Source: an uncultured Massilia sp.
Lineage (GTDB): Bacteria; Pseudomonadota; Gammaproteobacteria; Burkholderiales; Burkholderiaceae
Direction: 5' to 3'
DNA length: 64,000 nt
NCBI GenBank assembly: GCA_946481275.1
Contig: CAMLMV010000008.1
Coordinates: 1-64,000 of the forward strand
Shown here: positions 1-64,000 of the stretch, one piece after another
Numbering within the stretch: position 1 is the stretch's first letter
Layout of the letters: every line of letters starts with the position of its first letter
Made by a program: the position numbers and the translations under genes
The notes under the pieces: generated by a model
The model's database searches: none
What the model was told of the DNA's origin: nothing
The model's input: the letters and a program-made list of their open reading frames with translations, nothing else

Positions 1-125
1 GCATCCTGCGCGGCGGCTCCTGGCTGTACAACCCGCGCTACCTGCGCTCGGCGCTGCGCAACGGCTTTTCGGCCGCCCTGTCGAACGACATCGTCGGTTT
101 TCGTATCGTACGCGACCTGATGTAG
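1..125 (+). CDS. Formylglycine-generating-enzyme (FGE/SUMF1-type) domain protein, C-terminal fragment
   Basis: Only the last 40 codons are inside the window, in the frame beginning at base 3. The fragment reads ILRGGSWLYNP, then a YLRSALRNG segment, then DIVGFRIVRDLM before the TAG stop. The pattern RGGSW, R.A.R and a closing GFR is the signature end of the FGE-sulfatase/PvdO/EgtB-like fold. Such domains oxidise a cysteine, bind copper or iron, or act as non-catalytic modules, and are often fused to Ser/Thr kinases. Which applies cannot be told from this piece. It lies directly upstream of a block containing a kinase, phosphatase and FHA proteins on the other strand, so it may belong to the same signalling neighbourhood; that is inference. 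Confidence 0.75.
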   Translation, partial: ILRGGSWLYNPRYLRSALRNGFSAALSNDIVGFRIVRDLM

Positions 126-197
126 CCAACACGATACGCAGCGGAAATCTTCGCACCGGCGCATAATGAATCGCACTCTGCAAACGAGGAGGCGATC

Positions 198-302
198 ATG
201 CGAATTCCCAAGGATATCCAGATCCCGTTCATCGTGCTGTCGCTGGAAGCCGTCTTGCTGACTGGCGCGGCGCTGATCTTCCTGATCCTGCGACCGGGTT
301 GA
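198..302 (+). CDS. Small single-pass membrane protein (34 aa)
   Basis: An ATG at 198 opens a 34-codon frame ending at TGA 300-302. It is preceded by a near-perfect Shine-Dalgarno sequence (gaggagg, about 186-192) at good spacing. The peptide starts MRIPKDIQIPF and continues into one hydrophobic segment, about residues 11-31, ending LILRPG. It fits a single transmembrane helix with a short charged N-terminus. It lies 72 nt after the FGE-like gene on the same strand and its stop sits 1 nt before the end of the convergent FHA gene. No family is recognised. The strong ribosome binding site and membrane-like composition are the reasons for calling it. Confidence 0.5.
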   Translation: MRIPKDIQIPFIVLSLEAVLLTGAALIFLILRPG

Positions 303-303
303 T

Positions 304-1782
304 CTAAGCGTCGAGCAGGCGGGCGTACAGGCGCCGGCGCTCTCCCGTGCGTTCGGTATGCTCGTCCGGACGCGGGCTCGCCGCGAACCGTACGCGGCCC
401 GTGAAGCGGGCGAGGCGGTCCAGCACGGTCGCTGGGCCGATCGGGGTTTCCTGGCCGCTGGCCGGGTCGAGGTGCCAGAAACCGCCGTCGCGGTGGAACA
501 GGATCGGCATGCCCGCCGCACGCGGCAGGGCGCCGGAAGCTGCGGCTGCCGGCTCGGGCACGACGCCGGGCGCCAGCAGCACGAAACACTCCGCGGCGCC
601 GCCGGCGTCCACGCGGTGCAGCGTCAGCGCATGCGCGTGCAGCGCCGTCACGACGAACGTCACCACGCCGCGTATGCTGGCCGTCAATTCGATGCGCATG
701 CCGAGGCGCAGGGGGACGGGCACGTGCCTGCCGGGCCAGACGCCGTCCAGCAGCAGGCCGTAGCGCGACACGTCCTCGATCTCGAACCCGCCGCGCGCGG
801 GGCGGATGACGGCATGGCGCGCGGACAGCCGGCGCGTGAGGCCGTCCCGTTCGGGCCCGTGCTCGCCAAAGTGTTCCAGCAGCAGGTCGGCCTCGGCGCC
901 GACGGATTCATGGCGACCCAGTACGCATTCGTCGAGCGCGAACAGGCGCACGTGGCGCTGGGCGCCGGCGTCCGGTTCCGCGTACACGAGGCAGGCGGTG
1001 CTCGCCGGGCACGGATGCGCGGGCCGCTCGGCCGGCAGGTCGATCTCGATCAGGTCCTCGTCCCACGCGATGGTCGGCAGGCCGACTGCCACCTTGCCGC
1101 CGGCACTCCCGTCGAGGTTCAGCTGGGCGATGGACGCGTTGCGGGCCTGGATGTCGATGTCCATCGCGCCGCCGCCGGCCAGGCCCTGCACCCGGGCGAT
1201 GGCGGCATCGTCCGCGCTGATGCGCACGTTCTTGTGCGTGGACAGATAGGTCTGGTGGATCTCGCCCAGCGAGGCGTCCGGGCGCGGCACGAGCAGCACG
1301 AGCGTCGCGACCCACGTGCGGGCCGGGTGGCGCGCATGGATTTCCAGGTCGACGCGGTACTGGCCATGTTCCCGCCCGCGCGACGAGAATTCCACGAACA
1401 CGGGCCGCCAGTCGCCGCGCAGGGTGCGCGCAAACTGCAGCTGGCCTGCGCCCATCGGCAACAGCTTCGATTCGAGCAGCAGGGTGAGTTGCGCCGGCGC
1501 GTCGTCCGGCATGCCCCGCAATTCCAGCTTGATGGCCTGGCGGCCGCCGGCCGCGCGCGGGTCGAAGCCGCTCACGTGCAGGTGCGGACGGGGCGGTTGC
1601 GCGTGGATGGCCGCCGGCATCCGCGCCGGCGTCTCCGTGCGTACGCGTTTGAGCATCTCGAAGCTGGAGCCGAGCAGATCGACCGCGCCGGAAGGCTGGC
1701 GGTGGCCGTGCGCGCACTGCGCCTCGCCTGAGGCGACCCAGACGGTGCAATGCGGGTGATCGGGACTGCTGCAGCGCTTCAT
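304..1782 (-). CDS. FHA-domain protein with N-terminal Cys/His cluster
   Basis: This 492-residue protein carries one clear forkhead-associated domain at about residues 283-355. The conserved G289-R290 is followed by the S320-A-R-H323 motif and a VSRYGLLLDG strand. FHA domains bind phosphothreonine, so it is a likely reader of the kinase product encoded upstream. The N-terminus (MKRCSSPDHPHC, then CAHGH) has three Cys and several His residues and resembles a zinc-ribbon knuckle. The middle of about 230 residues is unassigned beta-rich sequence. No signal peptide or membrane segment is seen, so it is probably cytoplasmic. It lies 120 nt downstream of the PP2C gene on the same strand. A role as effector of the kinase/phosphatase pair is inferred from domain and context. 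Confidence 0.8.
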   Translation of the reverse strand: MKRCSSPDHPHCTVWVASGEAQCAHGHRQPSGAVDLLGSSFEMLKRVRTETPARMPAAIHAQPPRPHLHVSGFDPRAAGGRQAIKLELRGMPDDAPAQLTLLLESKLLPMGAGQLQFARTLRGDWRPVFVEFSSRGREHGQYRVDLEIHARHPARTWVATLVLLVPRPDASLGEIHQTYLSTHKNVRISADDAAIARVQGLAGGGAMDIDIQARNASIAQLNLDGSAGGKVAVGLPTIAWDEDLIEIDLPAERPAHPCPASTACLVYAEPDAGAQRHVRLFALDECVLGRHESVGAEADLLLEHFGEHGPERDGLTRRLSARHAVIRPARGGFEIEDVSRYGLLLDGVWPGRHVPVPLRLGMRIELTASIRGVVTFVVTALHAHALTLHRVDAGGAAECFVLLAPGVVPEPAAAASGALPRAAGMPILFHRDGGFWHLDPASGQETPIGPATVLDRLARFTGRVRFAASPRPDEHTERTGERRRLYARLLDA

Positions 1783-1902
1783 GTGCGTCTATGGTTCGCG
1801 GTTCGGAGTATGGGGACCCAGCTTACGCGATTGTAGCGTAGCGCGGCGCGCGGATTTCATAGTTGAGCAAGACTTTTTTCCAAGATGCACTATTTACCAC
1901 AG

Positions 1903-2862
1903 TCATGCCCCGGGTAATGCGGTCTCGTCCCGGGTCGCGCCGGGAACCCGGATGAGGATCGCGCTGACGTTGTCGGGATAAAAGAACGCGGCCGGATGGG
2001 CCTCGTAGGCGGCAAGCAGGGCACGCAGCATCGCGGCGGCATCCGCCGTGCCGGCCAGCAGCTGCGGCCATTGTGCGACCCAGCCGTGCGGGTCCGAGCA
2101 CGACCACAGGCCGTCCGTCGCCAGCAAATAGGTGCCACCCGGGCGCAGTTCGAGCGGACGGCGGTCGGCCAGGCCGGACAGCCAGGAGGGCAGGTTCAGC
2201 GGCGACAACTCGAACAGCGGATCGTTCAGCCGGGTCGGGTCGGCGAACGCATTCCCGAGCAGGAAGGCCTGGGCGATCTGCGGGCGGTGTTCGCCATGCA
2301 CCTGCCGCCGCCAGTCGGCTTCGCCCAGCAGGCCGGCCATCGCGTACGCGGTGGCGGGGACGTGGTCGACCGTCAACGGCGCCGCGCGCGACGGCAGGAT
2401 CTCGTACAGCCGCGAATCGCCCACGTGGTACAGCAGCGGGACGTCGTCCGCGCGCAATTCCAGCAGGGTGAGCGTGGTGCCGGGGCGGGGGCCGGGTGCG
2501 TCGGCGAAATGGCGTTGCAGGTCCGCGTGCAGCGCGTCCAGGCGGCGCGCCAGCTCGGTGCCGGTCGTGCAGGGCGGCAGCGCCAGCAGGCCGGCGACGA
2601 CGGCTTCCGCGGCTTCGCGGCCGTGGCCATGGCCGCCCATCCCGTCCAGTACGGCGAGGCGCGCGTGACCGGGACGCCAGCCGGGGAGGTGCCGGTGCTG
2701 CACGGCCTGGTCCTGCAGCCACGCGGCATGGCCGTCCGCGTCGATCAGGAGCAGGTTGTCCTGGTTTTCCGCGCGCAGGCGCGGGCCGGCGCCCAGGCAG
2801 GAGCACGCGGCGACGTCCAGGGGGCCGAAGCGCAGCCCGGCAATGAAGTGAGAAATCGGCAT
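1903..2862 (-). CDS. PP2C-family protein serine/threonine phosphatase
   Basis: A 319-residue PPM/PP2C phosphatase. The metal-binding motifs are present in order: RAENQDN (D35), LDGMGGHG (D73), GTTLTLL, HVGDSRLY, LATDGLW and DNVSAILI. These coordinate the two Mn/Mg ions that hydrolyse phosphoserine or phosphothreonine. No membrane segment is seen, unlike actinobacterial PstP, so this is a soluble enzyme. It follows the MFS gene by 41 nt and precedes the FHA gene, and shares the strand with the kinase further upstream. That makes it the probable antagonist of the kinase. The region around residues 170-260 is longer than in minimal PP2C proteins. The family assignment is firm; the physiological substrate is inferred. 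Confidence 0.9.
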   Translation of the reverse strand: MPISHFIAGLRFGPLDVAACSCLGAGPRLRAENQDNLLLIDADGHAAWLQDQAVQHRHLPGWRPGHARLAVLDGMGGHGHGREAAEAVVAGLLALPPCTTGTELARRLDALHADLQRHFADAPGPRPGTTLTLLELRADDVPLLYHVGDSRLYEILPSRAAPLTVDHVPATAYAMAGLLGEADWRRQVHGEHRPQIAQAFLLGNAFADPTRLNDPLFELSPLNLPSWLSGLADRRPLELRPGGTYLLATDGLWSCSDPHGWVAQWPQLLAGTADAAAMLRALLAAYEAHPAAFFYPDNVSAILIRVPGATRDETALPGA

Positions 2863-2903
2863 CCGGCTACTCTAACCGCAAATGCCAAAAGACCAAGCTC
2901 CGA

Positions 2904-4157
2904 TCAGATGGGCTTTTGCCGCCTACCCGTCAGTAACACGGCGGCGTTGACGAGGACGCACGCGCCCGCCGCCGTCATCGCGAACCGTACGCCCCAGGCA
3001 TCTGCCACGCGGCCCCAGAACACGCTGCCGGCCGTGTAGCCGCCCGCCATCACGACGAGATAGATCGCCAGGGTGCGCGCCCGCACGTCCGCCGGAAACG
3101 ACAGCTGGGCGGCCGCGTTCAGGGTCGACACGACGGCCGACCAGGCCATGCCGCCGCACACGATCAGCGGGATGAGCAGCGCGAGCGTATGCAGGAAGGG
3201 CATGATGGCCAGCATGGCGCCGTACACGGCCAGCGCGCCGGCGAGGATGCGGGTCTTGTCGACGCGGGCGCGGATCGCCGGCAGGCAGAACGCGGCCAGC
3301 ACGGCGCCGGCGCCCAGGCTGCCCATCAGCGTGCCGAACACGCTGGCGTCCATGCGCAGCACGTCGCGCACGAACACGGGCAGCAGGCCCGCGAAGGCGA
3401 TCGTGGCGAAGAACACGGTGGCCACGTTGCGCAGGATGCGCCGGTAGCGCGGGCAGCCGAAGGCCATGCGCACGCCTTCGCGCAGGCGCGCGCCATAACC
3501 CGCGCACGGCTTCACGTGCGAGCGGTCGTCGCGCCACCATGCGCGGTAGATGGCGAGCAGGCCCACGAACGAGATCGCGTTGAGGAGGAACAGCGGACCG
3601 GGACCGATCCACTTGAACAGGACGCCGCCCAGCGCCGGTCCGATGATCGCGGCCGTGTTGTACGACAGGTTGTTGAGGGTCGCGGCGGCTTCCACTTCGT
3701 CCGGCTCGACGAGGCCGGACATCGCCGCCTGCCATGCGGGCCACATGAAGGCGGAGCCGCAGCCGAGGCAGAACAGCACCATCAGCACGACGGCGTGCGG
3801 CGCGTGCCCGGACGCCACCAGCGCGGCCAGCGTGCACGCGCAGCCGGCCATGAACAGGTTACAGAAGAACAGGAACTTCGGACGGTGCACGGCGTCCGCG
3901 ACGACGCCCGCGAACAGCGCGAACAGGAAGATCGGGATGTACGTGCACGTCTGCACGAGCGTCGTCGTCGAGGCCGAGTGCGAACTGGACGCGATCAGCC
4001 AGGCCGACGCGAACGTCTGGATCCATGTGCCGAGATTCGAGACCAGGTTGGCGCACCACAGGTGCCGGTAGCGCGCGTGGCGCAGCGGTTGCGTCAGCGG
4101 GACCTTGCGCCGAACTTGATTACCCGCCTGCGCCGGGGTGAAGCTGGATGTCGTCAT
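2904..4157 (-). CDS. MFS transporter (EntS/MFS_3-like)
   Basis: A 417-residue polytopic protein with about 12 hydrophobic segments. After a 22-residue polar N-terminus it shows LRHARYRHLWCANLVSNLG, the usual first-helix signature of the enterobactin-exporter-like MFS_3 branch. A cytoplasmic loop with VADAVHRPKFL follows. The second half begins near residue 230 after a basic linker (GVRMAFGCPRYRRILRN). Members export siderophores or drugs or are of unknown substrate; nothing here fixes a substrate. It sits between the SH3-protein and PP2C genes on the same strand, so it could be co-transcribed with PP2C and FHA, although a link to phospho-signalling is not evident from the protein itself. Confidence 0.85.
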   Translation of the reverse strand: MTTSSFTPAQAGNQVRRKVPLTQPLRHARYRHLWCANLVSNLGTWIQTFASAWLIASSSHSASTTTLVQTCTYIPIFLFALFAGVVADAVHRPKFLFFCNLFMAGCACTLAALVASGHAPHAVVLMVLFCLGCGSAFMWPAWQAAMSGLVEPDEVEAAATLNNLSYNTAAIIGPALGGVLFKWIGPGPLFLLNAISFVGLLAIYRAWWRDDRSHVKPCAGYGARLREGVRMAFGCPRYRRILRNVATVFFATIAFAGLLPVFVRDVLRMDASVFGTLMGSLGAGAVLAAFCLPAIRARVDKTRILAGALAVYGAMLAIMPFLHTLALLIPLIVCGGMAWSAVVSTLNAAAQLSFPADVRARTLAIYLVVMAGGYTAGSVFWGRVADAWGVRFAMTAAGACVLVNAAVLLTGRRQKPI

Positions 4158-4266
4158 CGAGCCAGTCTAAGTGCGCGGCCCGGCCGGGTCAACGCGGCGG
4201 GGGCGCCCGCGTGGTTTTCCCAACGTGACGTTTCGACAAGCTCGCGGCCATGTTATCTTGTTGCTC

Positions 4267-4737
4267 ATGCAAATACGCTTACTGGAACCCGCCGACATCC
4301 CGGCCGCCGCCGACCTGCTGCGGCGCGCCGCCGAGACTTACTTTCTCCACGAATCCGCGCCGGAGGACGCCGCCGGCTTCCTCGCCCAGCACGACGCCGC
4401 GGGCCTGCGCCGCAACCTGGACGCCGGCTTCGTCTACCACGTGGCCATCGTCGATGGCGTGCTGGCCGGCTTCATCGGCGTGCGCGGCGGCACGCACGTC
4501 TTTCACCTGTTCGTCGATGCCGCGTACCAGCGGCGCGGCATCGCGCGGGCGCTGTGGGAGGCGGGGCGCGCGGCGGCGCTCGTGCCCGGGCACGCAGGCG
4601 TCTTTACCGTGAACTCGTCGAATTTCGCCGTGCCGTTCTACGAGTCGCTCGGGTTCGAGCGCACGGCGCCCATGCAGGTCGACAAGGTGCGCTACAACCC
4701 GATGCGCCTCTCAATGCCGCTCGTCGGTGCGGCGTAG
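4267..4737 (+). CDS. GNAT-family N-acetyltransferase
   Basis: A 156-residue acetyltransferase of the GNAT superfamily. The acetyl-CoA pyrophosphate loop reads YQRRGIARALWE, preceded by the strand HVFHLFVDAA; the C-terminal motif VPFYESLGFERT is also typical. Small GNAT enzymes transfer an acetyl group from acetyl-CoA to amines or protein N-termini; the substrate is unknown. The start ATG at 4267 follows a T-rich stretch with a poor ribosome binding site; upstream in-frame sequence does not look like protein. It is the only plus-strand gene inside the minus-strand signalling block. Its last 27 nt overlap the 3' end of the convergent SH3-protein gene. Confidence 0.85.
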   Translation: MQIRLLEPADIPAAADLLRRAAETYFLHESAPEDAAGFLAQHDAAGLRRNLDAGFVYHVAIVDGVLAGFIGVRGGTHVFHLFVDAAYQRRGIARALWEAGRAAALVPGHAGVFTVNSSNFAVPFYESLGFERTAPMQVDKVRYNPMRLSMPLVGAA

Positions 4738-5124
4738 CCACAGGCTGCTGGCCCAGCCCTCCACGCCGCTGCCTTCCACGCGCACGCGCCACCAGTCGCC
4801 GTCCGTCGCACCCGTCGTGCTGACGATCGTCCCCGCGGGCAGCACGCGCATGCGGGTGGCGCGTACGCCGCGCTCTGCGCGCAGGTTCAGGTCGTCGACG
4901 ACGCGGTAGCGCGCACCGGCCGCGGGACCGGCCGCTGCCACCGCCACCGGCACCGGCGCGGCCGGCAGCAGCGTGGCGAACAGCAGACCGAAACCGAGCG
5001 TGCCGCCGGCGACGACGGCCAGCGCCCGCAGATTCGGCCGGCGCCACCACGTGCGCGGCGTGCACCAGGCGGCCAGCACGAGCGTCGCCGCCAGCGCACC
5101 GCCCCAGACGAGCCACGGCGTCAT
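4711..5124 (-). CDS. Membrane-anchored bacterial SH3-domain protein
   Basis: A 137-residue protein beginning MTPWLVWGG. Two hydrophobic helices (about residues 4-20 and 34-56) are followed by an SH3b-like domain (about 72-130): YRVVDDLNLRAERG, then VLPAGTIVSTTG, then WWRVRVEG and GWASSLWL. Such domains in the periplasm often bind peptidoglycan or peptide stems. The start at 5124 has a GAGG ribosome binding site and lies 7 nt after the stop of the upstream FHA-like gene; a start at 5139 would overlap that stop. It is the last gene of the kinase-SEDS-FHA-like-SH3 string and would supply a wall-facing module. Function is inferred. Confidence 0.75.
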   Translation of the reverse strand: MTPWLVWGGALAATLVLAAWCTPRTWWRRPNLRALAVVAGGTLGFGLLFATLLPAAPVPVAVAAAGPAAGARYRVVDDLNLRAERGVRATRMRVLPAGTIVSTTGATDGDWWRVRVEGSGVEGWASSLWLRRTDERH

Positions 5125-5131
5125 GGCCGCC

Positions 5132-6658
5132 TCACGCATCGAAGCGCAGCACGTAATGGCCCGCGACGAGGTGGTGCCCGGCCGGCAGCCGGTACGGCTG
5201 TTCCGCCGTGGCGGCGTCGATCGCGGCGACGAAGGCCAGCTTCTCGTCCAGGTGATACAACGCCTGCGTGGGCGACAGGCGCGCGATCAGCCAGCCGTCC
5301 GGTCCCGCTTCGAAGCTGAACGCGTCGCGCGACAGGCCGAGGCGGTCCGCGCTCGACGGCGGCGTGCCGGCCGCATTCCTGAGGAAGTTCGGCGAATCGA
5401 GCACGCGCAGCGCGGCGAGCATCGGCGCGCCCCGGCCGAACGTGAAGCGCGCGCCCGGCGCCACCGGCAGCGCGGGCGGCTGCGGCAATACGAGCAGGGC
5501 GCAATAGCGGTCGGCCAGCGCGGGGGCGCAGGCGGCGAGTTCCACCCGCGTGCCGTCGACGGGGCTGAACGTGGCCGGCACCGCGATCCGTTCGCGGCCG
5601 GCCTGCGTGATCGCCTGCAGCTGGTCCTGGTCGTCGACGGCGAAGCCGATGACGGCGTCCGACGCTTGCGCCGCGGGGACGAACGCGCGGTTCAAGCCGA
5701 TTTCCAGTGCCTGCGCGCCCGTCTCGCGGTAGCGCGACAGGCGCGGCAGCGCCAGCGCGGCCAGCGTCACGCGCTGGCGCGTGACGGGGGCGTACGTCGC
5801 GTCGACGGTCTGCGGTGCCGGGGTGCGTGCCAGCGGCACGGCCGTCAGTTCCGGATCGGGCGCGGCGCGCGGCTTCCACACGGCGGGGCGGGCGGACGCG
5901 GGTTTCACCAGCGCCGGGCGTGCGGCGGTTGCGGTCACGCGCAGCAGCAGGCGCAGTGCCGCGCCGGTGGCGTCGACGGCGCCGCGGCGCGACCGGATCG
6001 TCCAGTAGCCGGCGGCCGCGTCGTAGCTGCAATCGAAGGCGTCCTTCGGGCGCACCTGCACTTCCAGCGGCGAGTCCGGCCCGTCGTTGATGATGAGGAC
6101 GGCGCCTTCCGCGCCGAACGGCCAGCCCGGCGCGGCGTACGTGGCTTCGTGGGCATCGTGGCCGATCAGGGTCAGTCTCTGGTTCGGGTAGATGGGGCAG
6201 ACCGTCTTCCACACGGCGCTGTCGCGCGAGACGCTGACCGTGTACTGCACGGTCTCGTTCGGCGCGGGCAGGTAGACGGCATGGCCGAATTTCACCTCGA
6301 CCTCGCCCGGCTCCAGCCGGTCGGCGCCGACGACGTGGTAACGGACGTCGTCGCCCTGCAGCAGGTCGCCGAAATCCTTGCGGTGCAGCGCGGAGAGCGA
6401 CTCCGCGAGGTCGCGCACGCGGGCGCCGCGCGTCAGGTGGCGGTCGTCGTCGACCTCTTCCTGCGGCAGCATCAGCGTGATGTGCGAGAAGCAGCGGGTG
6501 GCGGCGCGGCCGCGCTGCTCGCGCGGCGCGCGTTCCAGCAGGTCGCGCAGCAGCGGACGGCGCGCGAACAGGGCCAATCCGGGCGCCTGCCAGATCGCAT
6601 GGGCGTCGAAGACGTCGTTGATCTTGCCTAGGGCTTCATGTTGGACGTAGACCGGCAT
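5132..6658 (-). CDS. Unknown protein with divergent C-terminal FHA-like domain
   Basis: A 508-residue protein starting MPVYVQHEALGKIND after an AGAGGAG ribosome binding site. Its first 30 nt overlap the end of the SEDS gene in another frame, which suggests translational coupling. The C-terminal 110 residues look like a degraded FHA fold: FTFGRGAPM, then LGLSRDAFSF, then YRLPAGHHLVAGHYVLRF, matching the GR, SR-x-x-x and final L-x-x-G pattern, but the usual H after SR is missing. The N-terminal 200 residues include a Cys/His-poor mixed region with YPNQRLTLIGHDAHE; the middle is Ala/Pro-rich. No membrane segment is seen. I do not recognise the full-length family. It is probably a phosphothreonine-linked or structural partner of the SEDS protein, by position. 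Confidence 0.65.
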   Translation of the reverse strand: MPVYVQHEALGKINDVFDAHAIWQAPGLALFARRPLLRDLLERAPREQRGRAATRCFSHITLMLPQEEVDDDRHLTRGARVRDLAESLSALHRKDFGDLLQGDDVRYHVVGADRLEPGEVEVKFGHAVYLPAPNETVQYTVSVSRDSAVWKTVCPIYPNQRLTLIGHDAHEATYAAPGWPFGAEGAVLIINDGPDSPLEVQVRPKDAFDCSYDAAAGYWTIRSRRGAVDATGAALRLLLRVTATAARPALVKPASARPAVWKPRAAPDPELTAVPLARTPAPQTVDATYAPVTRQRVTLAALALPRLSRYRETGAQALEIGLNRAFVPAAQASDAVIGFAVDDQDQLQAITQAGRERIAVPATFSPVDGTRVELAACAPALADRYCALLVLPQPPALPVAPGARFTFGRGAPMLAALRVLDSPNFLRNAAGTPPSSADRLGLSRDAFSFEAGPDGWLIARLSPTQALYHLDEKLAFVAAIDAATAEQPYRLPAGHHLVAGHYVLRFDA

Positions 6659-8910
6659 GATTCGTTCTCCTCTAAAGATTGGCTGCTGGCGGCAGCGGCA
6701 CCTAGCAGGGGGCAGATGAAAAACAGCAGGTGCGAGCCGCCCGCCGACAAGAAGCTCATCGGCTGGCCCATCACCGGGAAGATCGCGAGGTTCGTGCCCC
6801 ACGAGAGCAGGAAGTGGCCGAACGCGAACGCGGCGCCGCCTGCCAGGAAGAAGCAGCGCAGGCGCGCGAGCCATGCGACGCGGAAGTCGCGCGCGTTCGC
6901 GCCGGCCAGCCAGCAGCGCATGGCGAGGCGCAGCAGCGCGGCGAGGAACAGCGCCTGCAGCAGCCACAGGCCGACGGCGGCCGCGAGCCCGTGGCGCTGC
7001 AGGAAGAACGACGCGGCGAAATCGTCCTGCACGGCGGGGATGCGCAGCGCGAACCCCGGATCGAGGCCCAGCGCCGCGAGGCCGAACGCGCCGTCCGCAC
7101 CCATCCAGCCGCCCTGCGCGATGGCACGGGCGCCCAGCAGCAATTGTTGTCCCGTGTGCGGATGCGTGCCCGGATCGAGCCACACGAGGAAGCGGTCGGC
7201 ATAGAAATCCCAGCGCGCGATGCCGTCCGCGCCCGCGCCGCGCAGCAGGGCCACCGTCGCGACGGCCGCCAGCGCCACGCCGGCAAGCAGCCAGGCGGTG
7301 CCGTGCCTGCGCGTGGCCAGTGCCTGCGCCAGCATCATCGTGCCGGCCCACAGCGCCAGCAGCACGAGCGGAGAGTAATCGTCGACCTGCACGAGCGCGA
7401 CGGCGAGCAGCAGCATGAACAGCAGGGCGGGCGCCGCGAGCCGCAGGCCGCGCCGCCACGCGCCGCCCGGCGCCGGACCGCCGGCGCAGGCCAGCGCCAG
7501 GCAGTGGGCGGACAGCGCGGCCAGCGCCAGCTTGGCGAATTCCACGGGCTGCAGGTCGAACACGCCCGTCTCGTCGCCGTACGCGACCTGCAGCAGCAGC
7601 GCGAGCAGCGCGGCGCCGGTGAGCAGCAACAGCGCCAGTTCGATGCGCGCCTGCGGCAGCGGTCGCGCGGGACGCACGAGGCCCGCCAGCGTGGCGGCGC
7701 CCGCGCCCAGGGCGAGCAGCGCGGCCGTCTTGTGGAAGTGGCGCAGCCAGGCGGCGTCCGGCGCGCCGAGGCCCAGGTCGAGCTGGGCCAGCAGGCCTAC
7801 TGCGAGCAGCGGCAGCGCGGCGGCGAGCACCGGCTCGGGTTTGCGCGGCGCCAGCAGCGCGAACGCCAGCGCGGCCCACGCGACGAGCAGCCCAATGCCG
7901 GCGCCGGCGGGTGTGCCCGTGCGCTGCAGCCAGAACAGGACGGCGCCGCAGCCGGCCAGCATCAGGGCCGCGCCGGCCTTCCTGTTCACGAGCAGCGTGG
8001 CCGCGCAGGCAAGGCCGAAGAGGGCGAGCAGAGGTGTGGCCGCCCGTGCCGGCAGGTCCCACGCCGCGCGCCGCGTCCACGTCCATGCGATGCCGGCCGG
8101 CAGGCGCTTCTGCGCGTCGGCATACAGCGCGACGTGGCCGCCGGGTTGCATGCGCAGCACGCCGCCGTCCGGCGCGAGCAGCAGGCGCGTGCGGCCGGCG
8201 ACGAGCGTCTGCCCCGTATCCAGCCGCAACGGACGGCTGGCCAGCAGCGCCGCGCCGTGGCCGTCTTCCAGCAGCAGCGGGACGGCCGGTCCGGTGCCCA
8301 GCAGGAAGCCGTCTTCGTTGCGTGCGATGCCTGCCGCGTGCAACGGCAGGCCCGCGATCGCGATGCGGTTGCCGCAATCGAGATTGCCGCCGAAGACGAG
8401 CGGACGGCCGAACGCCAGCGCGCGCGGCGCGATCCGGTTCCAGGCATCCGCCAGGCGCGCGTCGGGGCAGGCCTGTTGCGGTACGCCGTCGCGGCGCAGC
8501 CGCGCGCCGTCGTAGCGCCAGCGGGTTCCGCCCGCCGCGAAGTCGACGGCGTTTGCGTCGGCCGCGTCGACGCGCATGCGCAGCACGCCGAGCTGGAACC
8601 GCTGGCCGCGCGCCAGCACGACAGTGCCGCTGCGGTGCTGACGTGTGCCGTCCTGGACGCGCAGCGGCGCGCCCGTGCCGTCGTCCGCCGCCCACCAGGT
8701 GCCGTCCGCGCGGTGCTCCAGGCGCAGGCGGCCGGTGTCCGCCGCGGGGGCGCCGAGTGCCGCGTGGTCGATGTCCAGCGCCGCACCGGGTGCCACCGCG
8801 ACGGCCACCTGCGCGGGCAGCCACGCGGCCGGCGCGCGCAGCAATGCGAACATCTGCAGCGCGCACAGGACGGCGAGCAAGGCGCCGGACGCCATCCGGG
8901 CGCGGCTCAT
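6628..8910 (-). CDS. SEDS (FtsW/RodA/SpoVE) family protein with large extra N-terminal domain
   Basis: A 760-residue protein. A first membrane helix (about 7-25) is followed by about 260 hydrophilic residues, predicted periplasmic by charge, then a polytopic SEDS core of about ten helices. Core signatures are QPVEFAKLALAAL, QVDDYSPLVLL, QGGWMGADGAFG, PAVQDDFAASFF and FPVMGQPMSFLSAGGS. D630 in QDDF aligns by motif with the catalytic Asp of RodA/FtsW, so peptidoglycan glycosyltransferase or related activity is plausible. Typical FtsW/RodA proteins have 370-420 residues and lack such a domain. The start codon overlaps the kinase stop as ATGA. No class B penicillin-binding protein is nearby. It is probably a specialised SEDS protein regulated by the adjacent kinase; that role is inferred. 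Confidence 0.85.
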   Translation of the reverse strand: MSRARMASGALLAVLCALQMFALLRAPAAWLPAQVAVAVAPGAALDIDHAALGAPAADTGRLRLEHRADGTWWAADDGTGAPLRVQDGTRQHRSGTVVLARGQRFQLGVLRMRVDAADANAVDFAAGGTRWRYDGARLRRDGVPQQACPDARLADAWNRIAPRALAFGRPLVFGGNLDCGNRIAIAGLPLHAAGIARNEDGFLLGTGPAVPLLLEDGHGAALLASRPLRLDTGQTLVAGRTRLLLAPDGGVLRMQPGGHVALYADAQKRLPAGIAWTWTRRAAWDLPARAATPLLALFGLACAATLLVNRKAGAALMLAGCGAVLFWLQRTGTPAGAGIGLLVAWAALAFALLAPRKPEPVLAAALPLLAVGLLAQLDLGLGAPDAAWLRHFHKTAALLALGAGAATLAGLVRPARPLPQARIELALLLLTGAALLALLLQVAYGDETGVFDLQPVEFAKLALAALSAHCLALACAGGPAPGGAWRRGLRLAAPALLFMLLLAVALVQVDDYSPLVLLALWAGTMMLAQALATRRHGTAWLLAGVALAAVATVALLRGAGADGIARWDFYADRFLVWLDPGTHPHTGQQLLLGARAIAQGGWMGADGAFGLAALGLDPGFALRIPAVQDDFAASFFLQRHGLAAAVGLWLLQALFLAALLRLAMRCWLAGANARDFRVAWLARLRCFFLAGGAAFAFGHFLLSWGTNLAIFPVMGQPMSFLSAGGSHLLFFICPLLGAAAASSQSLEENESCRSTSNMKP

Positions 8911-9845
8911 GCGGCGCTCCGCAACGGGTGGGCGCCGGCGGCGGCGCGGGCGATCAGGCGGCTGATTTCCAGCGCGTGCCGGGGCCGCGCCTCCGGACGC
9001 GGTGCCAGCAGCGCGCGCAGCAGCGTCAGCGCATCGTCCGCGCCGGCGTGGCCGGCGAACAGCGCGGCTTCGTCGGGCGCGAGGATCGCGGGTGCGCGCA
9101 GCGCGGCGGCGCCGGCCGTGCCGTGCGTCCGGTATGCGTCGGCGCAGGCGGCGCAATAGCGCAGCGGGATGCCGGTCACGAGCCAGTAGAGCAGGGCGCC
9201 CAATGCGAAATAATCGCTGCGCGCGTCGGTCCGGTAGCGGCCGGCGTCATCGGGAAAGAATTGTTCGGGCGCCTGCCAGGCCGCGGTGCCGGCGTAGGTG
9301 TGCGCGGCGCTGTCCTGCAGGGGGCGGTTGGTGCCGAAATCCGCGAGCTTGAGCGTGCCTTTGTGTGCGTCGACGAGCAGGTTGGCCGGCTTCAGGTCCA
9401 GGTAGCGCCAGCCGTATTGGTGAACCTTCGCCAGCGCGGCATTCACTTGTGCCGTCCACGCGAGGGCCTGGCCGATGCCGGGAAGGTCGCCGCGGCTGCG
9501 CAGCGTCGCCAGGTGGGCGGCCAGGTCGCCGTCCAGGAGTTCCAGTGCCAGCGCCGGCTGGCCGTCGTGTTCGCCGCTGTCGAGCAGGCGCACGATGTGG
9601 CGCTGGTCCCATGGCTGCAGGCCGCGCAGGAAGGCGATCTCGGCCTCGAAGCTTACGCGCCAGACGGCCCGCTGCGGCGGCAACGCCAGGTCCATCTGCG
9701 CGCGGTTCACGAGTTTCACCGCGGCCGGCGTGCCGTCGAGCACGGCGTCCGCGCGCCACACCTGGCCATAGCTCGAACCGCCCAGCGGCGCCTGCAGGCG
9801 CCAGGCGCCCGCCGTCAACGTGATGATGTCGCCTGCCTCGACCAT
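8907..9845 (-). CDS. Serine/threonine protein kinase (Hanks type)
   Basis: A 312-residue kinase domain with almost no flanking sequence. Visible motifs: glycine loop LGGSSYGQVWRA, ATP-anchoring K44 in AAVKLVN, catalytic loop YLDLKPANLL (D150, K152, N155), DFG at D169, APEQ, and the ARSDYFALGALLYWLVTG helix. The catalytic loop has YLD instead of HRD, so it is a non-RD kinase. There is no transmembrane segment or PASTA domain, unlike PknB. Its stop overlaps the start of the SEDS gene (ATGA), which strongly suggests co-translation. Likely targets are the SEDS protein and the FHA proteins nearby. It heads the minus-strand transcription unit; the 112 nt between it and the divergent membrane-protein gene should hold its promoter. 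Confidence 0.9.
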   Translation of the reverse strand: MVEAGDIITLTAGAWRLQAPLGGSSYGQVWRADAVLDGTPAAVKLVNRAQMDLALPPQRAVWRVSFEAEIAFLRGLQPWDQRHIVRLLDSGEHDGQPALALELLDGDLAAHLATLRSRGDLPGIGQALAWTAQVNAALAKVHQYGWRYLDLKPANLLVDAHKGTLKLADFGTNRPLQDSAAHTYAGTAAWQAPEQFFPDDAGRYRTDARSDYFALGALLYWLVTGIPLRYCAACADAYRTHGTAGAAALRAPAILAPDEAALFAGHAGADDALTLLRALLAPRPEARPRHALEISRLIARAAAGAHPLRSAA

Positions 9846-9957
9846 GTGCCCTCCCGAACGGGCAGCCTGGTGCCGCCTCGGGGGTGGGTAGCGGGGGGAG
9901 GGAGAAAACGTGTTAAAGTCGGCAAGATTGCCGTGTCAACAACTTGTCGAGGAAGCC

Positions 9958-10353
9958 ATGTCCAAAGCCACTTTCAGTGCCCGGGTGTTCGCGGTCTACG
10001 TGTTCGCCGTCAGTACCGTGCTGGTCGTGGCGCCGAACGTGCTGCTGTCGGTGTTCGGGATTGCGCCCACCCACGAGGTGTGGATCCGGGTCGCCGGCGT
10101 CCTCGCATTCAATATCGGCATTTACGTATGGGTCTGCGCCGGGCATCGGGCATTTCTGGAAGCGTCGGTCTGCACGCGCGCGCTCGTGTGTGCCGCGTTC
10201 GTCGTGTTCGCGCTGCTCGGCTTCGTCAGCCCGATGATCGTGCTGTTCGGCCTCGTCGACCTGGCCGGCGGCATCTGGACGTGGCTTGCGCTGAAGGCGG
10301 ATGCGCGTGCTTTGGGGACCGCACCAGCGGGGCTGCGCGCGAACGCGCAATAA
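9958..10353 (+). CDS. Small four-helix membrane protein
   Basis: A 131-residue protein starting MSKATFSARVFAVYVF at an ATG preceded by CGAGGAA. Four hydrophobic segments lie near residues 8-30, 40-62, 70-90 and 92-110, with short loops. The C-terminus is short and polar (LRANAQ). No enzymatic motif is seen. It is divergent from the kinase gene and is closed by a strong bidirectional terminator. No specific function can be given. Confidence 0.7.
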   Translation: MSKATFSARVFAVYVFAVSTVLVVAPNVLLSVFGIAPTHEVWIRVAGVLAFNIGIYVWVCAGHRAFLEASVCTRALVCAAFVVFALLGFVSPMIVLFGLVDLAGGIWTWLALKADARALGTAPAGLRANAQ

Positions 10354-10378
10354 AAAACCGCGCACGAGGCGCGGTTTT
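10354..10378. terminator. Bidirectional Rho-independent terminator
   Basis: The stem AAAACCGCGC / GCGCGGTTTT with a five-base loop lies between two convergent genes. A-rich and T-rich arms allow termination on both strands: the plus-strand membrane-protein gene ends at 10353 and the minus-strand glycine-zipper gene ends at 10394. Confidence 0.85.
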
Positions 10379-10393
10379 CAGTTCGTTCGACGA

Positions 10394-10870
10394 TCAGCGG
10401 TGCCAGCCACGGTCGTGGCCACGGTCCCAGCCGCCACGGTCGCGGTCCCAGCCGCGATGCCCGCCGCGGTCATGGTCGTAGCCGCGGCCCCGTTCGACGA
10501 CGACGACGTCCGGACGGGAGTTGTAGTAATAGCGGGGCGATTCGACATACACCGGACGCGGTTGCACGTACACCGGACGGGATTCGACGTAGGCCGGTGC
10601 CGACTGGTAATAGCCGCCGGAATAGCCACCCGAGTAGGCGTAGCCGCGGTTGCGGTAGTAATAGTCGTCGTTCGTGCGGACGGAGTTGCCGACCGCCGCG
10701 CCGATGGCACCGCCGACGAGCGCGCCGTCGCGGCCACCCACGCTGTCGCCGATGGCGGCGCCGGCCAGTGCACCCACGACCGTGTTCACACCCCGATCGT
10801 CAGCCATTGCCGAGGTGGACACGGCAGCTGCGGCCAGGAGCATGGCACCAATGCATTTTTTCTTCAACAT
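10394..10870 (-). CDS. Exported glycine-zipper protein
   Basis: A 158-residue exported protein. The signal peptide is MLKKKCIGAMLLAAAAVSTSAMA with cleavage before DDRG. It is followed by a glycine zipper (VVGALAGAAIGDSVGG, then GALVGGAIGAAVGNSV) of the type in 17-kDa surface-antigen-like 2TM proteins that insert in the outer membrane. The C-terminal half is low complexity, rich in Tyr, Pro, Val then Gly, Arg, Asp, His (VYVQPRPVYVESP, then DRGGHRGWDRDRG). The start at 10870 has an AAGGAAC ribosome binding site; a GTG-type extension upstream would spoil the signal peptide. An AT-rich region at 10871-11062 upstream should hold the promoter. A role in envelope stability is likely but unproven. 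Confidence 0.8.
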   Translation of the reverse strand: MLKKKCIGAMLLAAAAVSTSAMADDRGVNTVVGALAGAAIGDSVGGRDGALVGGAIGAAVGNSVRTNDDYYYRNRGYAYSGGYSGGYYQSAPAYVESRPVYVQPRPVYVESPRYYYNSRPDVVVVERGRGYDHDRGGHRGWDRDRGGWDRGHDRGWHR

Positions 10871-11021
10871 GGTTAGTTCCTTGCGCCTCAACGGGGATCG
10901 GGATGATCACAACTACGCCAGGCATGCAATCATCATAGATACATCCGTGTATGCTGCCACGCGTTAATACAGATTATTACATCTGCTTCTGTGACAGTAA
11001 CATGTGGCGAAGGAACGTTTT

Positions 11022-11053
11022 TCGCGGCTGTCCCATGCGGTCGGACAGCCGCG
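11022..11053. repeat. Stem-loop after the PEP-CTERM gene
   Basis: An inverted repeat, GCGGCTGTCC / GGACAGCCGC with an 8- to 10-base loop, lies about 10 nt beyond the stop of the minus-strand PEP-CTERM gene. There is no T-run on the minus strand after it, so it is only a weak terminator candidate; it may instead protect the mRNA end. Confidence 0.5.
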
Positions 11054-11062
11054 TGCGCGCGA

Positions 11063-11704
11063 TTACTTCGCGCTGGAACGCTTGCGCAGTGCCGGGATGA
11101 GCGCCAGCCCCAGGCCGACCAACATGAACGAACCCGGTTCCGGCACTTGCACGAGGGTGGCATCGCCATTGACCGTGAAGTCCGCAGCCAGTCCGGTGGC
11201 GCCGCCGCCCGTGTTATTGACCACGAACTGGAGCGTGTTCAGGCCGTCGACGACCTGGCCGGTCACGCTGGCCGAGTTCGAAATCTTCCACACCTCGCTG
11301 GCGCCGAGATTGTTCACACCCAGCGACACGCCATTCAACAGGATATCGGTCAGGTAGTCGTCCGACACCCAACGGAAATCCAGATCGGTCGTCAGCGCGG
11401 CACCGGACCAGTTGAACTGGAATGCGTAGTTGTAAGTCTGGTCCTTCAGGGTGTTGGAGTTACGGCCCGACTGCACCGGATCCCAGGAGATGTACTTGCC
11501 GGACGTGATCGCCGAATTCGGCAGCACGGGCCATCCGGCGGCGGTCGAGGTCACGAGGTAGGCGGCGGCACCGTTGACGGTGAACTGGTCGTCCTTGCCG
11601 TCGTGATTGGCATCGAGGCCGGTGCTGTACGTGACGGTGGCCAGGGCGGACGTGGCAAAGGAAGCGCCGATCAGGGCGGCAAGCAATTTACTGCGGATTG
11701 ACAT
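11063..11704 (-). CDS. PEP-CTERM sorting domain protein
   Basis: A 213-residue exported protein. The signal peptide is MSIRSKLLAALIGASFATSALA. The mature part begins VTYSTGLDANHDGKDDQF, where the Asp-rich stretch could bind calcium. The C-terminus has the exosortase sorting signal: VPEPGSF, a hydrophobic helix, then the basic tail ALRKRSSAK. PEP-CTERM proteins are processed by EpsH-type exosortase and linked to exopolysaccharide or biofilm formation. No exosortase gene is in this window. The upstream AT-rich stretch (about 11705-11765) looks like a promoter region. The specific role of this protein is unknown. Confidence 0.9.
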   Translation of the reverse strand: MSIRSKLLAALIGASFATSALATVTYSTGLDANHDGKDDQFTVNGAAAYLVTSTAAGWPVLPNSAITSGKYISWDPVQSGRNSNTLKDQTYNYAFQFNWSGAALTTDLDFRWVSDDYLTDILLNGVSLGVNNLGASEVWKISNSASVTGQVVDGLNTLQFVVNNTGGGATGLAADFTVNGDATLVQVPEPGSFMLVGLGLALIPALRKRSSAK

Positions 11705-11869
11705 ATAGATCTTTCGAAATCGATTTCAACGAATGATAATTTGCAAATTATAATGATCATATGGCAACACCGCAACAAAAAGTTTTGAACTGGCAAGGTG
11801 CACGTTTTGCGCTTGCAGTCGGCGCAGCCCGCCCCATCTAAGAAGGGTTATCGACTGTCCTGACCGATC

Positions 11870-13012
11870 ATGGCGCCGCGACGTTCTTTTCTTTTAATTC
11901 TTGCCATCCTGCTGCTGTTGCATGCGTACATCGGTGTGCGGCTGTTGCCCGACATGGGGGCCAGCGTGGCCGGTATGCTCGCCGGGACCATCCTGCTGGC
12001 AATCTCGGCCGCGCTGGTGCGCATCGGCCTCGTGGCGCCGAGCCTGCGCCGCACGCGCTGGTCCGAACCGCTGACGTGGGCGGGTTTGCTCGCGATGGGC
12101 CTGTTTTCCTCCCTCTTCGTGCTGACCCTGCTGCGCGACCTTTTACTGCTGGTCCTGGCGCTGGCCGGCGCGGGCGGCCCCGGCTTCACCCACGACAGCG
12201 CCGTCGCGGTGCCGCTGCTGGCGCTCGCCGTGACATGCATCGGCTTCATCAACGCCCGGCGCGTGGCGCGCGTGGTCAAGGTCGAGGTGCCGATCGACGG
12301 CCTGCCGGAAGACCTGCACGGGTATTCGATCGCGCAGATTTCCGACGTCCACGTGGGCCCGACCATCCGCCGGCCTTACCTGAACGCCATCGTCACGAAG
12401 GTCAACGCGCTCAGGCCGGACGCCATTGCCATCACGGGCGACCTCGTCGATGGCAGCGTGCAGCGCCTGGCCCTGCACACGGAACCGCTGGCGCGCCTGG
12501 CGGCACCGGACGGTGCGTTCTTCGTCACCGGCAACCATGAATATTATTCCGGTGCCGAGCAATGGATCGCGGAAGTGCGCCGCCTGGGCCTGCGCGTGCT
12601 GCTGAACGAACACGTGATCCGGCGCCGTGGCGGCGCGAAGCTGATGATCGCCGGCGTCACGGATTACACGGCGCAGCATTTCAATCCCGCCCACAAGAGC
12701 GACCCGCATCTCGCCGCAGCCGGCGCGCCGGACGACGTCGCCGTCCGCATCCTGCTCGCCCACCAGCCGCGCACGGCACCGGCCGCGGCCGACGCCGGCT
12801 TCGACCTGCAATTGTCCGGCCATACCCACGGCGGCCAGTTCTTCCCGTGGAATTTGTTCGTCCCGCTGCAGCAGCCGTTCGTCGCCGGCCTGAATCGCGT
12901 GCGCTCGCTATGGGTGTACACGAGCCGCGGCACCGGGTACTGGGGACCGCCGAAGCGCTTCGGCGCACCCTCCGAGATCACGCTCGTGCGCCTCGTTCCC
13001 GGCCGGGTGTGA
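11870..13012 (+). CDS. Membrane-anchored calcineurin-like metallophosphoesterase (YaeI-like)
   Basis: A 380-residue protein. Three to four N-terminal membrane helices (to about residue 125) anchor a cytoplasmic-side or periplasmic phosphoesterase domain. The metal-binding motifs are in order: ISDVHVG (D159, H161), ITGDLVDG (D191), TGNHEYYSG (N222, H223), LLAHQP, and SGHTHGGQ near residue 318. This is the dinuclear calcineurin-like fold; YaeI-type relatives act on lipid or nucleotide phosphodiesters. The substrate here is unknown. It stands alone on the plus strand, 81 nt before the M28 peptidase gene, and its start follows an AT-rich intergenic region shared with the PEP-CTERM gene. Confidence 0.85.
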   Translation: MAPRRSFLLILAILLLLHAYIGVRLLPDMGASVAGMLAGTILLAISAALVRIGLVAPSLRRTRWSEPLTWAGLLAMGLFSSLFVLTLLRDLLLLVLALAGAGGPGFTHDSAVAVPLLALAVTCIGFINARRVARVVKVEVPIDGLPEDLHGYSIAQISDVHVGPTIRRPYLNAIVTKVNALRPDAIAITGDLVDGSVQRLALHTEPLARLAAPDGAFFVTGNHEYYSGAEQWIAEVRRLGLRVLLNEHVIRRRGGAKLMIAGVTDYTAQHFNPAHKSDPHLAAAGAPDDVAVRILLAHQPRTAPAAADAGFDLQLSGHTHGGQFFPWNLFVPLQQPFVAGLNRVRSLWVYTSRGTGYWGPPKRFGAPSEITLVRLVPGRV

Positions 13013-13093
13013 TTGAGTACGCCAATATATTTCCCCAAACACAAGCGGATGCGTTATCGTTTTGGTTTTTCCACCGACCAAAGGATTGCCAGC

Positions 13094-14539
13094 ATGAATC
13101 GCCTCCGTCTCCCCACCTTGAGCCTGATCGCCGCCTGCTTGCTGGGCAGTACCGCGAACGCCGCCACTCCCGGCAATGACCCGGCCGCGCTCGCCAAGGT
13201 GCGCGATACGGCCCTGCAAAGCGATTACGCCTACCAGCGGCTGGAAGACCTGACGGACCTCGTCGGTCCGCGCCTGTCCGGTTCGCCCGGTGCCGCCGCC
13301 GCCGTGACGCAGGTCGCCGACGAACTGCGCAAGCTGGGCGCGAGGGTCACGCTGCAACCGGTCAAGGTGCCGCACTGGGTGCGCGGGGAAGAGAAGGCGG
13401 CGCTGGTGGACTACCAGGGCCGTCCGGCCGGCGTCACGCAAAAGATCGTGCTGACCGCGCTGGGCGGATCGGGCGCGACCCCGGCCGCCGGCATCACGGC
13501 GCCTGTGATCGTCGTCCGCACGTTCGAAGAATTGAAGGCGCGCGCGGCCGAGGTGAAGGGCCGCATCGTGCTGTTCGACGTGCCGTTCGACCAGAACATG
13601 GCGGACCGCGGCCTGGCGGGCACGGCCTATGGCCAGGCCGTCGCGTTCCGCGGGGCCGGCCCGCGCATGGCGGCCGAGATGGGCGCGGCGGCGGCCCTCG
13701 TGCGCGCCGTCGGCGGTGCCGCGTACCGCATCCCGCACACGGGCGCGACGCTCCTCAAGGACGATGCGCGCATCCCGGCGGCAGCGGTCACGATCGAAGA
13801 CTCGCTGCTGATCGCGCGCCTGTCGAAGCGCGGTCCCGTCACCATGCACCTGACCCTGACGCCGCAGATCCTGCCGGACGCCGACAGCTACAACGTGATC
13901 GCCGACTGGCCGGGCACGGACAAGGCCGACGAGATCGTGATCGTGTCGGGCCACCTGGATTCCTGGGACCTGGCGACCGGCGCGAACGACGACGCATCCG
14001 GCGTCGTCAGCGCGATGGAAGTGATCAACACGCTGCGCAAGCTGGATTATCGTCCGCGCCGCACGATCCGCGTCGTGGCCTGGATGAACGAGGAGAACGG
14101 CGGCCGCGGCGGGCACACGTATGATGCCGTCAACAAGAAGCTCGCCGGGAAGCATTTCGCGGCGTACGAGGACGACGGCGGTTCGGGCCGTCCGTTCGGC
14201 CTGCACGCGGGAATCAGCGTGGCCGGTGCCAGGCTGCTGGCGCCGCTGCAAGCTGCCCTGTATCCGATGGGCGCGGGCGCATTCCGCCGCGACGACGTCG
14301 TCGGTGCCGGCGACCTGCACGACCTGGAAGACTCGGGCGTGCCGACCTTCGAACCGTGGATCGATTCGTCCGATTACTTCAATTATCACCATACCCCCGC
14401 CGATACCTTCGATAAGGTGGATCCGGAAAACCTGCGCCGCCATGCCGCGGTCATGGCGACGACGGCCTGGTTCCTGGCCAATATGGATCAGCCGATCGGC
14501 CGCTCCAACGTCTACACCGAGGCGAAGGCGGCCAAGTAG
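13094..14539 (+). CDS. Secreted M28-family zinc peptidase (carboxypeptidase Q-like)
   Basis: A 481-residue exported protein with signal peptide MNRLRLPTLSLIAACLLGSTANAA. A protease-associated insert covers about residues 110-240. The zinc-binding motifs of family M28 follow: VSGHLDSWDLATGANDDASG (H287 and the later Asp), WMNEENGGRGG with the catalytic Glu pair, and YHHTPADTFDKVDPEN near the C-terminus. The arrangement fits plasma glutamate carboxypeptidase-like dipeptidases. It should cleave short peptides in the periplasm or outside. The start at 13094 is chosen because it gives the signal peptide and has AAGGA upstream; 27 codons of in-frame sequence before it do not look like protein. Confidence 0.9.
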   Translation: MNRLRLPTLSLIAACLLGSTANAATPGNDPAALAKVRDTALQSDYAYQRLEDLTDLVGPRLSGSPGAAAAVTQVADELRKLGARVTLQPVKVPHWVRGEEKAALVDYQGRPAGVTQKIVLTALGGSGATPAAGITAPVIVVRTFEELKARAAEVKGRIVLFDVPFDQNMADRGLAGTAYGQAVAFRGAGPRMAAEMGAAAALVRAVGGAAYRIPHTGATLLKDDARIPAAAVTIEDSLLIARLSKRGPVTMHLTLTPQILPDADSYNVIADWPGTDKADEIVIVSGHLDSWDLATGANDDASGVVSAMEVINTLRKLDYRPRRTIRVVAWMNEENGGRGGHTYDAVNKKLAGKHFAAYEDDGGSGRPFGLHAGISVAGARLLAPLQAALYPMGAGAFRRDDVVGAGDLHDLEDSGVPTFEPWIDSSDYFNYHHTPADTFDKVDPENLRRHAAVMATTAWFLANMDQPIGRSNVYTEAKAAK

Positions 14540-14548
14540 AACGAGCAG

Positions 14549-14580
14549 CCACGCGGCAGGCGGCGCACCGCCTGCCGTGG
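14549..14580. terminator. Strong GC-rich stem-loop between convergent genes
   Basis: CCACG-GGCAGGCGG and CCGCCTGCCGTGG pair around a CGCA loop. It lies between the M28 peptidase and the convergent DUF1566 gene. It has no T-run, so it may act as a Rho-assisted or bidirectional terminator rather than a classic intrinsic one. Confidence 0.5.
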
Positions 14581-14583
14581 CCG

Positions 14584-14955
14584 TCATCCGGCGTCGATGC
14601 GCCGGATCGCACGGGCATGCCCGCGGAACGGACGGCCATACACGGTCTGGATGCCGCTGGCAAAATTCTGCCCCCAGACCAGTTGCGGCCGTGTGTCGTG
14701 GTGCTCGTTCGACCAGTACCAGACGCGATCGAACCCTTCGCGCAGGTTGGCGAACAGCAGGGCGAGTTCGCGCCGTGTCGGCAGTTCGCCCTGCTGCGCG
14801 GCAGCCCATTCGCGCGCGGCGGGCCAGCTGACGTCGGACGCTTCGTCCGGCAACAGCACCAGGTGGTAGTCGGACTCGCCGTTCTTGCCGAGTATCAGGC
14901 CGGCATAGGCTTCGCCTTCCTTCAACATTTCTTGGATCCTCAGGTAGTCACCCAT
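14584..14955 (-). CDS. DUF1566-like protein
   Basis: A 123-residue protein starting MGDYLRIQEMLKEGEAYAG. The sequence contains ELPTRRELALLFANL followed by YWSNEHH and closes AIRRIDAG. The PTR-x-EL-x-x-L element and a W-S-[ST/N]E segment are the hallmark of the DUF1566 (Lcl C-terminal-like) family, usually about 120 residues and of unknown function, often phage- or surface-related. There is no signal peptide. It is a free-standing gene, convergent with the M28 peptidase gene and upstream of nothing on its strand for 159 nt. Confidence 0.75.
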   Translation of the reverse strand: MGDYLRIQEMLKEGEAYAGLILGKNGESDYHLVLLPDEASDVSWPAAREWAAAQQGELPTRRELALLFANLREGFDRVWYWSNEHHDTRPQLVWGQNFASGIQTVYGRPFRGHARAIRRIDAG

Positions 14956-15114
14956 TGCGCAACCCTTTCGTCATGTCTTGCGGTCTCGTATGACCATCGA
15001 TCGCCGCGCTTGGTTGCGACATTCGATACGACCTAGCTCATAACGGCGTTTGCGACAGTGGTTCTCAGCCTTCGTTTCGAGGCTGACAAGAGGAAATGTT
15101 TGCCTGGGGTTACG

Positions 15115-15786
15115 TCAGTCGTCCAGCGGCCGGACGATCTCCGGGCCGTCCGCGCCCGCGCGGTTCACGGCGGTGCTGACCTTGTACCATTCGAAGACAT
15201 CGGCGGGCACGGCCGCGTGGCGCGCCAGTTCGATGGCCTGCTGGGGCGACAGGCCCGGATCGAGCCACAGTTTCGCGTCTTCCGCCTCCAGCACGACGGG
15301 ACGGCGGTCGTGGATGTCGAGCATGCCGCCGGACGCGTCATCCGTGACGATGACGAAGCCGGCCTCGGCCCGGTTCTCCTCGAACGGTCCGAAATTGGCG
15401 ACGGCCAGCATGAACAGCGGGGCGTGGTCCTTGCGGTGGATGTGCCAGGGCTGCTTGTGGCCTTTTTCTCCCGTCCACTCGTACCAGCCCTCGGCCGGGA
15501 CGATGCCACGCCCGTTCTTGACGAGCCGCGACCAGTAGCGGTTGGCCAGCTTTTCCAGCCGGGCATTGATGACGATGGGCACTTTACCTTCGGCCCATTT
15601 CGCGCGGTAACTCCAGAACACGTCGTCCACGCGGTGCTCGCCGTCCTGCACGTGCATGACGGGGCGGTAGGTACCCGGCGCCGCGTTCGTCGTCGGCCTC
15701 GACTCGCTGTCGAACACGGCGTCGGTCCAGCCGATCAGGTTGGCGTAATGGCGCGCGGTCTGGCTTTGGTCAAATCGTCCACACAT
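15115..15786 (-). CDS. yedK: SOS response-associated peptidase (SRAP/HMCES, YedK)
   Basis: A 223-residue SRAP protein. The catalytic Cys2 follows the initiator Met (MCGRFDQ). Asn in INARLEKL, Glu in VPAEGWYEW and His in DIHDRRPV complete the active site. These enzymes crosslink covalently to abasic sites in single-stranded DNA and protect them. The usual H-x-R-M-P is HDRRP here, a conservative change. Length is as expected. No LexA box is seen upstream. It is a single gene; the 58 nt upstream separate it from the monooxygenase-like gene on the same strand. Confidence 0.92.
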   Translation of the reverse strand: MCGRFDQSQTARHYANLIGWTDAVFDSESRPTTNAAPGTYRPVMHVQDGEHRVDDVFWSYRAKWAEGKVPIVINARLEKLANRYWSRLVKNGRGIVPAEGWYEWTGEKGHKQPWHIHRKDHAPLFMLAVANFGPFEENRAEAGFVIVTDDASGGMLDIHDRRPVVLEAEDAKLWLDPGLSPQQAIELARHAAVPADVFEWYKVSTAVNRAGADGPEIVRPLDD

Positions 15787-15844
15787 GGGACGATGGTAGC
15801 GCAGATGGGAGACGACGGTCGTCCGTTAGCGTGCGCCGCTCCGG

Positions 15845-16156
15845 TCAGTCCGGCAGGCCTGGCGCGGGCAGGCCCTGGCCGGCGACGGGGCGCGTCTCGA
15901 AGCGCTCTCCGAAACCGGCGATCAGCGGCCGCGCTTTTGCGATGGCGGCCTGCACGGCGGGCAGCGCCAGCGACGCCTTGTGGCTGTGCTGGCTGTCCCA
16001 CACTTCCGTGACCCAGATGGCGTCCGGGTCGGCGGCGTCGTGCGCGATGACGTAGCTGATGCAGCCCGGCATGTCCGTCGTGCCGTGGGCGAGGATGGCC
16101 GTCAGCGTGTCGCGCTGGCCTGGTGTGCAAAGGATCTTGCCGATCAATCCGTACAT
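15845..16156 (-). CDS. Antibiotic biosynthesis monooxygenase-type protein (YgiN-like)
   Basis: A 103-residue protein of the ABM dimeric alpha-beta barrel fold. MYGLIGKILCTPGQRD is the first strand and helix; PGCISYVIAHDAADPDAIWVTEVW shows the typical C-x-x-Y-x-[IV] then W-x-x-E-V-W pattern. Relatives oxidise quinols or polyketides without cofactors. The substrate is unknown. It lies 15 nt after the acyltransferase gene on the same strand, suggesting an operon of the two. Confidence 0.8.
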   Translation of the reverse strand: MYGLIGKILCTPGQRDTLTAILAHGTTDMPGCISYVIAHDAADPDAIWVTEVWDSQHSHKASLALPAVQAAIAKARPLIAGFGERFETRPVAGQGLPAPGLPD

Positions 16157-16171
16157 GATGCGTCCCTCGAT

Positions 16172-17221
16172 TTAAGCGACGAGGCGGCGCGTGGGCGCGA
16201 ACCGCCACAACAACCCCGTCAGCGCCAGCGACAGCGCGAAGACGAGGGCGACGACGATGATATCCCAGCCAGGGACGGCGTGCAGCGGCGAATCCGGGCG
16301 CGCGAGCAGGTCGACGAACAGGAAGTGCGACGCATAAATGCCCAGCACGAGCGGACCGAGCCCCGCGAGGCGGGGAAAACGCAGCGGCGCCGGATCGGAC
16401 AGCGCCAGCATCGTCATGCCCAGCCCGTAAAGATATGTGCCGAGCACGAAATCCTGGGCCATGTTCGTGCCCCAATGCGCGTGCAGCCAGGCCACCTCGG
16501 CCAGCTGCAGGGCGAGTCCGCCCAGCGCCAGCGCGGGGCCGAGCCGGCGCCAGGACGGCCGGGGACCCGCGCGCCGCAGCCGGATCCCGGTGACGAACAT
16601 GATCAGGCTGAAGCACAGGCCGTTGCGGACATTGACGTGCGTATGGAAGCCGATGGGCGTGTCGGCATACGCCTTCCCGGCGAGGCCGACGGCGTACAGC
16701 ACGATGGCGAGCACGACGAGGGTGCGCTCCCGCCCCCGCGCGAGCAGGGCGCCGCTGACGAGGGCCGCCAGCGCCAGCGCCGGCAGGAACCACAGGTGGA
16801 CCTTGGTGCCCTGGAGCAGGAGGGTGGGCAGGCCGGGGAGGGGACGCATGGCCGCCTGCCAGCCCACCGCCGCGACCGTGATGAGGAAATAGATCACGGA
16901 CCATGCGACGAACAGCACGAGCACGCGCCGGGCGAGGGCGGCGCCGGCCGTCCAGCACGCGGCGCGGTCCCGGCAGCGGCCCGCCCAAAAATAGCCGGAC
17001 AACATGAAGAACAGGGGCACGGCGAAGCGCTCCAGCTGGTCGAGCACCGTGCGGACGTCGACGCGCAGCCCGACCGCATCCGGGCCAGTGTGCGGCGCCG
17101 TGTGCAGGGCGATGACGGCGGCGATCGCAAGGACCCGGAAGACGTCGACGGACTGGATCCGTTTCGTGGCTGTGCTACTCCCGGTATGCCTGCTTTGCGG
17201 CGCGTGTTGTTTCTGCGTCAT
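16172..17221 (-). CDS. Acyltransferase 3 family membrane protein
   Basis: A 349-residue polytopic protein with about ten helices. The first reads RIQSVDVFRVLAIAAVIALH, with the family His at the end, followed by FAVPLFFMLSGYFW, both typical of acyltransferase family 3. These enzymes O-acylate surface sugars, peptidoglycan or lipids across the cytoplasmic membrane. The ATG at 17221 (MTQKQHAP) is preferred over a GTG further upstream at 17293, because the sequence between looks like an AT-rich promoter rather than protein; the ribosome binding site is weak (GAAGA), so the start is uncertain. Divergent from the diguanylate cyclase gene. Confidence 0.85.
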   Translation of the reverse strand: MTQKQHAPQSRHTGSSTATKRIQSVDVFRVLAIAAVIALHTAPHTGPDAVGLRVDVRTVLDQLERFAVPLFFMLSGYFWAGRCRDRAACWTAGAALARRVLVLFVAWSVIYFLITVAAVGWQAAMRPLPGLPTLLLQGTKVHLWFLPALALAALVSGALLARGRERTLVVLAIVLYAVGLAGKAYADTPIGFHTHVNVRNGLCFSLIMFVTGIRLRRAGPRPSWRRLGPALALGGLALQLAEVAWLHAHWGTNMAQDFVLGTYLYGLGMTMLALSDPAPLRFPRLAGLGPLVLGIYASHFLFVDLLARPDSPLHAVPGWDIIVVALVFALSLALTGLLWRFAPTRRLVA

Positions 17222-17406
17222 CGTGGTTGGCTTTTCTTCACTGATTTTGCCAAAAATCCGGCAAATTGTTCCTTCTTGGCAAGATTTTGTCACTCAAATT
17301 TGCTAAACTCGGGTTTTATTTCCACCGCGCAATTTCGCGCGTCTTTCCCGGCAATCGTGCCATTCTCGACAGTGTTGCACGGCCAGTCCATCCAGCCCGT
17401 TCCGAT

Positions 17407-18582
17407 TTGAGCGCCTTACTTTTACTGTTCGTCACCATCGCACTGTCCGCGATCATGCTCATGGTCTTGCGTTCGCTCGCCCGCAGCGACGTGGTGGGCG
17501 TGCGCGAGTGGACGGGCGCGAACGTCCTGGCCATCGCGGCGCTGCTGTTGTTCGCCGGCCGTGGACGGATTCCGGATGTGCTGTCCATCGACGTTGCGAA
17601 CCTGCTGTTCCTGGGCGCGCCCGCGCTGATGCATGCCGGCTTCGAGCGGCACCTCGGCCGCCCGGCCCCGTACCGCGCGCTCGCCGCGCTGGTGACCACG
17701 TCGACCGTGGCGCTGGGCGTTTTCCACTACGGGGTGGACGCGATGGCGGTGCGCGTCGCGCTCTCGTCGCTGTTCCACGGCGTCGTGTGCGTCGCGATCG
17801 CCTTGGGACTGAGGCCGTGGGCACAGCCCGGCGGGGCCCGTTATCCGATCCGCTTCGCGTTCGGCGCCGCACTGACCCTGGCGACGGCCCACGCGGTGCG
17901 CGCGGCGCTGTACGCCTCGCACCACGATGCGCAGGTGACGCTGTTCGATGCGTCGCCCGTCAACCTCGTCTGCTTTGCCCTCGGCACGCTGGCGCTGCCC
18001 GGGCTGACCTTGGGCGCCGTGATGATGGCGAACGCCGGCCTGATCGGCCAGGCCCGGTACGCGGCGGAACACGACCACCTGACGGGCGCCTGGTCGCGCC
18101 GCGCCTTCTTCGGCCGCGCCGGGCGCGCCCACGCGGACGCCGTGCGCACTGGCGGGGCGCTGTCGCTGCTGATGTTCGACGTCGACCACTTCAAGGCCAT
18201 CAACGACACCCATGGACACGCCGTCGGCGACCGTGTGCTGGCCGACCTCGTCGCGCGGACCGGCGCCGTGCTGCGTGGCGGCGCCTGTGCGCGACTGGGC
18301 GGGGAGGAATTCGCCGTGCTGCTGCCGCACTCGGATGCGGATGCGGCTGTTCAGCTCGGGGAAGAATTGCGGCGGGCGCTCGAACGGGCCGGCGTGGCCG
18401 GGGCGAGTGGCGCGGCCGTGCGCTATACCGTCAGTGTGGGCGTGGCCAGTCTCGATGAGGGCGAGTCGCTGGCGAGTCTGCTGCAGCGGGCCGATGCGGC
18501 CCTGTATGCGGCCAAGCGGGGCGGGCGGAACCGGGTGGCCGACGCGCGACGCGTCGTCGAGATGAGCGCCGGGATCGCTTGA
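17407..18582 (+). CDS. Membrane-bound diguanylate cyclase (GGDEF)
   Basis: A protein of about 391 residues. Six or so helices in the N-terminal 210 residues form a membrane sensor. The GGDEF domain follows: EHDHLTGAWSRRAFFG, LLMFDVDHFKAINDTHGH and the active site RLGGEEFAVLLP, ending ADAALYAAKRGGRNRV. It makes c-di-GMP from two GTP. No RxxD inhibitory site is seen five residues before GGEEF, so product feedback may be absent. The start is uncertain: TTG at 17407 gives a complete first helix, while ATG codons at 17455 and 17461 would cut it. No good ribosome binding site is seen. Neighbours are unrelated. Confidence 0.88.
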   Translation: MSALLLLFVTIALSAIMLMVLRSLARSDVVGVREWTGANVLAIAALLLFAGRGRIPDVLSIDVANLLFLGAPALMHAGFERHLGRPAPYRALAALVTTSTVALGVFHYGVDAMAVRVALSSLFHGVVCVAIALGLRPWAQPGGARYPIRFAFGAALTLATAHAVRAALYASHHDAQVTLFDASPVNLVCFALGTLALPGLTLGAVMMANAGLIGQARYAAEHDHLTGAWSRRAFFGRAGRAHADAVRTGGALSLLMFDVDHFKAINDTHGHAVGDRVLADLVARTGAVLRGGACARLGGEEFAVLLPHSDADAAVQLGEELRRALERAGVAGASGAAVRYTVSVGVASLDEGESLASLLQRADAALYAAKRGGRNRVADARRVVEMSAGIA

Positions 18583-18617
18583 ACCGTCATGCTTGACGGA
18601 TCGGGCAAGGGCGAGGC

Positions 18618-19034
18618 TTGCTGCGCCGGTACGTCGAGATCAGCGGGTGGGACCCGCACAAAGGACCGTTTCCGCTGCCGCCTCGGCCACTGGGCTTGTC
18701 GAGGGCGGCGCACGATGCATTGTTGGCGGCCGCAGGCTACACGAAGCGGGATGGCGCATGGCGCAACGAACGCGGGCGCGCGATCGACCCGGCGTTCACG
18801 ACGGCCCGGCTTGGCGGCAAGGCGGTACGGCAGGTTGTTGTGGCGAGTGTCGACGCCGTGTGTTATGGCCGGGCGGAGCGCCGCAACACGGTGCTGCAAC
18901 AGACGGGCACGACGTGGACGCCGCTGACCGAACTGACCGGCATACTCGGTGTCGGCTCGTCGAGGACGCATGGCTGTCACGATCTGGTTCTCGGCGGACC
19001 AGGTTATTGCGGCAGCACAGTCATCGATAACTGA
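18618..19034 (+). CDS. Hypothetical protein (138 aa)
   Basis: A frame opening at TTG 18618, 35 nt after the diguanylate cyclase. The protein reads LRRYVEISGWDPHKGP, then a segment GYTKRDGAWRNERGRAID and VLQQTGTTWTPLTELTG, ending with a Cys pair (HGCHD, GYCGST). It has gene-like composition but no recognised family. A weak GGGCGAGG precedes the start. It borders the island remnant that begins at 19363, so it may be a truncated gene. No signal peptide is visible with this start. Confidence 0.4.
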   Translation: MLRRYVEISGWDPHKGPFPLPPRPLGLSRAAHDALLAAAGYTKRDGAWRNERGRAIDPAFTTARLGGKAVRQVVVASVDAVCYGRAERRNTVLQQTGTTWTPLTELTGILGVGSSRTHGCHDLVLGGPGYCGSTVIDN

Positions 19035-19362
19035 AAGTAGCTACTCTGCATAGTCTAATGCGAAGACGACAATAATGTTGTTCTGTCGAGGCCAGGTCGG
19101 ACGGTCACCGTCGGCATGTTCGAGGGCTGCCTTGCCGTTCAGTTTGACGGTATTTACAAAGGTATCTGTGAGTACCGGCTCGCGTCCGCTCAGTCGTGTG
19201 ACGGAATACGACTTTACTCGGTTGGCGCATATCGTCACGGATACCATCAAAGGTCTGCGCTGGTCAGCGCTGACCTGAGACAACTTGAACAATAAGAACC
19301 TGCAACGTCATGGGGAAGGCGACAGGTTTGCGAATGGTAGGGAAGTCCAGAAGATAAACCGA
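19035..19362. other. Weakly coding region before the tRNA-Leu remnant
   Basis: No convincing gene is seen. A minus-strand frame at 19041-19292 (83 codons, ending NNIIVVFALDYAE) has protein-like composition but no ribosome binding site, start or family. It may be a gene fragment. Base composition drops here compared with the flanks. Confidence 0.35.
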
Positions 19363-19420
19363 TGGTTCCCGGAGTCGGGATCGACCCGGCACGCCATTGC
19401 TGGCACCGGATTTTAAGTCC
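19363..19420. repeat. Partial copy of the tRNA-Leu 3' half (candidate att site)
   Basis: These 58 nt match bases 21811-21868 of the tRNA-Leu(UAA) gene at 53 positions by direct reading, in the same orientation. The match runs from the encoded CCA end through the T-arm and variable region into the anticodon loop, then stops. A 3'-end copy of a tRNA gene at the far edge of inserted DNA is the mark of integrase-mediated insertion at a tRNA gene. The copy cannot fold as a full tRNA because the 5' half is missing. Confidence 0.75.
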
Positions 19421-19772
19421 GTCGAAAGTTCAAAATCAAAACCTTAGCCCTCGAAATGCGTTCCGCAAAAGTAAGGATCAGGCGGCCTTATCTTCCCTAT
19501 GAGGCGAAGATATAGATCGCCGCAGGCCTGTACCCGAAGCGAATCCTGGCAATCTGAACGAATGCTAAGAAAGACGGTGGCGGTTGGCGGACAGAGGAAT
19601 TTTTAAGAGGAGTCATCTGAATTACTTTCTCGACAAGTTAAGGGGATTCGTCTATAAAGAATGTGCAGTCCACTTTGAAATGATGTAAAGAGCGAGCTGA
19701 AGCAATCGGGTTTTTGTTTCTCTGAAAATATTTTCGTTCTTAAGTAAGCGTACATTCAAGTTGGAGGTTGTG
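19421..19772. other. Non-coding left part of the island
   Basis: About 350 nt without a supported gene. Short frames such as one reading RIRRPYLPYEAKI around 19475-19517 may be remnants of a lost gene. The last 60 nt before 19773 are AT-rich and should contain the promoter and the GGAGG ribosome binding site (19763-19767) of the secreted-protein gene. Confidence 0.4.
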
Positions 19773-21062
19773 ATGCGTAAAACGTTCGCGGGGATCACTT
19801 TTTTATCTGCATTGATGTTGATACAGAATATGGCTCGCGCAGCTGAAGAAGATAAATGTGGCGACGCTCTTCGACCTACCATTGAATCGGGGGCGGAATC
19901 ATATGCTGCCATTCGATCTTATATGCTTAACTACGCGGAATATGAATACACACGACTTAAAAACATGAAGTCAAGCGATCTTTCAGTAGATGTCGGTTAC
20001 AAGGCTTTTAGTTTTGAGTTGGATAATTCCAGCAGCAGTTCGGATTTTCGCGAAAAGATAACGAATCGAATAAAAAACGAAGTCTCCTCGAGTTCGCTTG
20101 ATGCCGTAAAGTCATTTTATAAAACGGTTCTAACCCCGGCCCAAGTAGAGGAATGGGGCCGATGTATGGAGCAAACCGCAGGACAGAAGGGGCGAGTGCT
20201 TCTGTCATCAAATTATCCTATCGACGCAACTGGGATCCCGGTTACAGTTACATGGCGGTCGCCTAAATTCAAGAGTCGTGGAGTTATGACACTGTCGGCG
20301 CGCAATGCGCTGATCGATTACGGCAAAGCCATCAAAGGGAAGTCGCAAGGGCGTGTCAGTATGGTTGACGGTCAATCCATTACCTTTTTTTTAATACCTA
20401 GGGATGTAAATTCTAGAGTAATGGTATCGGCAAATTTCACAGGTATGAGTAATATAGATGACGACCTTGTTCTGGAGCCGAGAAATAGGATTGAAGAAAA
20501 AGACAAAAGAATTGAAGGCGCAGGTGCAAAATCGAGAAGAAAAATTTCGGTAGAAATGACGGGGTTTTCTTTTGGTGGCGACACCCGGCGTGCCAAGCAC
20601 TTAACCTGTCCCAACGATATGGTGGTAAGGCCATCGAGCGGCCAATGTATTTATTCCGGAAATGGGGTTAGCGCCATAAAGACCTCTGCTCCTTTGGGGG
20701 CCCATACTTGGGAGTGCGAATGGCGGGAGTTCCAGACAGGCAATGCTGGGTTGGCTGTGCGCGCAATATGCGAGGACCCGGATAGCCCGCTTTCTTATAA
20801 GGAGGTTGAGCATGTTGCAGTTAAGTACACGGTGCAAGCTGGCCCAAATGACAATCGCATGCAGAAGGAATTGACTTGTCCCGCGCAAAAAGTAATTGTT
20901 CCGGGTTCGGGCGCTTGTCTTCGCACAGCTGACGCTTTCGGAGAAGTCGCGTTCAGCGGCCAAATAGGGACTGATAAGTGGGTCTGTACATATTCTCAGC
21001 CGCAACCGGAAGGTGTGGGTATGTGGGTAGAGGCAGATTGTGCCAAGCGCACGCAGAAGTAG
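19773..21062 (+). CDS. Secreted Cys-rich protein of unknown function, with C-terminal tandem repeat
   Basis: A 429-residue exported protein. The start at 19773 has GGAGG five bases upstream and gives the signal peptide MRKTFAGITFLSALMLIQNMARA. An N-terminal half of about 240 residues is unassigned. The C-terminal half holds two similar units of about 70 residues: LTCPNDMVVRPSSGQCIYSG ending in a WECEW and AICED, and LTCPAQKVIVPGSGACLRTA ending in WVCTY and ADCAK. Each unit has four Cys, probably two disulfides. Codon use is AT-rich, unlike neighbouring genes, pointing to horizontal acquisition. No family is recognised; a secreted binding or adhesion role is only a guess. Confidence 0.75.
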   Translation: MRKTFAGITFLSALMLIQNMARAAEEDKCGDALRPTIESGAESYAAIRSYMLNYAEYEYTRLKNMKSSDLSVDVGYKAFSFELDNSSSSSDFREKITNRIKNEVSSSSLDAVKSFYKTVLTPAQVEEWGRCMEQTAGQKGRVLLSSNYPIDATGIPVTVTWRSPKFKSRGVMTLSARNALIDYGKAIKGKSQGRVSMVDGQSITFFLIPRDVNSRVMVSANFTGMSNIDDDLVLEPRNRIEEKDKRIEGAGAKSRRKISVEMTGFSFGGDTRRAKHLTCPNDMVVRPSSGQCIYSGNGVSAIKTSAPLGAHTWECEWREFQTGNAGLAVRAICEDPDSPLSYKEVEHVAVKYTVQAGPNDNRMQKELTCPAQKVIVPGSGACLRTADAFGEVAFSGQIGTDKWVCTYSQPQPEGVGMWVEADCAKRTQK

Positions 21063-21810
21063 CTGTAGAGCAGTGTTGTAACGTCGCGTGTTCAGACGCC
21101 ATCCTCGTTCGATCATAGCGCTACTTATATAAGCGCGGTATCTTGCAATTCGAAAGGTCGGATAGGCAAGAATACTGACCTTCAAATGGTAAGTTGGCTC
21201 TACTTTGCGAAAGAGCAAGCAATGTTCGTCGAATATTGCCCGGATCGTTTAACACCCGCCCGGCTGAGGCTCACGAAGTTCAAGGCTACCTATTTGAGGA
21301 TGCGCTAGCGCAGACCAGGTTTGTCGCCGACCCTTACCTGCGGCGTGTACGAAATGTCTCTGACCGCCCGATAAGTGGCACAGGGATGAGGGTAGCGCCG
21401 ATCCCATATAAGTGTGCAGCGTCAGAGAAAGGTTGCGTTGGCGCGGCCGACGCTTCCACGGCCGCGAGATTTAGTATAGCTCAGGGGGCGCGGCAAGCTC
21501 GTCGTCGCAGTATGCGGCGGGCGGCCAAAGGCAAAAATTTACGAGCCTACCGATCAGCAAAGTTGGCCGCTCATCCCGGGTTTCAGAGTCTTCGGCTTGT
21601 CACCATGACCGCGACAGGGATGCTTTTGGACGGTACGGAGCGAGGGCCGGATGGCTCAGAGTACGTTAAGGAATGGTCGGTGAGGGTGATCAGCGCCGCC
21701 GCTTAAGCAAACGCACCGCGAATTGAATTTCGCGGAACTACTTCGATTTTGCGGAACTAAGACGACGCTAAATCGAAGTGTCCACTACGCGGGAGAGCCG
21801 CATGGGCACT
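21063..21810. other. Gene-poor right part of the island, with repeats near the tRNA
   Basis: About 750 nt with no firm gene. A 40-codon frame at 21186-21308 (starts MVSWLYFAKEQAMF) and a 170-codon frame ending at 21706 lack family matches or good ribosome binding sites; both may be remnants. Near the tRNA end there are two inverted repeats: CCGCGAA / TTCGCGG at 21716-21735 and the 10-base arms ACTTCGATTT / AAATCGAAGT at 21740-21749 and 21770-21779, plus the direct repeat GCGGAACTA at 21732 and 21751. These could be recombinase arm sites or a hairpin. Confidence 0.45.
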
Positions 21811-21897
21811 TGGTGCCCGGAGCCGGGATCGAACCGGCACGCCATCGCTGGCACGGGATTTTAAGTCCCGGGTGTCTACCAGTTTCACCATCCGGGC
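21811..21897 (-). tRNA. tRNA-Leu (anticodon UAA)
   Basis: An 87-nt tRNA on the minus strand with encoded CCA (21811-21813 on the plus strand reads tgg). The acceptor arms GCCCGGA and TCCGGGC pair. The D-arm contains GGTAGACAC, the anticodon loop reads CTTAAAA with anticodon TAA, a long variable arm marks a class II tRNA, and the T-arm is GGTTCGATCC. It reads UUA codons. Its 3' half is duplicated at 19363-19420, so it served as an integration site. Confidence 0.95.
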
Positions 21898-21935
21898 AGC
21901 GGGCAGGATTCTAGCACAGCCAGACCCGTTCAGGG

Positions 21936-22205
21936 TCAAAAATGCAATGTTGGCTTGTCCGCGCCCGGCCACCGATGGGCCGACCCGAAGGGCCGCACGA
22001 GCGCTGCGGCAGCCGCCACCAGCACGTGCGGCGGACGCGGCCCCAGCCGCCGTCCCGCAGGGCGCGTCAGCACACGCAGCGCAACGTCGAACGGCACCCC
22101 ATCCTCGTGCAGCAGGCGCGCGGCGTGCGCGATGCCGTGTTGGGGGCTGCCGTTCAATACGGCATCGATGAACATGGCGGATATACGGTCATGGCGGCGA
22201 TTCAT
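21936..22205 (-). CDS. Small hypothetical protein (89 aa)
   Basis: Starts MNRRHDRISAMFIDAVLNG with an AGGGAG ribosome binding site seven bases upstream. The protein has a central helical part (ARLLHEDGVPFDVALRVL) and a basic tail. A longer frame upstream is possible, but this ATG has the better signal. No family is recognised and no membrane segment is seen. It is oriented toward the tRNA and divergent from the ParB-like gene. Confidence 0.55.
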   Translation of the reverse strand: MNRRHDRISAMFIDAVLNGSPQHGIAHAARLLHEDGVPFDVALRVLTRPAGRRLGPRPPHVLVAAAAALVRPFGSAHRWPGADKPTLHF

Positions 22206-22353
22206 CGTGCGCTCCCTGGTGGCTGAGACCGTTTCATTGTGCGCCGATCCGGCGAAAGTTTCCATTCAACATGCATGACGCGTGCCGCCCGGCGGCGCAT
22301 GGTGTAGCATGCGGGGCGATACGCCCGCGGCCGCCGTTGCCGCGGCAGGAAAC

Positions 22354-23163
22354 ATGCAAGGACAGACTTTGAATATCACGATCAACGAGGAACTCCGCTC
22401 TTTCATCGATCCCCTCACACCCGTCGAATACGCGGCGCTCGAGCGCAGCCTGCTGGCCGACGGCTGCCGCGACGCGCTCGTGCTGTGGCGCGACGTCCTG
22501 ATCGACGGGCATAACCGCTACGACATCTGCACGAAGCACGGCATCCCGTTCCGCACGGTCAACAACAACAAGTTCGACTCGCTCGAAGACGTCATGCTGT
22601 GGGTCATCGACAATAATCTCGCGCGCCGCAGCGTGTCCGACTTCCAGCGCGGCATGCTTGCGCTGCGCAAGAAGGAAATCGTCGCCGCGCGCGCCGCCCA
22701 GCGCGCCGCCGAGGCACCGCCGGAACAGGCGGTGCAGGAACCCGCCGACGACCCGGCCGATCCGCCGTGGAGCACGCGCGAGGACGTCGCGAAGGCGGCG
22801 CGCGTGTCGGCCAATACGCTGAGCCAGATCGAGCGCATCCGCAAGACGGCCGCGCCGGAACTGGTCGACGCCGTGCGCAGCGGCACGATTTCCGTCAGCG
22901 CCGCCGCCAGCGTCGCGTCGCTGCCGCCGGAAGCGCAGGTCGCCGCCGTCGCCGGCGGGCGCAAGGAGCTGCAGCAGGCCGCGCGCCAGGTGCGCGAACA
23001 GAAGGCCGGCGCCAAGCCGAAAAAGGAAACCGTGCCCGATTCGCCGGAAGACCAGGTGAAGGCCTTGCGGGCCCAGGTCGGCGAACTGAAGGATCGCGTG
23101 GCGACGCTGATGACGGAAAACGAAGTGCTGCGCCAGAAGCTCGCCGCGCTCGGCGGCGCCTGA
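22354..23163 (+). CDS. ParB-like N-terminal domain protein
   Basis: A 269-residue protein starting MQGQTLNITINEEL after an AGGAAAC ribosome binding site. The ParB/sulfiredoxin-like region covers about residues 10-75 (LTPVEYAALERSLLADG, DALVLWRDVLIDGHNRYDI). A helix-turn-helix-like stretch follows around residues 145-190 (AARVSANTLSQIERI). The C-terminus is a coiled coil (PEDQVKALRAQVGELKDR, LMTENEVLRQKLAALG). Such proteins are usually DNA-binding regulators or replication/partition relatives rather than true ParB, and no parA gene or parS cluster is visible. It is 13 nt upstream of the acylase gene on the same strand. Confidence 0.8.
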   Translation: MQGQTLNITINEELRSFIDPLTPVEYAALERSLLADGCRDALVLWRDVLIDGHNRYDICTKHGIPFRTVNNNKFDSLEDVMLWVIDNNLARRSVSDFQRGMLALRKKEIVAARAAQRAAEAPPEQAVQEPADDPADPPWSTREDVAKAARVSANTLSQIERIRKTAAPELVDAVRSGTISVSAAASVASLPPEAQVAAVAGGRKELQQAARQVREQKAGAKPKKETVPDSPEDQVKALRAQVGELKDRVATLMTENEVLRQKLAALGGA

Positions 23164-23176
23164 TCGGGGAGTTCCC

Positions 23177-25405
23177 ATGACGTTGTCCCGCGCGACCCCG
23201 GTCGCCATCGCCTGCGCCGCGCTGTTCGCGCTCGCTCAACCCGTGGCCGCGTACGCCACGGCGCCGGCCGCCGCGCACACGCACACCGCTTTTACGTTCG
23301 CCGAGCGCGCACGCATGCAGGCCAAAGCGCGGCGCGTGACGATCCTGCGCGACAAATGGGGCATCCCGCACGTCTTCGGCAGGACGGATGCGGACGCCGT
23401 GTTCGGCATGCTGTTCGCGCAGGCCGAGGACGATTTCAACCGCGTCGAGCTCAATTACATCAACGCGCTGGGACGGCTGGCCGAGGTCGAGGGCGAGAAG
23501 GAAATCTGGCGCGACCTGCGCATGAAGCTGTATATCGACCCGGCCGAACTGAAGGCAAAGTACGCAGAGAGCCCGGGCTGGCTGAAACAGCTGATGGATG
23601 CGTACGCGGATGGCCTGAACTGGTATCTCGTCACGCATCCGCACGTGAAGCCGAAGCTGCTCACGCGCTTCGAGCCGTGGATGGCGCTCGCGTTCAGCGA
23701 GGGCAGCATCGGCGGCGACATCGAGACGATCGACCTGAAGGCGCTGCAGGCGTTCTATGGCACCGCGCCCGCGCCGGCCGTCGCGCTCGCGGACAAGGGG
23801 TTCGATCCGGAGCCGCGCGGCTCGAACGGCTTCGCCATCGCGCCGCGCCTCACGGCCGGCGGCCGCGCCCTGCTGATGATCAATCCGCACACGTCGTTCT
23901 ACTTCCGCCCCGAGATCCACATGGTGAGCGAAGAGGGCCTGAACGCGTACGGCGCCGTCACGTGGGGCCAGTTCTTCGTCTACCAGGGCTTCAACGAGCG
24001 CGTCGGCTGGATGCACACGTCGGGCGGCGGCGACGTCATCGACGAGTACCTGGAAACGGTGGACCGGCGCGACGGCAAATACGTCTACCAATACGGCGGC
24101 GCAGAACGGGAAGTGCGCGCGAAGACCATCGCGCTGCCGTATAAAACGGCGAACGGCATGGCGACCCGCACCGTCACCGCGTACTTCACGCACCATGGTC
24201 CGGTCATCCGCGCGCAGGACGGCAAGTGGGTCGCGGTGCGCATGATGATTGAGCCGATGCACGCGCTGATGCAGTCGTACGGCCGCACGAAGGCGCGCGA
24301 CTACGCGGCGTTCCGCAAGGTGATGGACCTGCGCACGAATTCATCGAACAACACGGTGTATGCGGACGCGGACGGCAACATCGCCTACTTCCACGGCAAT
24401 TTCATCCCGCGCCGCGACCCCCGTTTCGACTGGACGAAACCCGTCGACGGCAGCGACCCGGCCACCGAGTGGAAGGGGCTGCACGCAGTCGGCGAGACGA
24501 TCACGCTGTTCAATCCGGGCAGCGGCTATATCTCGAACACGAACAACTGGCCGTGCACGGGCTTCGGCGCGAGCAGCCCGGATTGCTCGACCTATCCCGC
24601 GTATATGTGGTCGCTGCCGCAGAATCCGCGCGGCGTCCACGCGGAGCGCGTCCTGCACGACGCGCGCGGCCTCACGCTCGACGGCCTCATCGCGAAGGCC
24701 TACGACAGCTACCTGACGGCGTTCGAGCCCCTCGTCCCGGCCGTCGCGAAGGATTGGGAAGCGCTGCCGGACGGCGATCCGCTGAAGGCACGGCTGGCCG
24801 AGCAGGTCGCGTTGCTGCGCGGCTGGGACCTGCGCTTCTCGACGGCGTCCGTGCCCACGTCGCTGGCCGTGTATTGGGGCCAGGACATGGTCGTGCAGGC
24901 ATCAAACCGCGCGAAGGCGCAGCGCGTACCGGTGATCGATTTCGTGCAGGCGCGGTTGACGCCGCAGGAGCGCCTGGATGCGCTGGCGCGTGCGAGCGAC
25001 AGGCTGCAGGCGGACTTCGGCAGCTGGAAGACTCCGTGGGGCGAGATCAACCGTTTCCAGCGCCTGTCCGGCGCCGTCGACCAGCAATACGACGACACCA
25101 AGCCGAGCCTGCCCGTCGGTTTCACGTCGGCCAACTGGGGCTCGCTGGCCTCGTTCGGCATGACGGGCAAGCAGACAACGAAGCGCATCTACGGCGACCG
25201 CGGCAACAGTTTCGTTGCGGCGGTCGAGTTCGGTCCGCGCGTGCGGGCGAAGAGCATCCTGGCCGGCGGCGAGAGCGGGGATCCGGCGTCGCCCCATTTC
25301 ATGGACCAGGCCGCCATGTACAGCCGCGGCGAGTTCAAGGACGTGCTCTACTATAAGGAAGATATCGAGAAACAGCTCGAGCGCAAATATCATCCGGGCG
25401 AGTGA
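23177..25405 (+). CDS. Penicillin acylase family hydrolase (AHL-acylase type, S45)
   Basis: A 742-residue secreted Ntn-hydrolase precursor. The signal peptide covers about residues 1-27. The chain is cleaved autocatalytically before S216 in PEPRGSNGF, giving small alpha and large beta subunits; S216 is then the N-terminal nucleophile. The beta chain contains the conserved INPHTSFYFRPEIHMVSEEG and MRTNSSNN-like region (TNSSNNTVYADADGNIAY). Length and layout fit PvdQ/QuiP-type acylases, which cleave acyl-homoserine lactones or other amides, so it could degrade quorum signals; the substrate is not provable from sequence. It follows the ParB-like gene by 13 nt and is followed by an unrelated gene. 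Confidence 0.9.
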   Translation: MTLSRATPVAIACAALFALAQPVAAYATAPAAAHTHTAFTFAERARMQAKARRVTILRDKWGIPHVFGRTDADAVFGMLFAQAEDDFNRVELNYINALGRLAEVEGEKEIWRDLRMKLYIDPAELKAKYAESPGWLKQLMDAYADGLNWYLVTHPHVKPKLLTRFEPWMALAFSEGSIGGDIETIDLKALQAFYGTAPAPAVALADKGFDPEPRGSNGFAIAPRLTAGGRALLMINPHTSFYFRPEIHMVSEEGLNAYGAVTWGQFFVYQGFNERVGWMHTSGGGDVIDEYLETVDRRDGKYVYQYGGAEREVRAKTIALPYKTANGMATRTVTAYFTHHGPVIRAQDGKWVAVRMMIEPMHALMQSYGRTKARDYAAFRKVMDLRTNSSNNTVYADADGNIAYFHGNFIPRRDPRFDWTKPVDGSDPATEWKGLHAVGETITLFNPGSGYISNTNNWPCTGFGASSPDCSTYPAYMWSLPQNPRGVHAERVLHDARGLTLDGLIAKAYDSYLTAFEPLVPAVAKDWEALPDGDPLKARLAEQVALLRGWDLRFSTASVPTSLAVYWGQDMVVQASNRAKAQRVPVIDFVQARLTPQERLDALARASDRLQADFGSWKTPWGEINRFQRLSGAVDQQYDDTKPSLPVGFTSANWGSLASFGMTGKQTTKRIYGDRGNSFVAAVEFGPRVRAKSILAGGESGDPASPHFMDQAAMYSRGEFKDVLYYKEDIEKQLERKYHPGE

Positions 25406-25533
25406 GCGCCCCGCGCACGTTATACGCAACGCAAAGCGGGGCCTAAATACCGGTCCGGACAAATATGCAGTCTGCATTCCTCGTTCTACTTGAGGCGGCC
25501 ATGTGGCCGACCAACGAACCCAAGGAGTGAACC

Positions 25534-26160
25534 GTGCATATTCCGTCGCTGTCGTCCCTGAAACCGCTTTGCCTTGCTGCCGTGCTGTGCGCCGCGACCA
25601 GCGCGCAGGCCGGCATCACCGTCTACACATCCGAAAGCGCCTTCCTGAGCGCCGTTTCCGCGCCCGGCGTCGACAACTTCGACGACCTGACGATCGCGGC
25701 CTACGGCGACACTGTCTACCGCACCGCCGGCACCTACGACTATCAGGCCTATTCCGACACCGGCATCTGGGGCGCGGGCGGCCCGTCCGATTTCTGGCTG
25801 TCGAACAATGCCCGGCTGAATCCCATCGTGTTCTCGAACTTCAGCGGCGGGGTGAGCGCGTTTGGCGGCAATTTCTTCGCGTCCGATGTGAATGGGCAGT
25901 TCGTGCCGGACGGTACCATCGTGCTGACGGCCGCCGACGGCGGCTCCATGACCTATACGATCGACGGCGCGACGACGTCGTCGTTCGTCGGTTTCGTATC
26001 GACGTCGCCGCTGACGTCCGTCTCGCTGGGTACGGATGGAGGAGGGTACTGGCCGACGGCGAACAACGTCGTGCTGGCGGTGCCGGAACCGGCCACGTAC
26101 GGCATGATGCTGGCGGGCGTGACCCTGCTGGGGCTCGCGGCACGGCGCCGTCGCCGCTGA
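25534..26160 (+). CDS. PEP-CTERM sorting domain protein
   Basis: A 208-residue exported protein starting with GTG at 25534, seven bases after AAGGAG. The signal peptide is MHIPSLSSLKPLCLAAVLCAATSAQA. The C-terminus has the exosortase signal VPEPATYGMMLAG, a helix and the tail RRRRR. The middle includes FSNFSGGVSAFGGNFF and a Thr/Ser-rich beta stretch resembling other family members of about 200 residues. Processing by exosortase and export to the cell surface is expected from the family. No ligand is known. Confidence 0.9.
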   Translation: MHIPSLSSLKPLCLAAVLCAATSAQAGITVYTSESAFLSAVSAPGVDNFDDLTIAAYGDTVYRTAGTYDYQAYSDTGIWGAGGPSDFWLSNNARLNPIVFSNFSGGVSAFGGNFFASDVNGQFVPDGTIVLTAADGGSMTYTIDGATTSSFVGFVSTSPLTSVSLGTDGGGYWPTANNVVLAVPEPATYGMMLAGVTLLGLAARRRRR

Positions 26161-26210
26161 CGCCGGCCGGCTGCCCTGGCGCCGCCGGGGCGTCAACTGC
26201 GCCGGATTGC

Positions 26211-26216
26211 TATAAT
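26211..26216 (+). promoter_or_regulatory. Likely -10 element for tdk
   Basis: A perfect TATAAT lies 40 nt upstream of the thymidine kinase GTG. No clear TTGACA is present at -35 (GC-rich sequence), so this is suggested by the -10 alone. Confidence 0.45.
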
Positions 26217-26256
26217 CGCCGGATCGAACAACGGCATTCCAGGGCAGGACAGGGCA

Positions 26257-26808
26257 GTGGCAAAACTCTATTTCAGGTATTCGGCAATGAACGCGGGCAA
26301 GTCGACGTCGTTGCTGCAGGTGGCGCACAACTACGAAGAGCAGGGCCAGAAGGTCCAGCTGTACACGGCCGCCATCGACGACCGCTACGGCATCGGCCAG
26401 ATCACGTCGCGCCTGGGGCCGAAGCGCCAGACCGACGTGTTCGACAGGGACACGAATTTCCTGGAAAAGGCGCCGGCCGTGTCGTGCGTGCTCGTCGACG
26501 AAGCCCAGTTCCTGACGAAGGAGCAGGTCGTGCAGCTGCACCAGCTGGCGCAGGTGCGCGGCGTGCCCGTCATCTGCTACGGCCTGCGCAGCGATTTCCG
26601 CGGCGAGCCTTTCCCCGGCTCCGCGTACCTGCTCGCGCTGGCCGACGATATCGAAGAGATCAAGAACATCTGCACCTGCGGAAAGAAAGCGACGATGAAC
26701 ATCCGGGTCGATCCGGAAGGGCGCCGCATCCGCGAGGGCGAGCAGGTCAGCATCGGCGGCAACGAGAGCTACCGCCAGGCCTGCGGCCGCTGTTTCTACC
26801 TGGGCTGA
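26257..26808 (+). CDS. tdk: Thymidine kinase
   Basis: A 183-residue type II thymidine kinase. The P-loop reads YSAMNAGKST; the DEAQF motif is VLVDEAQF; the zinc site uses CTCGKK and a C-terminal C-x-x-C (QACGRCFYLG). It phosphorylates thymidine with ATP for the salvage of pyrimidine. Length is normal for the family. The start is GTG, preceded by ACAGGGC. It is followed by a membrane protein gene 12 nt later on the same strand, which may be co-transcribed. Confidence 0.95.
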   Translation: MAKLYFRYSAMNAGKSTSLLQVAHNYEEQGQKVQLYTAAIDDRYGIGQITSRLGPKRQTDVFDRDTNFLEKAPAVSCVLVDEAQFLTKEQVVQLHQLAQVRGVPVICYGLRSDFRGEPFPGSAYLLALADDIEEIKNICTCGKKATMNIRVDPEGRRIREGEQVSIGGNESYRQACGRCFYLG

Positions 26809-26820
26809 CGCGCCACGGCC

Positions 26821-27381
26821 ATGTCCTGGCTGGCAGGCTGCGCCAACCATCTGCCCGCGTGGGCCTGCGGCCTGGGCGAGATGCTGCTGTATCTCGTGCC
26901 GTCGCTGGCGCTCGCGTTCCTGATCTGGATGGTGACGCGGGCGCACCCCGTCTTTTTCCTGTTCAGCGCCGTCGGCACGTTCTGCCACGAGATGGCGCAT
27001 TTTGCCGTCGGGCTGCTGCTGGGCGCCGAGCCCGTCGGATTCACCATCATCCCGCGCCGCAACGGGCGGACGTGGGAGCTCGGCTCCGTGTCGTTCGCGA
27101 ACCTGCGCTGGTACAACGCCGCGCCGGCCGCGCTGGCGCCGTTCCTCGTGCTGTTCGTGCCGCTCACGGTCGCGTGGTGGCGCACCCGCGCCCCGTGGCA
27201 CTTCGGTCCGGCCGACCTGGCGCTGACCTTGCTGCTGGCGCCGCAGTTCCTGTCGTTCTGGCCGTCGCCCGTCGACTGGAAACTCAGCCTGCGCAGCTGG
27301 CCTTATCTGTTGATCATCGCGGCGGGCGGCCTGGCGTACTGTTGGTTTCAAACCAGTTTGTTTCGATTTGTAAAAGGGTAG
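26821..27381 (+). CDS. Membrane protein with HExxH motif (M50-like)
   Basis: A 186-residue integral membrane protein with about five helices. FCHEMAHFAVGLLLGAEPVGF contains H56-E57-x-x-H60, and the neighbourhood of small Gly residues resembles the HExxH metalloprotease helix of site-2 protease (M50) families. A distal Asp-containing NxxPxxD motif is not clear. It may be a zinc-dependent intramembrane protease or a non-catalytic relative. It follows tdk by 12 nt and precedes the prc gene on the same strand. Function unknown. Confidence 0.6.
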   Translation: MSWLAGCANHLPAWACGLGEMLLYLVPSLALAFLIWMVTRAHPVFFLFSAVGTFCHEMAHFAVGLLLGAEPVGFTIIPRRNGRTWELGSVSFANLRWYNAAPAALAPFLVLFVPLTVAWWRTRAPWHFGPADLALTLLLAPQFLSFWPSPVDWKLSLRSWPYLLIIAAGGLAYCWFQTSLFRFVKG

Positions 27382-27546
27382 GCAAACAGCCGCCGTGAAG
27401 ACTTAAGCTCGGCTGAAGACGCGTACAAGCCGGCTCTGCGCCGCCGCGCTATCCTGTAGAATGGGTTGCATCCGCCGCTGCGTCGGCGCGACTGCCGGCC
27501 CTCCCGCCAAGCAGTCGCTTGAATATTCCCGTCCGGAGAACCAAGA

Positions 27547-29811
27547 ATGAAGAAGCAGTTGTTGACGGTCGCGCTGGCGTTTGCCATGTCGGCCCACGTG
27601 GTCACGGCACAGCCCGAGAAGGTTGCCGCGGTCAAGACCGACACGACACCCGTCGGCCAGCTCAAGCCGGCCCCCGCCCAGACCCAGGCCGCCCTGTGGG
27701 CATCACGCGTGCTCGCGCGCTACCACTACAAGGCGACCCCGCTGGACGACGCGATGTCCGCGAAGATCTTCGACGCCTACTTCAAGGCGCTCGACAGCGA
27801 GAAGCTCTACTTCACGCAGGCCGACATCGACAACTTCGCGCCCGTGCGCACCAAGCTGGACGATGCGATCAACAACGAAGACCTGACGGTGCCTTTCCAG
27901 ATCTACAACGTCTACCAGCAGCGCTTCTTCGACCGCATGACGTATGCACGTGAGCTGTTGAAGGGCAAGTTCGATTTCAGCACGGACGAGTCGCTGCAGA
28001 TCGACCGCGAGAAGGCTCCGTGGGCCAAGAACGAGGACGAGGTGAAGGACCTGTGGCGCAAGCGCGTCAAGAACGACTGGCTGCGCCTGAAGCTGGCCGG
28101 CAAGGACGAAAAAGCCATCCGCGAGACCCTGGACAAGCGCTACGAGGGCTACCAGAACCGCCTCAAGAAACTGAACAACGAAGACGTGTTCCAGATGTTC
28201 ATGAACGCGTACGCGATGGCCATCGAGCCGCACACGAACTACCTGGGCCCGCGCTCGGCCGAGAACTTCGACATCGCCATGCGCCTGTCGCTGGACGGCA
28301 TCGGCGCCGTGCTGCAGTCGCGTGAAGACTACACCGTGATCCGCGAAATCGTCCCGGGCGGCCCCGCCGACAAATCCGGCAAGCTGAAGGTCGGCGACCG
28401 CATCGTCGGCGTCGCCCAGGGCAACGGCCCGTTCACGGACGTGATGGGCTGGCGCATCGACGACGTCGTGCAGCTCGTGCGCGGTGAACGCAACTCGACG
28501 GTCCGCCTGGACGTGCTGCCGGCCGACGCCGGCCAGGACGGCAAGCACACGACGATCTCCCTCGTGCGCCAGAAGATCAGCATGGAAGAGCAGTCGGCCA
28601 AGAAGAAGATCATCGAGGTCACGGACAACGGCGTGAAGCGCCGCGTCGGCGTGATCCAGCTGCCGACCTTCTACCAGGACTTCGAGGCGCGCCGCAAGGG
28701 CGACAAGGACTTCAAGAGCGCCACGCGCGACGTGAAGCGCATCCTCGGCGAGCTCAAGAAGGAGAAGGTCGACAACGTGCTGATCGACCTGCGCAACAAC
28801 GGCGGCGGTTCGCTGATCGAGGCCGTCGAGCTGACGGGCCTGTTCATCGACAAGGGCCCGGTCGTGCAGCAGCGCAGCGCCGAAGGCCGCGTCGAAGTCG
28901 AGAGCGACACGGATGCCGGCCTGGCGTGGGACGGTCCGATGGGCGTGCTGATCAACCGCGGTTCGGCCTCGGCGTCGGAAATCTTCGCCGCCGCGATCCA
29001 GGATTATGGCCGCGGCATCATCATCGGCGAGCCGAGTTTCGGCAAGGGCACCGTGCAGACGCTGATCAACCTCGACCGCTTCTCGCAGAACGACAAGATG
29101 AAGTACGGCGAGCTCAAGATGACGATCGCCCAGTTCTTCCGCATCAATGGCGGCACCACGCAGCTGCGCGGCGTCACCCCGGACATCAGGTTCCCGGTCA
29201 CGTCGGACGACGACAACTTCGGCGAATCGTCCTACGACAACGCGCTGCCGTGGGTGCAGATCAAGCCGGCGACGTACATGCCGTCCGGCGACCTGAAGGA
29301 ACTGTTCAATCCGCTGCAGAAGAAGCACGACAGCCGTGTCGCCAAGGACCGCGACTTCCAGGACATCCAGCAGGACATCGCCGAAGCCCTGAAGGTCCGC
29401 AAGGACAACCTGATTTCGCTTAACGAGGCGGTGCGCCGCAAGGAGCGCGAGAACCAGGAAGCCAAGGCCCGCCTGCGCGAATCGCGCCTGGCCGGCAAGG
29501 ACAATCCGGATGAGCCCGTGTCCGGTCCGGGCAGCAAGGAACAGCGCGGCAAGGTGCCGACGCCGACCAGCCCGAAAAAGACGAATGTCGTGCTGAAGGG
29601 CGCTGCCAGCGCGGACGACGGCCTGCAGGGCGACGAGCGCAGCCTGACTGCCGAACTGGCCGCCGAGAAGGCCGCCAAGAACGCCAAGGACGTGTATCTG
29701 CAGGAGGCCGCCCATATCCTGGCCGACGAGGCTGGCATGCTGAAAGCGGATACCCGGATGGCGTCGCGCGCCATGCCATACATGTCTATTTTGAAACAAA
29801 ATGGCAACTAG
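27547..29811 (+). CDS. prc: Carboxy-terminal processing (tail-specific) protease
   Basis: A 754-residue periplasmic S41A protease. Signal peptide at residues 1-21. An N-terminal helical region, a PDZ domain at about residues 250-340 (EIVPGGPADKSGKLKVGDR), and the catalytic domain (RNNGGGS; NRGSASASEIF with S475, then PSFGKGTVQ with K500) form the Ser/Lys dyad. The spacing of 25 between Ser and Lys matches Prc/Tsp. The C-terminal region is the DUF3340-type extension. It degrades misfolded or tagged periplasmic proteins and trims lipoproteins. The ribosome binding site is GGAGA. It ends in a strong terminator. Confidence 0.95.
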   Translation: MKKQLLTVALAFAMSAHVVTAQPEKVAAVKTDTTPVGQLKPAPAQTQAALWASRVLARYHYKATPLDDAMSAKIFDAYFKALDSEKLYFTQADIDNFAPVRTKLDDAINNEDLTVPFQIYNVYQQRFFDRMTYARELLKGKFDFSTDESLQIDREKAPWAKNEDEVKDLWRKRVKNDWLRLKLAGKDEKAIRETLDKRYEGYQNRLKKLNNEDVFQMFMNAYAMAIEPHTNYLGPRSAENFDIAMRLSLDGIGAVLQSREDYTVIREIVPGGPADKSGKLKVGDRIVGVAQGNGPFTDVMGWRIDDVVQLVRGERNSTVRLDVLPADAGQDGKHTTISLVRQKISMEEQSAKKKIIEVTDNGVKRRVGVIQLPTFYQDFEARRKGDKDFKSATRDVKRILGELKKEKVDNVLIDLRNNGGGSLIEAVELTGLFIDKGPVVQQRSAEGRVEVESDTDAGLAWDGPMGVLINRGSASASEIFAAAIQDYGRGIIIGEPSFGKGTVQTLINLDRFSQNDKMKYGELKMTIAQFFRINGGTTQLRGVTPDIRFPVTSDDDNFGESSYDNALPWVQIKPATYMPSGDLKELFNPLQKKHDSRVAKDRDFQDIQQDIAEALKVRKDNLISLNEAVRRKERENQEAKARLRESRLAGKDNPDEPVSGPGSKEQRGKVPTPTSPKKTNVVLKGAASADDGLQGDERSLTAELAAEKAAKNAKDVYLQEAAHILADEAGMLKADTRMASRAMPYMSILKQNGN

Positions 29812-29868
29812 GAAATTGCAAGAAATGAAATAACCGCCGGTTAAGCGCTTATTCTTACCGGATGGCTG

Positions 29869-29903
29869 AAGGCGAGGCTCCCCAGGGAGCCTCGCCTTTT
29901 TTT
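29869..29903 (+). terminator. Rho-independent terminator after prc
   Basis: AAGGCGAGGCTCC and GGAGCCTCGCCTT pair around a CCAG-type loop and run into seven T residues. It lies 60 nt after the prc stop. Confidence 0.9.
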
Positions 29904-30000
29904 ATGCCGCTCAATTGAAAATTGTCTTTTTTTTACCTATGCTACATTCACTCAGCAGTTAAATTAAAAATAACTTTTTGAACTGAGCAAGGAGTGCAAT

Positions 30001-30768
30001 ATGACAACTCGTTACCTCATCGCGGCGGCTTTCCTGGTCGGGAGCGCATGCGGAGCCCAAGCAGAAGTGCTTTCGGCGACCGGTACGGCGGCCCAGTCGG
30101 GCTTCCTGTCCGGATGGACCAGCGGTAATGGCTCGGATGTGGTCAGTTCGGGGGTGCTGTCGAACGGCGTGAGCCTGGTCGGCGGTGCCGCTTACGGCAG
30201 CGGCAACCTGGCCGAAGCCCTGTACCAGAAGGCCAGCGCAAGCGTCGGCCAGACCGGTACGCAAGTGAAATTGTCTTACTCGCAGGGTATCGAAGGCACT
30301 TATCTGCTGAGCACCAGCAATGCGAAACTCGCAGCGATGCTGGGTAACGGCAAGGGCGTCGTCTCCACCGCCGACGGCAAAGTCGTCACGGATGAGGGGG
30401 CCGGCGGTGCCGGCAACAGTAATGCCGGTGCCGGTGGCGGCTCCTGGTCGGGTGCACCAGCGCCCGCTGCCAACCCACCGAAAGGCAGCAATTCGAACAG
30501 CGACGGCGTTAACGGCGCCCCGTCGGGCAACTACGACCAAGGCAATGGCGCGACGGTGATCACGCCGGCCGCCGGCGGCCAGGAGGGCGGTGCCATCGTC
30601 GAACTGCCGATCCCGGCGCAGAACGGCAATGACGGCATCGGTGGCGACCTCGGCGACGGCCTGCCGGCCGCCCCGGCTGCTGCTGCCGTGCCGGAACCGT
30701 CCTCGATCGCCCTCATGATGGCGGGCATGCTGGGCGCGATGGGCATTGTTCGTCGCCGCAAGCGCTGA
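30001..30768 (+). CDS. Gly/Ala/Ser-rich PEP-CTERM protein
   Basis: A 255-residue exported protein. Signal peptide is MTTRYLIAAAFLVGSACGAQA. The mature part is low complexity: GNLAEALYQKASASVGQTG in the first half, then GAGGAGNSNAGAGGGSWSG and Asn/Gly/Ser stretches. The C-terminus has AVPEPSSIALMMAGML, a helix and RRRKR, the exosortase sorting signal. The strong preceding ribosome binding site is AAGGAG. Likely a surface or matrix-associated protein. Confidence 0.9.
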   Translation: MTTRYLIAAAFLVGSACGAQAEVLSATGTAAQSGFLSGWTSGNGSDVVSSGVLSNGVSLVGGAAYGSGNLAEALYQKASASVGQTGTQVKLSYSQGIEGTYLLSTSNAKLAAMLGNGKGVVSTADGKVVTDEGAGGAGNSNAGAGGGSWSGAPAPAANPPKGSNSNSDGVNGAPSGNYDQGNGATVITPAAGGQEGGAIVELPIPAQNGNDGIGGDLGDGLPAAPAAAAVPEPSSIALMMAGMLGAMGIVRRRKR

Positions 30769-30791
30769 TCGACGGCCTGCTTGACACCACG

Positions 30792-30820
30792 GACGCCCCC
30801 GCCTCGCGCGGGGGCGTTTG
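30792..30820 (+). terminator. Rho-independent-like terminator
   Basis: ACGCCCCCGC and GCGGGGGCGT pair around CTCGC after the PEP-CTERM gene; the following TTTGCATTTG is a weak T-run. Confidence 0.75.
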
Positions 30821-30910
30821 CATTTGTGCGCCACGTTTCCAGCCGGATGATTTCGGGTACAATCTTTTGAACGGTCGTGCTTTTTTGGCCGGCATAACAA
30901 AGGAGACAAC

Positions 30911-32101
30911 ATGGACCTGACCTATACCGGCGACGACCTGGCTTTCCGCGACCAGGTACGCGCCTTCCTCGAGGCCGAGCTGCCGGCCGACCTGCGCCAC
31001 AAGGTTCACCACCACCTGCGCCTGCACAAGGACGATTACGTGCGCTGGCACCGCATCCTCGCGCTCCAGGGCTGGGCCGCCCCCGGCTGGCCGCGCGAAT
31101 ACGGCGGCCCGGGCTGGACGCCCGTGCAGCGCCACATCTTCGAGGAGGAATGCGCGCGCGCCGGTACGCCGCCCGTGCTGCCGTTCGGCGTGAACATGGT
31201 CGCGCCCGTCATCATGGCCTTCGGCAGCGAGGAGCAGAAAGCGTATTACCTGCCGCGCATCCTGGCGTGCGAGGACTGGTGGTGCCAGGGGTATTCCGAG
31301 CCCGGCGCCGGGTCGGACCTCGCGTCGCTGAAGACGACGGCGGTGCGGGAAGGTGAAGTCTACGTCGTCAACGGCCAGAAGACGTGGACGACGCTGGCCC
31401 AGCACGCCGACATGATCTTCTGCCTCGTGCGCACCGACCCGGCCGTGCGCAAGCAGGAGGGCATCTCGTTCCTGCTGATCGACATGCATGCGCCCGGCGT
31501 CACCGTGCGCCCGATCATCATGCTGGACGAAGACCATGAGGTGAACGAAGTCTTCTTCGACAATGTCCGCGTGCCGGTAGCGAACCTCGTCGGCCAGGAA
31601 AACCGGGGCTGGACGTATGCCAAATACCTGCTGGGCCACGAGCGCACCGGGATCGCGGCGGTGGGCCGGTCCAGGCGCGACCTCGCCCGGCTGAAAGAGC
31701 TCGCCCGGCGCGAGCAGAAGAACGGCGCCCCGCTGCTGCGCGACCCGCTGTTCGCGGCGAAAGTGGCGGACCTCGAGATCGAACTGATGGCGCTCGAGAT
31801 GACGGTGCTGCGCGTGCTGGCGCAAGCCGACCAGGCGCCGGGTCCGGAAGCGTCCGTGCTGAAGGTGCGCGGCACCGAGATCCAGCAGCGGTTGTCGGAA
31901 CTGATGGTCGAGGCCGCCGGGCCCCTGGCGCTGCCGTTCGACCCGGCCTACCTCGAAGGCGAGCGCGAACACAGCGTCATCGACGACGACTTCGCCGCGC
32001 CGTTGCTCCCGCATTACTTCAACTTCCGCAAGACGTCGATCTACGGCGGATCGAACGAGATCCAACGCAACATCATCTCCCAGATGATCCTGGGCCTGTG
32101 A
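30911..32101 (+). CDS. Acyl-CoA dehydrogenase
   Basis: A 396-residue FAD-dependent acyl-CoA dehydrogenase. Family motifs: WWCQGYSEPGAGSDLASL (FAD/substrate loop), VNGQKTWTTLAQHAD, NRGWTYAKYLLGHERTGIA, and IYGGSNEIQRNIISQMILG at the C-terminus. It introduces the alpha-beta double bond of a fatty or related acyl-CoA. It opens a four-gene operon with a second acyl-CoA dehydrogenase and two MaoC-like genes. Ribosome binding site is AAGGAG. The chain length of the substrate is unknown. Confidence 0.92.
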   Translation: MDLTYTGDDLAFRDQVRAFLEAELPADLRHKVHHHLRLHKDDYVRWHRILALQGWAAPGWPREYGGPGWTPVQRHIFEEECARAGTPPVLPFGVNMVAPVIMAFGSEEQKAYYLPRILACEDWWCQGYSEPGAGSDLASLKTTAVREGEVYVVNGQKTWTTLAQHADMIFCLVRTDPAVRKQEGISFLLIDMHAPGVTVRPIIMLDEDHEVNEVFFDNVRVPVANLVGQENRGWTYAKYLLGHERTGIAAVGRSRRDLARLKELARREQKNGAPLLRDPLFAAKVADLEIELMALEMTVLRVLAQADQAPGPEASVLKVRGTEIQQRLSELMVEAAGPLALPFDPAYLEGEREHSVIDDDFAAPLLPHYFNFRKTSIYGGSNEIQRNIISQMILGL

Positions 32102-32109
32102 GGAAAGAC

Positions 32110-33294
32110 ATGGACTTCAACTTCAAGGAAGAGCAGCTGCAACTGGCGGACGCGCTCAAACGCTGGATCGCGCGCGACTACACGTTCGAGGCGCGCCGCG
32201 CCATCGTCGGGTCGGCCGCCGGCGTATCGGACGCCGCCTGGGCCACGCTCGCCGAGCTCGGCCTGGCCGCGCTGCCGCTGCCGGCAGCGCAGGGCGGGTT
32301 CGACGGCGACGCCGTCGACATGTTCGTCGTGATGCAGGAACTCGGCCGTGGTCTCGTTGTCGAACCGTATTTCGCGACCATGTTCGGCGCCGAGTTCCTG
32401 CGTCGCGGGCGTGCGCACGACGCGCTGCTCGAACGCGTGGCGGCAGGCGAGCTGAAACTGGCTTGCGCCCTGGGCGAGCGCCAGTCGCGCCACGACCTGC
32501 GCGACATTGCAACGCGTGCCACACGTGACGCGTCGGAAGGCGACGGCTGGCGCCTGCACGGCGAAAAGAAGGTCGTGCTGCACGGCGCGCAGGCGGGCGT
32601 GCTGATTGTCTCGGCCAGGACGGCCGGCGCACAGCGCGACGAGGACGGCATCACGCTGTTCGCGGTGCCGGCGGACGCGGCGGGCGTGGTCATGCGTGAC
32701 GTGCGCATGCTGGACGGCCAGCGTGCGGCCGACGTGCTGCTGCGCGACGTGACGGTCGGCGCGGACGCCGTGGTCGGCACCGTGGGCGCAGGCTGGACCA
32801 TCCTGGAAGCGGCGGCCGATTATGGCGCCGGCCTGTTGTGCGCGGAAGCGCTCGGCGCGATGGATGCGCTGTTCGGCGCGACGCTGGACTACCTCAAGAC
32901 GCGCCAGCAGTTCGGTTTGCCGATCGGTAAGTTCCAGGCCCTGCAGCACCGCATGGCCGACATGTACGTGCATCTTGAGCAGGCCCGTTCGATGGCGCTG
33001 CTGGCCGCCGTGCGCCTGGCCGACGACGCCCGCAACGCCGGCGACGTGCATGCGGCCGCCGAGCGCCGCCGTGCCGTCGCGGCCGCGAAGTACCGCGTGG
33101 GCCGGGCCGCCCGTTTCGTCGGCCAGCAGGCGATCCAGCTGCACGGCGGGATGGGCGTGACGGACGAGTTGCCGGCGTCGCATTATTTCAAGCGGCTGTC
33201 GACGATCGAGCTGACCCTGGGCGATTGCGACCACCACCTGGCCCGCTTCATCGCGCAGCCGGGGTTTTACGAGGACGAGGAGGCGGCAGCATGA
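32110..33294 (+). CDS. Second acyl-CoA dehydrogenase-like protein
   Basis: A 394-residue family member beginning MDFNFKEEQLQLADALKRW after AGGAAAG. It keeps the helical fold, but its EHGRAL-type substrate motifs are weaker than in the first protein. Its C-terminal segment reads QLHGGMGVTDELPASHYFKRL instead of the YGGSNE pattern. Such divergent partners often pair with a canonical acyl-CoA dehydrogenase to form a heteromer, as in steroid-degrading Actinobacteria. It starts 8 nt after the first dehydrogenase. Heteromer formation is inferred from gene order and divergence. Confidence 0.85.
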   Translation: MDFNFKEEQLQLADALKRWIARDYTFEARRAIVGSAAGVSDAAWATLAELGLAALPLPAAQGGFDGDAVDMFVVMQELGRGLVVEPYFATMFGAEFLRRGRAHDALLERVAAGELKLACALGERQSRHDLRDIATRATRDASEGDGWRLHGEKKVVLHGAQAGVLIVSARTAGAQRDEDGITLFAVPADAAGVVMRDVRMLDGQRAADVLLRDVTVGADAVVGTVGAGWTILEAAADYGAGLLCAEALGAMDALFGATLDYLKTRQQFGLPIGKFQALQHRMADMYVHLEQARSMALLAAVRLADDARNAGDVHAAAERRRAVAAAKYRVGRAARFVGQQAIQLHGGMGVTDELPASHYFKRLSTIELTLGDCDHHLARFIAQPGFYEDEEAAA

Positions 33295-33761
33295 AAGACT
33301 ACTGGTACTTCGAGGATTTCGAACCCGGCCAGGACATCGACCTGGGCACGCGCACCGTCACGGAAGACGAGATCGTCGCGTTCGCCCGGGAATTCGATCC
33401 GCAGCCGTTCCACGTCGACCGCGACGCCGCCGCGGCATCCATCTACGGCGGCGTGATCGCCAGCGGCTGGCACACGTGCAGCATGATGATGCGCATGGTC
33501 GTCGATGGCCTGATGAACCGGTCGGCGAGCATGGGCTCGCCCGGCCTGGACGGCGTACGCTGGCTCGCGCCCGTGCGCGCGGGCGACACGCTGAACGTCC
33601 ATTACCGTACCGTGCAGGTGAAGGCGTCCACGTCGAAGCCGGACCGCGGCGTCGTCTGGTCGAAGTGGGTCGCGCTCAACCAGCATGGCGAGACCGTGTG
33701 CACGGTCGAGGGCATGGGCATGTTCGGGCGCCGGCCCGGCGGGGAGCAGCGCCATGGCTAG
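33291..33761 (+). CDS. MaoC-family dehydratase (hotdog fold)
   Basis: A 156-residue hotdog protein. FAREFDPQPFHVDRDAAAASIYGGVIASGWHT has the D-x-x-P-x-H hydratase motif and the following Gly-rich segment; MRMVVDGLMNRSAS and LAPVRAGDTLNV complete the fold. It should add water to an enoyl-CoA, or act as a thioesterase-like or non-catalytic partner. The start overlaps the stop of the second dehydrogenase by ATGA. It is the third gene of the operon. Confidence 0.88.
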   Translation: MKDYWYFEDFEPGQDIDLGTRTVTEDEIVAFAREFDPQPFHVDRDAAAASIYGGVIASGWHTCSMMMRMVVDGLMNRSASMGSPGLDGVRWLAPVRAGDTLNVHYRTVQVKASTSKPDRGVVWSKWVALNQHGETVCTVEGMGMFGRRPGGEQRHG

Positions 33762-34221
33762 CGCCCTGCACGAAGTGACGGGGCTGGACGCGCTGCGGGC
33801 CCTCGTCGGCACGGAGCTGGGCCGGTCGCGCTGGTTCGAGATCGGCCAGGACCGCATCGCCACGTTCGCCGACGCCACCGACGACCACCAGTGGATCCAC
33901 ATCGACCCGGAGCGCGCGGCGCGCGAATCGCCGTTCGGCGGGACCGTGGCGCACGGCTTTCTCACGCTGTCGCTGCTGCCCTCGATGCTCTCCGACGTCC
34001 TCGCGATGGTCGACGCGAAGCTCGTCGTGAATTACGGCCTGAACAAGGTGCGGTTTCCCGCGCCGGTGCCGGCCGGCAGCCGCGTGCGGGCGGCGATCGT
34101 GCTGGCGGCGCTGGACGATGAGAACGGATCGAGCCAGCTGACGCTGGACGTCACGGTCGAGCGCGAGGGCGGGACGAAGCCCGTGTGCGTGGCCGAATTC
34201 CTCGTGCGGCGCTACGCCTGA
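33754..34221 (+). CDS. MaoC-family dehydratase (second)
   Basis: A 155-residue hotdog protein. Its motif reads DATDDHQWIHIDPERAARESPFGGTVAHGFLT, with the D-x-x-x-x-H of R-specific enoyl-CoA hydratases, close to the PhaJ-like group. It overlaps the previous gene by 8 nt (ATGGCTAG). Two adjacent MaoC genes may encode a heterodimer, or one may be the catalytic and the other the structural copy. It ends the operon, with the GGDEF gene convergent 4 nt later. Confidence 0.88.
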   Translation: MASALHEVTGLDALRALVGTELGRSRWFEIGQDRIATFADATDDHQWIHIDPERAARESPFGGTVAHGFLTLSLLPSMLSDVLAMVDAKLVVNYGLNKVRFPAPVPAGSRVRAAIVLAALDDENGSSQLTLDVTVEREGGTKPVCVAEFLVRRYA

Positions 34222-34225
34222 ACGT

Positions 34226-35158
34226 CTAGGCGACGCAGTCCGCGCCGCCCAGCCGGTAGCGGTTGCGGCCCTCGGCCTTGGCCTGGTAGAGGCGGGCGTC
34301 GGCCACCTGGATCAGGTCGGCCGGGATACTGTGCTCGCCCGGCACCATGCAGGCGATGCCCATGCTGGCAGTCAGGTGGGACGCCGTCGGCGACGCGGCG
34401 TGCGGGATCGCCATCTGTTCCAGCTCCGTCATGAGGCGGTGCGCCACGCCGGTGGCGCCGCGCCCGTCGAGCTGCGGCAGCAGGATCGCGAATTCCTCGC
34501 CGCCGTAGCGCGCCACGAGGTCTTGCGTGCGCGCGGCGGCACGCCGCATCGCCGTCGCGAACTGCACGAGCGTCGCGTCGCCGGCCTGGTGGCCGTAATG
34601 GTCGTTGTACAGCTTGAAATGGTCGATGTCGACGAGGATCAGCGCCACCGGCAGGCCCGCGCGCCCGCAGCGGCGCCATTCGGCGTCCAGGCGCTCGTCG
34701 AAGGCGCGGCGGTTCGCGACGCCGGTCAGCGCGTCGGTGAGGATCAGGGCGCGCAGGGCGTCGCGCTGGCGCTTGACGGTCAGTTGCGTGCGCACGCGGG
34801 CCCGCACGACGGCGGCATTCACCGGCTTGCTGATGAAGTCGGCGGCGCCGGCGCCCAGCGCGCGCGTCTCGTCCTCGGGCGACTTCAGCGCCGTCACGAA
34901 GATCACGGGGATGTCGCTCGTCTCGGGCGACGCCAGCAATTCCTTGCAGACGGCATACCCGTCCATGCCGGGCATGACGGCGTCCAGCAGGATCAGGTCG
35001 GGCTGCTGGGTACGGGCGATCTCGAGCGCGCGGGGACCGTCCATCGCGAACAACACCTCGTGCTCATCCTGCAGGGCGCCGTGCAGGATCTGGATATTCT
35101 CCATCGCATCGTCGACCACCAGGATGCGGCCGTTGACGGCCATGTCGGTCCAGCTCAT
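34226..35158 (-). CDS. Response regulator with GGDEF output (receiver-diguanylate cyclase)
   Basis: A 310-residue protein. An N-terminal receiver domain (ILVVDDAMENI; phosphoacceptor D59 in LLDAVMPGMDG; K111 in ISKPVNA) is joined by a helix to a GGDEF domain (YGGEEF at about 218-223). An RxxD inhibitory site (R210 to D213) lies five residues before GGEEF, so c-di-GMP should feed back. Phosphorylation of D59 should raise cyclase activity. The start overlaps the stop of the hybrid kinase gene as ATGA, and the two are probably partners. The output would be local c-di-GMP. Confidence 0.92.
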   Translation of the reverse strand: MSWTDMAVNGRILVVDDAMENIQILHGALQDEHEVLFAMDGPRALEIARTQQPDLILLDAVMPGMDGYAVCKELLASPETSDIPVIFVTALKSPEDETRALGAGAADFISKPVNAAVVRARVRTQLTVKRQRDALRALILTDALTGVANRRAFDERLDAEWRRCGRAGLPVALILVDIDHFKLYNDHYGHQAGDATLVQFATAMRRAAARTQDLVARYGGEEFAILLPQLDGRGATGVAHRLMTELEQMAIPHAASPTASHLTASMGIACMVPGEHSIPADLIQVADARLYQAKAEGRNRYRLGGADCVA

Positions 35159-38100
35159 GCATCCTCCTTCGTATCCAGTAGCGTCTGCACCAGCTGCGCC
35201 GCCTCTTCGAAGCGCAGCGTCGCGACGGCGTCCGCCAGCGGCGCGACCCGGCCCGGTTCGAGCCGGGCGAGGGCGGGGCGCAGCGTCTCGAACTGCGCGA
35301 TCGCTTTCATGTTGTTATTGTGGAGCAAATCGAGCAGCTGCGCCAACCCGCGCTGCAGGATAGCGCTATCTTCCGGCGCCGGGGCCGGCGCGGGCGTGGC
35401 TTCCGGTGCGGGGAGGTCGCGTGCCGCCTCCAGCACGATCGACAACGCCGCATCGAGGCGGGCGAGACGCAGCGCGAGCGCCGCCTCGTCCTCGCTGCGC
35501 AATGCCTGTTCCAGCTCGAGCGCCTGGTCCGCCACGTCTGTCGCGCCCAGGTTGGCCGCCACGCCGCGCAGGCGGTGCGCGGCCTGGCCCGCCCCGGCGC
35601 GGTCGCCGGCGTCGAGCAGGGCACGGATGTCGGCGACGGCGCCGCCCTGCGAGCTCTCGAAGCGTTTGAACAGGGCGGCGAAGCTGGCGAAATTGCCGCC
35701 GAAGCGGGGCAGCGTCGTCTTCAGGTCGACGCCGGGAATGTACGCAGGCACGGCCAGCCCCGCCGCCAGCGCCGTCCGCGCGCCTTCGGCCGGCGGCGCA
35801 GCCGGACCGCCCGTGACGCGGACCAGCATGTTCACCAGCTCGTCCACGTCGATCGGCTTGGCGAGGTAGTCGTTCATGCCCGCGGCCAGCGCGCGGCGCC
35901 GGTCCTCGTCCAGCGCATTGGCCGTCATCGCGATGATCGGCAGGCCGTCGAGTCCCATGGCGCGGATCGCCTGGGTCGCCTCGAAGCCGTCCATCACGGG
36001 CATTTGCAGGTCCATCAGGACCGCGTCGTAGTGCGCCGCGCCGTTGGCAGAATGTTCGGCCAGCATACTGACGGCAATGCGGCCGTTGGCGGCGAAATCG
36101 ACGCTGGCGCCCGCGTGCACGAGCACGTAGTTCGCCACTTCCTGGTTGAGCAGGTTGTCCTCGACGACGAGCACGCGCAGGCCCGCGAGGCGCCCGCCCA
36201 GTGGCGTCGCGCGGCCGTGCGCGGGCGCCGGCGCGCCGCTGTGCAGTTCCGCCAGCACGTCGGCCAGCGCGCCCGGCGTGAACGGTTTTGCCAGCACGGC
36301 GCCGATGCGCAGGTCGGCGGCGAGCGCATCGAGGCGCTCCCGCTCCGGGTCGGCCGCCAGCAGGGCGCAGCGGGGCAGGGAGATCGCCTGGTCGGCACGC
36401 GCGAAGGCGATGACGGACGCGCCGTCCAGGTCGCCCAGCACGCTGTCGATGAACGCGACGTCGAACGGTTCCTCTGTGCGCAGCAGCGCGAGCGTGTCGG
36501 CGCCGCTGGCCGCCGTCTCGACGTGCCAGCCGCGCCCGGCGAGCAGGGCGGCCAATGCGGCGCGGCTGCTCGCGTTGTCGTCGGCGACGAGGACGCGCAG
36601 CGGCGGCGTGTCCGGGTGCGCGGGCGCGGTGCCGGGCGCGACGCCGAACGGCGCGGTGAAGCGGAACGTGGCGCCCCGGCCGGGCGCGCTGTCCACGCGC
36701 AGGTCGCCGCCCATCAGGCGCACGAGGCGGCGGCTGATGGCCAGGCCCAGGCCTGTGCCGCCGTACTTGCGGCTCGTGGACGTGTCGGCCTGCGAGAACG
36801 CCTCGAACATGCGCTGCTGCTGCTCGGGCGGGATGCCGATGCCGGTGTCGCGCACGGTGAACGCGAGCGCGTCCGGACCGGCCGGTTCGATGGCGAGCAC
36901 CACTTCGCCCCGCTCCGTGAACTTGACCGCGTTGCTGACGAGGTTCAGCAGCACCTGGCCGAGGCGCATCGGGTCGCCGACCAGGCGCGCCGGCACGTCC
37001 GGGTGGACGGCGAACACGGGCTCGATGCCCTTGTTCCACGCGCCCGTGGCGGACATCGCGGCGATGCTGGACAGGACGTCGTCCAGCGCGAACGGCGTCT
37101 GTTCGAGCACGAGCTGGCCCGCCTCCACCTTCGAATAATCGAGCACGTCGTTCAGCATCGACAGCAGCGATTTCGCGGCCATCTGCATGCGTGCCACATA
37201 GCCCCGCTCGCGCCGGCCCAGGTCGGCCTCCTCGAGCAGGCGCGCGAGACCGATGATGGCGTTCATCGGCGTGCGGATCTCGTGGCTCATGTTGGCAAGG
37301 AATTCGCCCTTGGCGCTGCTGGCCGCTTCGGCCGCGCGCAGCGCTTCCTCCAGGCGCGACTGCGTGCGTTTCAGTTCCGTGATGTCCGCGTGCAGCATGT
37401 AGAAGCCCTGCACGCGGCCGTCCGCGTCGAAGTCGGGGATGTAGCTGCCCCATGCCTGGATCACCTTGCCGGAACCCTTGCGGTGCAGCCGCCGCTCGAA
37501 GAACTGGCGTTCGCCGCGCAGCACGGCCTCCAGGTGCGGCATCACGTCGCGGATCTGGTCCTCGTCGATGAGTTCGACCATCGTGTGGCCGATGACGTCG
37601 GCGGCATCGCGTTCCAGCCAGTCGAGATACGGCTTGTTGGCGAAGCGGCAGCGCATGTCCGCGTCCCAGTAGCCGACGAGCGCGGGCAGGTGGTCGGTCA
37701 CGGTGCGGATCATGCGTTCGCTCTCTTCCAGCCGGCGGCTGGCGGCACGCAGCGCGGCGGACGTCTCCACGCGCGCCGTGATGTCGCGGATGGTGCCCTG
37801 CACGATGCCGCGGCCGCCGATGTCCACACTGTTGAGCAGCACGTCGGCGTGGAACTGCGTGCCGTCGCGGCGGCGGTAGATCCACTCGAAGCGGTTGCCG
37901 CCCGTGTCGAGCGTGCGGCGCATCGCCTCGTGCCACAACTCGTCCGAGCGGCGGCCGTTGGGCTGGAACTCGGGCGAGCTGCTCGCTGGCGCCATCGCGA
38001 GGAATTCCTCCGCCCCCGCGCAGCCGAACAGGTCGATCGCGGCCTGGTTGGCGCTGATGAAACCGGCGCCGTACGCGATCAGCACGTGGGCGTCGCCCGA

Positions 38101-39675
38101 GCCTTCGAACAGCGCGCGGAACATCACCTCGTTGTCGCGGTTGCGCTGTTCCTGGCGCTTGCGCTCCGTGATGTCGAGCACGACGGCATTGATGCCGACC
38201 AGGTCGCGGTCCGGCCCGTACACGGGGTAGTAGCTGCAGATCCAGTGGCGCATGACGCCCGGTTCGGCGGGCGATTCGCCGCTGTCCTCGATGTCGATCA
38301 GCGGACGCCCGGTCGCCAGCACGCGGCGGTAGGGCCGTTCGATGTGGATGCCGCGTTCGCCCAGCAGGTCGGGCAGGGTGCGGCCGATGTGGGCGGCGGC
38401 GGGCAGCGCGTTCACGGCCGCCAGGTAGTCGTTAATCATCACGATCTTCAGGCTGCGGTCGACGAACGCGAGCCCCACCGGCGCCGTCGCGTACACGGTG
38501 GCCAGCATGGCGGAGGAGCGTTGCAGTTCGTTGGTGCGCTCGGCCACGAGCGACTCCAGGCCGGCGCGGTACTGCTGCAGCTCGCCCTCGACCTTGCCGA
38601 GCGCGCGCGCGACGGTCGCCGCCTCCCGGATCGCCAGCGGCGGGATCACGAGCGCCTCGCCGCGGCCGAGGGCGGCCGCCGGTTCCGTCAGGGCGCGCAC
38701 GGAACGCGCGATCGAGTCGCCGATGCGCCAGGCCAGGCCCAGGCTGATGGCCAGCATGACGGCGATCCAGGCCACCGTCGTGCCGGGATCGGGGCCGAGG
38801 ATCTCGCGCGCGGCGTGGCGCGGGAAGCCGATCGCCACGGCCCAGTCATGGCCCAGCGTGCGCGCATAGGCCGAGTACATCGCCTGCGGACCGTGCGCCA
38901 CCAGCTCGACGATGCCGACCGGCCTGCGGGCCAGCGCGGCGGCCAGTTCCGGCCGCATGGGGTCGCCGATATCGTGGGGTGCGTGGCCGCGATAGGCGAC
39001 GAGGCGCCGCTGGTTGTCGAACACGAGGGCGGTCCAGTGCGGCGGCAGGTTCTGGTTGGCGAGCAGTTCCTGCAGGCGGCGCGGGCGCAGTTCGACCGTG
39101 ACGGCATACGCGACCTTGCCCTCGCGCCAGACCGGCACGGTGATCGAGATCACCCACGGCTGCGTGGCGTCGCCCCGGTGCAGGCCGGACGTGAAGGCGT
39201 CGCCGCTGGCGAAGACGGCGCGGATGTCCGCTTCGTTGCCGCGCGCCGGGAGCACGCTGCCGAGGGCGTGGCGCGTGTCGAGGACGACCTTGCCGTCCGG
39301 CGCGCTGACCGCGACGGCGTAGGCGGGGAATTCGGGCCGCAGCAGCCGGCGCGCGGCGATGTGGAAGGCGGCCAGGTCGCCCCTGGCGAGATTCGCCTGG
39401 TTGGCGAGGGTGCGCGCCGCCGTTTCGCCGTTGGCGAGGTCACGGTCGACGGCGGCCGCGAGTGCGCGCGCGATCATCTCCGCATCCTCGGCGACGTGGG
39501 CCCGTTCGCGCTTGTCGGCGTCGGTGGCGAACACGAGATACCCAATCAGGATCGGCAGCGCGCACGCCAGCACGAGCGTCACGAGCTTGTGCCGGATGGA
39601 AGGAAGAGAACGACGTTGTAACAACTGCACTGCAAGCCCCGCGGAGTGTGCGCAGCCGAGGCGCCTTGCCAGCAT
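35155..39675 (-). CDS. Hybrid sensor histidine kinase (Cache, three PAS, two receivers, Hpt)
   Basis: A 1506-residue membrane sensor. Order by reading: a first helix (about 31-49), a Cache-like periplasmic domain to about 300, a second helix (about 303-322), a HAMP-like and coiled-coil linker, three PAS domains (about 395-505, 515-640, 650-775), HisKA with H798 in SHEIRTPMNAI, HATPase (DTGIGIPPEQ; GGTGLGL), a first receiver with a degenerate motif (VAFIDSVLG), a second receiver with D1222 in VLMDLQMPVMDG, and an Hpt domain with H1367 in AHRLRGVAANLG. The pathway H798 to D1222 to H1367 can pass phosphate to the coupled GGDEF response regulator. Signal unknown. Confidence 0.92.
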   Translation of the reverse strand: MLARRLGCAHSAGLAVQLLQRRSLPSIRHKLVTLVLACALPILIGYLVFATDADKRERAHVAEDAEMIARALAAAVDRDLANGETAARTLANQANLARGDLAAFHIAARRLLRPEFPAYAVAVSAPDGKVVLDTRHALGSVLPARGNEADIRAVFASGDAFTSGLHRGDATQPWVISITVPVWREGKVAYAVTVELRPRRLQELLANQNLPPHWTALVFDNQRRLVAYRGHAPHDIGDPMRPELAAALARRPVGIVELVAHGPQAMYSAYARTLGHDWAVAIGFPRHAAREILGPDPGTTVAWIAVMLAISLGLAWRIGDSIARSVRALTEPAAALGRGEALVIPPLAIREAATVARALGKVEGELQQYRAGLESLVAERTNELQRSSAMLATVYATAPVGLAFVDRSLKIVMINDYLAAVNALPAAAHIGRTLPDLLGERGIHIERPYRRVLATGRPLIDIEDSGESPAEPGVMRHWICSYYPVYGPDRDLVGINAVVLDITERKRQEQRNRDNEVMFRALFEGSGDAHVLIAYGAGFISANQAAIDLFGCAGAEEFLAMAPASSSPEFQPNGRRSDELWHEAMRRTLDTGGNRFEWIYRRRDGTQFHADVLLNSVDIGGRGIVQGTIRDITARVETSAALRAASRRLEESERMIRTVTDHLPALVGYWDADMRCRFANKPYLDWLERDAADVIGHTMVELIDEDQIRDVMPHLEAVLRGERQFFERRLHRKGSGKVIQAWGSYIPDFDADGRVQGFYMLHADITELKRTQSRLEEALRAAEAASSAKGEFLANMSHEIRTPMNAIIGLARLLEEADLGRRERGYVARMQMAAKSLLSMLNDVLDYSKVEAGQLVLEQTPFALDDVLSSIAAMSATGAWNKGIEPVFAVHPDVPARLVGDPMRLGQVLLNLVSNAVKFTERGEVVLAIEPAGPDALAFTVRDTGIGIPPEQQQRMFEAFSQADTSTSRKYGGTGLGLAISRRLVRLMGGDLRVDSAPGRGATFRFTAPFGVAPGTAPAHPDTPPLRVLVADDNASSRAALAALLAGRGWHVETAASGADTLALLRTEEPFDVAFIDSVLGDLDGASVIAFARADQAISLPRCALLAADPERERLDALAADLRIGAVLAKPFTPGALADVLAELHSGAPAPAHGRATPLGGRLAGLRVLVVEDNLLNQEVANYVLVHAGASVDFAANGRIAVSMLAEHSANGAAHYDAVLMDLQMPVMDGFEATQAIRAMGLDGLPIIAMTANALDEDRRRALAAGMNDYLAKPIDVDELVNMLVRVTGGPAAPPAEGARTALAAGLAVPAYIPGVDLKTTLPRFGGNFASFAALFKRFESSQGGAVADIRALLDAGDRAGAGQAAHRLRGVAANLGATDVADQALELEQALRSEDEAALALRLARLDAALSIVLEAARDLPAPEATPAPAPAPEDSAILQRGLAQLLDLLHNNNMKAIAQFETLRPALARLEPGRVAPLADAVATLRFEEAAQLVQTLLDTKEDA

Positions 39676-39701
39676 GGTAGCCCAGCGGCCACCTCCCTGA
39701 C

Positions 39702-39806
39702 AATTCGGGGTCAGAGCACATTTTTACGGCACGCACCGCCAGAACTCCCTGATTTATCGAAGATTTAACGCGGCAATTGCCAAAAAACGGGCTCTGACCC
39801 CGAATT
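39702..39806. repeat. Inverted-repeat element (REP-like)
   Basis: Perfect 16-base arms AATTCGGGGTCAGAGC (39702-39717) and GCTCTGACCCCGAATT (39791-39806) enclose 73 nt. The arm sequence resembles dispersed GGGGTCAGA-type repeats common in betaproteobacterial genomes. Only one copy is visible here. It lies in the intergenic space between the hybrid kinase start and mshE. Confidence 0.65.
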
Positions 39807-39917
39807 TGGGTAATTGTATTGGCGAGCTTGCATGCTGGACAGACAGTAAGTCGCGTGGACGATACGTTTTGTCTTACGTAAAGTCATTCTGTAGGTTAAT
39901 TTTTCGTTCCTCTGGCA

Positions 39918-39937
39918 TACAATGAAGGACTAGTCCT
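39918..39937 (+). promoter_or_regulatory. Candidate -10 box and palindrome before mshE
   Basis: TACAAT (39918-39923) is a good -10 and TTAATT (39896-39901) a weak -35 at 16 bases. Immediately after it the perfect 12-base palindrome AGGACTAGTCCT (39926-39937) lies in the leader, upstream of an AGAGGTGG ribosome binding site. It could be an operator for the pilus cluster. Confidence 0.4.
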
Positions 39938-39956
39938 ACATTGATCAAGAGGTGGT

Positions 39957-41663
39957 ATGGCGCGGCCCGAAAAAGTCCGACTTGGCGAAATCCTGGTGCA
40001 ACAAAAGCTGTTGTCGGAAGACCAGCTGAACCAGGCCCTTGCCGACCAGAAGCGCACGGGCCGCAAGCTCGGCCGCGTGTTCGTCGAGAGCGGCTTCGTC
40101 ACGGAAGAACAGATCTCCGGCGCCCTGGCGCGCCAGCTGGGCATCCCTTACCTCAACCTCAAGTTCTACAACATCAACCAGGACGTCGTGCGCCAGCTGC
40201 CGGAAACGCAGGCGCGCCGCTTCCGCGCGCTCGCGCTGGAAGACCGCGGCGACACGATGCTCGTCGGCGTCTCCGACCCGACCGACCTGTTTGCCTACGA
40301 CGAGATCGCGCGCCTGCTGAAGAAGGGCGTCGAGCTGGCCGTCGTCAACGAGACGGAAGTGCTGCAGGCGATCGACCGCATCTACCGCCGCACGGGCGAG
40401 ATCACGGGCCTGGCGCGCGAGCTCGAACAGGACCTGGGCGACACGACCTCCGTCGACTTCAACACGCTGTCCGCCAACTCGGGCCTCGAAGAAGCGCCGG
40501 TGGTGAAACTGCTGCAGTCGGTGTTCGACGACGCCGCCCAGGTGCGCGCGTCCGACATCCACATCGAGCCGCAGGACGGCCGCCTGCAGATCCGCTTCCG
40601 CATCGACGGCGTGCTGCACCTGCAGACGGAGGCCGACATCAAGATCGCGACGCCGCTGGCGCTGCGCCTGAAGCTGATGGCGGACCTGGACATCTCGGAA
40701 AAGCGCCTGCCGCAGGACGGCCGCTTTGCCGTCAAGGTGCGCAACCAGCGCATCGACGTCCGTATCTCGACGATGCCCACGCAGTACGGCGAATCCGTCG
40801 TGATGCGCCTGCTGAACCAGGTCGGCACCACGCTGCGGCTCGATGCGATCGGCATGCCGGCCGCGCTGGTGGAGCGCTTCCGCGCCATCGTCCAGCGCCC
40901 GAACGGCCTCGTGCTCGTGACCGGGCCGACGGGTTCCGGCAAGACGACCACGCTGTACAGCGCCCTGGCCGAACTGAACTCCGTCGAGAAGAAACTCATC
41001 ACGGTCGAGGATCCGATCGAATACCGCCTGTCCGGCATCAACCAGGTGCAGGTCAACGACAAGATCGAGCTGAATTTCGCGCGCGTGCTGCGTTCCGCGC
41101 TGCGCCAGGACCCGGACATCGTGCTCGTCGGCGAGATGCGCGACCAGGAGACGGCGCAGATCGGCCTGCGCGCCGCCATGACGGGCCACCTGGTGCTGTC
41201 GACCCTGCACACGAACGACGCGGCGTCGACCCCGCTGCGCCTGATGGACATGGGCGTGCCGCGCTACATGGTGAGCGGGTCGCTGCAGGCCGTGCTGGCG
41301 CAGCGTCTCGTGCGCGTGATCTGCGAAAGCTGCTCCGAACCGTACCAGCTGCCGGCGCCGGAACGCGCCTGGCTGCGCGCCGAACTGGGCGACCGCGCGG
41401 AAACCGTGCCGTTCTTCCACGGGCGCGGCTGCTCGCACTGCAACGGTACGGGTTACCGCGGCCGGACCGGCGTCTACGAACTGCTGGAGATGACGCGCGC
41501 CGTCAACGAGGCCGCGAATCACCCGGACCCGTCGCACTTCCTGAAGGTGGCGCATGCCGAGATGCGCGGCGAGACGCTGCGCCGCAGCGGCGTGCGCCTC
41601 GCGATCCAGGGCCGCACGACGGTGGCGGAAGCCATGCGGATCAGCAACCAGATGGAAGACTGA
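39957..41663 (+). CDS. mshE: MSHA-type pilus assembly ATPase
   Basis: A 568-residue GspE/PilB-like ATPase. The N-terminus (RLGEILVQQKLLSEDQLNQ, then KLGRVFVESGFVTEEQIS) is an MshEN domain, which binds c-di-GMP in relatives. Then the AAA core: Walker A GPTGSGKTTT with K329, Walker B VLVGEMRDQETA, His box, and two C-x-x-C zinc pairs (CESC, CSHC). It powers extension of the pilus by subunit insertion at the inner membrane. First gene of the msh cluster; ribosome binding site AGAGGTGG. The neighbouring diverging c-di-GMP module makes regulation by this nucleotide likely. Confidence 0.9.
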   Translation: MARPEKVRLGEILVQQKLLSEDQLNQALADQKRTGRKLGRVFVESGFVTEEQISGALARQLGIPYLNLKFYNINQDVVRQLPETQARRFRALALEDRGDTMLVGVSDPTDLFAYDEIARLLKKGVELAVVNETEVLQAIDRIYRRTGEITGLARELEQDLGDTTSVDFNTLSANSGLEEAPVVKLLQSVFDDAAQVRASDIHIEPQDGRLQIRFRIDGVLHLQTEADIKIATPLALRLKLMADLDISEKRLPQDGRFAVKVRNQRIDVRISTMPTQYGESVVMRLLNQVGTTLRLDAIGMPAALVERFRAIVQRPNGLVLVTGPTGSGKTTTLYSALAELNSVEKKLITVEDPIEYRLSGINQVQVNDKIELNFARVLRSALRQDPDIVLVGEMRDQETAQIGLRAAMTGHLVLSTLHTNDAASTPLRLMDMGVPRYMVSGSLQAVLAQRLVRVICESCSEPYQLPAPERAWLRAELGDRAETVPFFHGRGCSHCNGTGYRGRTGVYELLEMTRAVNEAANHPDPSHFLKVAHAEMRGETLRRSGVRLAIQGRTTVAEAMRISNQMED

Positions 41664-41672
41664 TAAGCGTTT

Positions 41673-42920
41673 ATGCCGTTCTTTGCCTACAAAGGCCGCA
41701 ACGCGCGCGGCGAATTGATGCAGGGGGTGCTGGAAGGCGCCGACAGCAGCGCCGTCGCCGACCAGCTGTTCGGCACGGGCGTCACGCCGCTCGACATCAC
41801 CCCGACGACCCGCAAGGCGACGACGGCCGCCAACGGCGCCGGCGCCGGCGAGACCCTGTGGGAGCGCCTGACGCGCCAGAAGGTCACGTCGATCGACGTG
41901 CAGCTGTTCAGCCGCCAGATCTACACGCTGCTGAAATCCGGTGTGCCGATCATGCGCGGCCTGGCCGGGCTGCAGGAATCGGCGACCAACAAAAGTTTCG
42001 CGCGCGTGATCCAGGACCTGCGCGAATCGCTGGACTCGGGCCGCGAACTGTCGACGGCGATGCGCCGCCACACGCAATGCTTCACGCCGTTCTACCTGGC
42101 GATGGTGCGCGTGGGCGAAATGACGGGCCGGCTGGAAGAAGTCTTCCTGCGCCTGTTCGACCACCTCGAATTCGACCGCGACATGCGCGAGCGCGTGAAG
42201 ACGGCCATGCGCTATCCGACGTTCGTCATCATCGCGATGATCGCGGCGATGGTCGTCGTGAACGTGTTCGTGATCCCGCAGTTCGAAAAGGTCTTCAAGA
42301 GTTTCCATACCGAGCTGCCGCTGATGACGCGCATCCTGATCGCGACGTCGCGCTTCACGGTCGAGTACTGGCCCGTGATGCTCGGCGGCGCCGTGGCGGC
42401 GTTCTTCGGCTTCCGCGCCTGGACGCGCACCGTGTCCGGCCGCCTGGCGTGGGACCGCTGGAAGCTGCGCTTCCCGATCGCCGGCAAGATCATCCACAAG
42501 GCCACGATGGCCCGCTTCGCCCGCAGCTTCGCGCTGTCGATCCGCAGCGGCGTGCCGATCGTGCAAGCGCTGTCGGTCGTCGCGCAGACGGCCGACAATG
42601 CCTATCTCACCATGCGCCTGGACCAGATGCGCGAGGGCGTCGAACGGGGCGAAAGCATCCTGCGCACGGCGACGAATGCGAACGTGTTCACGCCGATCGT
42701 GCTGCAGATGATCGCCGTGGGCGAGGAATCGGGCTCGCTCGACGATTTGATGGACGAGATCGCGCAGATGTACGAGCGCGAGGTCGACTACGAACTCAAG
42801 ACGCTGTCCAGCCAGATCGAGCCGATCCTGATCACCTTCCTCGGTGCGATGGTGCTCGTGCTGGCGCTCGGCATCTTCCTGCCGATCTGGGACCTGGGCA
42901 AGGCAGCCCTGCATCATTGA
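41673..42920 (+). CDS. mshG: MSHA-type pilus platform protein (GspF/PilC family)
   Basis: A 415-residue inner membrane protein of the GspF family with two similar halves. Each has a cytoplasmic four-helix domain (VQLFSRQIYTLLKSGVPIMRG; then TMARFARSFALSIRSGVPIVQ), and membrane helices follow (FVIIAMIAAMVVVNVFVI; LGAMVLVLALGIFLPIWDLG). It anchors the ATPase and forms the base for pilin polymerisation. Starts 9 nt after mshE. Length is normal. Confidence 0.9.
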   Translation: MPFFAYKGRNARGELMQGVLEGADSSAVADQLFGTGVTPLDITPTTRKATTAANGAGAGETLWERLTRQKVTSIDVQLFSRQIYTLLKSGVPIMRGLAGLQESATNKSFARVIQDLRESLDSGRELSTAMRRHTQCFTPFYLAMVRVGEMTGRLEEVFLRLFDHLEFDRDMRERVKTAMRYPTFVIIAMIAAMVVVNVFVIPQFEKVFKSFHTELPLMTRILIATSRFTVEYWPVMLGGAVAAFFGFRAWTRTVSGRLAWDRWKLRFPIAGKIIHKATMARFARSFALSIRSGVPIVQALSVVAQTADNAYLTMRLDQMREGVERGESILRTATNANVFTPIVLQMIAVGEESGSLDDLMDEIAQMYEREVDYELKTLSSQIEPILITFLGAMVLVLALGIFLPIWDLGKAALHH

Positions 42921-42931
42921 CGAGGCATGCA

Positions 42932-43417
42932 ATGATTCGTGTGAAGACAACACGCGGTTTCACCCTGTACGAATGCGCGATCGTCGTCGCCATCACGGCG
43001 GCATTGAGCACCGTCCTGCTGCACCGCCTGGACGGCTACCGCCGCGCGGCCGAGGAAGCGGCGGCGCGCCACACCGTGGCCGCGCTGCGCACGGCGCTGC
43101 AGGTCGAGGCGGCGCGCCATCCCGATGCGCTCGCGAAGCTCGCCGCGCAGAATCCGATGCGCCTGCTGGCCCGTCCGCCGGCGGATTATCTTGGCGAATT
43201 CGCACTATCCGATACGGGTCGAACAGAAAAAAACGGGTGGGTGTTTGACCCACGCGACAAAACCCTTGTCTATCTCACCTCAGAACGAGAAAGATTTGCC
43301 TCAGGCAAATCGGAATTGCCCAGGTTCAAGGTAGAATTCACTCATACACCTGCTGACGCAGGGAAACAAATGATGAGCCTTGCATTGAATGAAATCGGTA
43401 CGCAAGGCAATCGCTAA
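42932..43417 (+). CDS. Type IV pseudopilin (MSHA system)
   Basis: A 161-residue prepilin. The leader MIRVKTTRG is cleaved before FTLYECAIVVAITAALSTVLL, with E5 in the mature numbering (F1, T2, L3, Y4, E5). Processing by a prepilin peptidase is expected. The C-terminal half is charged and less GC-rich than the rest of the cluster. It is probably a minor pilin of the MSHA type. An SD sequence (GAGG) precedes the ATG. 11 nt after mshG. Confidence 0.85.
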   Translation: MIRVKTTRGFTLYECAIVVAITAALSTVLLHRLDGYRRAAEEAAARHTVAALRTALQVEAARHPDALAKLAAQNPMRLLARPPADYLGEFALSDTGRTEKNGWVFDPRDKTLVYLTSERERFASGKSELPRFKVEFTHTPADAGKQMMSLALNEIGTQGNR

Positions 43418-43463
43418 TTAAAACCCACGCGGCCGGGAACGCCGCACCTTAATCGGAGAGAGC

Positions 43464-43976
43464 ATGAAAGTAAGTATCAAGAACAATGCGCAGGGCGGCT
43501 TCACCTTGATCGAATTGATCGTCGTGATCGTCATTCTGGGTATTCTGGCTGCGACGGCACTGCCGAAATTCGCGAGCCTCGGCGGCGATGCACGCCTGGC
43601 CAGCCTGCAGGCTGCAAAAGGTGCGTTGAACGCCACCGCCGCGATGGCGCACGGCAAGTGGCTGGCGAGCCCCAAGGTTGCAAGCGACGGTAAAGTCAAG
43701 CTGGAAGACCAGGAGATCAATTTCCAGACGGGTGGCTATCCGAAAGCGGAAGCCGCGACGGCACTCGCTGCCGGTCTCGCTGCGACCGACTACAATACGT
43801 ACGTGAAGGGTGGCGCCAGCAACCCGATGACCGTGGGTGACGACGAACTGGCTATCGCTCCGGCAAGCCTGAGTGCCACCAGCGCAGCGAAGTGCTACAT
43901 CATCTATAAGGCCGCGGCATCGGCTACGCCGACCGTGACGATTCCGGCGACGGCAACTGCGGATAACTGCAACTGA
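43464..43976 (+). CDS. mshA: Major type IV pilin (MshA-like)
   Basis: A 170-residue pilin. Leader peptide MKVSIKNNAQGG, cleavage before FTLIELIVVIVILGILAATALP with the conserved E5. A helical N-terminus and a globular C-terminal domain with a Cys pair (C163 and C169 region: KCYIIYK and DNCN). This is the likely structural subunit of the pilus. The GGAGAGAGC ribosome binding site is strong. Followed by a terminator. Confidence 0.85.
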   Translation: MKVSIKNNAQGGFTLIELIVVIVILGILAATALPKFASLGGDARLASLQAAKGALNATAAMAHGKWLASPKVASDGKVKLEDQEINFQTGGYPKAEAATALAAGLAATDYNTYVKGGASNPMTVGDDELAIAPASLSATSAAKCYIIYKAAASATPTVTIPATATADNCN

Positions 43977-43995
43977 TCGTTTTCGCCTGATTCGA

Positions 43996-44021
43996 TCGGG
44001 ACCGCCACCAAGCGGTCCCGA
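43996..44021 (+). terminator. Terminator after the pilin gene
   Basis: TCGGGACCGC and GCGGTCCCGA pair around CACCAA after mshA; the following TTGTCGTTT is a moderate T-run. It separates the pilin unit from the mshI-N unit. Confidence 0.75.
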
Positions 44022-44132
44022 TTGTCGTTTACGGCCCCGATGCGGCGTATTGACCACACCCCATTAGTAGTTCCACACGGAAAACCAAATATATTCTCCC
44101 GGAGTAAAAATTTGGTATCGGAATTTCCTACT

Positions 44133-44150
44133 GCTTGAATATAATCAAGC
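44133..44150 (+). promoter_or_regulatory. -10-like box inside a perfect palindrome before mshI
   Basis: GCTTGA at 44133-44138 and TCAAGC at 44145-44150 form a 6-6-6 inverted repeat. TATAAT (44140-44145) lies inside it, so a regulator bound here would cover a -10 box. No good -35 is seen. It lies 48 nt upstream of mshI and may allow separate control of the assembly genes. Confidence 0.45.
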
Positions 44151-44197
44151 CTCTATCGCCTTTATCTCGACCAAGTCACGGATAACCATCGCCACGC

Positions 44198-45145
44198 ATG
44201 GGTTTTTTCAGTAAAGCACAGAACAATGCAGCCTGGCTGGCCATGGTGCCGCAGCGCGACGGGATCGCGGCGGCCAGCGTGCGCCGTGGCGCGGACGACG
44301 GCGCGAAGCCGGCCGTGACGCATGCCGTCTTCTTCCCCGGTGCCCCGTCCGCGGACGGCCTGGAGAAGGCCGCGAAGGAAATGCACAGCGCGAGCTACCG
44401 TTGCACGACGGTGCTGGCCGGGGGCGACTACCAGTTCATGTCGGTCGAATCGCCGAACGTGCCGCGCGAAGAACTCAAGAGCGCCATGCGCTGGCGCCTC
44501 AAGGACATCCTCGATTTCCCCATCGACGACGCCACGTTCGACGTCCTCGACGTCCCGCTCGACCCCAACGCCGTCGTGCGTCCGCAGCAGAGCGTGTTCG
44601 CGATCGCGGCGCGCAACAGCATCGTGTCCGCGCGCCAGAAGATGTTCAGCGCGGCCAAGGTAAAGCTGCGCGTGATCGACATCCCCGAGATGGCCCAGCG
44701 TAACGTGTCCGCGCTGCTGGAGCAGGACGGCCGCGGCATCGCGCTGCTGTCGTTCGGCGAGGACGGCGGCCTGCTGACCGTGTCGTGGCGCGGCGAACTG
44801 TACCTGTCGCGCCGCATCGACGTGACGCTGGCCCTGCTGCTCGACAACGACCACGACCGCAAGCACCAGGCCTTCGACAAGATCACGCTGGAGCTGCAGC
44901 GCTCCCTCGACAACTTCGAGCGCCAGTTCTCGTTCATCAGCGTGGCCAAGCTCGTGCTGGCGCCGACCGGCGCGACGGGCCTGGACGAATACCTGTCGAG
45001 CAACCTGTACACGCGCGTCGAGACGCTCGACCTGGCCAACGTGCTGGACCTCGAACGCGTGCCGGACCTGGCCGACCCGGGCCGCCAGCAGCGCTTCTTC
45101 GTGCCCATCGGCGCCGCACTGCGCCTGGAGGAGGGCGCGGCATGA
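44198..45145 (+). CDS. mshI: MSHA biogenesis protein MshI (PilM-like)
   Basis: A 315-residue cytoplasmic actin-like protein. VESPNVPREELKSAMRWRLKD and IDIPEMAQRNVSALL are family features of MshI/PilM. It interacts with the inner membrane PilN-like partner. The next gene overlaps it by ATGA. The first gene of the second msh unit. Confidence 0.85.
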   Translation: MGFFSKAQNNAAWLAMVPQRDGIAAASVRRGADDGAKPAVTHAVFFPGAPSADGLEKAAKEMHSASYRCTTVLAGGDYQFMSVESPNVPREELKSAMRWRLKDILDFPIDDATFDVLDVPLDPNAVVRPQQSVFAIAARNSIVSARQKMFSAAKVKLRVIDIPEMAQRNVSALLEQDGRGIALLSFGEDGGLLTVSWRGELYLSRRIDVTLALLLDNDHDRKHQAFDKITLELQRSLDNFERQFSFISVAKLVLAPTGATGLDEYLSSNLYTRVETLDLANVLDLERVPDLADPGRQQRFFVPIGAALRLEEGAA

Positions 45146-45813
45146 GCCAGCAGATCAACCTCTTCAATCCCGCGTTCCAGCCGCAGAAGAAGATCTTCTC
45201 GGTCAATGCGATGGCCGCCGCGCTCGGCGTGCTCGTGCTGTGCGCCGTCGTGACGGGCGTGTATGGCAAGGTGCGCGTGGCGCGCCTCGAGGCGGAGGTC
45301 GCGCGCGGCGAACAGCAGGTGCAGGCCGCGCAGAAGCGCCTGGAAGCCGCCACCGCCGAATTCGCGCCGCGCACGAAGGACGGCCGCCTCGAGGCGGAGC
45401 TGGCCGCGGCCCAGGCCGATCACGATGCGTTGCGGCGCGTGGCCGACGTCATCCAGCGCGGTGACTTGGGCAATACCGAAGGCTATGCCGAATACTTCCG
45501 CGCGCTGGCGAGGCAGAGCGTCGACGGCCTGTGGCTGACGGGCGTGACCATCACCGGCGCCGGCACGGAGATCGGCGTGCGCGGCCGCGCGCTCGACCCC
45601 GCGCTCGTGCCGGGCTACCTGGCGCGCCTGCGCAATGAGCGCGTCCTGCAGGGCAAGCCGGTGGGCAGCATGCAGATCGGCCAGGCGACCACCGTCAAGG
45701 TGCGCGGCGCCGACGGCAAGGAGACGGATGCGCCCGCGCCGTACGTCGAATTCAGCCTGCAGTCGGCCGCCGCCAGTGCGGCATCGACGCCGGGCGCCGG
45801 AGGCCAGCCATGA
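45142..45813 (+). CDS. PilN-like inner membrane protein of the msh cluster
   Basis: A 223-residue protein with one membrane helix (about 20-42) after the PilN-type motif INLFNPAFQPQKK, then a coiled coil and a periplasmic domain (VTGVTITGAGTEIGVRG). It corresponds to the PilN partner of MshI. Overlaps neighbours by 4 nt on both sides, so translational coupling is very likely. Confidence 0.8.
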   Translation: MSQQINLFNPAFQPQKKIFSVNAMAAALGVLVLCAVVTGVYGKVRVARLEAEVARGEQQVQAAQKRLEAATAEFAPRTKDGRLEAELAAAQADHDALRRVADVIQRGDLGNTEGYAEYFRALARQSVDGLWLTGVTITGAGTEIGVRGRALDPALVPGYLARLRNERVLQGKPVGSMQIGQATTVKVRGADGKETDAPAPYVEFSLQSAAASAASTPGAGGQP

Positions 45814-46514
45814 AGCGCCGCTGGCTCAAGTTCACGGCGCGCGTGGAAGCGCTCCAGCCGCGCGAGCGCATCATGGCGTTCGGTGCCGCCGTCGTCGTGC
45901 TCGTGTTCCTCGCGAACGCCCTGGTGTTCTCGCCCCTGTCGCGCAAGGAGGCCGCGCTGCGCTCGACCCTGCAGCAGCAGACCATCACCCTCGGCGGCAT
46001 CGCGGCCGATATCGAAGGCAAGGCGCGCGCCTACGGCGACGATCCGAACGAGGCGCTGCGCAAGCGCCTCGGCGAAGTGCGGGCCGAGACCGCGCGCACG
46101 AGCGACGAACTGCGCACGATGCAGAAAGGCCTCGTGCCGCCGGAGCGCATCGCGCCGCTGCTGGAATCCATCCTGCGCGCGAACGGGCGCCTGAAGCTCG
46201 TGTCGCTGAAGACGCTGCCCGTGACGACGCTGGCCGATGGCGCGACGCCGGCGCCCGCACCCGCACCCGCGAACGGCACGCCGGCGGCGCCACCGCCCGT
46301 CGTGAAGTCGCCCGACCTGCTGTACCGGCACGGCGTCGAACTGACGGTGCGCGGCAGCTATCTCGACATGGTCGACTACATGCAGGCGCTGGAAACGCTG
46401 CCCACCCAGCTGTTCTGGGGCAAGGCGCAGCTGGAAGCGGACGAGTACCCGAACGTGCGCCTGACCCTGACGCTGTACACCCTGAGCCTGGACCCGAAAT
46501 GGATGAAGCTGTGA
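45810..46514 (+). CDS. mshJ: MSHA biogenesis protein MshJ (PilO-like)
   Basis: A 234-residue inner membrane protein with one helix (about 22-44), a coiled coil and a periplasmic domain with a Pro-rich linker. It is the PilO-like subunit of the alignment complex. Starts at ATGA overlap with the previous gene. Confidence 0.82.
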   Translation: MKRRWLKFTARVEALQPRERIMAFGAAVVVLVFLANALVFSPLSRKEAALRSTLQQQTITLGGIAADIEGKARAYGDDPNEALRKRLGEVRAETARTSDELRTMQKGLVPPERIAPLLESILRANGRLKLVSLKTLPVTTLADGATPAPAPAPANGTPAAPPPVVKSPDLLYRHGVELTVRGSYLDMVDYMQALETLPTQLFWGKAQLEADEYPNVRLTLTLYTLSLDPKWMKL

Positions 46515-46525
46515 TTCCGACGACG

Positions 46526-46897
46526 ATGAAACCGGCCTTTGGCGCCGCACTCCTTGCGCTGCTGGTTGCGGGTGCCGCGCATGCGCAGCCCCTGCAGGAC
46601 CCGACGAAACCGCCCGCCGCCGCGACGCCGGTCGCCGGCGGTCCGCTGGCCCCGAGCAGCGGCCCGCAACTGCAGTCGATCCTGATCGGGCGTGCGGCGG
46701 GCGGGCGCCAGGTGGCCGTCATCGACGGCGAGACGGTGCGCCAGGGCGAGAGCTTCCGCGGCGCGAAGGTCGTGCGCATCCGCGAGAACGAGGTGGAACT
46801 GGTGCGCGGCGGCGAACGCCAGGTGCTGCGCCTGTACGCCGAAGCCGAAGGCGGCATCAAGGGCGACCACGCCGCCACGGTCACCGTGCGGCGCTGA
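46526..46897 (+). CDS. mshK: MSHA biogenesis protein MshK
   Basis: A 123-residue exported protein. With the ATG at 46526 it has the signal peptide MKPAFGAALLALLVAGAAHA; GTG at 46511, overlapping the mshJ stop, is an alternative that adds five residues. After QPLQDPTKPP it reads LQSILIGRAAGGRQVAVIDGETVRQGE, a PilP/GspC-like fold. It probably links the inner membrane complex to the secretin. Start uncertain. Confidence 0.75.
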   Translation: MKPAFGAALLALLVAGAAHAQPLQDPTKPPAAATPVAGGPLAPSSGPQLQSILIGRAAGGRQVAVIDGETVRQGESFRGAKVVRIRENEVELVRGGERQVLRLYAEAEGGIKGDHAATVTVRR

Positions 46898-46909
46898 CAA
46901 AGGATGAGG

Positions 46910-48718
46910 ATGAACGACAAGCGTATTCCGATGCGTTCCATGGCCGCGCTCACCGCCGCGCTGTTGCTGCTTTCCGGCTGCCAGACGACGCCCAGCCCGG
47001 CCACCTACGACAAGATCAAGGGCGAGGTGGCGAACGGCGCGAGCAAGCGTCCGGCCGCCGCGCCGACCGTCGACGCGGCCGTGGCCGACGCGCTGCTGCC
47101 GCCGGCCGCCGCGCTGGCCACGCAACTGCCGAAGGCGCGGCCCGCGCTGGAGGAGCGTTTCAACGTCTCCTTCAACAACGTGCCGGCGCAGCAGTTCTTC
47201 CGCTCGATCGTCGCGGGCACGCGCTACAACATCCTCGTGCACCCGGACGTCGCCGGCACCATCACGGCGAACCTGAAGGACGTGACCCTGCCGGAGACGC
47301 TCGACGCGATCCGCGAGATGTACGGCTACGACTACAAGATCGAGGGCACGCGCATCTCGATCAAGCCGCTGACGATGCAGACCAAGATGTTCCATGTGAA
47401 CTACCTGGTCGGTAAACGCGCGGGCATGTCGAGCACGCGCGTGACGTCGACGTCGGTCGCGAACGCGGTCAACAACGGCAACGGCAACAACAATAGCAAC
47501 AACCAGGGCCAGAACCAGAACAACAACAACGGCAACAACCAGAACAACAACGGCAACAATCCGAACGGCCAGAATGGCGGGCAGATGGACAGCACGGACG
47601 TCGCGACGACGTCCGCCAACGATTTCTGGGGCGACCTGAAACTGGCCATCGAGGCGATCGTGGGACCGAAGGAGGGCGGCCGCAGCGTCGTCGTCAGCCC
47701 GCAATCGGGCGTGCTCGTGATCCGCGCGATGCCGGACGAGCTGCGCAACGTGGACGCCTACCTGAAAGCCACGCAGCTCGCCGTCGACCGCCAGGTGATC
47801 CTGGAAGCGAAGATCCTCGAAGTGGAGCTGAACGACAGCTACCAGAGCGGCGTCAACTGGGCATCGTTCGCGTCGATCCGGAGCAGCCACGACAACCGCG
47901 TCTCGGGCGGCCTGGTCGCGCCGGGCGCCGCGCTGACGCCGCTGCCGTTCGGCGGCGGCCAGCCGGCCACCATCACGGACCCGAGCACGGGCCTGTCGGC
48001 CAGCACCGGCTTCTCGCTGTCGAATGCGGCGGGGGCGGCCGGCTCGATGTTCGGCCTCGCCGTGCAGACGGCGAACTTCGCGGCGCTGATCTCGTTCCTC
48101 GAAACGCAGGGCACCGTGCACGTGCTGTCGAGCCCCCGCGTGGCGGCGGTCAACAACCAGAAGGCCGTGCTGAAGATCGGTACCGACGAGTTCTACGTCA
48201 CCGGCGTGCAGACGACCACGAATTCCACGACGACCGGCAACACGGTGTCGCCGAGCGTCACGCTGCAGCCGTTCTTCTCCGGCGTCGTCCTCGACGTCAC
48301 GCCGCAGATCGACGAGAAGGGCAACATCCTGCTGCACGTGCACCCGTCCGTGAGCCAGGTCTCGACCATCAACAAGTCCGTCAACCTGGGCACGGCCGGC
48401 AGCCTGAATCTGCCGCTCGCGGCATCGGCCACGTCGGAACTGGACAGCATCGTGCGCGGCCAGAACGGCCAGGTCGTCGCCATCGGCGGCCTGATGCGCC
48501 AGGCGTCGACGGCCGACGATTCGCAGATTCCCGGGACCGGCAGGGTGCCCCTGCTGTCGTCGCTGTTCGGCGCCAAGAAGCGCGTGAACCAGAAGCGCGA
48601 ACTGGTCGTGCTGATCAAGCCGACCATCGTCGAAGGCATCAACAACTGGAACGACGACCTGCTCGACACGAACCGCCGCATCGAGCAGCTCGACCCGCGC
48701 ACCCGGGGGAACCGCTGA
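46910..48718 (+). CDS. mshL: MSHA outer membrane secretin MshL
   Basis: A 602-residue secretin lipoprotein. Signal peptide ends at the lipobox LLSGC. The periplasmic STN/N domains (ARFNVSFNNVPAQQFFRSI) are followed by an Asn/Gly/Gln-rich linker (about residues 187-224), then the secretin core with the VPLLSSLFGAKK signature. It forms the gated channel for the pilus. ATG at 46910 has AAAGG at 6 bases; the ATG at 46904 is too close to it. The length is normal. Confidence 0.92.
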   Translation: MNDKRIPMRSMAALTAALLLLSGCQTTPSPATYDKIKGEVANGASKRPAAAPTVDAAVADALLPPAAALATQLPKARPALEERFNVSFNNVPAQQFFRSIVAGTRYNILVHPDVAGTITANLKDVTLPETLDAIREMYGYDYKIEGTRISIKPLTMQTKMFHVNYLVGKRAGMSSTRVTSTSVANAVNNGNGNNNSNNQGQNQNNNNGNNQNNNGNNPNGQNGGQMDSTDVATTSANDFWGDLKLAIEAIVGPKEGGRSVVVSPQSGVLVIRAMPDELRNVDAYLKATQLAVDRQVILEAKILEVELNDSYQSGVNWASFASIRSSHDNRVSGGLVAPGAALTPLPFGGGQPATITDPSTGLSASTGFSLSNAAGAAGSMFGLAVQTANFAALISFLETQGTVHVLSSPRVAAVNNQKAVLKIGTDEFYVTGVQTTTNSTTTGNTVSPSVTLQPFFSGVVLDVTPQIDEKGNILLHVHPSVSQVSTINKSVNLGTAGSLNLPLAASATSELDSIVRGQNGQVVAIGGLMRQASTADDSQIPGTGRVPLLSSLFGAKKRVNQKRELVVLIKPTIVEGINNWNDDLLDTNRRIEQLDPRTRGNR

Positions 48719-49612
48719 ATGTACACGGCCCACTTCGGCCTGCGCGAGCTGCCGTTCGGGATCACGCCGGACACCAGCTACTTCTTCGGCGCCCCGCATT
48801 CGCAGGAAGCCCTGAACACGCTGCTCGTCGCGGCGCGCAGCGGCGAGGGCTTCATCAAGATCACGGGCGAAGTCGGCACCGGCAAGACCCTGTTGTGCCG
48901 CAAGTTCATGGCGACGCTCGGGCCGGAGTTCGTCACCGCCTACATCCCGAACCCGTACCTCGAACCGCGCACGCTGATGCTGGCGCTCGCGGACGAGCTG
49001 GAAGTCGGCTACGACAAGGACGCCGACCAGCACCAGGTACTGAAAGCCATCACGCACCGGCTGCTGCAGCTGGCGGGCGAAGACAAGCGCGTGCTGCTGT
49101 GCCTCGACGAGGCGCAGGCGATGCCCGTCGAGACGCTGGAGGCGCTGCGCCTGCTGACGAATTTGGAGACGGAGAAGCGCAAGCTGCTGCAGATCGTCCT
49201 GTTCGGCCAGCCGGAGCTGAACCGCAAGCTGGAACTGCAGTCGATCCGCCAGCTCGCCCAGCGCATCACCTTCCACTACCATCTCGGCCCCTTGAGCCGC
49301 GACGACCTCGATTACTACGTGGCGCACCGCCTGCGCGTGGCCGGGTATGATGGGGCGCGCCTGTTCTCGCGCGGCGCGGTGTCCCGCCTGTACGCCGCCA
49401 GCGGCGGCGTGCCGCGCCTCGTCAACATCCTCGCGCACAAGGCCATGATGCTGTGCTATGGCCAGGGACGCCAGCAGGTCGCGCGCGCGCACGTGAACCT
49501 GGCCGCGCGCGACACGCTCGCGACGAGCAGGCGCCGTCTGTGGCCGTGGGCCGCATCGGCCGCCGCGCTGGCCGCCGCATGCGCGGGCCTGGCGTGGGCG
49601 CTGAGCCATTGA
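48719..49612 (+). CDS. mshM: ATPase MshM (ExeA-like)
   Basis: A 297-residue AAA ATPase. Walker A GEVGTGKT with K56, Walker B LLCLDEAQ, followed by Arg-rich region and a C-terminal membrane helix (WPWAASAAALAAACAGLAWAL). ExeA-like proteins guide secretin assembly. It starts directly after the mshL stop (TGAATG). Confidence 0.9.
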   Translation: MYTAHFGLRELPFGITPDTSYFFGAPHSQEALNTLLVAARSGEGFIKITGEVGTGKTLLCRKFMATLGPEFVTAYIPNPYLEPRTLMLALADELEVGYDKDADQHQVLKAITHRLLQLAGEDKRVLLCLDEAQAMPVETLEALRLLTNLETEKRKLLQIVLFGQPELNRKLELQSIRQLAQRITFHYHLGPLSRDDLDYYVAHRLRVAGYDGARLFSRGAVSRLYAASGGVPRLVNILAHKAMMLCYGQGRQQVARAHVNLAARDTLATSRRRLWPWAASAAALAAACAGLAWALSH

Positions 49613-49624
49613 CGGGGAGCCGGA

Positions 49625-50860
49625 ATGAGCCTGATTAACAAGATGCTGCAAGACCTGGATGCGCGCGGCACGCCGAAGGACGGCGAGCTGCCGGGTCAGG
49701 TGAAGCCCGTCGCGCGCGAACCGTACCGCGCCAACCGCCGCGTGATCGCGGCCGCCGTCGGCGGTGCGCTCGCAGCGAGTGCGCTTGGGTGGCTGGCCTG
49801 GGCGCAGCTGCACCGCACGCCGAAGCCGGCACCCGTGGCGCCGGCGCCTGTCGCCGTCGTCCAGGTGGCGCCCATGGTCACTGGCCCGGTGCCGGCAGGG
49901 CCGATGGTCACCGGTCCGGTGCAGCCGCCCGCCGCTGCACCGTTGGCTGCGCCTCCGGCTGTCGAACAGATCGAAGACGCGCCGGCCGCAAAGCCCATGA
50001 CGCGGGCGGAGCGCCGTGCGGAGCGCAAGCGGCTCGCGGCGCAGCACAAGGAAGAACAAGCGGCGGCACGCAAGGCGGAGAAGGTGGCCGTCGTGCGCGC
50101 AAAAGACGTCGCCCCGATGGAACCGGACAGCGCGGAGGCCCGCGAGGCGCGCCGTGCGATGGCGCAGGCGCTGGCCGCGCGCGGCAAATCCGCGCAGAAG
50201 ACGTCGGCCGCGATGGTGGCCGCCGCCCGCGCGGCCGCGCACGACGGCGCGGCGCCGAAGGGCAAACGCAGCGCCCAGGGCCGCCAGGAGACGGGTGCGC
50301 AGCGCGCGGAAGGCGAATACCGGCGCGCGCTGGCGAGCCTGCAGGAAGGGCGCATGATCGAGACGGTCGCTGCGCTCGAGCAGGCGCTGAAGTACGAGCC
50401 GACCCACGAGGCGGCGCGCCAGACGCTGGTCGGCCTGCTGATCGAGGCGAACCGCAACGACGAGGCCATGCGCCAGCTGCAGCTGGGCCTTACGCTGGAC
50501 CCGCGCCAGCCCGCGATGGCGATGCTGCTGGCGCGCCTGCAGATCGAGCGGGGCGGCAACGGCATCGACACCTTGACGCGCACCTTGCCCTACGCGGGCA
50601 ACGACGCCGACTACCACGCCTTCCTCGCGGCCGCGCTGGCCCGCCAGCAGCGTCACCGCGAAGCGGCCGAGGAATATCACCGGGCCGTGCGCGCGGTGCC
50701 GTCGAACGGCGTATGGTGGATGGGTCTCGGCATCTCGCTGCAGGCCGAGAAGCGCAACGGCGAGGCGCTCGACGCGTTCCAGCGCGCCTGCGCGAGCGGC
50801 GGGCTGTCGCAGGAATTGCAGGGCTTCGTGGAGCGGCGCATCCAGCAGCTGGGACGCTGA
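49625..50860 (+). CDS. mshN: TPR protein MshN
   Basis: A 411-residue protein starting MSLINKMLQDLDARG, the MshN signature. One membrane helix (about 39-59), a Pro-rich linker, a basic Ala-rich segment and TPR repeats from about residue 220 (AEGEYRRALASLQEG and following). Binds or stabilises the secretin complex. The ribosome binding site is GGGGAG. The last gene of the cluster. Confidence 0.88.
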   Translation: MSLINKMLQDLDARGTPKDGELPGQVKPVAREPYRANRRVIAAAVGGALAASALGWLAWAQLHRTPKPAPVAPAPVAVVQVAPMVTGPVPAGPMVTGPVQPPAAAPLAAPPAVEQIEDAPAAKPMTRAERRAERKRLAAQHKEEQAAARKAEKVAVVRAKDVAPMEPDSAEAREARRAMAQALAARGKSAQKTSAAMVAAARAAAHDGAAPKGKRSAQGRQETGAQRAEGEYRRALASLQEGRMIETVAALEQALKYEPTHEAARQTLVGLLIEANRNDEAMRQLQLGLTLDPRQPAMAMLLARLQIERGGNGIDTLTRTLPYAGNDADYHAFLAAALARQQRHREAAEEYHRAVRAVPSNGVWWMGLGISLQAEKRNGEALDAFQRACASGGLSQELQGFVERRIQQLGR

Positions 50861-50912
50861 CGTTCGCGTGGGCACGTGGTGCCTACGCCGGCCGCGCCCA
50901 CCCTACGCCGCG

Positions 50913-52070
50913 TTACACTTTCGCCAGCCGCTCCAGGGCGCCGTTCAGCGTCTCGTCCTTCTTGGCAAAGCAGAAGCGCACGATCCCGGACTCCGTCGGC
51001 TTGCTGTAAAAGGCCGATACCGGGATCGCGGCGACCTTGACCTCGCGCGTGAGCCACTGCGCGAACTCCGATTCGGACAGATCCGAGATCCCGTCGTAGC
51101 GCACGCACTGGAAATACGTGCCGTCGGCCGGCAGCAGGGTAAAGCGCGTGCCGGCCAGCCCCGCGCGGAACAGGTCGCGCTTGCGCTGGTAGAACGCGGG
51201 CAGGTCGCGCCACGGCGCGGGGTCGCGCATGAAGCCGGCCAGGCCCGCCTGCATCGGCGTGTTCACGCTGAAGACGTTGTACTGGTGGACCTTGCGGAAT
51301 TCCGCCATCAACGGCGCCGGCGCGGCCACGTAGCCCACCTTCCAGCCCGTCACGTGGTACGTCTTGCCGAAGCTCGACACGACGAACGCGCGTTCCGCCA
51401 GCACGGGATGGCGGCTCACCGACGCATGCGGCTGGCCGTCGTAGACCATGTGCTCGTACACCTCGTCGGACAGGATCAGGATACCGGTCCCTTCGACAAT
51501 GGCGGCCAGCGCATCGAGGTCGGCCTGGCGCAGGATCGTGCCGGTCGGGTTGTGCGGCGTGTTCACGACGATCATCCGCGTCCTGGGCGTGACGGCCGCC
51601 GCGACGGCGTCCCACGGCACGCTGTACCCGCCGGCGTCCACGCGCATCGCGACGGGCACCGGGACGCCGCCGGCCATGACGATCGAAGGCTGGTAGCTGT
51701 CGTAGCAGGGCTCGATGACGATGACCTCGTCGCCCGGATGCACGGCGCACAGGATCGCCGTGATGATGCCCTGCGTGGCGCCGGCCGTGACCGTGATCTC
51801 GGCGTTGGCGTCGTACGGGTGGCCGTACAGCGCGGCCAGCTTGGCGGCGATCGCCTCGCGCAGCACGGGCAGGCCGGTCATCGGCGCATACTGGTTGTGG
51901 CCCGCGCGCATGGCGGCGTCGACGGCGTCCAGCAGGCGCGGATCGCACCCGAAGTCGGGGAAGCCCTGGCCCAGGTTGACGGCGCCGTGCTCGTTGGCGA
52001 GCGCGGACATCAGGGTGAACACGGTGGTGCCGACGGCCGGCAGGCGCGATTGCAGGGCGGGTGTGGTCAT
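50913..52070 (-). CDS. ybdL: PLP-dependent aminotransferase (methionine aminotransferase type)
   Basis: A 385-residue class I/II aminotransferase. NLGQGFPDFGCDPRLLDA at the N-terminus, NTPHNPTGT, and the PLP Lys K236 in SSFGKTYHVTGWKVGY. The group containing YbdL/MtnE acts on methionine or kynurenine-like substrates. It is convergent with mshN and 28 nt upstream of nothing else on its strand. The specific substrate is inferred from similarity. Confidence 0.85.
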   Translation of the reverse strand: MTTPALQSRLPAVGTTVFTLMSALANEHGAVNLGQGFPDFGCDPRLLDAVDAAMRAGHNQYAPMTGLPVLREAIAAKLAALYGHPYDANAEITVTAGATQGIITAILCAVHPGDEVIVIEPCYDSYQPSIVMAGGVPVPVAMRVDAGGYSVPWDAVAAAVTPRTRMIVVNTPHNPTGTILRQADLDALAAIVEGTGILILSDEVYEHMVYDGQPHASVSRHPVLAERAFVVSSFGKTYHVTGWKVGYVAAPAPLMAEFRKVHQYNVFSVNTPMQAGLAGFMRDPAPWRDLPAFYQRKRDLFRAGLAGTRFTLLPADGTYFQCVRYDGISDLSESEFAQWLTREVKVAAIPVSAFYSKPTESGIVRFCFAKKDETLNGALERLAKV

Positions 52071-52098
52071 GGGGCGGACGGGTTGGATACGGGTTGGA

Positions 52099-52554
52099 TC
52101 ATTCTACCGTGGCCGGAGCCTCGGTCTTGACCCAGGCCTCGGGCGTCATGATGCGGAAGAGGTTCTCGCGCGCGGCACGGCGGGCCAGTTTCAACAAGGC
52201 CTTGTCCTTCGTGACGAGGACGGCGGCGTCCGCGTCGCGGGCGATTTCGAGGAATTTCTGGTCGTCGCGGTCCGTGCAGACGGGCAGGCGCAGCGCGCGC
52301 GACGTGGGCGCCACGACCTCGACCAGGGCGTCGAAGGCGGCCTCCGCCTGTGGCCGGGTACTGTCGTCGAGCGGCAGGTGGGAATAATGCAGCACGATCC
52401 GGTATTCGTCGCGGCAGTCGGCGCGCGTGACGGCGCGCACCTTGCCGGACTCGAGCGCGGCGAGCAGGGGCGCCCAGCGCGGGTCGCGGAAAACGAACAG
52501 GTCGAGGCAGACGTTGGTGTCGATGACGATGGGTTTCGCTGAAGCAGGTATCAT
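52099..52554 (-). CDS. PIN-domain protein
   Basis: A 151-residue protein starting MIPASAKPIVIDTNVCLDLF, with acidic residues at VIDTN, the Glu of CRDEYR, and TDRDDQKFLEIARDADA and VTKDK near the end, a PIN-type nuclease fold. It could be a toxin-like RNase, but no antitoxin gene is next to it. It is divergent from yaaA and precedes the aminotransferase gene on the same strand. Confidence 0.8.
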   Translation of the reverse strand: MIPASAKPIVIDTNVCLDLFVFRDPRWAPLLAALESGKVRAVTRADCRDEYRIVLHYSHLPLDDSTRPQAEAAFDALVEVVAPTSRALRLPVCTDRDDQKFLEIARDADAAVLVTKDKALLKLARRAARENLFRIMTPEAWVKTEAPATVE

Positions 52555-52592
52555 GTCAGCAATTTTACCCGCTGTACGTGTTTCATAACTAA

Positions 52593-53363
52593 ATGCTGAT
52601 CGTTCTCTCGCCTGCCAAGTCCCTCGACCTCGAATCGCCACCCACCACCCTTGAGCGCACGACGCCCCGCTTCATCGACGACGCCGCCGAACTCATCCGC
52701 GTTCTCAAGCCGAAATCGCCGGCCGAGATCGGCGCGTTGATGGCCATCTCGGACCAGTTATCGGTGCTGAACGTGACCCGTTACGCCGACTGGCATCCGG
52801 ACCACGGCGCCGCCCGCCAGGCCATCATGTCGTTCGACGGCGACGTCTACACGGGCCTCGCCGCGCGCACGCTGGATACGCGCTCGCTCGGCTACGTGCG
52901 CGACCGCGTGCGCATCCTGTCGGGCCTGTACGGCGTGCTGCGCCCGCTGGACGCCATGCATCCGTACCGCCTGGAGATGGGCACGCGCCTCGCGAACCCG
53001 CGCGGCAAGGACTTGTATGCCTTCTGGGGCGAGCGGGTGACGGCCGCGCTGAATGCCGACCTGAAGGAGGCGGGCGCGACGGTCCTCGTGAATCTCGCGT
53101 CGGAAGAGTACTTCAAGTCCGTCAAGCCGAAGCTGCTGGACGCGCCGGTGATCACGCCCGTGTTCGAGGACTGGAAGAACGGCAAGTACAAGATCATCTC
53201 GTTCTTCGCCAAGCGGGCGCGCGGGATGATGGCGCGCCATGCGGCCGAGCAGGGCATCACCGACGTCGAACGCCTGAAGGACTTCGACGTGGATGGCTAC
53301 GCGTACGACGAGAGCGTGTCGACGGACAAGGCGTGGGTGTTCCGGCGGCGCGTGGCGGACTGA
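52593..53363 (+). CDS. yaaA: Peroxide stress protein YaaA
   Basis: A 256-residue UPF0246/YaaA protein: [12 protein letters not shown] at the start, [37 protein letters not shown] and [13 protein letters not shown]. YaaA lowers intracellular free iron during peroxide stress and binds DNA. Length is normal. Divergent promoter shared with the PIN gene (39 nt). Confidence 0.95.
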
Positions 53364-53370
53364 GCGGCAC

Positions 53371-53397
53371 AAAAAAATGCCCGCTTCGCGCGGGCAT
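53371..53397 (-). terminator. Intrinsic terminator for bamD
   Basis: ATGCCCGC and GCGGGCAT pair around a five-base loop; on the minus strand seven T residues follow. It ends the bamD transcript, just beyond its stop. Confidence 0.9.
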
Positions 53398-53402
53398 CGT
53401 CA

Positions 53403-54242
53403 TCACTGCACGGCGTCTTTCGGCGCCGGTTTCGGGCCGGCCTTGGCCCAGAACTTCCACCAGGGCGCGTCGCCCGAACCCTTGCCGCCCAGGAAGCGGC
53501 TGTTCGGGTAGTTCATGGTGAAGATGCGCTGCGTGTCGTCGCGCAGGTCGAACATGCCCAGCTTGTCGTAGGCACGGATCATGATGAACAGCGCTTCCTC
53601 GCGCGCGGGGGATTCGCTGAACTGCGTGACGGCGCCCTGGGCGCGGTTCAGCGCGGCCAGGTAGGCGCCGCGGCGGTAGTAGTAGTTCGCCACGTGCACT
53701 TCGTACTGCGCCATCGCATTGATCAGGTAGTTCATGCGGGCGATCGAGTCCGGCGCGTATTTGCTATTTGGGAACTTGTCGACCAGTTCCTTGAACGCGG
53801 CAAACGCTTCGCGCGTCGCCTTCGGATCGCGCTCGGTCGGGTCCTGGGCGTAGATGAAGCTGAGGAAGCCGATCTGGTCGTTGAAGTTGATCAGGCCGCG
53901 CAGGTAGTACATATAGTCGACTTGCGGGTGGTTCGGGTGCAGCTTGATGAAGCGCTCGACAGCCGCCAGCGCCTCGGCCTGGTCCTGCGCCTTGTAGTGC
54001 GCATAGGCGATTTCCATCTGCGCCTGGGCGGCGTAGGTACCGAACGGATAGTTGGATTCGAGGCGTTCGAACAGCTTGATCGCAGCTTCGTAGTGGCCGC
54101 CGGCCATTTCCTCCTGCGCGTCAGCGTATAATTTCGAAGCTGACACGTTCTTGTTTTCGTCGGATCTTTCCGGTAACAAACCGCAAGCTGACAAACTTAG
54201 CAGAACGCTAGTCACGACTAATACAGACAATTTTTTTTGCAT
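53403..54242 (-). CDS. bamD: Outer membrane assembly factor BamD
   Basis: A 279-residue lipoprotein. Signal peptide with lipobox LSAC (C20), then TPR repeats beginning ASKLYADAQEEMAGGHYEAAIKLF. BamD is the essential subunit of the Bam complex that inserts outer membrane proteins. Length and TPR layout are normal. Divergent from rluD, the usual neighbour in betaproteobacteria. Confidence 0.95.
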   Translation of the reverse strand: MQKKLSVLVVTSVLLSLSACGLLPERSDENKNVSASKLYADAQEEMAGGHYEAAIKLFERLESNYPFGTYAAQAQMEIAYAHYKAQDQAEALAAVERFIKLHPNHPQVDYMYYLRGLINFNDQIGFLSFIYAQDPTERDPKATREAFAAFKELVDKFPNSKYAPDSIARMNYLINAMAQYEVHVANYYYRRGAYLAALNRAQGAVTQFSESPAREEALFIMIRAYDKLGMFDLRDDTQRIFTMNYPNSRFLGGKGSGDAPWWKFWAKAGPKPAPKDAVQ

Positions 54243-54308
54243 AAGCTCTATTGCAAGAAAGTTTTACCGAGATTCAACGAACGGCTGATTATAGCCGATG
54301 GGACTGAC

Positions 54309-55346
54309 GTGATATTAACTGCTGCGCCGAATTCGGCGGAAAACCTTTTCGACCCTGACCTGGACGAGGACCTCGACGCCGAGCTCGACGTCGGTTCCGG
54401 TGGTCCCGACTACTCCCCGATCACCCTGGAACTGGTTCCCGAACACTGCGGACAGCGGTTGGACAAGGTCGTGGCCGGGTTGGTGCCCCAGTTCTCGCGC
54501 AGCCGCCTGCAGCAATGGTTCGACGAAGGCCACATCACCGTCGACGGCAAGCCTGCAAAGGGCAAGAGCACGGCCTACGGCGACGAGACGATCGTCGTCG
54601 TGCCGCAGCCCGCGCCCGAGGACACGGCCTACACGCCGGAATCGATGGAACTTAACATCGTGCACGAGGACGACGCCATCATCGTCATCAACAAGCCGGC
54701 CGGCCTCGTCGTGCACCCGGGCTCGGGCAACTGGTCCGGCACCCTGCTGAACGGCCTGCTGCACCACTGCCCGCAGCTGGTGTCGGTGCCGCGCGCCGGC
54801 ATCGTGCACCGCCTCGACAAGGACACGAGCGGCCTGATGGTCGTCGGCAAGACGCTCGAAGCCCAGACCGACCTCGTGCGCCAGCTGCAGGCGCGCACGG
54901 TCAAACGCGAATACCTGGCGCTCGTGTGGGGCACGCCGCGCGCGTTCGGCACCATCGACACGGCAATCGGCCGCGATGCCAAGGACCGCGTCAAGATGGC
55001 CGTCTCGAACAGCCCGTCCGCCAAGCCCGCCATCACGCATTACGAGCTGCTGGAGACGGGCGAACTCGACCGCCGCCCCGTCAGCCTCGTGCAATGCCGC
55101 CTGGAGACGGGCCGTACGCACCAGATCCGCGTGCACATGCAGTCGCTGGGCTACAGCCTCGTCGGCGACACCGTGTACGGCAAGCAGCACCTGCGTTCGT
55201 TCTTCCACCGCCAGGCCCTGCAGGCGCGCCGCCTGGGCCTCACGCATCCGGCCACCGGCGAGCACATGGAATGGGTCGTGCCGTTGGCCGACGATTTCGC
55301 GGAACTTCTGGAACAGGCCGGGATCGAAGAACCGGAAGCGATCTGA
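54309..55346 (+). CDS. rluD: 23S rRNA pseudouridine synthase RluD
   Basis: A 345-residue enzyme with an S4-like RNA-binding domain (RLDKVVAGLVPQFSRSRLQQW) and a catalytic domain with D170 in HRLDKDTSGLMVVGKT. It modifies U1911, U1915 and U1917 of 23S rRNA by family role. The GTG at 54309 is preferred; longer frames upstream overlap the bamD start. TGATG overlap with pgeF. Confidence 0.92.
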   Translation: MILTAAPNSAENLFDPDLDEDLDAELDVGSGGPDYSPITLELVPEHCGQRLDKVVAGLVPQFSRSRLQQWFDEGHITVDGKPAKGKSTAYGDETIVVVPQPAPEDTAYTPESMELNIVHEDDAIIVINKPAGLVVHPGSGNWSGTLLNGLLHHCPQLVSVPRAGIVHRLDKDTSGLMVVGKTLEAQTDLVRQLQARTVKREYLALVWGTPRAFGTIDTAIGRDAKDRVKMAVSNSPSAKPAITHYELLETGELDRRPVSLVQCRLETGRTHQIRVHMQSLGYSLVGDTVYGKQHLRSFFHRQALQARRLGLTHPATGEHMEWVVPLADDFAELLEQAGIEEPEAI

Positions 55347-56152
55347 TGGTGGTATCCGATCTGCAGGACGCTGACCTGATCCACCCGGCGACCCAGTGGC
55401 CCGACCTGCCTGACGCGTTCGGTGCACTGGCCACGACGCGGCGTGGCGGCGTCAGCATGGGCCCCTACGGCGACAATCGCGGCGGAGGCGGCCTGAACCT
55501 TGGACTGCAGACGGGCGACGACCTGGACGCCGTACAGGCCAACCGCGCGCGCCTGCGTGAGCGCCTGCCGGGCCGGCCAGCGTGGATTGCTCAGGTGCAC
55601 GGCCCCGACGTGGTCGATGCGGCGACCGTCCAGCCGGGCGGACCCGTGCGCACGGGCGACGCGAGCATCGCGACGGTGCCGGGTGTCGTCTGCGCCATCC
55701 TCACGGCCGACTGCCTGCCCGTGCTGTTCGCGGACCTGGGCGGCAAGGTCGCGGGCGCCGCGCACGCGGGCTGGCGCGGCCTGGCCGGCGGCGTGCTCGG
55801 CCAGACGGTCGCCGCCATGCGTGCGGCCGGCGCGGGCGAGATCACGGCCTGGCTCGGGCCCGCGATCGGCAGGGATGCGTTCGAAGTCGGCAGCGACGTG
55901 CTGGCCGCCTTCGAGGCCGCGTTGCCGGGTCAGGTGGACGATGCTTTCCGGCCCGCATTCCGACCATATCCGGGTCGGCCGGGCAAGTATCTGGCGGACA
56001 TGTATGAGTTGGCGCGTCGCATGCTGGCCCGCGACGGGATCACGCGCGTCCATGGTGGCGAGCGCTGCACGGCGACCGAGACCGACTGGTTTTATTCTTA
56101 CCGCCGCGACGGCGTTACCGGCCGGCAGGCCAGCCTCATCTGGTTGAAATAA
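55346..56152 (+). CDS. pgeF: Peptidoglycan editing factor / polyphenol oxidase-like (PgeF, YfiH)
   Basis: A 268-residue multicopper-oxidase-like laccase domain protein. Motifs: WIAQVHGPDVV, LTADCLPVLFAD, AAHAGWRGLAGGVL with the metal His/Cys residues. YfiH edits L-Ser for L-Ala errors in peptidoglycan or acts on purine nucleosides, depending on the member. Its ATG shares the A of the rluD stop (TGATG), so the two are co-translated. Confidence 0.9.
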   Translation: MVVSDLQDADLIHPATQWPDLPDAFGALATTRRGGVSMGPYGDNRGGGGLNLGLQTGDDLDAVQANRARLRERLPGRPAWIAQVHGPDVVDAATVQPGGPVRTGDASIATVPGVVCAILTADCLPVLFADLGGKVAGAAHAGWRGLAGGVLGQTVAAMRAAGAGEITAWLGPAIGRDAFEVGSDVLAAFEAALPGQVDDAFRPAFRPYPGRPGKYLADMYELARRMLARDGITRVHGGERCTATETDWFYSYRRDGVTGRQASLIWLK

Positions 56153-56160
56153 GCGGTGGA

Positions 56161-56439
56161 TCAGTGGCAGGCGCCACCGCCATCGCAACCGTGCCCGGCC
56201 GCACCGCCATCGGCACCGGACACATAACCCGCGACGGGCACGACCGGTGTCCCGTCAGCCGTCTTCAGCGCCGCCTGTGCCGCACGGGCGCGCCGCCGTC
56301 TTGATCCCGCAAGGTAAAAAACGATTGAGAATGGCAACACGCCATAGCCGAAAAAAGTCATAATGCCGCCAACCACAGTCGGCTCCGTCGCCGCCATCAG
56401 GGTTACGACGTACATCCATCCTATGGCTACGATCCACAT
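56161..56439 (-). CDS. Small membrane protein with Cys/His tail
   Basis: A 92-residue protein starting MWIVAIGWMYVVTLMAATEPT. Two hydrophobic helices (about 2-18 and 22-43), a basic linker GSRRRRARAAQ, then a Gly-rich tail ending HGCDGGGACH. The tail has two Cys and two His residues and may bind a metal. No family name is recognised. Convergent with pgeF and divergent from phaC. Confidence 0.7.
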   Translation of the reverse strand: MWIVAIGWMYVVTLMAATEPTVVGGIMTFFGYGVLPFSIVFYLAGSRRRRARAAQAALKTADGTPVVPVAGYVSGADGGAAGHGCDGGGACH

Positions 56440-56489
56440 GCGATGCTCCGGTTGCTGTCGATAAAACGATTCTACACAATGGACGCCTT

Positions 56490-58244
56490 ATGAATACGCC
56501 TGATGCTACCCCGCAGATGCTTGCCGCACCCTGGATGGCGCCGTTTGCGCAATTCACCGATCCCTCCGCCTGGCAGTCCTGGATGAAACTCCCCGACGGT
56601 GCCGACGGTTCGGCGGCGTTCGCACCGGTGGCCAAGATGCTGGGCGATATCGGCGCCGGGCTGTCGCAGGGCAAGCTGGAAGCGCTGCGCGACGATTACC
56701 TGCAAAAGGCGATGAAGCTGTGGCAGGACCTCGTCACCGGCAAGCTGCCGTCCTTCAGCGACCGCCGCTTTTCCGCACCCGAGTGGACGGCGAACGCGAT
56801 GTCCGCGTACAGCGTCGCGTCCTACCTGCTGAATTCCGAATTCCTCATGGCGCTGGCCGAGGCCGTCGAAGCGCCGCCGCGCGACAAGCAGAAGATCCGC
56901 TTCGCCGTCCAGCAGATCGTCGATGCGATGTCGCCGGCAAACTTCCTCGCGACGAATCCGGAAGCCCAGCAGAAAATCATCGAGACCAAGGGCGAGAGTC
57001 TCACGAAGGGCCTCCAGAACATGCTGGCCGACCTGCAGAAGGGCCGGATCTCGCAATCGGACGAATCCGCGTTCGAGGTGGGCCGCAACGTGGGCATCAC
57101 GCCGGGCACGGTCGTGTTCGAGAATCATTTGTTCCAGTTGATCCAGTACACGCCGGCGACGCCGACCGTGCACGAAGTCCCGTTGCTGATGGTGCCGCCC
57201 TGCATCAACAAATACTACATCCTCGACCTGCAGCCGGAGAATTCCCTCGTCCGCTACCTGGTGGAGCAGGGCAATACGGTGTTCATGCTGTCGTGGCGTA
57301 ACCCGGACCAGGGCCTGGCCGGCACGACGTGGGACGATTACGTGGAGCAGGGCGCGATCCGCGCGCTGGATGCCACCCGCTCCATCACGGGCCAGGACAA
57401 GGTGAACGTGTTCGGCTTCTGCGTGGGCGGCACGATCGCCGCGACGGCGCTGGCCGTACTGGCCGCTCGCGGCCAGAAACCGGCCGCCAGCCTCTCCCTG
57501 TTCACCACGCTGCTGGATTTTTCCGACACGGGCGTGCTCGACGTGTTCGTCGACGAAACCCAGGTCAAGCTGCGCGAACAGCAACTGGCACGCGGCGGCC
57601 TGATGCCGGGACGCGACCTGGCGACGACGTTCTCCGCGCTGCGTCCGAACGACCTCGTGTGGAACTATGTCCAGCAAAACTACCTGAAAGGCAAGACGCC
57701 GCCCGCGTTCGACCTGTTGTACTGGAATGCCGACAGCACGAACCTGCCGGGCCCGATGTATTGCTGGTACCTGCGCAACACGTATCTCGAAGACAAGCTG
57801 AAGGTGCCGGGCGCGCTGACGGTGGCGGGCGTCAAGGTCGACCTGGGCGCCATCGATTGCCCGACGTTCCTGTACGGCTCGAAGGAAGACCACATCGTGC
57901 CGTGGGAGGCGGCATTCGCGTCGATGGGCCTGCTCAACCCGAAAAAGCCGAAGAACAACCGCTTCGTCCTCGGCGCATCGGGCCACATCGCAGGTGTGAT
58001 CAACCCGGCTTCGAAGAACAAGCGCAGCTACTGGGTCAACGAGGGCGGCAAGACGCGGCCGAAGACGCCGGCCGACTGGTCCGCCGGCGCCGTCGAGAAA
58101 AAGGGCAGCTGGTGGCCCGAATGGGCGAAATTCCTGGTGGAACATGGCGGCAAGGAGGTCGCGCCGCCCGCCCAGCCGGGCAATGCGCAGTATCCGGCGA
58201 TCGAGCCGGCGCCGGGCCGTTACGTCAAGGCCAGGGCCGATTGA
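56490..58244 (+). CDS. phaC: Class I poly(3-hydroxyalkanoate) synthase
   Basis: A 584-residue PHA synthase. The lipase-box-like FGFCVGG holds C311; further catalytic Asp and His residues follow in the alpha/beta hydrolase core (LDVFVDE-type and GASGHIAGVINP). Typical N-terminal region of about 200 residues. It polymerises 3-hydroxyacyl-CoA into storage granules. Length equals that of Cupriavidus-type synthases. phaR follows; phaA and phaB are not in this window. Confidence 0.95.
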   Translation: MNTPDATPQMLAAPWMAPFAQFTDPSAWQSWMKLPDGADGSAAFAPVAKMLGDIGAGLSQGKLEALRDDYLQKAMKLWQDLVTGKLPSFSDRRFSAPEWTANAMSAYSVASYLLNSEFLMALAEAVEAPPRDKQKIRFAVQQIVDAMSPANFLATNPEAQQKIIETKGESLTKGLQNMLADLQKGRISQSDESAFEVGRNVGITPGTVVFENHLFQLIQYTPATPTVHEVPLLMVPPCINKYYILDLQPENSLVRYLVEQGNTVFMLSWRNPDQGLAGTTWDDYVEQGAIRALDATRSITGQDKVNVFGFCVGGTIAATALAVLAARGQKPAASLSLFTTLLDFSDTGVLDVFVDETQVKLREQQLARGGLMPGRDLATTFSALRPNDLVWNYVQQNYLKGKTPPAFDLLYWNADSTNLPGPMYCWYLRNTYLEDKLKVPGALTVAGVKVDLGAIDCPTFLYGSKEDHIVPWEAAFASMGLLNPKKPKNNRFVLGASGHIAGVINPASKNKRSYWVNEGGKTRPKTPADWSAGAVEKKGSWWPEWAKFLVEHGGKEVAPPAQPGNAQYPAIEPAPGRYVKARAD

Positions 58245-58258
58245 AGAGGCTGCGGCCG

Positions 58259-58318
58259 CGTTGCGAAAAAAATCATTCAGTTGCTCAGCGAATAATTGCT
58301 GCACCTGCGTTCGCAACG
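58259..58318. promoter_or_regulatory. Inverted repeat between phaC and phaR
   Basis: CGTTGCGAA (58259-58267) and TTCGCAACG (58310-58318) are perfect 9-base arms with 42 bases between. The span has further TTGC motifs (TTGCTCAGC, TTGCTGCACC). PhaR-type repressors bind TGC/GCA-rich sites near phaR/phaP, so an autoregulatory site is possible. It is about 100 nt upstream of phaR. Confidence 0.45.
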
Positions 58319-58419
58319 TGGTATTTTTAGCGGATATCCTCTTGGAATCGGAGACGCCGCGGGGGATCCCCGCGGTCGCCGCATAATAAATGCGCTACGG
58401 CGCTGTACATGGAAATGAG

Positions 58420-58974
58420 ATGAGTAGTGTCAAAAAAAGCACTGAACGCCTGATCAAGAAGTATCCGAACCGCCGGCTGTACGACACCCAGACCAGTTCT
58501 TACATCACCTTGTCCGACGTGAAGCAACTCGTGCTCGATTCCGACGAGTTCACGGTCGTGGATGCCAAGACGAACGAAGACCTGACCCGCAGCATCCTCC
58601 TGCAGATCATTCTCGAAGAGGAAGCGCACGGCGTGCCGATGTTCTCCAGCGGCGTGCTGTCCCAGATCATCCGCTACTACGGCCACGCGATGCAGGGCAT
58701 GATGGGTTCGTACCTGGAAAAGAACGTGCAGGCGTTCACCGACATCCAGAACAAATTCGTCGGCTCGGCCACGGGCGCGATGGAAGGCAAGCCGTTCAGC
58801 ACCGAGATGTGGACCCAGTTCATGAACATCCAGGGCCCGATGATGCAGGGCATGATGAACAACTACATCGACCAGAGCAAGAACCTGTTCCTGCAGATGC
58901 AGGAGCAGATGCAAAGCCAGAGCAAGGCGATGTTCGGCGCGTTCCCGTTCGGGGTGCCGCCGGAAAAGAAGTAA
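58420..58974 (+). CDS. phaR: PHA synthesis repressor PhaR
   Basis: A 184-residue protein. The N-terminal PhaR DNA-binding domain reads RLIKKYPNRRLYDTQTSSYITLSDVKQLV, followed by EFTVVDAKTNEDLTRSILLQII, then a Met/Gln-rich C-terminus that probably contacts PHA granules. It represses phasin and its own gene until granules sequester it. The start at 58420 (MSSVKKS) is preferred over an earlier ATG at 58390. Confidence 0.95.
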   Translation: MSSVKKSTERLIKKYPNRRLYDTQTSSYITLSDVKQLVLDSDEFTVVDAKTNEDLTRSILLQIILEEEAHGVPMFSSGVLSQIIRYYGHAMQGMMGSYLEKNVQAFTDIQNKFVGSATGAMEGKPFSTEMWTQFMNIQGPMMQGMMNNYIDQSKNLFLQMQEQMQSQSKAMFGAFPFGVPPEKK

Positions 58975-59029
58975 GCTGCAAAAGGGGGGTGCGTCCCGCC
59001 GGGCGATTTCCCTCCGCCCCCGCTTCCTG

Positions 59030-59035
59030 TACAAT
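59030..59035 (+). promoter_or_regulatory. Candidate -10 of rimO
   Basis: TACAAT with TTTCCC (59007-59012) at 17 bases; weak -35. 35 nt before the rimO ATG. Confidence 0.4.
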
Positions 59036-59070
59036 CGCGGATTGCCCCGAATTTTTGCCGCAATCCGACA

Positions 59071-60474
59071 ATGCAAGAACTCCGCCGTAACCCTCTCCCT
59101 GCCACCTCCGACGCTGCCGGCACCGCCGTGCCGCCGAAAGTGGGCTTCGTCTCGCTCGGCTGCCCGAAGGCTCTCGTCGACTCCGAACAGATTCTCACGC
59201 AGCTGCGCGCGGAGGGTTACGAGACCGCCAAGTCGTATGCCGGCGCGGACCTCGTGATCGTCAACACCTGCGGCTTCATCGACGCGGCCGTGCAGGAATC
59301 GCTGGATGCGATCGGCGAGGCGCTGGCCGAAAACGGCAAGGTGATCGTCACGGGCTGCCTCGGCGCCAAGAAGGATGCCTCCGGCAGCGACATCATCACC
59401 AAGGTGCACCCGAAGGTGCTCGCGGTGACCGGTCCGCACGCCGTGGCCGAAGTGATGGAGTCGGTGCACACGCACCTGCCCAAGCCGCACGACCCGTTCA
59501 TCGACCTGGTGCCGGACCACGGCGTCAAGCTCACGCCCAAGCACTACGCCTACCTCAAGATTTCGGAAGGCTGCAACCACCGCTGCAGCTTCTGCATCAT
59601 CCCGTCGATGCGCGGCGACCTCGTGTCGCGCCCGATCCACGACGTGCTGCAGGAAGCGGAGAACCTGTTCAAGGCGGGCGTGAAGGAACTGCTCGTGATC
59701 TCGCAGGACACGAGCGCGTACGGCGTCGACGTCAAGTTCCGCACGGGCTTCTGGAACGGCCGTCCCGTCAAGACGCACATGACGCAGCTGACGGAAGCGC
59801 TGGGCCAGATGGCGAAGCAGTACGGCGCGTGGGTGCGCCTGCACTACGTGTACCCGTACCCGCACGTGGACCAGGTGATCCCGTTCATGGGCGAGAACGT
59901 CGTGCCTTACCTCGACATCCCCCTGCAGCACGCGCATCCGGACGTCCTGAAGCGCATGAAGCGCCCGGCGAGCGGCGAAAAGAACCTCGACCGCATCCAG
60001 GCGTGGCGCAAGATGAACCCGGACCTCACGATCCGCTCGACGTTCATCGCCGGCTTCCCGGGCGAGACGGACGCCGAATTCGAATACCTGCTGGACTTCC
60101 TGAAGGAAGCGCAGATCGACCGCCTGGGCTGCTTCGCGTACTCGCCGGTCGAAGGCGCGACGGCGAACGGGATCGCGAATCCCGTGCCGGACGACGTCAA
60201 GGAAGAGCGCCGCGCGCGCGTGATGCTGCTGCAGGAAGAGATCTCGGCGGCGCGCCTGCAGGCGAAGGTCGGCAAGACGATCCGCGTGCTCGTCGACGAA
60301 GTGGGCCCGCGCGAAGCGGTCGGCCGCTCGGCCGCGGACGCGCCGGAAATCGACGGCGTCGTCCACATCAAGCGCGCCCTCACGCCGGGCAAGGCCAAGC
60401 CGGCCGTGGGCGAATTCATCGACGTGGTCGTGACGAAGGCGGATGCGCACGACCTCTGGGCGACGGTCGCCTGA
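59071..60474 (+). CDS. rimO: Ribosomal protein S12 methylthiotransferase RimO
   Basis: A 467-residue radical-SAM enzyme. The N-terminal UPF0004 cluster uses [14 protein letters not shown] and TGCLGAK. The SAM cluster is [15 protein letters not shown] (C-x3-C-x2-C). A C-terminal TRAM domain ends at about 467. It methylthiolates the Asp of ribosomal protein S12. Length is normal. Confidence 0.95.
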
Positions 60475-60499
60475 CAGCCGTGGGCGGAGAGGTGGCGAC

Positions 60500-61666
60500 G
60501 TGACGAAGAAGCAGTCCATCCAGACGACGCTCACCCACAGCGACTACCGCCCGCCGACCGGCTTCGCCGCGTACCCGGCGCCGATCCACCACGCGTCCAC
60601 GGTCCTGTTCAAGGACGTGGCCAGCCTGCGCGCGGGCGACTGGCGCAACAAGCAGGGTTATACGTACGGCCTGCACGGCACGCCCACGACGTTCACGCTG
60701 GAAGCGCGCCTGGCCGCCATCGAAGGCGGCACGCATTGCCTGCTGGCGCCGTCCGGCCTCGCCGCGATCTCGATGATCCTGCTCGCGCTGCTGAAATCGG
60801 GCGACGACGTCCTGCTGCCCGATAACGTCTACAATCCCACGCGCGAGCTGGGACGCTGGCTCGCGGCCGATTTCGGCGTCTCCGCGCGCTTCTACGATCC
60901 GCTCGTCGGCGCGGGCATTGCGGACCTGATCCAGCCGAACACGAAGCTGATCTGGACCGAGGCGCCGGGCTCCGTGTCGATGGAAGTGCCGGACCTGCGG
61001 GCGATCTGCGCGGCGGCGAAGGAGAAGGGCATCCTCGTCGCGCTGGACAACACGTGGTCCGCGGGCCTCGCGCTGCGCGGCTTCGACGTCGGCGCCGACA
61101 TCGTCATGCAGGCGCTGACGAAATACCAGTCGGGCGGTTCGGACGTGCTGATGGGGGCCGTCATCACGCGCGACACGGCCATCAACGACCGCATCGCGGC
61201 GTCGCACATGCGCCTCGGCATGGGCGTGGGCGCGGACGATGCGTATCTCGTCCTGCGCGGCCTGGAAACGATGAAGCTGCGCTTCGACGCGCACGACGCG
61301 TCCGCGCGCAAGGTGGCCGCGTGGTTGAAGAGTCGTCCGGAAATCGCCAGGGTGCTGCACCCCGCGTTCGAGGATTGCCCCGGCCACGACGTGTGGAAGC
61401 GCGATTTCACCGGCGCGGGCGGGCTGTTCTCCGTGATCTTCGACGCGCGTTATGCGGGCGAGCAGGTCGACCGGTTCGTCGAGGCCCTCGACCTGTTCGG
61501 CATCGGGTACAGCTGGGGCGGGACGCACAGCCTCGCCGTGCCGTGCCGGATGCAGGGAATGCGGCGCAACTGGCCCGACACGGGCCCGCTCGTGCGCTTC
61601 AACATCGGTCTCGAAGGGACCGACGATCTCATCGCGGACATCGAGCAGGCGCTCGGCAGGCTGTAA
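60500..61666 (+). CDS. metC: Cystathionine beta-lyase-type PLP enzyme
   Basis: A 388-residue Cys/Met-metabolism PLP enzyme. The PLP Lys is K208 in ALTKYQSGGSDV; YTYGLHGTPTTFTLE, GLAAISMIL and WGGTHSLAVPCRM are family motifs. MetC-type enzymes split cystathionine to homocysteine. GTG start with a GGAGAGG ribosome binding site, 25 nt after rimO. Cystathionine beta-lyase is the best fit; other members of the family are possible. Confidence 0.85.
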   Translation: MTKKQSIQTTLTHSDYRPPTGFAAYPAPIHHASTVLFKDVASLRAGDWRNKQGYTYGLHGTPTTFTLEARLAAIEGGTHCLLAPSGLAAISMILLALLKSGDDVLLPDNVYNPTRELGRWLAADFGVSARFYDPLVGAGIADLIQPNTKLIWTEAPGSVSMEVPDLRAICAAAKEKGILVALDNTWSAGLALRGFDVGADIVMQALTKYQSGGSDVLMGAVITRDTAINDRIAASHMRLGMGVGADDAYLVLRGLETMKLRFDAHDASARKVAAWLKSRPEIARVLHPAFEDCPGHDVWKRDFTGAGGLFSVIFDARYAGEQVDRFVEALDLFGIGYSWGGTHSLAVPCRMQGMRRNWPDTGPLVRFNIGLEGTDDLIADIEQALGRL

Positions 61667-62029
61667 TCACACGGGCATCGCGCGGTTGTTGTTCAGGTCC
61701 AGGAACCCGCGGATGATCCGGTACGCCATCCACACCCACGCGCCGGCGCCGATGAGCCACGCCAGCGGAATCAGGATGATCGTGAACGCCACGACAACCG
61801 CGATGGCCATCCAGACCACGTACCACCAGAACGACCGGATCATCCACGTGTGGTGGCTGTACACCATCGTCCCGGCCATGTCCGGCCGCCGGATATAATT
61901 GACGATCAGCACCAGGATCGACAACATGCCGAGCGAAAAGAAAAAGGTGAGCGCGTGTGCGACGTACAGGATGCGGGCGAACTGCTTGGCATCCTCGAGG
62001 CCGCGTTCGTAGACGAGTTCCTGGGCCAT
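61667..62029 (-). CDS. Small integral membrane protein
   Basis: A 120-residue protein with three helices (about 20-46, 64-84, 86-104) and the motif FTIILIPLAWLIGAGAWVWMAYRIIRG, like the DUF4870-type small membrane proteins. The termination codon abuts the metC stop. Probably a membrane-adaptation protein; function unknown. It starts 14 nt before the next gene end on this strand. Confidence 0.7.
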   Translation of the reverse strand: MAQELVYERGLEDAKQFARILYVAHALTFFFSLGMLSILVLIVNYIRRPDMAGTMVYSHHTWMIRSFWWYVVWMAIAVVVAFTIILIPLAWLIGAGAWVWMAYRIIRGFLDLNNNRAMPV

Positions 62030-62043
62030 GGTTTCCCTGCTAA

Positions 62044-63252
62044 TCAGAAGTAGTAACCGATATTAGCATTGAAACGATGACCGGACGATCTGGCGCCGCC
62101 TCCCGTGGCGAGCGCATTGCCGAAGCCCGGCGACAGATAGGGCTCGTTCGTGGCGTTCGCCACGTCGACGATGACCACCCAGCCGCCCGACGAGAACGTC
62201 ACGCCCGTCACGTTCTGGTAGCTGTCGGCATAGCCGGCGGCGGATTTCCTGAGACGGCTCCAGTCGTTGTAGACCACGAAGTTGCTGAACGGACCGATCG
62301 AACCCGGCAATTTATAGCTGACGTTCGCAATGTCGATCTGCCCCTTGGCCGCAAGACGGTTCGTGAAGCCGTACGCCCCGATGATGACGCAGTCGCGATC
62401 GCATGCGCCATACCAGTTCCCGGCAATCGAACCGTTCCCGGAAAAGTCGTTCGCGTACCGGATCGTCTCCAGTTGCACCCCAAGGTTGCCGAATTCGGCG
62501 GCCACATGCAGCGCACCGGCCCGGCGGTCGCCGTTCGACAGCGTGGAGTTCGTCGCGGCCAATTGTCCTGCGAGCACCGAGGCACCGACCTCTGCCTTGC
62601 CGCCCGTAAACGACAACGGGTAGGCGAGCCGGGCGACGAACGTGTTTTTTTCCTCGCGGCCGTAGCTTTTCATCAGGTGATTGCTGAAGCGGACCGAATC
62701 CAGTCCGTCGAGTTCCCCTGTGCTGTTGGTCCACGACAGCAGGTGGCGGCCGTCGGATGGGAAGAAGCCGATGTTGGCGTTCAGGCCGCCGATCGTGCGC
62801 TGGTATTGCACGCCCATCGCATACGTGTCTTCATAGCCGGCATACCAGGCCATCGATTCGAAGAAATTGTTCGATGCATAGGGCAGCAGACCGAACGGCA
62901 TGCGCGCCTGTCCCACATGCAGTTCGCTCTTGTCGGCGAACCGGTAGCCGCCCCACAGGTATTCGTTGAACACCATGTCGGCGCCCCTGGGGGCCCCCGT
63001 CTGGCGGCTCGTGTAGTGGTAATAGCGTTCGCGTCCCGCCGCCAGGAAGCGGCCGTCGTCGTACTTGAAGCCCAGGCGGGCGGTGTCGAATTCGGGCGTC
63101 CATTTGCGCTGGTCGTTCCAGCTGAGCGCTTCCACCCACATCCTGATCGCCCCGTCGAATTTCAGGGCCGCCGTTGTCTGTGCGGATGCGCCGGACGCCG
63201 ACAACACCAGGCAGGCGCCCGCGATGGCGCGTTGGATTGTCCGGTTACGCAT
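62044..63252 (-). CDS. Outer membrane porin-like beta-barrel protein
   Basis: A 402-residue exported protein. Signal peptide [24 protein letters not shown], alternating beta strands, and a final aromatic FNANIGYYF with a C-terminal Phe, the Bam recognition signal. [22 protein letters not shown] and [16 protein letters not shown] resemble porin or phosphate-porin-like barrels. No substrate is clear. Start overlaps the chemoreceptor stop by 8 nt, so they are probably co-transcribed. Confidence 0.8.
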
Positions 63253-64000
63253 GGATCTGCTTCCTCGTGGAGTCGGTGTCGATGTGGAATTCGCCCACCA
63301 GGGACACCAGCAACTCGGCCTGCTGGTGCAGGCTTTCGGCCGCGGCCGCGGCCTCTTCGACGAGCTCCGCGTTCTGTTGCGTCGTGCCGTCCATCTGCGC
63401 GATGGCCTGGTTGACCTGCGCGATGCCGTTGCTTTGCTCGGCGCTGGCGGCGCTGATGTCGACGACGATATCCGTGACGCGCCGGATGCTGCCGAGGATC
63501 TCTTCCATCGTGCGGCCCGCCTCGCCGACCAGCGTGCTGCCGGCGCCGACCTTCTCGACGGAGTCGCCGATCAGGGCCTTGATCTCCTTGGCGGCCGATG
63601 CCGAGCGCTGGGCCAGGTTGCGCACTTCCCCGGCGACGACGGCGAAGCCGCGTCCCTGTTCGCCCGCGCGCGCCGCCTCGACGGCAGCGTTGAGCGCGAG
63701 GATATTGGTCTGGAAGGCGATGCCGTCGATGACGCCGATGATGTCGACGATCTTCTGCGACGAATCCTTGATCGACCCCATCGTGTCCACGACCTGGGCC
63801 ACCACGGCGCTGCCGCGGGCGGCGATCTCCGACGCGCCCTGCGCGAGCTGGTTGGCCTGGCGCGCGTTGTCGGCATTCTGCCTGACGGTCGAGGTCAATT
63901 CTTCCATCGACGCGGCCGTTTCTTCCAGCGCGCCGGCCTGCTGTTCGGTGCGGGCGGACAGGTCGGCGTTGCCCCGGCTGATTTCCGTGCTGGCCAGCGC
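63245..64000 (-). CDS. Methyl-accepting chemotaxis protein, C-terminal part
   Basis: The gene runs off the window at its 5' end; 251 codons are visible. The signalling hairpin tip reads [37 protein letters not shown], the near-universal MCP core that contacts CheA and CheW. The flanking coiled coils hold probable methylation sites ([12 protein letters not shown]). It ends [13 protein letters not shown] with the stop overlapping the porin start. The ligand-binding domain is outside the window. Confidence 0.93.

Follow-up and report, generated by a model that had tools for sequence, protein, structure and literature searches.

At the edge of the window, by which we mean the whole 64,000-nucleotide stretch of DNA from a soil bacterium, an uncultured Massilia sp., that was analysed, six genes for a Ser/Thr kinase, an SEDS protein, an FHA-like protein, an SH3 protein, a PP2C phosphatase and an FHA protein lie on one strand between positions 304 and 9845. 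Our analysis confirms this arrangement, which a sequence-only reading of the same DNA had described, including the overlaps among the first three genes, of 4 bases between Kin and SEDS and 31 bases between SEDS and FHAL. That description was right about the six genes but left out two that lie among them, a plus-strand GNAT gene and a minus-strand MFS gene. The features are as follows.

8907..9845, minus strand: Kin, a Ser/Thr protein kinase of 312 aa with no PASTA domain (Pfam Pkinase, 3.7e-28)
6628..8910, minus strand: SEDS glycosyltransferase-like protein, 760 aa (PF01098)
5132..6658, minus strand: FHAL, 508 aa, with a C-terminal FHA-fold domain at residues 291-508
4711..5124, minus strand: SH3, a small protein with an SH3_3 domain (Pfam SH3_3, 1.3e-9) and membrane segments recognised by eye; possible alternative start at 5139
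4171..4737, plus strand, opposite to its neighbours: GNAT acetyltransferase (Pfam)
2904..4157, minus strand: MFS_3 transporter, accessory (Pfam, 2.9e-95)
1903..2862, minus strand: PP2C-type Ser/Thr phosphatase with the C-terminal tail DET314ALPGA (profile comparison with PppA 6jkv and PstP 2cm1)
304..1782, minus strand: FHA protein, 492 aa, with a Cys/His-rich N-terminal stretch (FHA-type GR and SxxH motifs)
198..302, plus strand: hydrophobic small protein of 34 aa, the last gene of operon B (tblastn in relatives)
3..125, plus strand: 3' end only of a kinase-FGE fusion gene of operon B (100% over 40 aa, residues 697-736 in M. kyonggiensis)

The nearest genome compared, that of M. kyonggiensis JCM 19189, has 30% of sampled words in common with the window, and the six genes and the MFS gene share 92-98% protein identity between the two. 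The order Kin-SEDS-FHAL-SH3-PP2C-FHA is kept in 29 wide loci, a count that includes three from the same genome taken twice, with the exceptions of L061, where Kin lies off the contig, and L050, where FHA is cut. The MFS gene is present in 14 of these loci (missing in L036-L046, L050 and L059-L061) and is therefore not part of the core. GNAT, missing only in L036, is retained in 28 of the 29, which is above expectation for a bystander. When the window SEDS was used as the query, 36 of 61 relatives matched. Within the genus the count was 36 of 37, the sole miss being an 83%-complete draft (G007), and none of the 24 relatives from the order's other families matched. One in-frame stop occurred in 6 of 40 match rows; it probably falls where the match ends on the C-terminal side, because four such loci, when re-read, have open frames of 762-770 aa.

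The SEDS-like gene encodes a genuine, divergent SEDS protein, as the sequence-only reading had supposed. It scores 64.9 bits against PF01098, for which the curated cut-off is 26.4 bits, and the structural model predicts the multi-helix fold, with an N-terminal transmembrane segment followed by two beta-rich domains (residues about 30-280), three extra helices and the SEDS core. The core is modelled with low pLDDT; SEDS structures score 14.8-17.2, against 8.8 for WaaL. The putative catalytic Asp630 (codon at 7023-7021) is placed in ECL4, is invariant in 37 sequences and is retained in two distant homologues, and it aligns with the TDF Asp of six RodA-type proteins, which we take to be the position of FtsW D297, as the TD motif of FtsW also indicates. 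PMC8765783, from which this motif comes, describes FtsW D297A as inactive and FtsW Y379A as failing to complement. The Tyr of SYGG that corresponds to FtsW Y379 is absent from the SEDS proteins of the locus, all 12 of which read SAGG or SSGG, with Ala or Ser at the Tyr position. Compared with canonical SEDS proteins, the protein carries an N-terminal extension of about 350 residues, and its profile matched no canonical SEDS protein at E 0.001 in the nine genomes searched. Cysteines C148 and C179 are invariant and would fit a periplasmic disulfide. Each of the six genomes with a completeness of 90% or more has exactly three SEDS genes, the locus SEDS being the third; the incomplete draft G007 holds two, and no match to the PBP described below.

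The same reading had proposed that the SEDS protein lacks a class B PBP partner. This proposal is not supported: downstream of the FHA gene, relatives carry a convergent gene string, operon B, with a PBP gene at its far end, and such a class-B-type PBP was present in the convergent operon of all six relatives examined in depth. The PBP lay beyond the sight of the sequence-only reading because only 303 bases of the window remain beyond the FHA gene. In M. kyonggiensis the distance from the FHA gene to the far end of the PBP gene is 8.3 kb, and operon B comes into view at the window edge, where positions 3-125 encode the C-terminal 40 residues of the kinase-FGE fusion, identical to those of M. 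kyonggiensis. Operon B of relatives encodes an SHOCT-kinase-FGE fusion, an SPFH-like zinc-ribbon protein, three conserved proteins, a sigma-like protein and the PBP, the SPFH-like and sigma-like names having been assigned by eye. The 34-aa peptide was found by tblastn in 27 of the 29 wide loci at 47-100% identity, one of these, L048, by a weak match (E 0.65); its start is preceded by a Shine-Dalgarno-like GAGGAG.

The PBP is a 1055-aa ORF whose start is perhaps 48 residues in. It matches the Transpeptidase domain (PF00905) at 3.4e-15, with 56.5 bits against a cut-off of 22.1, and neither GT51 nor any other Pfam domain was matched at E up to 1. The SxxK, SxN and KTGT motifs are invariant in five sequences, and in an N-terminal extension of about 600 residues there was no Pfam match, to a pedestal (PBP dimerisation) domain or any other. 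The Pfam score of the PBP lies far below those of housekeeping PBPs, and a profile search against solved structures at E 0.01 returned four nanobody-like chance hits and no PBP, which we read as a sign of divergence. In the homologue at L062:11108-14275, six invariant cysteines (174, 269, 498, 503, 641 and 654 in L062 numbering) perhaps form periplasmic disulfides.

Kin and the phosphatase both retain catalytic residues. Lys44, Asp150 and the DFG motif beginning at Asp169 are invariant across 11 Kin sequences, two distant ones included, with [YH]LD in place of HRD. In Pfam the protein matched kinase families only, and it reached 70.4 of 450 bits for NF033483. By eye, the kinase of genome G062 (L165:12613-13737), a genome without a locus-type SEDS gene, has an added C-terminal hydrophobic segment. 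The metal-binding residues D35, D73, D250 and D297 of the PP2C protein are invariant in 10 sequences, and among solved structures its profile matched PppA best (6jkv, 6.9e-12), with PstP (2cm1) at 1.6e-8.

FHAL matched no Pfam family; its model predicts an FHA beta-sandwich, with low to middling confidence in the N-terminal part. G408-R409 and S443-R444 are invariant in 10 FHAL sequences, and the usual FHA His is absent from Massilia FHAL, a His at the SxxH place occurring only in the rows of G581 and G711. The FHA protein, for which there was likewise no Pfam FHA match, conserves G289-R290, S320, H323 and D337 in 13 sequences and reached E 0.17 (11.7 bits against a cut-off of 120.25) with the NCBIfam T6SS FHA model VI_FHA.

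A short motif, [DE]xT[AV]xP, is shared by FHAL and the phosphatase. In FHAL it reads ELT272AVP (5851-5834) and lies in a low-confidence linker directly before the FHA domain; it is conserved at Thr272 in 20 of 21 FHAL sequences and in the C-terminal tail of PP2C (DETALP) in 20 of 21. At a 40% threshold it is not conserved in the other 11 of the 13 families, and a count over 43 further gene-like ORFs in the window, chosen by a simple rule and totalling 15,769 aa, gave no occurrence. The strict form fails in L041 FHAL, L040 PP2C and M. terrae FHAL. The family's other genera show TA[VL]P in 17 of 20 FHAL rows (with two duplicates; none in L115, L117 and L120), many of these proteins reading GDTAVP or GETAVP, outside the strict motif, and all five PP2C tails uncut by the locus end read DETALP, SETALP or DETAAP. 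FHA domains prefer particular residues at the pThr+3 position. We read the motif as the likely phospho-acceptor and FHA ligand. It is absent at the FHAL place in the distant genomes G407, G581, G711 and G062, and is therefore not the ancestral mechanism.

Across 245 genomes of the family, FHAL occurs in 53, spread over 6 of 44 genera, and the PBP likewise in 53, from 5 of 44 genera; 51 genomes have both (hypergeometric 1e-47, a figure that ignores the kinship of the genomes). In 45 of these 51 the two genes lie within 31 kb, in five drafts they are on different contigs, and in G266 a distance of 849 kb separates them. Together with the order kept in the wide loci, this co-occurrence bears out the expectation that the gene set is conserved in relatives. 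The PBP-only genomes are G275, in which an SEDS fragment lies on another contig and the FHA gene is cut by the contig start, and the 81%-complete draft G283; the FHAL-only genomes are M. terrae (G238) and G062.

Outside the family the gene set is rare. In the phylum sample there were 2 positive genomes of 398, and both belong to the genus of the window; the class sample yielded 3 of 369, and the order samples 3 of 250 for the PBP and 7 of 389 for FHAL. In G407, from another family, Kin-SEDS-FHAL are divergent from an adjoining PBP gene, with relatives of PP2C and the SPFH-like protein within 35 kb. Four further G407 proteins, among them two near the island, matched the kinase-FGE profile, two in its FGE part (L166:2564-4717 and L167:3120-4175) and two in its linker part only (L166:16963-19026 and L167:8176-12210), some of them caspase-like at the start by eye. 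G581 holds SEDS-FHAL with no kinase recognised beside the pair, and no full PBP was found in its 80 contigs; near a contig end, a 164-aa ORF (L187:8649-9143) resembles only the middle of the PBP N-terminal extension (2.2e-12). In G711, a member of that genus, FHAL sits close to the end of a contig.

M. terrae keeps 11 of the 13 families, namely Kin, FHAL, SH3, PP2C, FHA, kinase-FGE, SPFH and four more, and neither a locus-type SEDS gene nor the island PBP was found in its genome. The gaps lie where the two genes would be expected (SEDS, L170:9304-9384; PBP, L171:5382-5544). Part of the 80-base gap between Kin and FHAL resembles the last SEDS residues followed by a stop, and because the gap thus reads like the 3' end of SEDS, it points to loss of the gene rather than ancestral absence; the SEDS-like stub is 19 residues long, with E-values of 2 to 9, and was accepted for its position, not its score. 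The joint absence of SEDS and PBP with 11 neighbours kept is good evidence that the two work together, and it likewise speaks against a SEDS protein without a partner. At the same time, M. terrae demonstrates that retention of the signalling genes does not require the pair. M. terrae thus offers a natural comparison strain lacking just SEDS and PBP.

We consider it probable that the island encodes a third, dedicated peptidoglycan synthase, made of the SEDS protein and its own class-B-type PBP and set inside a Ser/Thr phospho-signalling kit. This reading is built on the genes, folds and catalytic residues, on synteny, co-occurrence and the shared motif, and on joint absence in one relative; its PBP part rests on the genomes of relatives, since the window covers only the 3' end of operon B. 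Soluble Kin, perhaps together with the kinase-FGE fusion, would phosphorylate the Thr of [DE]xT[AV]xP in the FHAL linker and the PP2C tail, and the phospho-motif could then be bound by the FHA domains of FHAL, the FHA protein or both. FHAL would toggle, as GarA does, between a free and a bound state and, its gene overlapping that of SEDS, may relay this state to the synthase, placing the SEDS protein under phosphorylation control, while PP2C would reset the system. SEDS and PBP would polymerise and cross-link peptidoglycan, with the SH3 protein and the large extra SEDS and PBP domains as putative periplasmic sensing or anchoring parts. Enzymatic activity, phosphorylation, FHA binding, a SEDS-PBP complex, topology and an inducing condition are what we infer.

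More tentatively, and with rather less than even confidence, we propose a phosphorylation-gated SEDS-bPBP system in Gram-negatives in which kinase and PP2C would set a switch at FHAL Thr272 and the phosphatase tail, and the adaptor would toggle a third, conditional synthase independent of elongasome and divisome, as a separately assembled counterpart of the PknB system that includes a 34-aa membrane peptide.

The alternative that survives best, though we think it unlikely, is that signalling kit and SEDS-PBP are two functions in one island, the kit mainly regulating another target, for example the sigma-like or SPFH-like proteins of operon B, with the synthase as a passenger or one output. M. 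terrae, with the other 11 families kept, agrees with such a division, as does G062, where Kin-FHAL-SH3 are present and SEDS and PBP were not found; the kit may therefore have other outputs. The position of SEDS between Kin and FHAL, in overlapping genes and in the same order in 29 wide loci and G407, argues for a closer bond, as does the SEDS-FHAL pair of G581 without a recognised adjoining kinase. We give little credence to an envelope-stress or anti-phage module in which the kinases would sense damage or attack and the synthase would repair or seal the wall. Both kinases match the PD-T4-6 and mad6 kinase models of PADLOC, and the set comes with an FGE-fused kinase and an SPFH-like protein; but these PADLOC matches seem to be of the kind any kinase would give, none of the remaining eight scanned proteins had one at 1e-3, and the flanking housekeeping-type genes are alike in most wide loci, unlike those of a mobile defence island. 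Equally improbable is that the SEDS-PBP pair works on something different from ordinary peptidoglycan, another polymer, or serves as an inactive scaffold, given the invariant catalytic Asp and three PBP motifs and SEDS structures that score far above WaaL. A repurposed offshoot of the T6SS threonine-phosphorylation pathway is very improbable, the best solved PP2C match to PppA and the sub-threshold FHA hit being set against family scans of the locus proteins in which no T6SS family, VI_FHA included, exceeded its cut-off.

Discussion of Ser/Thr-kinase control of SEDS synthases has centred mainly on Gram-positive bacteria and Actinobacteria. If the locus does function in the proposed way, it would provide, in a Gram-negative bacterium, a SEDS-bPBP pair that is complete and not a housekeeping one. 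Such a pair should be amenable to deletion; candidate phospho-sites are named, and the purpose of a third synthase could be addressed. Searches of open-licence PubMed Central papers turned up no account of this gene set in a Gram-negative bacterium, although one may exist.

The housekeeping pairings are FtsW-FtsI and RodA-PBP2. The island shares with them the SEDS core fold, the catalytic Asp and the transpeptidase motifs, and differs as a third, very divergent pair. The T6SS threonine-phosphorylation pathway comprises PpkA, PppA and Fha. Like it, the island has a kinase, an FHA protein and a PP2C nearest to PppA among solved structures, whereas only the island includes a peptidoglycan synthase pair. 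As in GarA and OdhI, according to PMC12321487, which places the regulatory Thr motif of GarA N-terminal to its FHA domain, FHAL has a conserved Thr motif N-terminal to an FHA domain; in contrast to the ETTS of those proteins, the FHAL motif is [DE]xT[AV]xP, recurs in the PP2C tail and is a candidate by sequence. Finally, the actinobacterial locus pstP-rodA-pbpA-pknA-pknB-fhaA/B, as given in PMC6554272, likewise brings together genes for a kinase, PP2C, FHA proteins, SEDS and a class B PBP. The sequence-only reading had set the Massilia genes apart from that locus, and their make-up does differ: Kin is short and, in keeping with its NF033483 score, is no PASTA transmembrane kinase, FHAL matches no Pfam family, SEDS and PBP carry large extra domains, the PBP gene lies in a separate convergent operon with kinase-FGE and SPFH-like genes rather than in a single unit, and two canonical SEDS genes are additionally present in Massilia relatives. 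The island thus resembles the actinobacterial locus in its logic, and differs from it in the PASTA kinase and the gene layout.
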